Shown here: positions 1 to 24,198 of the stretch, piece by piece | How positions within the stretch are numbered: position 1 is the stretch's first letter | Layout of the letters: each line of letters opens with the position of its first letter | Source of the DNA: a virus | Direction: 5' to 3' (one strand) | IMG/VR virus record: IMGVR_UViG_3300037070_000699 | Coordinates: 1 to 24,198 of that record | DNA: 24,198 bases | The notes under the pieces: model-generated | Seen by the model: only the letters and a program-made list of their open reading frames with translations | The model's database searches: none | Told to the model about the DNA's origin: nothing | Translations under genes and position numbers: made by a program

Positions 1-27
1 AGTCGAAACCCCATAGGGAGCCCCGAA

Positions 28-462
28 ATGGCGAAACCCACCACCGCCCGTCCAGGGGCGTTTATCATCTCGCTCTGGAACGGTTCAGCGTTCACCGCGC
101 CGTGCGGCTTCACGTCGAAGTCGTTCCGGTGGAACCGGAGCCTTGCCGAAGTCAACATTCCCGACTGCGACGATCCCGACGCCGCCGCGTGGGTCGGCCG
201 CGACGTTGAGTCGCTTTCGGCCAGCGTCAACGGCGATGGAATCCTCGCGGCCGAGGCTATCCCTACGTGGATGAATGTCCTCAACACCATCGATGCCGTG
301 CAGGTTCAGATCGAGATCACTTACACGACGGGCGTTCTCACGGTAACCGGCGACATGCAGTTGACGACGCTGGAAGTCGGCGCGCAGCAGGGCCAGAAGG
401 TCAACATCAGCGTGTCGATGGACAGCGACGGCGAGATGGAAACGGAGTGGAATCCGGCATGA
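28..462 (+). CDS. Major tail tube protein
   Basis: A 144-aa protein that probably forms the tail tube of a siphophage. It is short, rich in beta-strand-type sequence and has no signal peptide or membrane segment; the pattern (FIISLWNGSAF near the start, then INISVSM-like strands and a DSDGEMETEWNP end) resembles TP901-1-type tail tube proteins (COG5437-like). The start is ATG with AGGGAG at 15-20, a 7-nt spacing. The stop overlaps the next start (ATGA), and the next gene is the tail assembly chaperone, which is the usual order tube-chaperone-tape measure. A TAG at 14-16 may be the end of the preceding gene, of which only four codons fall in the window. Family assignment is from pattern and position. 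Confidence 0.8.
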   Translation: MAKPTTARPGAFIISLWNGSAFTAPCGFTSKSFRWNRSLAEVNIPDCDDPDAAAWVGRDVESLSASVNGDGILAAEAIPTWMNVLNTIDAVQVQIEITYTTGVLTVTGDMQLTTLEVGAQQGQKVNISVSMDSDGEMETEWNPA

Positions 463-884
463 GCCGAGACGCCTCCGTAACGCTTGAGTGGGGAGACGGT
501 GATTATGTCTTCCGGCTCGGGCAAGGCGAGTTGATGGAGCTTCAGCAGAAGACCGACTCCGGCCCTATGTGGGTTCTCAACCGCATGATGGCGCCGACGC
601 CGGAAAACCGGGGTTGGCGCATCGAGGATATCCGCGAGGTTATCCGCCTCGGCCTGATCGGCGGCGGGCTGGAGCCGGTGAAGGCGCTCCGTCTCGTAAG
701 GGTCTACGTCGAAGCCCGGCCGCCGATGGAAAACCTGTTGTTCGCGCAGTCGATCCTGGCGGCGGGCATCATGGGCGTACCTGACGAGCTACCGCAAAAA
801 AAAAGCGCAGCGTCGAGGAAATCGACAACCTCCCCCGAGGCAAGTGGCGATGGTCCGCCATCATCGGCGCCGGTGCCGCAATAG
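459..884 (+). CDS. Tail assembly chaperone, unshifted (gpG-like) product, GTA-gp10 family
   Basis: A 141-aa protein starting at the ATG that overlaps the tail tube stop. The N-terminal half (LEWGDGDYVFRLGQGELMEL, then RWRIEDI-type and VYVEARP-type segments) matches the gene transfer agent gp10 / Phage_TAC_11 family of tail assembly chaperones, which bind the tape measure during tail assembly. From about residue 112 the frame passes through nine consecutive A residues (796-804) and then becomes Ser/Pro-rich and unlike any domain, ending at TAG 882-884. That low-quality tail supports this being the short, unshifted product, with the meaningful downstream sequence read after a -1 shift. Confidence 0.82.
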   Translation: MSRDASVTLEWGDGDYVFRLGQGELMELQQKTDSGPMWVLNRMMAPTPENRGWRIEDIREVIRLGLIGGGLEPVKALRLVRVYVEARPPMENLLFAQSILAAGIMGVPDELPQKKSAASRKSTTSPEASGDGPPSSAPVPQ

Positions 885-1048
885 GCATGTCGCCGGCCGA
901 GGTGAAAGCCTGCTCGGCGTGGGAGTTCGCCGCCGCGGTTAACGGCTGGATCGACGCCAACGTGCCGGACAAGCCGGGGGCGATGACCGCGAGCGAGGAA
1001 GATATGCTCTGGGCCGCGGTCCAGGAGAAGATGGGCCTCGTTCAGTAA
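459..1048 (+). CDS. Tail assembly chaperone, -1 frameshift (gpGT-like) product
   Basis: If ribosomes slip back one base on the A run, translation continues from codon 803-805 to TAA 1046-1048 and gives about 196 aa. The added 81 residues look like real protein: RSVEEIDNLPRGKWRW, then an Ala/Gly-rich IIGAGAAIGMSPAEVKACSAWEFAAAV segment in two parts, then a C-terminal helix ending QEKMGLVQ. This resembles the short second chaperone domain that follows GTA-gp10-like proteins. In lambda the equivalent extended chaperone (gpGT) is made at low level by -1 slippage. An independent start at ATG 887 (53 aa) is possible but has no clear ribosome binding site. The frame change and heptamer are directly visible; the use of the slip is inferred. 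Confidence 0.78.
797..826 (+). promoter_or_regulatory. Programmed -1 frameshift signal: A AAA AAA plus stem-loop
   Basis: In the chaperone frame the codons are CAA AAA AAA AGC, which gives a canonical X XXY YYZ slippery heptamer at 797-803 within a run of nine A. Eight bases downstream, GTCGA (812-816) can pair with TCGAC (822-826) around a GGAAA loop, at the usual distance for a stimulatory hairpin. The frame entered by slipping back one base is open for 81 more codons with sensible protein content. Confidence 0.78.
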
Positions 1049-1050
1049 GG

Positions 1051-1329
1051 CTAGAGCTTGAGCGGGGCGAACCCGTGCCGGACCATCACGCGGTTGACCG
1101 TGGCGAGGTCAAGCCGTCCGGTGCGGAAGCACTCATAGAACGAACCCGCCGGTTGGCGGGATACGACGCCGGCCTCAAATTCCTCTAGACAAACCCGCGC
1201 CTCCGCGGCGAACCGTTGATCGCGTGCCTGCTCGGCCTGCGCTTCGCGGTCGCGAATAGCGCCGTATCCAAAGCCCGCGATGACGACGACGCAGGCGGCG
1301 GCGACCAGATACTTCAGCCAAGTGTCCAT
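1051..1329 (-). CDS. Small single-pass membrane protein, antisense in the tail operon
   Basis: A 92-aa protein of unknown function. Residues 7-25 (YLVAAACVVVIAGFGYGAI) form one membrane segment; an Arg/Glu/Ala-rich stretch with coiled-coil character follows (about 26-45), then a region with two Cys. The ATG has a strong GGAGG at 7-nt spacing on the minus strand. It fills the whole gap between the chaperone and the tape measure, on the strand opposite to all its neighbours, with its start only 32 nt from the tape measure start. That placement suggests an independently expressed accessory (moron-type) gene, for example for superinfection exclusion, but nothing in the sequence proves a role. No convincing promoter was found. 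Confidence 0.6.
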   Translation of the reverse strand: MDTWLKYLVAAACVVVIAGFGYGAIRDREAQAEQARDQRFAAEARVCLEEFEAGVVSRQPAGSFYECFRTGRLDLATVNRVMVRHGFAPLKL

Positions 1330-1361
1330 GGGCTCCCTCCATCAAACCAATCGGGTGAATA

Positions 1362-3446
1362 TTGGCACAAGACGTTGAAAAGCTAGTGGTTCAGTTCTCG
1401 GCGGACGTAAAATCCTTTGAGTCGACCATGGCGCGTCTTTCCGGTGTCACCCGGAAGGAATTGAATCTAATCAAGAAAGAGGCAGCGACCTCCGGCGCTG
1501 TCGCAGATACCGCTTTTGCTGGCGCGGCCAGCGGGCTCCAGAGATACGGCAACGCCGCTTCGCGCGCGGCTCATTCCCAGAGGACTCTGGTAGGGCAGAC
1601 GGGAAACCTCGCGGCGCAGTTTCAGGATATCGCGGTTCAGCTTCAGGCGGGCACGTCTCCGCTTACCGTGGCGCTCCAGCAGGGCACGCAGATCAGCGCC
1701 GTGCTCGGCGGGCAGGGCGCGGGCGGTGCGGTGAAGGCGCTCGGCGCTGCGTTGCTTTCGGTCGTCAGCCCGGTTTCGCTCGTGACCATCGGCCTAATAG
1801 CGGCCGGCGGCGCGGCGGTGCAATATTTCGGCAGCCTGCTAGGTGAAGGCGATAAGTCGGCCGAGGAACTCAAGCGCCAGTCATCGCTGATCCAGCAGGT
1901 TGCGAAGGATTGGGGAACCCTCGTTCCGGCGGTCAAAGCCTATGCGGATGCGGTGGCGGAGGCGCAGAGCGTTGCCGACCTCCGGGAGAGCGGGCAGGTT
2001 TTGCGCGCGGAAGCCTATGGAACGGCTAAGGAACAAGTCGAATCGCTGTCCACCGCGCTTGTGGTTCTCCGCTCCGATCTGGAACTTCTCGCGGGGCCGG
2101 AACAGGTTAGCTCAATCTCCGATCTGCAAAGCGCGTTCAATGAACTGCAGTCCAAGGTAGAGGACAACACGGCGACCGCGGAAGACGCGCAGCGGGTGCA
2201 GGATGCGCTAAACGCGGTGATGGCGCTCGGGGCGCCGACCGCGGAGACGTTTGCCGGATCGCTCGGCATCCTGGCGGGCGCCCTCGGCGGCGCGGCGGAT
2301 CAGGCGGCGCGGGCGGAAAGCCAGATCGCGGCGGCCACGTCCGCAATGCGGCAATTCCGTGCGGCCGATGCGTTGTCGATGAAGAACCTCGAAGTGTCCG
2401 AGGCAACCGGCAAGCGCGAAATCCAGCGGATCGAGGACGAGAACAACCTCACCCGCGAGCAGATTGAACTCAAGCGCGAGGCGGCGTCTATCACTGACGA
2501 GGTGACGGGAGCCGGCGGAGTTATTGACCCGGACACGGCGGACCGCCTCGCGACGGAGCGGCTCTCCGCCGAGGACCGGCGGGCCGAACTGGCCCGCACG
2601 GAACGGAAGGCGGCGAGTTCTGGGGGTGGTGGCGGCGGCGGCGGACGGTCCGCGGCGGTTTCCGAAGCACAGCGCGAGCGCGAAGCGGTTACGAAGCTGG
2701 TCGAGCAACTGGAGTTCGAACAGTCGATCCTCGGCGCCACTGACCTCGAGCGCGAGAAGGCGATCACCCTTCGACGTGCAGGCGCGGCCGCAACCGATGC
2801 GGAGCGGGCCCGGATCGAGGAAATCGTAACCGCGACATACGCGCAGACCGAGGCGCTCCAGGCACAGCAGGACCAGTACGAATCCCTCCGCAACCTGAGT
2901 CACGACGTTATCGGCGGATTGGCCGAAGACCTGCGCGACGGCGTGAGCGGTGCGGAGCTCCTCTCCAACGCCCTCAACCGGGTGGCCGAAAGTCTTATCA
3001 AGGCTGGCGTCGATAACCTGACCGCCGGCTTGTTCCCGACCGGCGGGGCGACCCGGCCCGGCGGCATCTTCGGCGGCGCGATCATCCCCGGCATTCTCCA
3101 TAGCGGCGGCGTCGCCGGCTCGGACGGATACGGGCACGGGCGATCCTTCTCGCCCGCGGCATTCGTCAACGCCCCGCGCTATCATACTGGCGGCGTCGCG
3201 GGCTTCCGTCCCGGCGAGGTGCCGGCGGTGCTTCAGCGTGGCGAGGTGGTGCTTCCCCGCGGGGCTAGCGTATCCGGCGGCGGGACTTCCGTTGTCGAGG
3301 TTCGCATCTCGGCCGATGTCGAGGCGCGCGTCTTGGAGCAGGCGGCGAACCAGTCCGTCCGCATCACGCAAGCCGGGATCGGCGCGAACAACTCGACATT
3401 GCCGAGCCGGGTTTCCCGGATTTCGAACGACCCGCGGAGACGTTGA
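1362..3446 (+). CDS. Tail length tape measure protein
   Basis: A 694-aa tape measure protein that sets tail length and is ejected at infection. The N-terminus (DVEKLVVQFSADVKSFE) and the segment AAQFQDIAVQLQAGTSPLTV at about residues 86-105 are characteristic of the TMP_2 (prophage tail length tape measure) family. Hydrophobic segments follow at about 125-165, then long Ala/Glu/Arg-rich helical stretches, a run of Gly near 420, and a Gly-rich C-terminus. The only start that keeps the family N-terminus is TTG at 1362, with a weak GGGTGA just upstream. At about 1.5 angstrom per residue the tail would be near 100 nm, moderate for a siphophage. Its stop overlaps the next ATG. Confidence 0.92.
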   Translation: MAQDVEKLVVQFSADVKSFESTMARLSGVTRKELNLIKKEAATSGAVADTAFAGAASGLQRYGNAASRAAHSQRTLVGQTGNLAAQFQDIAVQLQAGTSPLTVALQQGTQISAVLGGQGAGGAVKALGAALLSVVSPVSLVTIGLIAAGGAAVQYFGSLLGEGDKSAEELKRQSSLIQQVAKDWGTLVPAVKAYADAVAEAQSVADLRESGQVLRAEAYGTAKEQVESLSTALVVLRSDLELLAGPEQVSSISDLQSAFNELQSKVEDNTATAEDAQRVQDALNAVMALGAPTAETFAGSLGILAGALGGAADQAARAESQIAAATSAMRQFRAADALSMKNLEVSEATGKREIQRIEDENNLTREQIELKREAASITDEVTGAGGVIDPDTADRLATERLSAEDRRAELARTERKAASSGGGGGGGGRSAAVSEAQREREAVTKLVEQLEFEQSILGATDLEREKAITLRRAGAAATDAERARIEEIVTATYAQTEALQAQQDQYESLRNLSHDVIGGLAEDLRDGVSGAELLSNALNRVAESLIKAGVDNLTAGLFPTGGATRPGGIFGGAIIPGILHSGGVAGSDGYGHGRSFSPAAFVNAPRYHTGGVAGFRPGEVPAVLQRGEVVLPRGASVSGGGTSVVEVRISADVEARVLEQAANQSVRITQAGIGANNSTLPSRVSRISNDPRRR

Positions 3447-4096
3447 TGGCGTTGTCATTCCCTCTCGCGCAGGCGTCGTTCATTAGCCTGTGGCGGTGGT
3501 CCGAGTTCAACTTCGACCTCGAGATTTACGAGAGCATCAGCGGCACCCGCGGCGGCGAGCAATTGTCAGCCGAGATAGCCGAGCCGAAGTGGCGGCTGGA
3601 CGTTCTTCTGAAGAACCAATGTTTGACCGGCTCCGCCGACCTCGGGGCGCTTATCCACGCCATGCGGAAGCGTGGCTCGGACGGGACGTTCCTCGCGCGC
3701 GACCTTCGCCGGAAGGGGCCTCGGGAGGATTACAACGGCCTCGGCTTGTCGGGGTATACGCCGACGATCCTGTCTATCTCCGGGCGCACCGCTCTGCGCC
3801 TGGCGGGCCTGCCGGACGGCTATGTGCTATCGCGTGGGGATGTTATCGGGGTGACCTACGGATCGAACCCGGTTCGTTATGGCTATATGACGATGGCCGA
3901 AGGCATCACCGCCAACGGCGCCGGGCAGACCGCCTATTTCGAGGTTAACCCCTTCGTTAAGTCGGGGATTACGGCCGGGATGGCCGTCGACCTCGTTAAC
4001 GTCCCGGTGAAGATGCAGATTCGCAGTTACGACCCTGGGGTTTCCGTGCGGCGGGCGACAACCGGCGTTCGCCTTTCCGCGATCGAGGCTTTCTGA
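3446..4096 (+). CDS. Putative distal tail / tail-tip protein
   Basis: A 216-aa protein starting at the ATG that overlaps the tape measure stop (TGATG); a TTG one codon earlier is less likely. It is a soluble, beta-rich sequence with no signal peptide. Position is the best clue: directly after the tape measure and before a hub-like protein, where siphophages and gene transfer agents encode the distal tail protein (gp12/Dit equivalents) that caps the tube and holds the tip. I do not recognise a specific family motif, so the role is inferred from gene order. It ends in a TGATG overlap with the next gene. Confidence 0.62.
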   Translation: MALSFPLAQASFISLWRWSEFNFDLEIYESISGTRGGEQLSAEIAEPKWRLDVLLKNQCLTGSADLGALIHAMRKRGSDGTFLARDLRRKGPREDYNGLGLSGYTPTILSISGRTALRLAGLPDGYVLSRGDVIGVTYGSNPVRYGYMTMAEGITANGAGQTAYFEVNPFVKSGITAGMAVDLVNVPVKMQIRSYDPGVSVRRATTGVRLSAIEAF

Positions 4097-4728
4097 TGCG
4101 CCCCACCCTTCCGGCAGCCCAAGCGATCCGCGAGCGGCGGGCGCATATCATCGAAGTGCCGATGGTGTGGATCGCCGCGCGCAACCGCGATACTGGCAAC
4201 GTCGAGGGCATCGGCCTCTGGCGGGGCGAGGATGCCGAGATCATCACCGTGCCGGACCTCTTTACCGGCGTGGGCTCGGCGCGAACCTTCTACCATCAGG
4301 GCTTGCAGGATATCAGCGCGATCCGGCACGAGGCGGGGCTTAACATCCACGCCGTTACCCTTACGCTTTCGGCGATTGATACGGCGGTCAATACGGCGCT
4401 CCGGCTTTACGAGCCCCGCGGCGCGCAGGTGCAAATCTGGCGCCGCTGCTACGACCCTGACACGCGCTCGCCCCTCGGGGTTGAGGCGAAATATGCCGGC
4501 TGGGTTGATGAGATCGAATACACCCGCCCCGAGCCCGGCGGCGAGGCGGTCGTAACTCTAACGACGGTTTCCTTCTCGCGGATGCTGACCATTGCATCGC
4601 CGCGGAAGAAAAGCCATTCGGCCCAGAAGCGGCGCGAGGGGACCAACTGCCCGAGCGGCGATATGATCCGACAATACAAGGACGCCACGGCGGCTTGGGA
4701 TGTGCCCTGGGGCGCTGTGGACCGGTGA
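4096..4728 (+). CDS. Putative tail hub / minor tail protein (gpL or GTA gp13 position)
   Basis: A 210-aa protein. The middle carries beta-strand-rich sequence (LTLSAIDTAVNTALRLYEPRG near 95-115, VDEIEYTRPEPGG near 140-150), and the C-terminus has QKRREGTNCPSGD followed by DVPWGAV, an ending often seen in phage hub or gpL-like proteins that contact the tip protein. Only two Cys are present (near 117 and 183), so there is no complete Cys set like the iron-sulfur site of lambda gpL. It is coupled to both neighbours by overlap. Function is inferred from pattern and from sitting between the distal tail protein and an NlpC/P60-like protein. Confidence 0.65.
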   Translation: MRPTLPAAQAIRERRAHIIEVPMVWIAARNRDTGNVEGIGLWRGEDAEIITVPDLFTGVGSARTFYHQGLQDISAIRHEAGLNIHAVTLTLSAIDTAVNTALRLYEPRGAQVQIWRRCYDPDTRSPLGVEAKYAGWVDEIEYTRPEPGGEAVVTLTTVSFSRMLTIASPRKKSHSAQKRREGTNCPSGDMIRQYKDATAAWDVPWGAVDR

Positions 4729-5138
4729 CAGGGTACGTGCGCCTGCCCGACTGGCTCACCCGTCTGTCGGCCTATATAGACGCCGTGCGGCGCTTGCCGT
4801 TCGAGGCCGGGCGCCATGACTGCGCATTGTTCGCGGCGGGCGCGGTGGCGGCAATGACCGGCAACGATCCGGCGGAAGCCTACCGGGGCCGATACGCGAC
4901 AACGCAGGACGGGCTGGCTCTCCTCCGGGCCTCGGGATCGGGCGACCACGTAGAGCGGGCCGTCGAGTTGTTTCCGATGCAGCACCCCTCTCGCGGGCAG
5001 ACGGGCGACATCGCCATCTTCGATGTCGAAACCGGCCTTGCCCTCGGGGTGGTCGTCGGCCCGCGCGTGTTCCTCGTCGGGCCGGGCGGGCTCTACACGG
5101 CCGACCTGATGGCGGCGCGCAAAGTCTTGAAGGTCTAG
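4725..5138 (+). CDS. DUF6950 / NlpC-P60-like tail protein
   Basis: A 137-aa protein. The most likely start is GTG at 4725, overlapping the preceding stop (GTGA); an upstream start at 4695 would overlap the neighbour more deeply. W10, then GRHDCALFAAG (Cys33) matches the nucleophile motif of phage NlpC/P60-like and DUF6950 proteins, which sit just before the J-like protein and may locally cut or bind peptidoglycan during DNA entry. The later motif GDIAIFD is present (94-100). Where NlpC/P60 enzymes have a catalytic His, this protein reads LALGVVVG with no His, so it may be a structural or inactive version. Confidence 0.7.
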   Translation: MTGYVRLPDWLTRLSAYIDAVRRLPFEAGRHDCALFAAGAVAAMTGNDPAEAYRGRYATTQDGLALLRASGSGDHVERAVELFPMQHPSRGQTGDIAIFDVETGLALGVVVGPRVFLVGPGGLYTADLMAARKVLKV

Positions 5139-5140
5139 TA

Positions 5141-8100
5141 ATGCCCAAATCGCTGCGCCTCCTAGCCGCCACTCTGGCGGCCTTCGTCGTTTCGTGCGGC
5201 GCGGCGCATGCGGACCCGATTTCCGCCACCATCCTCGCGCTTGGCGGGGCGTTCTCGTCGGCATCGGCGGCGGTCGCGGGGGCATGGGCGGCGGCGAGCG
5301 CGGCGACCGGCCTTGCCGGCGTCGCCTTCAACGTCTTCACCCAGCTTGCCGGCGGCCTCGTTCTCGGGGCGCTCTCCCGCGCCATCGCACCCAGGCAGAA
5401 GCGCACCGTTAGCAGCGGTACCCGCGTCAGCATGACCTTCGGGGAGACGAACCCCGCAAGCTTCGTCATGGGGCTCGGGTGCACCCCCGGCGAGTTACTC
5501 TATCATAACTCGTGGGACCGCGCGGGGAACAACACCCCAAACGAATATTACGTCCAGGTTATCGAGCTTTCTGACCTTCCCTCGAGGCTGGAGAGGGTCT
5601 TCATCAATGGCGAGTGGGCGACGCTGAAGCCGGCGGAAACCGTTGGCGACGTGGCGGGCCATAACCCCGTTGAGGGCTATACCGTCGACGGCTACGAATG
5701 CTTGTGGGTGCGGTTCTACGACGGAACCCAGACTGCGGCCGACCCCTACCTCGTGGCGAAGTTCGGCGCGCATCCAGATCGGCCATGGACGGCGGATATG
5801 GTCGGCCTTGGCATGACGTATGCCATCGTCACCGCCCGGCTGAAGCAGATCAATCGCCAGAAGCCGGAGTGCAAATTCCAGATTCAGGCGTGGGGCCACT
5901 ACGACCGCCGCAAGGATAGCACGGCCGGCGGCGTCGGCGCGCAGCGGTGGGGCGACTGGACGACGTGGGCGCCGTCGCGCAACCCCGTCGTTCTCATCGA
6001 CAACATCCTCCGCGGCATCCACGACCCGATCAACGGCGAACTGATCTGGGGCGGGCAGGGGATCACCAACTACCACCTTCCCGCTTCCACGTGGTTCGCG
6101 GCGATGAACGCTTGCGACGCGGTGCGGACCACCTCCGGGGGCGATGAACCGGAGTACCGCGCCGGGATCGAGGTGCTGGTTTCCGACGAACCGGCCGACC
6201 TCGTGGACGAGCTCCTTAAGGCTTGCAGCGGGCAAGTCGCCGAGATGGCGGGCCAGTGGCATATCAAGGTGGGACCTCCCGGCCCTGCCGTCTACGATTT
6301 TACCGACGCAGATGTCATCCTGACCTCCCCGGATACGTTCAAACCGATCAGGCCTCTTGACGCGCTCTATAACGGCATCGCGGGACAGTACGTGGACCCC
6401 GCGGCAGGATGGGTGGCGAAGGACGCGCCGCTCCGCATCAATGATGCGTACATTGCCGAGGACGGCGGCAAGCAGAACATCGCGGACGTAAGCTATCCCT
6501 CGGTCCCCTATCCCGGCCAAGTCCAGCGGCTGATGCTGACGGCGCTTAAGGACGAGCGCCGCCAGCGTGCGCATTCGCTCCCCATGCCGCCGGAGTGTGT
6601 CGCCCTAGGGCCGCTGGACGACGTGTCATACTCGAGCGTCGAGAACGGCTACGACACGAAGAAATTCGCCGTCGAGATGGTCGAGGACTTGCCAGACGGC
6701 AACGTCGCCATCGCCATCCGTGAGCGCGACCCGAGCGATTACGACTACAGCATTCTGGACGAACTCCCGACCGCCATCGGCTACCGCCCGCACCTGCCGC
6801 GACCGCCGCAGCTCGTAGACTTCAGCGTTGAGCCGTGGACGATTGCTGACGCGGAAGGGCGCCCGCGCACCCCGGCTATCCGCCTCAACTGGACGGTTAG
6901 GACCGGCGTTACCGGCATCCGCTACATGGTGCGGAACGAGGAAACGCTTGCCCTTGTCCAGACCGAGGGGCGGGCTTCCAAGAAGCCACCAGAGGATGAC
7001 GGTGGATTCCTTGTCGCCAACGGCAACCCGGTCGTCGCGAACGCCGCCCCGGTTTCGTATCAGGTTATCAATGACCCGACTGCCGGTTATGCCATTCTCT
7101 CGGGCGAGGCGATCAAGGCGGTAACCGAGTACGGCGTTAATTGCATGTATGAGCCGGCCGACCAGGGGCGGGCTTGGTCCGGGTGGCTGACGGTTACGAC
7201 GCCCAACGTCAGGCTGATCCTTGATGACTTCGCCGACGAGGTGACGGACGTTATCACCGATGCGAGGGACGCCGCGGACGCGGCGGCGGCGGAAGCCCGC
7301 GAAGCCTTGGCCAAGGCAAACGAGGTTTCCGACCTGATCGGCGGCATCAGCGCCGAACTGATTTCCGATATCGAGGATATCGTTGACCAGCTCGCGGGCA
7401 TCTCGACCGGCGACATTCAGGAAATCCGCGGCATCGCCATGGCGGGGCTCCGCAAGGGCGGCTGGGCGGTTGACCCGACGTTTGACGAATGGACGCCGGG
7501 CGGGACTTCGACGCCGGTTCACTATACGACGGCCAACTTCGGCACCTACGCTACGCGGCAGGTATCGGCGACGAACGCGCCCTTCCTGACCTCGGCGCTT
7601 ATCGACGTTCCCGCCGGGGATAACGGACCGGTTCTGGTTCGCTGCTCATCGGACGGCACCGATAATACGAAGGGCGCGGACCCGGCGGCGGAATACGTCG
7701 TCCTTGAAGCCCTGATCCGCGGAATCTCGGGCACGCTGACCGACTGCCGGTTGCGCGTAGAATGGCACAGCACGGCGACCTCCACTTGGGTTGCCGGCCA
7801 TGCTTTCGACATCCAGAATTGCACTGGCCGGATGGTGACGGATTGGGGCTACAGCGTTGACCCCAACGTGGTGCAGAGCAAGGTTGTTATTTGGCAACGC
7901 CCGGTTACGGCGGACGCGGTGCGCCTCGTCCTCATCGTCAAGGCGGCCGGGCAGACCAACGCCACGGTGCTCCGCATTGATTACCTCAACTTCGGCCCGG
8001 CGACGGAGGCGGAGGTTAAAGCGCTCTTAGCGAATGGATATGCTGACGCTGCGGTGAATGCTTACCAGATAGAGATCGAAGGGCCGACCGGCGCGATTGC

Positions 8101-10012
8101 GGCTCTCGGATCGACGCTACGGACCGAGTTCGGCGACGCGGACGCAGACATCACGGATAGCCTCTTTGTCCTGACCAACGACGTTGAGAGCATCGCCGCG
8201 GCGCTAACCGTCGTGGAGACGCAATTCGGCGGGACGAACCTCGTCAAGAACCCGCAGTTCAGCGATGGGGTTAAGGCGGTCGGGGTGGCCCCGGCCAACT
8301 GGACCGACTGGGATGCCGGGATGACCGTGGCGCAGAAGACCGCGCCGGGCGTCGGCGCCGGCGCCTTGCAGGGCGCCCCGACGAGATACGTTGCTGTTTT
8401 CCCGTCCAACGACTGGGTTCATGATCTGCGGGCGCACCGCCCGGTTCCGATCCGTGCCGGCGAGCGGATCGAGGTAAGCGGACAATTCGCGGCATCGTCG
8501 GCGGCTACCGGAAAGGCCGTGACGCTCTGGGTCCGGTTCTATGACACCAACGGGGATGTCGTCTCCAGTGTATTCCCGCCCGCCCTTAGCCTGACCGGCG
8601 GGGCGACGTGGGTTACCATGACGCCCCCGGTGTTAACCGCCCCGGCCGGCGCGGCGACATTCAGCCTCTACGTCCGGGAGTTGGCGGGCGGGTCATCGAC
8701 GCCCGTATATTTCACCAACGCCCAAAGCCGGATTGTTGACAACGCTTCTTATTCGTCGGCACAGGTCGCGCTTGCGTCCGCATCGACAGCGACGAGCACG
8801 GTCGCGACGTGGCAAGCCAGCGTTGAGGCACACTTCGATGATATGGACGCCATGGTTTCGGCCACGGCGACCGCCTACGCAACTGCGTCTTATGCCGCCT
8901 CCGCCTATGTCGTAAAGTTCCTGAACGGCGCATTTAAGCTCGTCGGCTGGAACGAAACGGACGGCTCGGGCTCGGCTATCGTCCTCGACGCCGACAACGT
9001 GATTGCCCCGGGCACACTGTCGACGGGATCCCTCGTCGTTACCGACCTAGGCTATAACAAGGTTCCGGACGACCAGTTGCAGTCGGCCGTTTCGTGGACT
9101 AGAAATGATGCGGGTTGGTCCCTCCTGCGGGTGGCGACCAGTGCATCGGCGCAGTCGGTCGGCGAAGTGCGCTGGACCAAAGCCAACTATGGCGGCTCGG
9201 TCGATCCGGTGACGTTCCGCGGCCCCGCGTTCTCGGTCAAGCCCGGCCAACGCCTCGAGTGCAGCTATCAGGGCGCGACCAACGGCACGGGGCGGATCTA
9301 CGGCGGCGGTCGGCTTCAGTTCCTTGACCGGGAACTGAACTTCATCTCGATTGTTTACGCCCCCGGTCTTCTCGACACGACTGGCGGCATCCAGAAGTTA
9401 ACCGGCCGGGTTGTCGTTCCCTCCGGCGCCTATCAGGCGCGGTGGTATTGGAGCCTTGACCCGGACCTCACGACTACGCCGGTCGCGCGGCTCTTTGCTC
9501 CAAGCGTAATCTCTAACGAGGATGCGTCGGTCCTCATCACGCCGGACGGGGCTTTCTTCGATCAGCTCACCGCGCAGACAGCGTGGATCGGAACGGCGAA
9601 CATCATCGATGCTTCCGTATCCACGCTGAAGATACAAGGCGGCGCGGTTACGATACCGGTTTACTCACTGGCGGACGGCTCTATCGCACTGACGAATGTT
9701 GATCAGACCGTCGCAACCCTCGTCATCAACCGGAGCGTCGGCTTTGAAACCCGCCTCGGCTTCTCTTGCCAGTATGACGGGCCGAGTGGTGGGGATGCCT
9801 ATATCGTCTTCACTGTAAAGCGCGGATCTACCACCGTCCGCGGAGCGCATCAGGGTAGAAGCGCCGCGCAGAACAGCTTTAGCTACGTCTGTATCGATGA
9901 CAATCTTGGCGGCGGGACCACGACATACACCGTCCAAGCCCGCCGGGAATTAAGCGTGATTGGCGGGAATGTCTATCAACGCTTTATGGAGGCGCACCAA
10001 TTCAAACGATGA
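5141..10012 (+). CDS. Tail tip / host-specificity protein (J-like), 1623 aa
   Basis: The large central tip protein that joins the tail to receptor-binding parts. In order: a Sec signal-like N-terminus (1-25, ending AHA-D), a hydrophobic Ala/Gly-rich stretch (about 35-90), a conserved J-like core (TFGETNP near 107, then a Phage-tail_3-like region about 280-460), fibronectin-like sequence near 560-690, an Ala/Asp/Glu coiled coil (690-755), and three jelly-roll or carbohydrate-binding-like beta domains starting near 766, 1032 (NLVKNPQFSDG) and 1304 (YNKVPDDQL). A small beta domain closes it (1500-1623). The length is typical for J homologues with added fibre domains. The signal-like start is odd, because tails assemble in the cytoplasm. 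Individual domain names are inferred from sequence character. Confidence 0.9.
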   Translation: MPKSLRLLAATLAAFVVSCGAAHADPISATILALGGAFSSASAAVAGAWAAASAATGLAGVAFNVFTQLAGGLVLGALSRAIAPRQKRTVSSGTRVSMTFGETNPASFVMGLGCTPGELLYHNSWDRAGNNTPNEYYVQVIELSDLPSRLERVFINGEWATLKPAETVGDVAGHNPVEGYTVDGYECLWVRFYDGTQTAADPYLVAKFGAHPDRPWTADMVGLGMTYAIVTARLKQINRQKPECKFQIQAWGHYDRRKDSTAGGVGAQRWGDWTTWAPSRNPVVLIDNILRGIHDPINGELIWGGQGITNYHLPASTWFAAMNACDAVRTTSGGDEPEYRAGIEVLVSDEPADLVDELLKACSGQVAEMAGQWHIKVGPPGPAVYDFTDADVILTSPDTFKPIRPLDALYNGIAGQYVDPAAGWVAKDAPLRINDAYIAEDGGKQNIADVSYPSVPYPGQVQRLMLTALKDERRQRAHSLPMPPECVALGPLDDVSYSSVENGYDTKKFAVEMVEDLPDGNVAIAIRERDPSDYDYSILDELPTAIGYRPHLPRPPQLVDFSVEPWTIADAEGRPRTPAIRLNWTVRTGVTGIRYMVRNEETLALVQTEGRASKKPPEDDGGFLVANGNPVVANAAPVSYQVINDPTAGYAILSGEAIKAVTEYGVNCMYEPADQGRAWSGWLTVTTPNVRLILDDFADEVTDVITDARDAADAAAAEAREALAKANEVSDLIGGISAELISDIEDIVDQLAGISTGDIQEIRGIAMAGLRKGGWAVDPTFDEWTPGGTSTPVHYTTANFGTYATRQVSATNAPFLTSALIDVPAGDNGPVLVRCSSDGTDNTKGADPAAEYVVLEALIRGISGTLTDCRLRVEWHSTATSTWVAGHAFDIQNCTGRMVTDWGYSVDPNVVQSKVVIWQRPVTADAVRLVLIVKAAGQTNATVLRIDYLNFGPATEAEVKALLANGYADAAVNAYQIEIEGPTGAIAALGSTLRTEFGDADADITDSLFVLTNDVESIAAALTVVETQFGGTNLVKNPQFSDGVKAVGVAPANWTDWDAGMTVAQKTAPGVGAGALQGAPTRYVAVFPSNDWVHDLRAHRPVPIRAGERIEVSGQFAASSAATGKAVTLWVRFYDTNGDVVSSVFPPALSLTGGATWVTMTPPVLTAPAGAATFSLYVRELAGGSSTPVYFTNAQSRIVDNASYSSAQVALASASTATSTVATWQASVEAHFDDMDAMVSATATAYATASYAASAYVVKFLNGAFKLVGWNETDGSGSAIVLDADNVIAPGTLSTGSLVVTDLGYNKVPDDQLQSAVSWTRNDAGWSLLRVATSASAQSVGEVRWTKANYGGSVDPVTFRGPAFSVKPGQRLECSYQGATNGTGRIYGGGRLQFLDRELNFISIVYAPGLLDTTGGIQKLTGRVVVPSGAYQARWYWSLDPDLTTTPVARLFAPSVISNEDASVLITPDGAFFDQLTAQTAWIGTANIIDASVSTLKIQGGAVTIPVYSLADGSIALTNVDQTVATLVINRSVGFETRLGFSCQYDGPSGGDAYIVFTVKRGSTTVRGAHQGRSAAQNSFSYVCIDDNLGGGTTTYTVQARRELSVIGGNVYQRFMEAHQFKR

Positions 10013-10463
10013 GATATGCCGCCATTTCCGGAGGGAAGATCACTCGGATTACAACGTCGCGGGGGAGCTTATCGTTGCTGCGCCGGACAACGTAAGCGAC
10101 CTGACGCACCGATGGTCATCGGGACATTTTGTTGTCGCGACGATGGCCACGCCCGCCCCCGATCTTTCCGCCATCCGGGCGGGGATGGCGATCACCCCGC
10201 GACAGCTTTTCATCGGCATGGTTCAAGCCGGGTTCTGCACTGCCGAGGAAGGCATCGCCGCGGCGACCACGGGCGCCATGCCGGCGGTAGTCGAGGGCGC
10301 CATAGCCGAGCTATCGCCTGAGGACCAGATTGCCGCGCGCATCACGTGGGCGCGGATGCAAACCGTCGAGCGGCTTGACCCGCTCGTCGGCCTTCTCGCG
10401 GCGGCGGTGGGGATCACCGATGCCGAGGTCGATACCTTCTTTGAAGGGTGCGCGAGCATATAA
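9969..10463 (+). CDS. Small tail-associated protein with ambiguous, possibly frame-disrupted N-terminus
   Basis: The coordinates give the continuous open frame from ATG 9969. The reliable part is from about 10053 on: LIVAAPDNVSDLTHRWSSG, then AITPRQLFIGMVQAGF and a C-terminal helix set ending in VDTFFEGCASI. This resembles small proteins common after J-like genes, with a W-x-x-G-x-F motif followed by a three-helix ITPRQ-type domain; their role is unknown. The stretch from 9969 to 10050 overlaps the J gene and is Arg/Asn-rich, so it is doubtful. In another frame, ATG 10009 (overlapping the J stop) gives MRYAAISGGKITRI, a plausible natural start, and adding one T at 10048-10050 would join it smoothly to YNVAGEL. 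The next in-frame ATG is 10143. Confidence 0.62.
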   Translation: MSINALWRRTNSNDEICRHFRREDHSDYNVAGELIVAAPDNVSDLTHRWSSGHFVVATMATPAPDLSAIRAGMAITPRQLFIGMVQAGFCTAEEGIAAATTGAMPAVVEGAIAELSPEDQIAARITWARMQTVERLDPLVGLLAAAVGITDAEVDTFFEGCASI

Positions 10464-10465
10464 CC

Positions 10466-10822
10466 ATGGCAGACATCAACCTGAACTCCCTGACAAACAA
10501 AGCTTTGTCAGTCGGCTCCGGCTACCTTTTCGGCATCGATGAAAGCGGGGGCAGTGTCTCCGGATTCAAAATGCCGGTAACGGATGTCAAAGCCGCCAGC
10601 GACCTCGCCGCAACCGCGCTCCAGCCCGCCGCCGTGGCGGACATGGCCTATGAAGACCCCGCCGATTGGGTGCCGCGCAGCGAGTACGACGCCGACTTGG
10701 CGACGCTCGCCGCAACCAACGCCTTCCTTCAAGCCCAGATCGAGGAGCTTCAAGGGCTCATCGGGGTCGGGAGCATCGCCGTCTATGAAACCGACGTTTA
10801 CGAGCCCGGAGTATACGCATGA
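10466..10822 (+). CDS. Small fibre-associated protein of unknown function
   Basis: A 118-aa protein beginning MADINLNSLTNKAL, two bases after the preceding stop; a GTG at 10448 would only add an overlap. The N-terminal half is beta-like (SVGSGYLFGIDESGG), and residues 74-104 form a short coiled coil (LATLAATNAFLQAQIEELQGL), which suggests a trimeric fibre or linker. The C-terminus is short and acidic (YETDVYEPGVYA). It overlaps the next gene by ATGA and lies in the fibre gene cluster, so it is probably a minor tail fibre component. I recognise no named family. Confidence 0.62.
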   Translation: MADINLNSLTNKALSVGSGYLFGIDESGGSVSGFKMPVTDVKAASDLAATALQPAAVADMAYEDPADWVPRSEYDADLATLAATNAFLQAQIEELQGLIGVGSIAVYETDVYEPGVYA

Positions 10823-11655
10823 CACTTTCCCTCACGAAGCGGCTCGTTAAGGGCTCGCCCCTGTCGGCCGTCGAGAACGACGCCAACCTTTCCGCCATCG
10901 AGACGGAGGTTAACGGCAAGGTCGCAACGGGCGACAGCCGGCTTTCCGACGCCCGCGCGCCTACGTCGCACACGCAGGCGATCAGCACGATCACCGGGCT
11001 TCAGGCGGAGCTTGACGCGAAGGCGTTGGATGCCGACCTCGACGCCCTGACAACCACGGTCTCCGGCAAGGTGGCGACCGGCGACAGCCGCCTGACGGAT
11101 CGCCGCGCCATCGCGGAAGGCGATTATGGCGGCATCGTCGTGGATAGCGGCGGCATCGTGGAGCTGGACGGGGACGCCGTTCGCGCGGCTCTGGCTACGG
11201 AGCCGCTCGCCGATCCGGACGGCGACCGCATCATGTTCTGGGACGAGAGCGCGGGAACCGGCGGGAGCCTCGGCTACCTCGCGACGGGGACCGGCCTTAC
11301 CATCAGCGGCACCACGATCAGCGTTGATACGATCATCCCGCAGAACAGCAAGTCGGCGGCCTATACCCTAGTCCTCGGCGACGCCGGCAAGCACATCCTC
11401 CACCCGTCCGCCGATACGACGGCGCGTATCTTCACCATTCCGGCAAACTCGTCCGTGGCGTTCCCCATCGGAACGGCGGTGACATTCGTCAACCAGAACA
11501 GCGGCGGCGTTATCACTATCGCGATCACGACCGACACCATGCGCCTTGCGGGCGCGGGCACCACGGGCAGCCGCACCCTCGCGGCGAACGGCATCGCCAC
11601 CGCTATCAAGCTGACTTCCACCGAGTGGATCATCTCCGGGACGGGCCTCACGTGA
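10819..11655 (+). CDS. Tail fibre protein
   Basis: A 278-aa fibre protein. It contains two copies of GKVATGDSRLxDxRA (residues 33-47 and 83-97, coded at 10915 and 11065), 50 residues apart; the GDSRLSDAR-PT-HTQ pattern is very common in phage tail fibres and marks a trimeric repeat. Between them is an LQAELDAKALDADLDALTT coiled coil. The C-terminal half (from about 160) is a beta-rich tip domain (GTGLTISGTTISVDT, then FTIPANSSVAFPIGTAVTFVNQNSGG) similar to the terminal domain of many fibres. Start and stop overlap both neighbours (ATGA and GTGA), so it is probably made in step with the rest of the fibre genes. Confidence 0.78.
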   Translation: MTLSLTKRLVKGSPLSAVENDANLSAIETEVNGKVATGDSRLSDARAPTSHTQAISTITGLQAELDAKALDADLDALTTTVSGKVATGDSRLTDRRAIAEGDYGGIVVDSGGIVELDGDAVRAALATEPLADPDGDRIMFWDESAGTGGSLGYLATGTGLTISGTTISVDTIIPQNSKSAAYTLVLGDAGKHILHPSADTTARIFTIPANSSVAFPIGTAVTFVNQNSGGVITIAITTDTMRLAGAGTTGSRTLAANGIATAIKLTSTEWIISGTGLT

Positions 11656-12683
11656 GCGGAATTCTTCTTCAAGCGGTCGTCGCGGGAAGCAATCCCAGCG
11701 GCGGCGGCGGCGACGTTACCGCCCCGGTCCTTTCCAGCCCTGTGGACACAGTCAACGGGCCGACCGCGGCAACAGGCGGCTTCACTACCGACGAGACCGG
11801 CACGGCCTATTGGGTTGTCCTGCTGACCGCAGACAGCACGCCATCGGCGGCGCAGATCGGTTCGGGCCTGAAGGCGGATGGCGTTACGGCGGCGGTGAAG
11901 TCCGGTTCGCAGGTGGTCAGCAGCACGGGCGCGAAGACGCTTTCCCCGGCGCCTACCATGCTGACGCCGGGGACCGGCTACAAGATCGCCTTCGCGCAGC
12001 AAGACGCGGCTAACAATTGGTCGAACGTCATCGTGGGCGACGGCTTCACCACCGCCGCTGTGGTCAAGGCGTTCTTCACCGCGGGCGTTACCAGCATAAC
12101 CAATCCGATTGCGGCGACCGGGAGCACCGCCGTCGTGGCCGGGGATGCCGTTGCCTTCATGTATTCGGAGCAATCCAGCACCGTTACCGCGGGCACTCTG
12201 ACCGACAACCTGGGCAACACCTACACGGCGTGCAACGCGGGGACGGCCAACGGCACCACCGCCGGCCTCGGGTATTATGGCATCATCACCGTTGCCGGAA
12301 CGTTGACCTCCCTCAGCTTGACGGCGACGGCCAGCACTAACGACGCTTCCGTGAGCGGGGCCATCTTCAACGGGCCATTTACCGGGATCGACGCCAACCC
12401 GGTTGTGAAGACCGACAGCTCATCGCCGATGACCGGCACGTCTACGGGCGTTCTCTCGCAGGCGTCGGAACTCGTCGTCGGGATGATGGCGTCGTCGGCG
12501 AACGGCGCGCTCTCGGCAACGTCACCATGGGTTGAGGCGGGCACCCCCGCGTCTACGGGGCTTCGTCGCGCGCTCATTGCTTACCAGAACGTCGAAGCGA
12601 CAACCGCGGTAACGCCGAGCTTCACCGCGGCAGCGGCGGAAACAACCGTCGTTCAGACGCTCTCGTTTGCGAGGTCTGCGTAA
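11652..12683 (+). CDS. Fibre-type beta-sandwich protein
   Basis: A 343-aa protein. The start is GTG at 11652, overlapping the preceding stop; the frame is open further up, but only inside the neighbour. After a Gly-rich hinge (SNPSGGGG) comes an Ig/Fn3-like domain (about 22-135: TAPVLSSPVDTVNGPTAATG, then GTAYWVVL and TPGTGYKIAFAQQDAANNWS). A second beta domain rich in Thr, Ser, Ala and Gly follows (about 140-343: VTSITNPIAATGSTAVVAGD, LGYYGIITVAGTL). No catalytic motif is seen. It lies between a fibre protein and a giant beta-propeller protein, so a role in the fibre or receptor-binding complex is likely. The assignment is from composition and context. Confidence 0.65.
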   Translation: MSGILLQAVVAGSNPSGGGGDVTAPVLSSPVDTVNGPTAATGGFTTDETGTAYWVVLLTADSTPSAAQIGSGLKADGVTAAVKSGSQVVSSTGAKTLSPAPTMLTPGTGYKIAFAQQDAANNWSNVIVGDGFTTAAVVKAFFTAGVTSITNPIAATGSTAVVAGDAVAFMYSEQSSTVTAGTLTDNLGNTYTACNAGTANGTTAGLGYYGIITVAGTLTSLSLTATASTNDASVSGAIFNGPFTGIDANPVVKTDSSSPMTGTSTGVLSQASELVVGMMASSANGALSATSPWVEAGTPASTGLRRALIAYQNVEATTAVTPSFTAAAAETTVVQTLSFARSA

Positions 12684-12684
12684 A

Positions 12685-15600
12685 ATGGCTAACTCGATCT
12701 TCACCATTGGCGGCGTGCCGTTCTTCGGCCCGTTCGGGCAGGTGTATCAGACCAACGTCCCGGCGGCCCCGAACGGCGTGACGATTGGCGAGATAACGAT
12801 TGAGGTGGACGAGGATATCGGCCGGACGTTTTCCGTAACGCTGGCGTCGTCGGTTTCCTCGGGCATCATCGAATTGTGGCTTAACATCTACGGCACATTG
12901 GGCGGGATCAAGCGGTCGGTCGCGTGGCAGGTTCCGCCCGCCCTTCTCACCACGATGAAGGCGTCGACCGGGGCCATCGTTCTCGGCACCGATGCCGATC
13001 TCCTCCCCGATGCCCCGGGGATGCAGATTGAGTTCTTCCGGTGGGTGCCGGAGGACGCGGACGGCGCGGGCGCGTGTGATCCGGTCTTCGGCGGCGAGAC
13101 GGTGCCGAGCGACGTGCTCCCCGTCTGGACCCTGCCGCAGCCGGCGACGCTTACCGAGGGCGATGCCTTCTCGGTCGACTGGCACGACTACTGCCCGCTC
13201 GGGGCGTCCTTCGTCGTTACCAACGGCCTTACCGGCGGCATCTCGTCGGGGACCGGAAATCGGGATTACGACGTTGCCAGTCTCGACGTTGAAGACCCGA
13301 CCCCCTTCCCGCTAACCGTCGAGGCGACGAGTTCGTCCGGGCATACCTCAATCGGCATTTGGCCGATCACCGTTGAGGCACTCGTCCTCAACCCGGCGCT
13401 TGTCTCCCCTATCGTTGACCAAACTGTCGTCAACGACGACTCGCTGGCGATCCGCCTTTCGGATCGGTTCAGCGGTACCGATCTCGTCTTCTCCCTCGAG
13501 CCGGCCGACGACGTTGACTTCGGCCTCGGCACGGGCGCGGACGCGGACCTATTCCATAACAAGCGGACACTCACCACGGCCCGCGGACCGCTGGAGTTTA
13601 CCGTGACAGCAACGAACAGCGGCGGCTCGGCTTCCGACACCTTCAACGTTACCGTTTCCGTCGTCCGCGCCGACGCCCCCGTCTGGGGCACCGATGTTAT
13701 CATGGGCGCGGCCGAGGCGACCTACACCGATTGGCGGACGGGCACCGTCGAATGGGCGTCGCCGGGCGGCACGCCGCTCTGGACGCGATCCGTCCCCGAC
13801 GCGAACAGCACGGTTCCCGCGGAGCAGTTCGAGGAGTTCGAAAGCCTCGGCGGGGGAGATTACCGTATGCGGATGACCGACGCCACCAAGCGCGGCAACC
13901 CGGATACGCAGACGGCGACCATCACCCTCGGGACGGACCCGATCACCACGGTTAACGGCTCGAACCTCATCACCATTGCCAAGACCGCGCACGGGTTAGG
14001 CGTCGGCCGCAAAGTGACGATTGCCAACGCCCCGACGCTCAACGGGCTGACCGCCGCGCAGATCAACGGCACGCGCGCAATCGTCTCCAAGACGACGAAC
14101 GCCTATGTCGTCCAAGCCGGCGGCAATGCCACGTCCGGATCCGCGGGCGGGGGAACGGGCATCACCTACACCGCTAACCGCGCCGATTATTCCGTGATGG
14201 CGCCCGGCGAGACCGCCGACATCCGCGTTGCGGTGCGGGACGGAAGCGGCGTCGTCAGCAGGTGGTCGGCGCCGATGCAGGTGCCCCAAGTGGTCACGCT
14301 GGGCGGACGGTTCTGGAGGTTCAACTCGCGCCGGCCGCAGGGCGCCTATACCGCCAGCCCGCCATGGGTCGGGGCGCTGGGCAACCAATACCAGCACGTC
14401 GTCGCTTGGAACAAGGGCGGCACGCGCGACACCTCGAAGCGGTATTACCTCTTCACAGGGCAGGACGAAAACAGCGTTTCGTTTTCCCCTGATGGGGGAC
14501 GGACCTTCAGCCCTATCGTTGGCTTCGGGAAGTGGTCGGCATCCGAGAACGGCCTTTATTATAACTCGGATGACCTCACTAACGGCCTGCTCCTGTCGAT
14601 GGGCGGCAGCGCCTACCTCCGCGGCAAGTGCGGGCTCTACGCTTCGACGGACGACGCCCGGACCTTCAGGCGGATCAACCTCAAGCGCACGGGCGGGGCC
14701 GATCCGTTCGCGAGCAACTACACGTACTTCCCGCGTGTCAATATGAACCTGATTGACCGGCGCCCGCAGAACGCCGCCGGCACGCTTACCGACGCGCAGC
14801 GGCCGATCTACGCCGTCGCCCAGCAGAAGAACAGCGCGGCGGTCTTCACCGGCTGCTATCTTTTCAAGTGGGCCGGCGGCGACATCCTGGACGAGGACAA
14901 TTGGTCGCAGGTTTACGAATGGGCGACCGGCGATTTCGATGGCGCCACGTCCACGATTGACAGCGAGCAAGGGATGACGTGGGTTCGCGTCGCGGCGAAT
15001 GGCGACGTGATCGTTGCCGGGCGCAGGGGCCTCTGGCTCTCCACCAATGGCGGAACTGCCTTCACCAAGAAATCCTCGGTTAGCGTCCGCGGGATCGCGG
15101 TCGACACCAAGACCACGGGCGTTTCCGGCGTTACCATCGGCATCTCCGATAAGGCGGGCGCCAACGACTTGTGCGTGCTAAAGACCGCGAACATTCGCGA
15201 CACCGCGTTCTCGGCGCCGACCAATACCGGCCTGCCGACCAACGCTACCATCGTCTCGCTTCAGGGGGCCGACGCCAACTGGAACCGGCTTTATATCGTT
15301 TACAAGTCGGGATCGTCCTACGTCGCCAAGCTCTCGACAAACGGGGGAACGTCTTGGCAGGCGATCAACTCCGCCTCGCCGCCGGGCTATGCCGGCGCGG
15401 ACGCATGGCGTTATGGCTGGGGCGGCGGCCGGGGGCCGGGCATCTATCCGCACCCGACCGACGCCAACCATGTCTTCGCGATGGTGTTCGTCACGGGCAG
15501 CGTTTCGCTCGACGGCGGCGCCAACTTCGACGGCAAGCGCACGGCATTTCTCGACCACGCCCACACGAAGGGATGGGGTTATGACCGAACCGACTGGAAG

Positions 15601-16716
15601 CATATGGTTTCCATGTTGCAGGACAGCGGAGCATTCGAGTTCCCGGCGGGCGTCTCCTATTACAAGGAGCTCGGCCTGAAGTATAACAGCGCCGCCAAGA
15701 ACCAAGCCGGCACGAACGGAACGCCGGTCAGCTTCGCCGCCACCGTCGCCAGCAACAGCAGCCCCGTCACCCGCACCCAAGGGCGCGGCGCGGTCACATT
15801 GCACGGCTCGGCGATGACGCTGTTTACCCTCTCATCCGACAACGTGAATAACAAGTGCGTGCCCTGCATCTTCGCGGCTAACGGCGATATCGTCGTCCGC
15901 ACTGACGTCGGATGGAGCCGCTGTGCGAAGTTCTTCCACCACCCGACCGATACCGGAAAGATCATCCTCGGTAAGTGGTTCATCAGCGGATGGGGAACTA
16001 CGCCGGGAAGCGTCAACTTCACGGACTACAGCGACCGGGAGGTGCTCGGTTACTCCCTGGTTTCCGGGTCGCCCAAATGGTACTTCGGCGCGGCTGGCTC
16101 GAGCGGGACGACCATCTACCGCTCGGCTAATGCCGATGGCTCCGGCGGGACGCTGTGGAAGACCCTCGGGTCTACCTTCGAGCCGTCCTGCACTGCCGTG
16201 GATTTTTTTAACGACGGGACGGTTTTCGTCGCGCGGCAGGACTCGGGCACCGGCGGCAAGGCGGGCACGATCGAGCGGCACACCTCCGGCACCAGTACGA
16301 CCATCTTCAACGCCACCACCACAGTTGCCGCGGCATACTCGGCGCTCGGGATTTCCACGACCGGGATCCCGTTTGGGGACATCGCCTATCTGTTGACCGA
16401 CCCTAACCAGGAAGGGCGGCTCGTCGCCGTGCTCGATACGCCCGGCTGCCCGATCTTCTTTGAGACGGCCAACGCCAACGCCGCGACGCCGACGTGGACC
16501 AACGAGACAAAGAACCTGCCGCATACCTATGGCTGGTATACGATGCTGCATCCGGTGACCGGCGAGCTGGTCACTAACTCCAGCATGGGCGAATTCTGGA
16601 TGCCTGCCCCGAGCAGCTATCCGGCATTGACTAATCTCAACTACTTCACGGAATGGATGGATAACTTCTACGGCCGGGCCGATGTGCCCGATCAACCCGT
16701 CCTTCCCGGAGTGTAA
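12685..16716 (+). CDS. Giant receptor-binding protein with Ig-like modules and Asp-box (BNR) beta-propeller
   Basis: A 1343-aa protein, starting at ATG 12685 one base after the previous stop. The N-terminal part (1-150) is a probable attachment domain. Ig/cadherin-like modules follow (about 150-350), and around 420-485 is a TVNGSNLITIAKTAHGLGVG-type beta module common in phage tail proteins. From about 530 to the end it looks like a large beta-propeller: Asp-box motifs (S-x-D-G-G-x-T-F/W type) appear at about 597 (FSPDGGRTF), 650 (ASTDDARTF), 787 (LSTNGGTAF), 882 (LSTNGGTSW) and 940 (SLDGGANF), with degenerate copies near 1145 and 1253. Such propellers occur in sialidases, xyloglucanases and glycan-binding proteins. 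No catalytic residues could be assigned; glycan binding or depolymerisation at the host surface is inferred. Confidence 0.8.
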   Translation: MANSIFTIGGVPFFGPFGQVYQTNVPAAPNGVTIGEITIEVDEDIGRTFSVTLASSVSSGIIELWLNIYGTLGGIKRSVAWQVPPALLTTMKASTGAIVLGTDADLLPDAPGMQIEFFRWVPEDADGAGACDPVFGGETVPSDVLPVWTLPQPATLTEGDAFSVDWHDYCPLGASFVVTNGLTGGISSGTGNRDYDVASLDVEDPTPFPLTVEATSSSGHTSIGIWPITVEALVLNPALVSPIVDQTVVNDDSLAIRLSDRFSGTDLVFSLEPADDVDFGLGTGADADLFHNKRTLTTARGPLEFTVTATNSGGSASDTFNVTVSVVRADAPVWGTDVIMGAAEATYTDWRTGTVEWASPGGTPLWTRSVPDANSTVPAEQFEEFESLGGGDYRMRMTDATKRGNPDTQTATITLGTDPITTVNGSNLITIAKTAHGLGVGRKVTIANAPTLNGLTAAQINGTRAIVSKTTNAYVVQAGGNATSGSAGGGTGITYTANRADYSVMAPGETADIRVAVRDGSGVVSRWSAPMQVPQVVTLGGRFWRFNSRRPQGAYTASPPWVGALGNQYQHVVAWNKGGTRDTSKRYYLFTGQDENSVSFSPDGGRTFSPIVGFGKWSASENGLYYNSDDLTNGLLLSMGGSAYLRGKCGLYASTDDARTFRRINLKRTGGADPFASNYTYFPRVNMNLIDRRPQNAAGTLTDAQRPIYAVAQQKNSAAVFTGCYLFKWAGGDILDEDNWSQVYEWATGDFDGATSTIDSEQGMTWVRVAANGDVIVAGRRGLWLSTNGGTAFTKKSSVSVRGIAVDTKTTGVSGVTIGISDKAGANDLCVLKTANIRDTAFSAPTNTGLPTNATIVSLQGADANWNRLYIVYKSGSSYVAKLSTNGGTSWQAINSASPPGYAGADAWRYGWGGGRGPGIYPHPTDANHVFAMVFVTGSVSLDGGANFDGKRTAFLDHAHTKGWGYDRTDWKHMVSMLQDSGAFEFPAGVSYYKELGLKYNSAAKNQAGTNGTPVSFAATVASNSSPVTRTQGRGAVTLHGSAMTLFTLSSDNVNNKCVPCIFAANGDIVVRTDVGWSRCAKFFHHPTDTGKIILGKWFISGWGTTPGSVNFTDYSDREVLGYSLVSGSPKWYFGAAGSSGTTIYRSANADGSGGTLWKTLGSTFEPSCTAVDFFNDGTVFVARQDSGTGGKAGTIERHTSGTSTTIFNATTTVAAAYSALGISTTGIPFGDIAYLLTDPNQEGRLVAVLDTPGCPIFFETANANAATPTWTNETKNLPHTYGWYTMLHPVTGELVTNSSMGEFWMPAPSSYPALTNLNYFTEWMDNFYGRADVPDQPVLPGV

Positions 16717-16824
16717 TGACGACCGGATCACCCGGCGCGGTCCGCACAAGCGGGCAAATCGCATGCGTCAGCCTTTTCGATATAGGCGGCCCATGCTTCC
16801 CTTGGTCGGGAAAGGATTAAATTT

Positions 16825-17076
16825 GTGCCAGAGAACACTCCGGAGGCGCTCGCATGGCGTGTTGCGCGTTTAGAAGCTGCGCTAGACGCCGAAGTCGCGA
16901 GGCGAGAGCGGGAGGGTTCCGCATTGGAAAACGATATGAAGATCCTTCGTGATAAGGTTGACACGCGCGAGCGTAACCTATTCATCGCAGGGATCACGTT
17001 TTTAGGCGGCATCATCCTGACGCTGATCGGGGTTCTTTGGGCAAATCTTGGCGCGATCTTCCCCGGAAGAGGATAG
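16825..17076 (+). CDS. XhlA-like coiled-coil/TM protein (holin accessory candidate)
   Basis: An 83-aa protein starting at GTG 16825, with AAAGGA upstream. Residues 6-50 are a charged, heptad-like coiled coil (WRVARLEAALDAEVARRERE and onwards), and residues 52-73 are one membrane segment (LFIAGITFLGGIILTLIGVLW). This layout, a soluble coil followed by a C-terminal TM, matches haemolysin XhlA-type phage proteins often found beside holin and endolysin genes. It opens the lysis region after the last fibre gene, 108 nt downstream of it. Its codons look less GC-rich than the tail genes. A role in lysis is inferred. Confidence 0.6.
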   Translation: MPENTPEALAWRVARLEAALDAEVARREREGSALENDMKILRDKVDTRERNLFIAGITFLGGIILTLIGVLWANLGAIFPGRG

Positions 17077-17083
17077 AAAGCCA

Positions 17084-17620
17084 ATGACTACCCATCTGCT
17101 AAGAAGGGTATTCGTTGCCCTTCTCATAGTGTTACTGTTAGCGATTATGCCAATCGGCATTTGGTTGACGGTCAAGTCTACCGACTACCTGCGTGTGCTA
17201 AACTACACATACAATCCGGAAACCGGCGACGTTACCATGGAACGCCAAATGATCCAAGGCGACGTTATGGTGCGCTCGTACATCTCTGTTACCGGCGCGG
17301 ATGGCCGCTCGTGCTTCTACCGTAGCGAGCGGGTGTTCGACGCCTACGACTCGCACGGAATGCCGGTCGTCAAGGAAGTGTTTGGCGTCTCGCCGGAGCT
17401 TAAACCGTGCCTCGCCAAAAAGCCCTATTCGGTTGTGGGGCGATACTACGTCAAGGCGTTCGGGGGCTTCCTGCTCCTCAAGCCGGCCTTTTACTTCGAG
17501 CCCCCGAGAGACGGCAGCGCCTATCCCACAAAGGGCGAGAAGGGCGATGCCGGCCCCGCCGGCCCGGCAGGTCCGCAGGGTAAGCCGGGAGTTGGGGCGC
17601 CTGCGAGCAAGCCGGGTTAA
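17084..17620 (+). CDS. Membrane-anchored protein with collagen-like C-terminus
   Basis: A 178-aa protein starting at ATG 17084, with AAGAGGA/GAAAG upstream. Residues 8-30 (RVFVALLIVLLLAIMPIGIW) are one membrane segment. Residues 35-145 form a soluble domain with two Cys (77 and 109), probably outside the inner membrane. Residues 151-171 are seven consecutive Gly-X-Y triplets (GEK, GDA, GPA, GPA, GPQ, GKP, GVG), a short collagen-like run that could trimerise. It lies between two small coiled-coil TM genes in the lysis region. I do not recognise a family; it could be a lysis accessory, a spanin substitute or a moron. No function is claimed. Confidence 0.68.
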   Translation: MTTHLLRRVFVALLIVLLLAIMPIGIWLTVKSTDYLRVLNYTYNPETGDVTMERQMIQGDVMVRSYISVTGADGRSCFYRSERVFDAYDSHGMPVVKEVFGVSPELKPCLAKKPYSVVGRYYVKAFGGFLLLKPAFYFEPPRDGSAYPTKGEKGDAGPAGPAGPQGKPGVGAPASKPG

Positions 17621-17622
17621 CC

Positions 17623-17817
17623 ATGGACCATCCACGTTTCGACGGGACGATCAGCTTCGGGAACATCCTTGTGGTCCTAACGCTGGTCGCCTCGATCATC
17701 GCTGCGTGGGTGGCCAACCGCGAGCGCACATTCGACAACCGTGAGCGCATCATCACGCTATCCGAGAAGCTGGATAGCTTGGAAGTCCGCGTGCGGGCAC
17801 TCGAAACCGCTCGGTAA
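17623..17817 (+). CDS. Small TM/coiled-coil protein (lysis region)
   Basis: A 64-aa protein whose ATG lies two bases after the previous stop. Residues 11-31 (SFGNILVVLTLVASIIAAWVA) form one membrane segment, followed by a charged coiled coil (33-62, ending LDSLEVRVRALETAR). It mirrors the gene at 16825, which has coil then TM, so the two could face opposite sides of the membrane or act as a pair. Its stop is merged with the GGAG ribosome binding site of the endolysin gene. A holin-related or spanin-like role is possible but unproven. Confidence 0.58.
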   Translation: MDHPRFDGTISFGNILVVLTLVASIIAAWVANRERTFDNRERIITLSEKLDSLEVRVRALETAR

Positions 17818-17829
17818 GGAGAACCACCT

Positions 17830-18519
17830 ATGATCGAAGACGCCAGCGCCTTCTATGCCAAGTGGCGGGAAGGCTTCGGCCCCCTGTCGCAAAAGGAGGT
17901 GGAGGGTATCAACGCCCTCCTTGCCGAGATGGAGGCGCGCGGCTGGGCCGATAAGCGATGGTGGGCCTACGTGCTCGCTACGGCGTGGCACGAGACGGCC
18001 GGGACGATGCAGCCTATCGCCGAGTACGGGCGAGGAAAGGGGCGCCCCTACGGCAAGCCCGACGCCCGTACGGGGCTCGCCTACTATGGCAGGGGCCTAC
18101 CGCAGATCACTTGGTACGACAACTACGCCAAGATGGGCGCCGAACTCGGCGTCGACCTCATCCACAACCCCGACCTGATGCTGACCCTGCCCGTTTCTGC
18201 CGCCGCACTGTGCGTGGGCATGGAAAAGGGCCTGTTCACCGGCAAGTCGCTCGGGGACTACTTCGACGGCAACACCGATGATCCGGTTAACGCCCGGCGG
18301 ATCGTCAACGGGACCGACAAGGCTAACCTGATTTCGGGCTACTACACCACAGCGCTCGCGGCGATCAATGCCGGGTGGGGCGAGCCGAAGCCGGTGGATC
18401 GCGTCGCCGAGCTCGAGGCGGATCTCGCCGCCCTCCGCGCCGAGGTGGCGCAACTCCTCGCATGGGCGCCTACCGCCGATGCCGCAATCACCAGACTGGA
18501 GACCCGCCGTGGAGCTTGA
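17830..18519 (+). CDS. Endolysin, GH19 (chitinase/lysozyme)-type
   Basis: A 229-aa enzyme expected to cut the glycan chains of peptidoglycan and so release phage. It starts at ATG 17830 with AAGGAGAACCACCT directly upstream. ATAWHETAGTMQPIAEYGRG (residues 50-69) carries the catalytic Glu (E55, likely general acid) and the second acidic position (E65), and YYGRGLPQITWYDNYAK (85-101) is the substrate-cleft motif typical of GH19-like phage endolysins. There is no signal peptide, so export needs a holin. Residues 190-225 form a coiled coil after the enzyme domain (VAELEADLAALRAEVAQLL), perhaps for oligomerisation. It overlaps the downstream holin candidate by 11 nt. Confidence 0.88.
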   Translation: MIEDASAFYAKWREGFGPLSQKEVEGINALLAEMEARGWADKRWWAYVLATAWHETAGTMQPIAEYGRGKGRPYGKPDARTGLAYYGRGLPQITWYDNYAKMGAELGVDLIHNPDLMLTLPVSAAALCVGMEKGLFTGKSLGDYFDGNTDDPVNARRIVNGTDKANLISGYYTTALAAINAGWGEPKPVDRVAELEADLAALRAEVAQLLAWAPTADAAITRLETRRGA

Positions 18520-18853
18520 CCCCCGCACCCTTCCCGCCGAGCCGGCCGTGGAGCACGCTAACGTCGCGATCCAAGTCAGCGGCCAGCCAACGAACAAGGT
18601 AACCGCCGCTTCGACCGCGGGCGGCAGCATCGGCGCTATCATCGCGGGCGCTATGTCGCTCTACGGGGATGGCGCGATCCGCGAGGTTCTGAGCCAAGTT
18701 CCCGCCATCGGGCCGAAGGCTACCGATCTGCTGGTGTTCGTCGCGGTCTCAGCGGCAGTCTATCTCGGTACCAAATACGGCGCGCAGGCCGCGGCTTACA
18801 ATGTCTTGGATAAGCCCAACGTGCCGCTTGCGCCTGTAGCGCCGATCCCCTGA
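18509..18853 (+). CDS. Holin candidate, two membrane segments
   Basis: A 114-aa protein starting at GTG 18509 inside the end of the endolysin gene; an earlier start in this frame would give an Arg/Ser/Pro-rich shadow sequence. A polar N-terminus (1-34) is followed by a Gly/Ala-rich hydrophobic segment (about 38-52) and a second membrane segment (72-90, ATDLLVFVAVSAAVYLGTKY). The size, two TM segments and position next to the endolysin fit a class II-like holin that lets the endolysin reach the cell wall. It is the last gene before a hairpin terminator. Assignment is by topology and context. Confidence 0.6.
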   Translation: MELDPRTLPAEPAVEHANVAIQVSGQPTNKVTAASTAGGSIGAIIAGAMSLYGDGAIREVLSQVPAIGPKATDLLVFVAVSAAVYLGTKYGAQAAAYNVLDKPNVPLAPVAPIP

Positions 18854-18856
18854 AGC

Positions 18857-18891
18857 GAAAGCCCTCCCACGGCTGACCGGGAAGGGCTTTC
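18857..18891 (+). terminator. Intrinsic terminator after the lysis genes
   Basis: GAAAGCCCT (18857-18865) pairs perfectly with AGGGCTTTC (18883-18891), a 9-bp stem around a 17-nt loop. It starts three bases after the holin candidate's stop and ends with a short T-containing arm. It would close the plus-strand tail and lysis transcript; the weak T tract lowers certainty. Confidence 0.65.
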
Positions 18892-18964
18892 TGGAGCGCG
18901 ACGACTCGGCGAGTCCACGCGGCGACACTACCACCACCACCCCCACCAAATCAAGGAGACTGCA

Positions 18965-19261
18965 ATGTTTCGACCCCTCATCCTCGGGGCCGCCGGCCTC
19001 GTCGCGCTCGGCGGCTGCGCTGCCCTGAAGTCGGATTATGCCGCCCTGACGACCGAGCAGAAATCGTGCGCCATCACTGAGAGCGCCACCTTCGCCTCGT
19101 CGGTTCCCGGCTGGGGTCACATGACCTACGCCCAGAAGGCGACCGCCGTCTCGGCCGGCATCGACGCCGTGGCTCTGGCGTGCGCCATCGACAGCGCCGC
19201 GCTCGCGCAGGCCAAGCCGCTTATCTCGGCGGCGATCCAGGCTGCGGCGCTGGTGGAGTAA
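18965..19261 (+). CDS. Small lipoprotein
   Basis: A 98-aa protein starting at ATG 18965 with AAGGAGACTGCA before it. The N-terminus is a lipoprotein signal: hydrophobic residues 5-15, then the lipobox LGGC with Cys18 as the lipidated residue. The mature part is Ala-rich and helical with two further Cys (38 and 80). It follows the terminator and is the first gene of a new group with the methyltransferase, whose ATG is one base after this stop. It could be an outer-membrane lysis or exclusion lipoprotein. It lacks a clear Rz1 pattern (no Pro-rich region, no overlapping inner-membrane partner). Confidence 0.68.
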   Translation: MFRPLILGAAGLVALGGCAALKSDYAALTTEQKSCAITESATFASSVPGWGHMTYAQKATAVSAGIDAVALACAIDSAALAQAKPLISAAIQAAALVE

Positions 19262-19262
19262 A

Positions 19263-20063
19263 ATGCTGCTGCATGGCGATTGCCTCGACCGGCTCCCCGA
19301 ATTGGGTGCCGGCTCGATAGACCTCACCGTCACCAGCCCGCCCTACGACAACCTGCGGACCTACAACGGCACGCTCAACGACTGGACCGCCGAGAAGTGG
19401 CAGGCGGTCATCCGCGAGCTGTTCCGGGTCACCAAGGACGGCGGCGTCGTCGTGTGGGTGGTCGGCGACGCCACCGTCAAGGGCAGCGAGACCGGCACCA
19501 GCTTCCGGCAGGCGCTCTACGCGATGGAGTGCGGGTTCCGGCTGCACGATACGATGGTCTGGAACAAGACGGTGGTGCAGCCGCTCACGCATAACCGTTA
19601 CGAGCAGGCTTTCGAGTACAACTTCGTTTGGACGAAGGGCGCTCCGTCTACGTTCAACGCAATAGCCGACAAGCCCAATGTCGGCGCAGGGCGTGCCGTC
19701 TCGGGGACGTGGCGAGACACTGATGGGACGACAAAACCGCGTCATGGGGCCGGGATAAAGGTAGTCGCCGAGTACGGACGGCGCGGGAACGTCTGGGACA
19801 TTGCCCCCGCGATGTCTGGCGGCCAGAGAAACGGCCACCCGGCACCGTTCCCCGAAGCCCTAGCCCGCGACCACATCCTCAGCTGGTCCAACCCCGGCGA
19901 CGTGGTGCTCGACCCGTTCCTCGGCAGCGGCACCACCGCCAAGATGGCGCTCGTCACCGGCCGCCGCTTCATCGGCATCGAGCGCGACGCGGGATACCTG
20001 GCGATTGCCGAGAGGCGGATCGCCGATGCCCAGCCGCCCCTTATCGCCATGGCTGCCGAATGA
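19263..20063 (+). CDS. Solitary DNA methyltransferase (N4-cytosine/N6-adenine, SPPY type)
   Basis: A 266-aa SAM-dependent DNA methyltransferase. The catalytic motif IV TSPPY is at 24-28 and the SAM-binding motif I DPFLGSGTT is near the C-terminus (217-225); this order (IV before I) is the beta-class layout. SPPY is usual for N4-cytosine enzymes, although some adenine enzymes carry it. GDCLDRLPEL at 5-14 and GGVVVWVVGDATVKG around 60-75 match a common phage methyltransferase family. No restriction endonuclease or specificity subunit is nearby, so it is probably a solitary enzyme that protects phage DNA. It sits between two small lipoprotein genes and overlaps the second by ATGA. Confidence 0.92.
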   Translation: MLLHGDCLDRLPELGAGSIDLTVTSPPYDNLRTYNGTLNDWTAEKWQAVIRELFRVTKDGGVVVWVVGDATVKGSETGTSFRQALYAMECGFRLHDTMVWNKTVVQPLTHNRYEQAFEYNFVWTKGAPSTFNAIADKPNVGAGRAVSGTWRDTDGTTKPRHGAGIKVVAEYGRRGNVWDIAPAMSGGQRNGHPAPFPEALARDHILSWSNPGDVVLDPFLGSGTTAKMALVTGRRFIGIERDAGYLAIAERRIADAQPPLIAMAAE

Positions 20064-20233
20064 TCCGCCTCGCTCTGGTGGGGGCGCTCGTCGCCCTCGC
20101 CGCTTGCAGCGCGCAGATGGCCGATGACTTTATGGCCGGGCCGGAGGCGCGTTGCGATAGGGCTGCGCCCCTATATGACGAAGCCCCGGGCGTGTGGGTT
20201 GGAGTGCTGACGGCGGCGTCTTGCGCGGGATAA
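20060..20233 (+). CDS. Very small lipoprotein (57 aa)
   Basis: An ATG at 20060 overlaps the methyltransferase stop and opens a 57-codon gene ending at TAA 20231-20233. The N-terminus MIRLALVGALVALAAC is a textbook lipoprotein signal with lipobox LAAC and Cys16 as the acylated residue. The mature part is short (about 41 aa) with two more Cys (32 and 55). It could be an o-spanin-like or exclusion lipoprotein, but no i-spanin partner overlaps it. The signal and the coupled overlap support its being real despite its size. Confidence 0.62.
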   Translation: MIRLALVGALVALAACSAQMADDFMAGPEARCDRAAPLYDEAPGVWVGVLTAASCAG

Positions 20234-20265
20234 TTGCGCGGGCCGGTCGCTACTCCGGCTAGTGT

Positions 20266-20281
20266 GGCAGGCGGTCCTGCC
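20266..20281. other. Perfect short stem-loop downstream of the lipoprotein gene
   Basis: GGCAGG (20266-20271) and CCTGCC (20276-20281) form a 6-bp perfect stem around CGGT. There is no T tract, so it is not a classic terminator; it may shape the 3' end of the methyltransferase transcript. The rest of 20234-20372 shows no gene or clear promoter. Confidence 0.3.
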
Positions 20282-20372
20282 CGAAGGCATTAGCGGCCAC
20301 GTCGCTACCTAGCGGGTCTGCTTTCCCCGCCTCCGCGCCCGCGCACTATACCCACCAGCCCGGAGTATGTCC

Positions 20373-20603
20373 ATGCTTCGCGTCCGTGCTTCCCGCGCCA
20401 TCTCCCGGAGGCTCCTGCGCTCCGAGCGTATGATTTGCTCGGAGATCGCCATGCGCAAGCATTGGGCGGAGCGGTATGTCGATGCTCTGTTCCTCGCCCT
20501 GCGCCGCGAGACGGGGCATTGTGGCAGGTGTCTGGATTGGGAAGCACGGCAGGAGCGGGAGCCGGACACGCTGGACGATTTCCGGGGGGCGGGTTGGCTC
20601 TAG
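20373..20603 (+). CDS. Small basic protein with CxxC, unknown
   Basis: A 76-aa protein starting at ATG 20373, with GGAG at 20362-20365 (7-nt spacing); ATG 20367 would sit too close to that site. The N-terminal half is strongly basic (RVRASRAISRRLLRSERM), and HCGRC near 50 may bind a metal. The C-terminus is acidic. An opposite-strand frame in the same place (20305-20643) is Pro/Arg-rich and looks like a shadow, but cannot be fully excluded. It is the last plus-strand gene before the convergent minus-strand genes. Function is unknown. Confidence 0.5.
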   Translation: MLRVRASRAISRRLLRSERMICSEIAMRKHWAERYVDALFLALRRETGHCGRCLDWEARQEREPDTLDDFRGAGWL

Positions 20604-20658
20604 GCGCCCTCGCCGCCCGGAATGTCCTCTCCTCCTCAGTCATCGCCCACGATAGGGG

Positions 20659-20988
20659 TCAGGCGCGCGGCATCTGCGCATCCCATGTCGCCCGGCCGTT
20701 GTCGTCACTAACGGACATGACGGCGATCCGGACCTTGCCGCGGGCGTTGCGCTCTGCGGCGACATGGAAGCGGAACTCCCCGTCGTCGCTCATGCCCACC
20801 AAGGCCGCGTCGTCGGCGTCCCACCGCCATGCGGAGGCTGATCGAAGCGACGGCGGCAGGCGTAGCACCGTCTCCGGGATCGCCCATGCAAGGGCCTCAC
20901 GGGTGCGACCCTCTGGCGAGTTGAATAACTCGGGGCTCGCCGCTCTGGCCGCGGTCAGGTCGTGTATTACCGTCTTGTGGTTCATCAT
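20659..20988 (-). CDS. Hypothetical protein, 109 aa
   Basis: A soluble 109-aa protein starting at ATG 20988 with GAGGAG 6 nt before it. It begins MMNHKTVIHDLTAARAASPE and holds a central region with LRSASAWRWDADDAALVGMS, then a beta-like stretch (FRFHVAAERNARGKVRIAVMSVSDD). There is no membrane segment and no Cys. I recognise no family. It is the last gene of the promoter-21905 row on the minus strand; the sequence just before its ribosome binding site belongs to the repeated intergenic element found after several genes here. Confidence 0.6.
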   Translation of the reverse strand: MMNHKTVIHDLTAARAASPELFNSPEGRTREALAWAIPETVLRLPPSLRSASAWRWDADDAALVGMSDDGEFRFHVAAERNARGKVRIAVMSVSDDNGRATWDAQMPRA

Positions 20989-21021
20989 CTACGTCTCCTC
21001 TATGCCCACGGTAGGGCGGGG

Positions 21022-21044
21022 CGGGTCAGGCGTCACGGGCGGCG
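21022..21044. repeat. Class-3 junction repeat, copy 1
   Basis: A 23-nt stretch identical to 21460-21482; a 16-nt core recurs at 21329-21344. On the minus strand each copy contains the stop codon of a small gene (21033-21248 here) followed by the shared spacer TGACGCCTGACCCG. Around copy 1 and after the gene ending at 20659, the spacer continues with a similar CCTA(C/T)CGTGGGC sequence. Confidence 0.75.
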
Positions 21045-21248
21045 AAGCACGGGGTTGATTTTATCACCATGGCACTCGGGGCACTCATCCCGTTGCCCCT
21101 GAACCCATGCGCTTCCGGTCCCGCCGCAGCGCGGACACGCGACCAGAGACTCTAACGCTTCCACTCGGCGCAGGAGGCCAGCGAAATCGGGCATGGTCTG
21201 CTTCTCGGCAGTAATCCGATCTTGGGTATGCTTAAGCGCGGTCTTCAC
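21033..21248 (-). CDS. Small zinc-finger protein (DnaJ-type CxxCxGxG)
   Basis: A 71-aa protein. Starts are GTG at 21248, with GGAG 8 nt upstream, or the internal Met19 (MPDF). After a short helical part (LLRRVEALESLVA) it carries CPRCGGTG (38-45) and CPECHG (56-61), a DnaJ-like pair of Cys knuckles expected to bind one zinc. This small zinc ribbon is common in phages, often of unknown role. It ends VLRRP-stop inside the 23-nt repeat shared with the gene ending at 21471. The leader holds three tandem GGAGAT/GGAGAA-type units. Confidence 0.6.
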   Translation of the reverse strand: MKTALKHTQDRITAEKQTMPDFAGLLRRVEALESLVACPRCGGTGSAWVQGQRDECPECHGDKINPVLRRP

Positions 21249-21335
21249 TTCTCCATCTCCATCTCCCTCACCCCAAAAACATATGTATCCAATGGTAGAG
21301 GCTATGCCGGCACCGCGATAGGGCGGGTCGGGTCA

Positions 21336-21351
21336 GGCGTCACGTGACGCC
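21336..21351. repeat. 16-bp perfect palindrome
   Basis: GGCGTCACGTGACGCC reads the same on both strands. It includes the stop codon of the 33-aa gene and one copy of the CGTGACGCCTGACCCG element. It could be a protein binding site or a transcript hairpin; no direct evidence favours either. Confidence 0.6.
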
Positions 21352-21441
21352 CCTAGGATACCACACCCACACCTCGACGTAGGCGGTCCCTGACGTATCG
21401 GGGACATAGTTGGGTTTGGGCACTCGGACTAGAACCCACAT
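21340..21441 (-). CDS. 33-aa mini-protein
   Basis: A short frame from ATG 21441 (minus strand) to TGA 21340-21342, preceded by GGAAGGATAGGAA, a good ribosome binding site. The product begins MWVLVRVPKPNYVPDTSG and ends VWVWYPRGVT, a sensible amphipathic beta-like peptide with many Trp, Tyr and Val. It fills the gap between two other minus-strand genes and its stop lies in the same repeated sequence that ends both neighbours. That parallel supports a real gene. Function is unknown. Confidence 0.5.
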   Translation of the reverse strand: MWVLVRVPKPNYVPDTSGTAYVEVWVWYPRGVT

Positions 21442-21459
21442 TTCCTATCCTTCCATGGT

Positions 21460-21482
21460 CGGGTCAGGCGTCACGGGCGGCG
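21460..21482. repeat. Class-3 junction repeat, copy 2
   Basis: Identical over 23 nt to 21022-21044. It covers the last codons (RRP) and stop of the gene at 21471-21683 and leads into the ribosome binding site of the 33-aa gene. Both genes bearing the 23-nt copy end in the residues RRP. Confidence 0.75.
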
Positions 21483-21683
21483 GTCCACCATACCAACTGA
21501 GACGCGCGCGAAGGCGTTGGATTTCGTCGCTTCGGGCGCGATCTGTTCCGCCGCTTCATCGAGCCACTGGAAGACCTTCAGCGCCCGACGCTGCGGCAGG
21601 TATCCGGCGGGGATGCTCACATAGCCTAAGGCCCGCGCCTTTCGGTGGCGGGCCTGACGGGCGGCGTTGGTGGGGTCGGTCAC
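21471..21683 (-). CDS. Small basic protein, 70 aa
   Basis: Best start is GTG 21683, overlapping the previous stop (GTGA); ATG 21701 would add six residues. The sequence begins VTDPTNAARQARHRKARALG, a basic N-terminus often seen in small phage or repressor-like helix proteins, followed by YVSIPAGYLPQRRALKVFQWLDEAAEQI, which reads like a ribbon-helix-helix-type pattern. DNA binding is possible, but no fold was verified. It is the second gene from the promoter at 21905-21933 and ends in the repeated sequence described at 21460. Confidence 0.6.
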   Translation of the reverse strand: MTDPTNAARQARHRKARALGYVSIPAGYLPQRRALKVFQWLDEAAEQIAPEATKSNAFARVSVGMVDRRP

Positions 21684-21880
21684 AGGCCGAGGCGCTTGCA
21701 TACGGCAGTCTCAATCTCGGTCTCGGACGCGTCGGGGTAGTAGGCGCTCATGATGGCGTCGGAGACGCTGTAGACCTCAAGGTTGTCGTCGCCCTTAGCG
21801 AACACGCGCTCTGCGATGCGGTTGAGAACCGCAAGCTCAGTGTCCGTGAAGCCTTCGGTGGTTTCGTCGGTGAAAAGCAT
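21680..21880 (-). CDS. Small acidic protein, 66 aa
   Basis: A protein starting at ATG 21880 with AAGGAG 8 nt upstream. It is acidic and helical (FTDTELAVLNRIAERVFAKG, then YSVSDAIMSAYYPDASE) with one Cys near the end. It is the first gene after the strong minus-strand promoter at 21905-21933, so it should be the most directly controlled gene of this row. There is no recognised family; a small regulator or inhibitor is conceivable but not shown. Confidence 0.65.
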   Translation of the reverse strand: MLFTDETTEGFTDTELAVLNRIAERVFAKGDDNLEVYSVSDAIMSAYYPDASETEIETAVCKRLGL

Positions 21881-21904
21881 CTCGTCTCTCCTTCTGATGA
21901 CTAA

Positions 21905-21933
21905 GGTATAACGCTGTTACGCGGTGGCGTCAA
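21905..21933 (-). promoter_or_regulatory. Sigma70-like promoter
   Basis: Read on the minus strand, TTGACG (21933-21928) and TATACC (21910-21905) are separated by exactly 17 nt. It lies in the 98-nt gap upstream of the gene at 21680-21880, with the start codon about 25 nt beyond the -10 box, and should drive the five-gene row down to 20659. Confidence 0.72.
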
Positions 21934-21956
21934 CAGAAATCGTCACGCCGTTACGC
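21911..21956. repeat. Operator-like 12-bp direct repeats at the promoter
   Basis: ACGCTGTTACGC (21911-21922) and ACGCCGTTACGC (21945-21956) differ by one base and start 34 bp apart. The first fills most of the spacer between the -35 and -10 boxes and is centred on the partial palindrome TAACGCTGTTA; the second lies just upstream of the -35 box. This placement suggests binding sites for a repressor. Confidence 0.5.
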
Positions 21957-21978
21957 CTTTTTTATCCGCGCTTGCCCG

Positions 21979-22161
21979 TCATTTCCGCACCCGTTCCACT
22001 CCCAACCGGCGCATTAGCGCAAGCCGCAAAGGGATGTTCGAAGGCCGGCGCGGGACAATTGGCGAAATCCATACCGCCCCGCCAGCCCGGAAGCGGTTGA
22101 ACCCGAGATTTCGGTTTCCGTGGATGCGATACCAGAGGTGAAAGCTGCGGGTCTCTGTCAT
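21979..22161 (-). CDS. Small basic protein, 60 aa
   Basis: A protein starting at ATG 22161, overlapping the previous stop by ATGA. It begins MTETRSFHLWYRIHGNRNLG and ends in a basic helix (LRLALMRRLGVERVRK). There are no Cys and no membrane segment. It is the last gene of the upstream minus-strand row, before the promoter gap. Its first codons (ATGACAGAGACC) resemble those of the two genes before it. Function is unknown; the strong positive charge would allow nucleic acid binding. Confidence 0.55.
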   Translation of the reverse strand: MTETRSFHLWYRIHGNRNLGFNRFRAGGAVWISPIVPRRPSNIPLRLALMRRLGVERVRK

Positions 22162-22388
22162 TTCCGTCCGGTCCCCCACTGATGACCGGCCACCTTACCG
22201 CCTTCGGCCTTGCCTGTAACCTTGACCGTTCCGCCGCGCGTGACCTCGACCGTCACCTCGCTCCATCCCATTTCACGCGCCTCCCGCAAGAGCAGGAGCA
22301 CGGCGTCGGCCTGGGTGTCGCGCTGGACGGCTTCAGTCATGGCTCGTACAGCCATCTTGGGCGTCTCGCGGGCGACGGTCTCGGTCAT
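22158..22388 (-). CDS. Small protein, 76 aa, with doubled start motif
   Basis: A protein starting at ATG 22388, overlapping the stop of the previous gene (ATGA). The N-terminus contains two similar units, MTETVARE and, 16 residues later, MTEAVQRD at an internal ATG (22340), so the first 16 residues may be the remnant of another start junction. A helix (ADAVLLLLREAREMG) and a beta-like stretch (VTVEVTRGGTVKVTGKAEGG) follow. No family is recognised. It shares its first 21 nt exactly with the gene at 22385-22582. Confidence 0.58.
   Translation of the reverse strand: MTETVARETPKMAVRAMTEAVQRDTQADAVLLLLREAREMGWSEVTVEVTRGGTVKVTGKAEGGKVAGHQWGTGRK
22368..22388. repeat. Class-1 junction repeat, copy 1
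   Basis: A 21-nt sequence identical to 22562-22582. On the minus strand it is the first seven codons (MTETVAR) of the gene at 22158-22388. The two copies start 194 bp apart, almost exactly the length of the gene lying between them. Confidence 0.8.
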
Positions 22389-22582
22389 CCGAACAAGCCT
22401 CCCTGCGCTGGCGACTCTGGCGGATAGTCGGCAAGGATGGTCTCCATGATCGCAATCTGGCGGTCGGCGAATGCCTGGGTCATCTTCCCAGCCGACACGA
22501 GGCGCGGGTAAACCCGGCGGCGCTGCTTGAGTTCGCGCTCGATGCAGGCGCGCTTTTCGGAGCGGGCGACGGTCTCGGTCAT
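22385..22582 (-). CDS. Small phage protein of the RRRVYPRLV type, 65 aa
   Basis: A protein starting at ATG 22582, overlapping the preceding stop (ATGA). The core REL.QRRRVYPRLVSAGKMTQ followed by ADRQIAIMETILADY matches a small helical protein that is widespread in alphaproteobacterial phages and of unknown function. It is flanked by two identical 21-nt sequences, one at its own start and one at the start of the next gene, so the whole gene sits between direct repeats. Confidence 0.7.
   Translation of the reverse strand: MTETVARSEKRACIERELKQRRRVYPRLVSAGKMTQAFADRQIAIMETILADYPPESPAQGGLFG
22562..22582. repeat. Class-1 junction repeat, copy 2
   Basis: Identical over 21 nt to 22368-22388. It encodes the first seven residues (MTETVAR) of the gene at 22385-22582 and contains the stop of the Lar-like gene. 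Confidence 0.8.
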
Positions 22583-22806
22583 GCGCGCATGTTCCAGAAG
22601 CCGATGACGCCCTTGACGCAATCGGCATCGCTCTCATAGTGACTGGCCGGCTCCTGCCACCACGGCGACGGGCACCCACCATCTCGGGAGCACTCGACCC
22701 GAAGGGATTTGCCGTCTGCTTCGTCCACAACCCATCCGACTGTGGCGTCTGCGCCGCAGAATGGGCAGGGCAACGTTGCGGACATCGGGATCGGCTTCTC
22801 GGTCAT
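22579..22806 (-). CDS. Lar-like restriction alleviation protein
   Basis: A 75-aa protein starting at ATG 22806 and overlapping both neighbours by ATGA. LPCPFCGADATVGWVVDE, then VECSRDGGC and the end GFWNMRA follow the pattern of the Lar restriction alleviation family: CPFCG knuckle, second Cys group, then a terminal WN-x-R. Lar of the Rac prophage lowers type I restriction and alters modification by the host EcoK system. Here it probably helps protect phage DNA, alongside the methyltransferase on the other strand. Many Lar-like zinc ribbons have not been tested, so specific activity is inferred. Confidence 0.72.
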   Translation of the reverse strand: MTEKPIPMSATLPCPFCGADATVGWVVDEADGKSLRVECSRDGGCPSPWWQEPASHYESDADCVKGVIGFWNMRA

Positions 22807-22825
22807 GCTCTGTCCTCGGGGGCGC
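22799..22825. repeat. Class-2 junction repeat, copy 1
   Basis: A 27-nt sequence matching 22990-23016 except in a three-base stretch. On the minus strand it holds the end of one gene (residues APED), its stop and the ATGACCGA start of the Lar-like gene. Confidence 0.75.
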
Positions 22826-22997
22826 GGAGGATGGCTTCGGCCAACGCTTCGATGTCAACCCAGCCTTCAATGCCGATGATGGGGCCGCCAATTTCGTCGC
22901 CATAGAGATAAACGCCGCTCTCGTCGCGCTGGCGTTTCAACTCGGCGAGGATGATCTGCGCCACCGCCCCGGGCGAGGGGTTCGGGCTATCGGTCAT
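22803..22997 (-). CDS. Small acidic protein, 64 aa
   Basis: A protein starting at ATG 22997, overlapping the previous stop by ATGA. It begins MTDSPNPSPGAVAQIILAEL and continues with YLYGDEIGGPIIGIEGWVDI and a final helix (EALAEAILRAPEDRA). It has no Cys or membrane segment. It lies exactly between two copies of a 27-nt repeat. I recognise no family with certainty, although short proteins of this pattern occur among accessory genes of proteobacterial phages. Confidence 0.6.
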   Translation of the reverse strand: MTDSPNPSPGAVAQIILAELKRQRDESGVYLYGDEIGGPIIGIEGWVDIEALAEAILRAPEDRA

Positions 22998-23016
22998 TCG
23001 CTGTCCTCGGGGGCGC
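22990..23016. repeat. Class-2 junction repeat, copy 2
   Basis: Near-identical to 22799-22825. It holds the end of the gene at 22994-23200 (also APED) and the start of the gene at 22803-22997. The copies start 191 bp apart, nearly the length of the gene between them. Confidence 0.75.
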
Positions 23017-23200
23017 AAGCAGCCTTCAGGCGCTCGAGGACGGCGGGCGTTACGTAGACGGCGCCTTTCCTCGAAATGCAGCAATGCTCGTCGTCCACGA
23101 TTTCGATTTCGCCGCTCTCGGCCAGAATTTCGGTGCCGGGGGCTACGGTGATCACGATCATGCCGCCGAGCGGGCCGCGATGCGTCGCGTCAATCGCCAT
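22994..23200 (-). CDS. Small beta-rich protein, 68 aa
   Basis: A protein starting at ATG 23200, with AGGAG 7 nt upstream inside the end of the preceding gene. It begins MAIDATHRGPLGGMIVITVA and has alternating beta-type sequence (TEILAESGEIEIVDDEHCCISRKGAVYV) before a final helix ending CAPEDSE. Earlier in-frame starts would run deep into the neighbour in a Pro/Arg-rich shadow. It overlaps both neighbours. Function is unknown. Confidence 0.58.
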   Translation of the reverse strand: MAIDATHRGPLGGMIVITVAPGTEILAESGEIEIVDDEHCCISRKGAVYVTPAVLERLKAACAPEDSE

Positions 23201-23771
23201 CGCCGGGCTCCTGCTGTACGGGGGTGGCGAGGAGGGCGGCCATTGCCAGCGCACCGCATCCCGGCTCGTCGCAATGCGGGTTAGGCCACGGGACCGGGTT
23301 CCCGTCGTCATCCTCCAGCGTGAAGCACGGCGGCTCGCCGTAGAAGGCGCACTTCTCTCGGCAGATCGCACGGGCGACACGATCAACCGCCTCGGGCGCT
23401 CCGAGGGCGTCATCGATGACGGACTCCACCACTCGCCATGTATTCGCCCGGACGGTTGCGTGGTCTGCGGTCAGCAGGGGCAACTCGCCGCGGACATGCC
23501 GAAGCGCCGCCTCCATCCGTTCCCGCGCCTCCCGCTCAACTGCAAGAGCGGCCATATTGCGCTCCGCTGATGCAGTTTCACGATCACGCTGGGCGGTGAG
23601 GCTGGCGATCTCGTCGGCTAAGGCTTCAACCTCCTGCGTCGGGGTGCGGTGGTAGCCGGCGGCGATTGCGGCGTGAGCCATTGCCGCAGCCGTGGTCATG
23701 CTTACCGCATCGGTGGCATCGTAAAGGATCAGCACGAGGTCGTTTTCGTCGTCTTCATCTCGCTCGTTCAT
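23190..23771 (-). CDS. Coiled-coil protein with Cys-rich end, 193 aa
   Basis: The largest protein of the minus-strand row that is complete in the window. The best start is ATG 23771 (MNERDEDDENDLVLIL), with GAGGAG 6 nt upstream; that site overlaps the stop of the beta-helix gene. An acidic N-terminus and an Ala/His-rich helix are followed by a coiled coil (about 50-100: EVEALADEIASLTAQRDRET and on to EREARERMEAALRHV). The C-terminal third has five Cys (CREKCAFYGEPPC, then CDEPGC), a possible metal site. No family is recognised. Confidence 0.62.
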   Translation of the reverse strand: MNERDEDDENDLVLILYDATDAVSMTTAAAMAHAAIAAGYHRTPTQEVEALADEIASLTAQRDRETASAERNMAALAVEREARERMEAALRHVRGELPLLTADHATVRANTWRVVESVIDDALGAPEAVDRVARAICREKCAFYGEPPCFTLEDDDGNPVPWPNPHCDEPGCGALAMAALLATPVQQEPGDGD

Positions 23772-23781
23772 CGTCATCTCC

Positions 23782-24198
23782 TCAAAACATCCAATGGTCA
23801 TCATGTAGCGCCCCGCCGTCGTGGTGCGGATCGGCCAGCGTGCCCGTGGTGTTATCGTGCATCTTAGCCGTCGCGCCCGCCTCGAAAAGAAACGCGCGGT
23901 GGTCGGTCAGAATGTCATTACCGACGACGTTGTTGTGGGTGCTGTTGAGAAATCGCACCTCGGCGCCAGCGGCTCTGGCGCCCGTGGCGTAGTTTTCGGC
24001 TACCCGGTTGAACAGGAAATCGACATCGCTGGCGTGGAAGGCCAGGAACCCCGCGCCCCCGTTGCCGGTGAACGTGTTCCCCTTGATGGTGGTCGTTCCG
24101 TGGTAGTCTGGCAAGCCTCGGCGCCAGTGGTCCTGATCGAGTATGACGCCCCAAGCCTCTTTCTCTGAGGTTTCCAAGCCGTTGTCGTGGATGCGGCT
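23782..24198 (-). CDS. Right-handed parallel beta-helix protein, C-terminal part
   Basis: The frame is open to the window edge, so the N-terminus is missing; about 138 residues are visible. The sequence shows regular beta-helix coils: IHDNGLETSEKEAWGVILDQ at the edge, then TTTIKGNTFTGNGGAGFLAF, FLFNRVAENYATGARAAGAE, FLNSTHNNVVGNDILTDHRA and a final AKMHDNTTGTL. The N-rich turns and GNxF spacing are typical of pectate-lyase-like (PbH1) repeats, found in tailspike depolymerases and polysaccharide lyases. It ends WMF-stop, and that stop overlaps the ribosome binding site of the next gene, so it is the upstream visible member of the minus-strand row. Its enzyme activity cannot be judged from this end. 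Confidence 0.75.
   Translation of the reverse strand, partial: SRIHDNGLETSEKEAWGVILDQDHWRRGLPDYHGTTTIKGNTFTGNGGAGFLAFHASDVDFLFNRVAENYATGARAAGAEVRFLNSTHNNVVGNDILTDHRAFLFEAGATAKMHDNTTGTLADPHHDGGALHDDHWMF

Follow-up and report, generated by a model that had tools for sequence, protein, structure and literature searches.

Both the consensus of the Asp-box and its site, in the hairpin that links strand 3 to strand 4 in a propeller blade, have been described, and such boxes occur outside propellers as well (PMC2716378). Known Asp-box propellers are those of GH33, of GH58 (including the phage K1F enzyme), of GH74 with its 7+7 blades, of a single-ring Ralstonia protein and of Vps10, with 10 blades; the Vps10 propellers are not enzymes (PMC2716378). 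The fold alone does not allow activity to be deduced. The rings of GH74 create a large cleft that accommodates bulky polysaccharides (PMC9103125). Most described phage depolymerases are beta-helices and propellers are a second class, the figures being 844 and 119 (~12%), respectively, of 984 hits (PMC11326577). This agrees with a first-pass annotation of the DNA considered here, which held propellers to be the rarer fold; its suggestion of a different type of tip holds in so far as propellers are the minority, but they are an established class, of which the K1F endosialidase is a known member (PMC2716378).

The window, by which we mean the whole stretch of DNA analysed, is a 24,198-base virus record (IMGVR_UViG_3300037070_000699) that carries the gene for a 1343-aa tail protein in an uninterrupted frame. 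A search of viral contigs yielded two relatives from uncultured phages, L001 (one contig with L003, L005, L006, L007 and L019) and L004, with 55-60% identity; judged by the frame and these relatives, the ORF is real and conserved. We read its product, with modest confidence, as part of the tail tip or of a tail fibre in a siphophage of alphaproteobacteria, and its C-terminal Asp-box propellers as binding and likely cutting a host glycan. The gene order runs from a J-like tip protein through several small genes to the 1343-aa gene and then the lysis region (Table 1), and it is the J-like/GTA-like tip protein that places the gene in the tail module. Matches to this tip protein occur in phages of Sinorhizobium, Mesorhizobium, Paracoccus and Rhizobium and also in stretches of plasmids, mostly alphaproteobacterial, which points to an alphaproteobacterium as the probable host. 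The C-terminal part of the upstream 352-aa gene product is related (48% over 197 aa; tblastn) to a sequence immediately upstream of the homologue in L004, suggesting that the neighbourhood is conserved in L004.

Table 1. Features of the window, and GH74 homologues in other phage contigs (prefixed L)
Feature	Position	Strand	Basis or remark
Tail tube protein	28-462		Siphophage tail module
Tape measure	1362-3446		Siphophage tail module
Distal tail protein	3443-4096		Siphophage tail module
Further tail protein	4096-4728		Siphophage tail module
Central tail tip protein, 1623 aa, J-like/GTA-like	5141..10012	+	phrog_5616, E 2e-144
Gene directly upstream of the 1343-aa gene, 352 aa	11625..12683	+	Relative adjoins L004 homologue
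1343-aa tail protein; Asp-box propeller region at the C-terminus	12685..16716	+	Open frame; relatives at 55-60% identity
N-terminal part, residues 1-127, presumed virion attachment	12685..13065	+	Not shared with either relative (tblastn)
Probable Ig/cadherin-like linker domains, residues 146-331	13120..13677	+	Weak matches to LapB repeat and PKD, under cut-off
Small beta module, residues 410-500, resembling Ackermannviridae-type tail protein module	13912..14184	+	Weak match
Predicted Asp-box beta-propeller region, residues 534-1343, ~13 blade-like units by eye	14284..16713	+	GH74-type profile match; fold matches
D594, candidate first GH74-type catalytic Asp	14464..14466	+	Spacing only
Asp-box 1, SPDGGRTF, residues 601-608	14485..14508	+	Strict motif scan
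Asp-box 2, STDDARTF, residues 654-661	14644..14667	+	Loose scan; strand-turn-strand in model
Asp-box 3, STNGGTAF, residues 786-793	15040..15063	+	Strict scan; strand-turn-strand in model
Asp-box 4, STNGGTSW, residues 884-891	15334..15357	+	Strict scan; strand-turn-strand in model
Asp-box 5, SLDGGANF, residues 941-948	15505..15528	+	Strict motif scan
D980, candidate second GH74-type catalytic Asp	15622..15624	+	Spacing and local profile
Degenerate box, RTDVGWSR, residues 1072-1079	15898..15921	+	By eye; locally like first GH74 catalytic-blade motif
Degenerate Asp-box with insertion, residues 1147-1158	16123..16158	+	By eye
GH19-type endolysin	17830-18519		Lysis region
Phage-contig GH74 homologues, 731-747 aa	L020:1580-3775; L021:7869-10073; L023:7941-10184		Same protein as L021 in L022

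Four other genes of the window may be mentioned. A DUF6950 protein (4695-5138, +; E 1e-39) lies between the tail genes, in the slot where many siphophages have an NlpC/P60-like tail peptidase. The lysis genes are adjoined by a 178-aa protein (17084-17620, +), the start of which is membrane-like and which has a short stretch, GEKGDAGPAGPAGPQGKPG, of collagen-like sequence, and a phage DNA methyltransferase of the N6/N4 type is found at 19263-20063 (+; PF01555, E 4e-41). A NosD-like right-handed beta-helix protein (23782-24198, -; Beta_helix, E 5e-7) is encoded on the strand opposite to the 1343-aa gene; only its C-terminal end is in the window, past the end of which the gene extends.

Repeated scans of viral contigs with the window family gave no relatives beyond L001 and L004. 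The C-terminal region was matched by tblastn in none of 50,697 phage and 72,556 plasmid records; the whole protein, and likewise a relative, picked up in phages and plasmids only the beta module at ~410-500 or noise. No relative was found in genome contigs at the sensitivity of the scan used, and no family in the curated libraries reaches its cut-off for the protein. Similarity to both relatives starts only at residue 128/136 (tblastn with residues 1-533), and in the C-terminal region many aromatic and charged residues are strongly conserved among the three proteins. The first-pass annotation had the propeller fused to Ig-like modules and to a phage tail beta module. The Ig-like modules are hinted at by a LapB_rpt_80 match over residues 305-337 (E 8e-4) and a PKD match in a family member (0.0094), both under the curated cut-off, and the beta module would be the segment at ~410-500, which bears a weak resemblance to a module found in tail proteins of the Ackermannviridae type (E 0.003, with relative P0002; phrog_358, E 0.003).

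The same annotation counted at least five Asp-boxes in the C-terminal 800 residues, and these are indeed present. For the pattern S/T-x-D/N-x-G-x-T/S-W/F/Y, spaced by about one blade or multiples of it, a strict scan finds boxes at 601, 786, 884 and 941 and a loose scan adds that at 654; all five share alignment columns across the window protein, L001 and L004. In the C-terminal 814 residues the relaxed pattern is seen four times, as against ~0.08 times in residue shuffles (among 5000 of these, 4631 had no motif, 357 had one, 11 had two and 1 had three). The ~13 blade-like units recognised by eye suggest two rings, and it is most likely, to judge from the sequence, that residues ~534-1343 form two propeller rings as in GH74. 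The description of this region as a large Asp-box propeller is thus upheld by the profile match over controls, the fold matches and the hairpins described below, but it is probably not a single ring, given ~13 units.

The similarity to GH74 emerged from a comparison of profiles. The GH74 query fragment was confirmed by a PDB search to match GH74 xyloglucanases. Eight GH74-type proteins from annotated records (set A9, comprising seven plasmid records and one unverified phage record) and three GH74 homologues from phage contigs made up the combined GH74 profile, with which a profile of the C-terminal regions of the three window-family proteins was compared by hhalign. The score was 60.6 (Prob 90%, E 1.6e-6 for the pair), whereas 60 column shuffles gave 19.1 +/- 3.2 (maximum 26.5), the reversed control 18.4 and a stretch of the same proteins that precedes the propeller region 16.7. 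Set against these controls, the score is clear evidence, at the level of sequence profiles, that the C-terminal region is homologous to Asp-box propellers. Identity to GH74 in the aligned part is ~16%; PDB sequence searches with phmmer and with the family profile gave no match, and curated profiles yielded no more than a match to BNR below threshold (E 0.04). A viral-contig scan with the phage GH74 proteins found no sequence bridging to the window family, and a global MAFFT alignment with those proteins was set aside because its register was not believable.

The best alternative hhalign alignment places residues 614-932 in register with GH74 blades 2 to 7. Extended without gaps at both ends, it brings the catalytic-position Asp residues of GH74 to within one residue of D594 and D980, both invariant in the three proteins; the chance of both coincidences is ~0.008, an optimistic figure in that the candidates had been spotted by eye before the test. 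Nowhere else in the region is the second GH74 catalytic blade matched as well as in the blade of D980; the surroundings of this residue are MVSMLQDSGAFEF, with the local context MLQDSGAF, and that in GH74 is ALGDxGGF-like. The sequence RTDxGG, the hallmark of the first catalytic Asp in the first blade of GH74, is not found at D594, where the context is GQDENS. A similar RTDVG occurs at 1072, in a different blade, and D1074 was considered as a catalytic residue on account of this resemblance and rejected as a misfit to the best register. Rival registers score 53 and 51 as compared with 60.6, changed settings select other registers, and a blade-by-blade sum favours a register shifted by two blades. 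Since D594 lacks the RTDxGG context and the register of the blades is insecure, membership of GH74 is not claimed; we have moderate confidence that the protein would work like GH74, and do not file it there. The search for an acidic catalytic pair that the annotation proposed gives D594 and D980 as a candidate pair and not as a proven one.

AlphaFold models of the region 534-1343, made as 810 and as 467 residues from three-sequence alignments, are of low confidence (pLDDT 36.8 and 39.6), the best-modelled part in both being approximately residues 650-797. The leading fold matches of both models in VIA-align are nearly all propellers, with Vps10/sortilin first (Z 9.2-10; rmsd ~4 A over ~200 residues in model 2) and with YCF48 (Z 8.0-8.5), GH74 7kn8 (Z 8.0 and 7.6), 3b7f (Z 7.7) and the putative neuraminidase 4irt (Z 7.5) also present. 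It should be noted that Z values of 8-10 are only slightly over background and that both models have pLDDT <40; the fold matches are supportive of a propeller, not decisive. A Foldseek comparison with viral models returned only tail-fibre and other matches with TM <0.15, which were discarded. According to DSSP on these low-confidence models, each of the boxes at 654, 786 and 884 lies precisely in the turn that joins two paired strands (117-121/129-131, 249-253/261-264 and 345-351/358-360, respectively, in model numbering), and those at 601 and 941 fall in poorly modelled stretches. Three of the five boxes are thus in predicted hairpins, and neither of the outcomes that would have told against the annotation, a non-propeller fold or boxes away from turns, was seen.

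The leading place of the Vps10/sortilin receptors among the fold matches would suit a non-catalytic, receptor-binding propeller, either one Vps10-like ring (of at least 10 blades) or two rings, that binds a glycan or a protein; so would the missing RTDxGG context at D594 and the finding that no curated glycosidase family passes its cut-off. Binding without cutting, in this sense, is the chief alternative and a serious possibility, although we consider it less probable than the reading given above: the best-scoring register resembles that of GH74 and leads to a pair of conserved aspartates, and the conserved aromatic and charged C-terminal residues would fit an active cleft, though they would fit binding too. 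Much less probable is that the Asp-boxes belong to another beta-rich tail-protein fold, as might be argued from the poor structure models, from the occurrence of Asp-boxes outside propellers (PMC2716378) and from the lone Asp-box of the Dinoroseobacter phage virion protein gp30 (L017), which was tried as a relative and rejected as a different protein with one isolated box. Five conserved and spaced boxes, a profile match far over shuffles and leading folds that are nearly all propellers speak against this. A FRIP motif and an Arg triad in a six-bladed ring are the signature of a sialidase. The least probable alternative is a six-bladed propeller of this type (GH33/GH58) acting on sialic or a related nonulosonic acid, for which Asp-boxes are typical, K1F is a phage example (PMC2716378) and 4irt is among the fold matches, but ~13 blade-like units in 810 residues are well over six blades, no FRIP-like motif was recognised in the alignment (R549 R550 P551 are not kept in L004) and the best matches are other propellers.

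A glycan-binding tail-tip depolymerase is our best reading, with glycan cutting probable. The N-terminal part would dock on the tail and the small beta domains in the middle would serve as a stalk, with residues ~534-1343 forming Asp-box propellers, likely as two adjacent rings. We infer that a polysaccharide chain from the envelope of the host may lie in the cleft between the rings, where it would be bound and cut by two aspartates, for which D594 and D980 are the candidates, and that cutting of the chain would clear a path for the tail. Host exopolysaccharide, capsule or O-chain is a more likely substrate than xyloglucan. A bolder and rather doubtful proposal is that the family is a new one of glycoside hydrolases, a tail-borne double Asp-box propeller with the ancestry and cleft architecture of GH74 and a rebuilt first catalytic site, cutting alphaproteobacterial capsule or exopolysaccharide and not plant xyloglucan. 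The family, absent from the 50,697 cultured-phage records searched and akin to open-cleft two-ring enzymes, would widen the range of sugar-cutting phage tips, and its members are possible tool candidates against alphaproteobacterial envelope polysaccharides.

The scan of viral contigs with A9 also revealed GH74 homologues in four uncultured phage contigs. Their profile matches solved GH74 structures with E 3e-79, they keep the motif CRTDVGG, and those of L021 and L023 lie close to genes for terminase, adaptor, head or tail proteins. No report of GH74 in phages was recognised among the papers searched, and these homologues offer a test case for the entry of a cellular hydrolase family into phage structural-gene regions. 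One of them has 26% identity over 206 aa (E 1e-3) to orf25C of Vibrio phage VP16C (L028:2323-3672), annotated as a putative tail-fibre protein, which on this similarity is a possible Asp-box propeller of a cultured phage.

Among known systems, the GH74 xyloglucanases (PDB 7kn8, 5fkt, 2cn3), hydrolases that act on beta-1,4-glucan backbones, resemble the window protein in region length, Asp-box blades, profile similarity over blades 2-7 and two invariant Asp residues at about the right spacing; they differ in that the window protein lacks RTDxGG at the first site, has ~16% identity to them in an uncertain register, carries its propeller joined to a tail protein that has Ig-like parts and is unlikely to act on plant xyloglucan. 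The phage-contig GH74 homologues share with it their setting in structural-gene regions of phage contigs and a GH74-type sequence, with weak similarity to it, but keep CRTDVGG and lack both the Ig-like and the N-terminal tail parts. Vps10/sortilin, with the top fold matches and Asp-boxes in strand 3-4 hairpins, is a eukaryotic receptor of ten blades and no enzyme, and its domain (PF15902) was not matched anywhere in the window up to E 1. The Ycf48 and 3b7f seven-bladed propellers have Asp-box blades and fold matches of Z 7.7-8.5, but are single rings and not from phages. The K1F endosialidase tailspike (GH58) is likewise a phage tail Asp-box propeller acting on a host glycan; it has six blades, two Asp-boxes and a beta-helix stalk, and was not recovered by our sequence searches. 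An Asp-box propeller in a phage tail protein is thus already known as a kind, whereas the family itself is new: it is unseen in the cultured-phage records searched, very large and, by profile, closest to the double propellers of the GH74 type.

Follow-up and report, generated by a model that had tools for sequence, protein, structure and literature searches.

Short direct repeats at gene borders bracket single mini-genes in a viral genome fragment

Introduction

Most borders in phage mosaics lack recognisable homology, and illegitimate recombination together with selection is usually invoked for them (PMC3029335). The closest precedent for the present case comes from two nearly identical mycobacteriophages, Island3 and Brujita: Island3 gene 68 (85 residues) is absent from Brujita, a 60-bp sequence is common to the 3′ ends of Island3 genes 67 and 68, and Brujita has a single recombinant copy of this sequence (PLoS One 2011, PMC3029335). 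Loss of a single gene between border repeats is already published with this pair, and the idea is not new at the single-gene scale. Other short elements have been linked to phage gene borders. Short conserved boundary sequences have been proposed for phage module borders, in the statement for which PMC3029335 gives its refs 21 and 22; the PeSL cassettes of T4-like phages are made of an intergenic promoter and a stem-loop terminator, as summarised in PMC4503421 from Arbiol 2010 and Comeau 2014; and the SAS of cluster K mycobacteriophages is a 13-bp element found upstream of the start codon in 11–19 copies per genome (PMC3203893).

Here we describe a mini-gene cluster in a viral fragment of 24,198 bp, which we call the window. 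As in Island3 and Brujita, a single small gene lies between repeats at gene ends, the repeat there being about 60 bp and covering shared C-terminal codons. The two cases differ in that an empty relative is known for Island3, whereas the window repeats are shorter (16–23 nt), of three kinds, and gathered within 2 kb.

Results

A minus-strand cluster of overlapping mini-genes

The tail genes of the window show weak similarity to tail genes of Rhizobium, Sinorhizobium and Paracoccus phages, and the host is therefore probably an alphaproteobacterium. About 12 small genes run along the minus strand from 23777 to 20659 (Table 1), with overlaps at six consecutive gene borders (23190–23200 down to 22158–22161), five of the six by ATGA. 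In all small genes of this overlapping run, codon frequencies preferred the annotated frame over the other five, with a narrow margin in some. The Lar-like assignment of gene D comes from Pfam PF14354 (E 2.7e-5, under the curated cut-off) and phrog_599 (E 7.7e-5). Four units are bracketed by short border repeats, namely gene B, gene E, 21340–21441 and 21033–21248. Searches for RecT and ERF identified no recombinase gene in the 24-kb fragment. A tyrosine recombinase, as expected near integron-type gene cassettes, was likewise not found: PF00589 gave no match in this fragment, which is incomplete.

Table 1 Mini-genes and border repeats, with positions in the window.
Feature	Position	Strand	Description
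Gene F	22994..23200	minus	68 aa; C-terminus ..APEDSE and stop; without relatives in phage records
Gene E	22803..22997	minus	64 aa; between type 2 repeats; without relatives in phage records
Gene D	22579..22806	minus	75 aa; Lar-like zinc-ribbon protein (weak match)
Gene B	22385..22582	minus	65 aa; RRRVYPRLV family (phrog_19667); between type 1 repeats
Gene C	22158..22388	minus	76 aa; no known family
Gene with start ATGACAGAGACC (MTETRS)	21979..22161	minus	partial match to type 1 start
Mini-gene	21471..21701	minus	76 aa; type 3 repeat at end
Mini-ORF	21340..21441	minus	33 aa; between type 3 copies 1 and 2
Mini-gene	21033..21248	minus	71 aa; CxxC-CxxC, zinc-ribbon-like; GTG start; between type 3 copies 2 and 3
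Type 1 copy 1	22562..22582	minus	ATGACCGAGACCGTCGCCCGC; start codon and first 7 codons (MTETVAR) of gene B
Type 1 copy 2	22368..22388	minus	same 21 nt as first 7 codons of unrelated gene C
Type 2 copy 1	22990..23016	minus	gene F end, GAGGA Shine-Dalgarno-like motif, ATGA overlap, gene E start
Type 2 copy 2	22799..22825	minus	gene E end, GAGGA Shine-Dalgarno-like motif, ATGA overlap, gene D start
Type 3 copy 1	21460..21482	minus	CGCCGCCCGTGACGCCTGACCCG; end of gene 21471-21701 (..RRP and stop) and spacer
Type 3 copy 2	21302..21344	minus	16-19 nt core; end of gene 21340-21441; gapped similarity to copy 3 downstream
Type 3 copy 3	21000..21044	minus	end of gene 21033-21248 (..RRP and stop) and spacer up to next ribosome-binding site
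Type 3 weak fourth relative	20632..20665	minus	CGCCTGACCC, then CCCTATCGTGGGC; after gene 20659-20988; short matches only

The repeats lie on gene borders and exceed chance lengths

Exact direct repeats of 23, 21, 19 and 16 nt, and a second pair of 16 nt, fall on minus-strand gene borders; the first three are the longest exact direct repeats of the whole window. Three 16-nt exact pairs occur in the window, two of them on mini-gene borders, and the third (21522/11031) looks like ordinary background. Simulated third-order Markov sequences of the region (n = 2000) contained no exact repeat longer than 18 nt, and fifth-order sequences of the whole window (n = 60) none longer than 20 nt. All seven repeat copies overlap a start or stop codon, with matching register within each family, whereas only 11–14% of random placements touch one. 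The initial annotation had placed repeats at these borders, and both the Markov controls and the border register confirm them as well above chance.

The same annotation had considered that the similarity might reflect codon bias around ATGACC starts. For type 1, the chance of sharing the MTETVAR peptide is about 1e-7 per gene pair and, given the shared peptide, identical codons are improbable under the codon usage of this phage (P = 0.003). Because of this synonymous identity, the Markov lengths and the border register, composition and codon bias are rejected as the cause of types 1 and 3. The case for type 2 consists of a 16-nt exact core, whose length by itself could arise by chance in a sequence the size of the window, together with its extension and its position at two borders.

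Each repeat type covers a different part of the border

Type 1 is an exact 21-nt repeat (22582 vs 22388) that begins at the start codon and has no Shine-Dalgarno region; beyond it, similarity on either side is limited to two bases. Type 2, annotated as a 27-nt sequence, is near-identical rather than identical: GCGCCCCCGAGGACAG (16 exact nt) is followed by three variable bases and then by ATGACCGA, giving a 39-nt alignment at 85%. Its Shine-Dalgarno-like GAGGA lies 7–11 nt before the ATG and is combined with the ATGA stop/start overlap, so that type 2 has the parts of a coupled-translation junction. Gene E sits exactly between both copies.

Type 3, a stop-side element first described as 16–23 nt long, does show exact matches of 23 nt (21482 vs 21044), 19 nt (21475 vs 21344) and 16 nt (21344 vs 21037), but copies 2 and 3 can be aligned over about 40 nt if gaps are allowed, and after the gene that ends at 20659 there is a fourth, weaker relative. 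The last three codons (RRP and stop) are common to copies 1 and 3 as well. A 16-bp palindrome, GGCGTCACGTGACGCC, at 21336–21351 overlaps copy 2. A role for type 3 as terminator, promoter or structured RNA was unsupported, as we found no Rfam family, no RNA fold better than those of shuffled sequences, and no consensus terminator or promoter, host-specific forms of the latter possibly differing from the consensus. Neighbouring coupled genes carry border sequences other than the repeats.

We also compared the repeats with the elements described above. Like PeSL, they are repeated elements between small genes that can be linked to gene shuffling; unlike PeSL as presented in PMC4503421, which combines an early promoter with a stem-loop terminator, they lie mostly inside coding overlaps, carry no detected promoter or terminator of consensus type, and fold like shuffles. 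Like SAS (PMC3203893), they are short, asymmetric and placed at the translation starts of non-structural genes; unlike SAS, they number two or three copies and are positioned at the start, after it, or at the stop. The 13-bp SAS element itself (GGGATAGGAGCCC-type) had two weak matches in the window against a chance mean of 0.97, neither of them in the region.

Joining repeat copies removes whole units

We joined the copies of each repeat in silico. The type 1 product lacks 194 bp (gene B), the type 2 product 191 bp (gene E), and the type 3 products 131, 307 or 438 bp (one or two units). In every product whole units were gone and the neighbouring reading frames were intact. The proposal that whole small genes lie between direct repeats was thereby borne out; as in Island3, direct repeats stand at the borders on both sides of a whole gene, and their predicted recombination leaves the flanking genes intact.

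Types 1 and 2 occur in no other IMG/VR contig

When 2.9 million IMG/VR viral contigs were scanned for exact matches, the type 1 21-mer and the type 2 junction both proved absent from all contigs but the window, with the reservation that such scans may not show records closely similar to it. The suggestion that these junctions might stand next to unrelated mini-genes elsewhere failed for types 1 and 2, which we reject as linkers shared between phages; the same kind of search succeeded for another linker, GGAGAAACAGAATGA, in other phages. The type 3 15-mer had 59 single matches in IMG/VR, none repeated, as chance predicts. Both the window repeats and the boundary sequences mentioned in PMC3029335 for module borders are short border homologies of the kind invoked for homologous recombination between modules; types 1 and 2 differ from the latter, as there described, in occurring in no other IMG/VR contig, and so are not inter-phage borders.

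No close relative of the window phage turned up in IMG/VR, in phage records or among 385 sampled alphaproteobacterial genomes. The queries were the endolysin, gene 21471–21701, DNA, the concatenated mini-genes (two patterns of which fell across artificial joins) and a large tail protein (a search run without positive control). Gene B belongs to a widespread family, with 16 viral relatives and 9 in bacterial genomes. None of them begins with MTETVAR, and no start or stop repeats surround the relatives at the viral loci checked, which leads us to reject these relatives as bracketed cassettes. Because family members start otherwise and the viral loci checked are unbracketed, the repeated start of gene B is not ancestral to its family but local to this phage or its unseen kin. 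This fits a locally acquired gene B border.

Phages with a shared linker have single linker-bounded mini-genes in common

In a survey of 80 fetched viral loci and the window, start-associated repeats of at least 16 nt were rare. One locus (L038) has a 41-nt repeat comprising a Shine-Dalgarno sequence, ATGA and nine codons at two adjacent starts, and in L063/L064 AGGAGAAACAGAATGA is repeated before several mini-genes. Further contigs came from a scan for AGGAGAAACAGAATGA, so these loci are selected and give no frequency. In the full records, the multi-copy linker is restricted to a mini-gene cluster of 1.3–2.7 kb, and other genes use different ribosome-binding sites.

The linker is a 15-nt sequence, GGAGAAACAGAATGA, between mini-genes, conserved at about 1.5–2 bits with a sharp fall on either side; since copies were gathered by their match to GGAGAAACAGAATGA with at most 2 mismatches, the conservation inside is partly by construction, which does not apply to the drop outside. 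In some copies the linker encodes the C-terminus of the upstream gene, and others come after an existing stop, which points to conservation at the DNA or RNA level.

Homology blocks between linker contigs (blastn) run from linker to linker. Block ends lay within 15 nt of a linker in 42 of 56 cases, against 6.3 expected and a maximum of 16 in 5000 placements; near-duplicates (L209 with L211, L063 with L179) are not independent, and the 56 ends overstate the number of independent events. Single mini-genes cut at the linker recur in contigs that are otherwise unrelated, and cassette order is permuted between contigs (f c a g h i d b j k in L211 and b l m n o c k d p in L179; q. a in L204 and a q in L205). 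Comparison of whole records gave one linker-bounded mini-gene, at 87%, as the only sequence common to G021 (40 kb) and G026 (84 kb), and linker-bounded units alone as common to G021 and G033; G019 and G024 have one unit in common at 90% and a short linker match. Nearly every border in these clusters has a linker, and selection for intact genes alone would also place breakpoints there. On account of this and of the near-duplicates, recombination at the linker is favoured, not proven. One cassette seemed to contain a tRNA, which neither ARAGORN nor Rfam confirmed, and a common recombinase of the RecT or ERF type was rejected, with ERF in one of ten linker phages and RecT in none of the ten.

Discussion

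The window is best read as a further case of single-gene exchange at border repeats of the Island3/Brujita type, with a presumed mechanism. On balance, the border repeats are probably copies of a shared ancestral border, left by gain or shuffling of single mini-genes through short-homology recombination. The setting would be a translationally coupled mini-gene operon in which recombination takes place at short homologies. With an ATGA overlap, a crossover at the border would spare the upstream stop and the downstream start, and at a type 2 border also the Shine-Dalgarno motif; because stop and start are kept intact, an inserted gene would land between two border copies, and later recombination between these copies could excise it. 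We infer the occurrence of such exchange in the window phage, and likewise its direction (gain or loss) and the enzymes involved.

In favour of this reading, the repeats are the longest in the window and sit on borders in register, the deletion products keep the flanking frames, single mini-genes are shared as linker-bounded units among GGAGAAACAGAATGA phages, and Island3 gene 68 and Brujita set a precedent (PMC3029335). Against it, the searches brought up no relative in which any of these genes is seen to be present or absent; types 1 and 2 are each limited to two copies and have no match in other IMG/VR contigs; type 1 has no Shine-Dalgarno region and type 3 is stop-side, so that three mechanisms may be mixed; and no recombinase was identified in the 24-kb fragment by the RecT and ERF searches.

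The repeats might instead be translation or expression signals (a start region, a coupled ribosome-binding site and a stop-side element) whose similarity is maintained by selection or gene conversion and which play no part in exchange. The properly spaced GAGGA of type 2, the ATGA overlaps typical of coupling, and the start-associated repeats of cluster K mycobacteriophages, with their presumed translational role (PMC3203893), agree with this; however, type 1 starts at the ATG and keeps seven codons identical even at synonymous sites (P = 0.003 given the peptide). Moreover, each repeat has only 2–3 copies while adjacent coupled genes carry other sequences, and type 3 comes after stops, without a strong promoter, terminator or fold. 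We regard this explanation as unlikely. A tandem gene duplication, with the body of one copy later replaced or diverged beyond recognition and the duplicated border left behind, is less likely still, even though it predicts adjacent copies about one gene apart (191–194 bp) and the start of gene 21979–22161 also resembles type 1. Gene B already has its own family, and the bodies of B and C and of E and F have no similarity visible by eye in their translations while their borders are near-identical; divergence alone is therefore implausible, and the replacement of bodies that would be needed is single mini-gene exchange again.

Very improbable, finally, is chance similarity due to GC-rich composition and to codon bias at ATGACC starts. 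ATGA overlaps and codon usage do favour MTE starts and ATGACCGA, and chance repeats in a window this large can be as long as the exact core of type 2, but that core, less extreme alone, extends to the 39-nt alignment at matching borders. Furthermore, the Markov controls fall short of 21–23 nt, the synonymous identity is improbable, and all copies are on borders.

The initial annotation had called the arrangement unusual at the single mini-gene scale. The published Island3 gene 68 and Brujita weaken this view (PMC3029335); what is still unusual is the density, with three kinds of border repeat within 2 kb. For establishing the mechanism, the linker phages are stronger material than the window. 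More tentatively, phages of unrelated hosts may keep lineage-specific linkers, each a ribosome-binding site with an overlapping stop and start, that double as recombination patches; mini-gene clusters would then be arrays of interchangeable single-gene cassettes, with the type 2 border of this probable alphaproteobacterial phage and GGAGAAACAGAATGA as possible instances.

A border that is itself a repeated coupled-translation junction would offer a simple route to swap one tiny gene with its neighbours unbroken. Genes for host takeover and anti-defence can reside in mini-gene regions (here, a weak Lar-like match is the only candidate), which is why the turnover of these regions matters, and the repeat pairs make this turnover testable.

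Mini-genes and their borders in linker-bearing phages

In seven loci from phages other than the window phage, mini-genes are set apart by a 15-nt linker, GGAGAAACAGAATGA, made up of a Shine-Dalgarno sequence, a spacer and an overlapping stop/start (L211, L179, L204, L205, L207, L213 and L214; full records G026, G031, G021, G033, G018, G024 and G019). Single linker-bounded mini-genes are common to viral contigs among these that are otherwise unrelated, and their order is permuted.

We observed the same linker-bounded unit in two loci, L064 and L211. In L064 it is nearly devoid of coding sequence and tRNA-like in look; neither ARAGORN nor Rfam identified an RNA in it, and the linker copy that follows lacks its ATG (GGAGAAACAGAATTA). 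Repeats also occur at gene starts in other viral loci: in L038, a 41-nt repeat begins two adjacent, unrelated mini-genes spaced 194 bp apart and recurs in part at a third start close by; in L092 and L144, a 29-nt repeat (AGGAGAAGAACACATGACTAAAGACGAAG) is spaced 687 bp apart, with a third copy of 17 nt.

Coordinates of the border features and related elements
Feature	Location	Strand	Sequence
tRNA-like unit	L064:5408-5600		
Same unit	L211:5776-5947		
41-nt start repeat	L038:6421-6655		AAGGAGAACGCACGATGAACGAGTACTACCGACAGGGCGCG
Stop codon in gene-B family member	L218, near 5090		
16-bp perfect palindrome	Window 21336-21351		GGCGTCACGTGACGCC
Sigma-70-like element	Window 21880-21945	−	TTGACG / 17 nt / TATACC

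Gene-B relative and window elements

A gene-B family member in Bradyrhizobium retamae (L218) is broken by a stop codon, its frame being otherwise conserved. Within the window, the palindrome overlaps the stop of mini-ORF 21340-21441. The sigma-70-like element, absent from the consensus-scan list, lies ahead of gene 21680-21880; as a candidate read by eye, it is likely the promoter for the second half of the mini-gene cluster.
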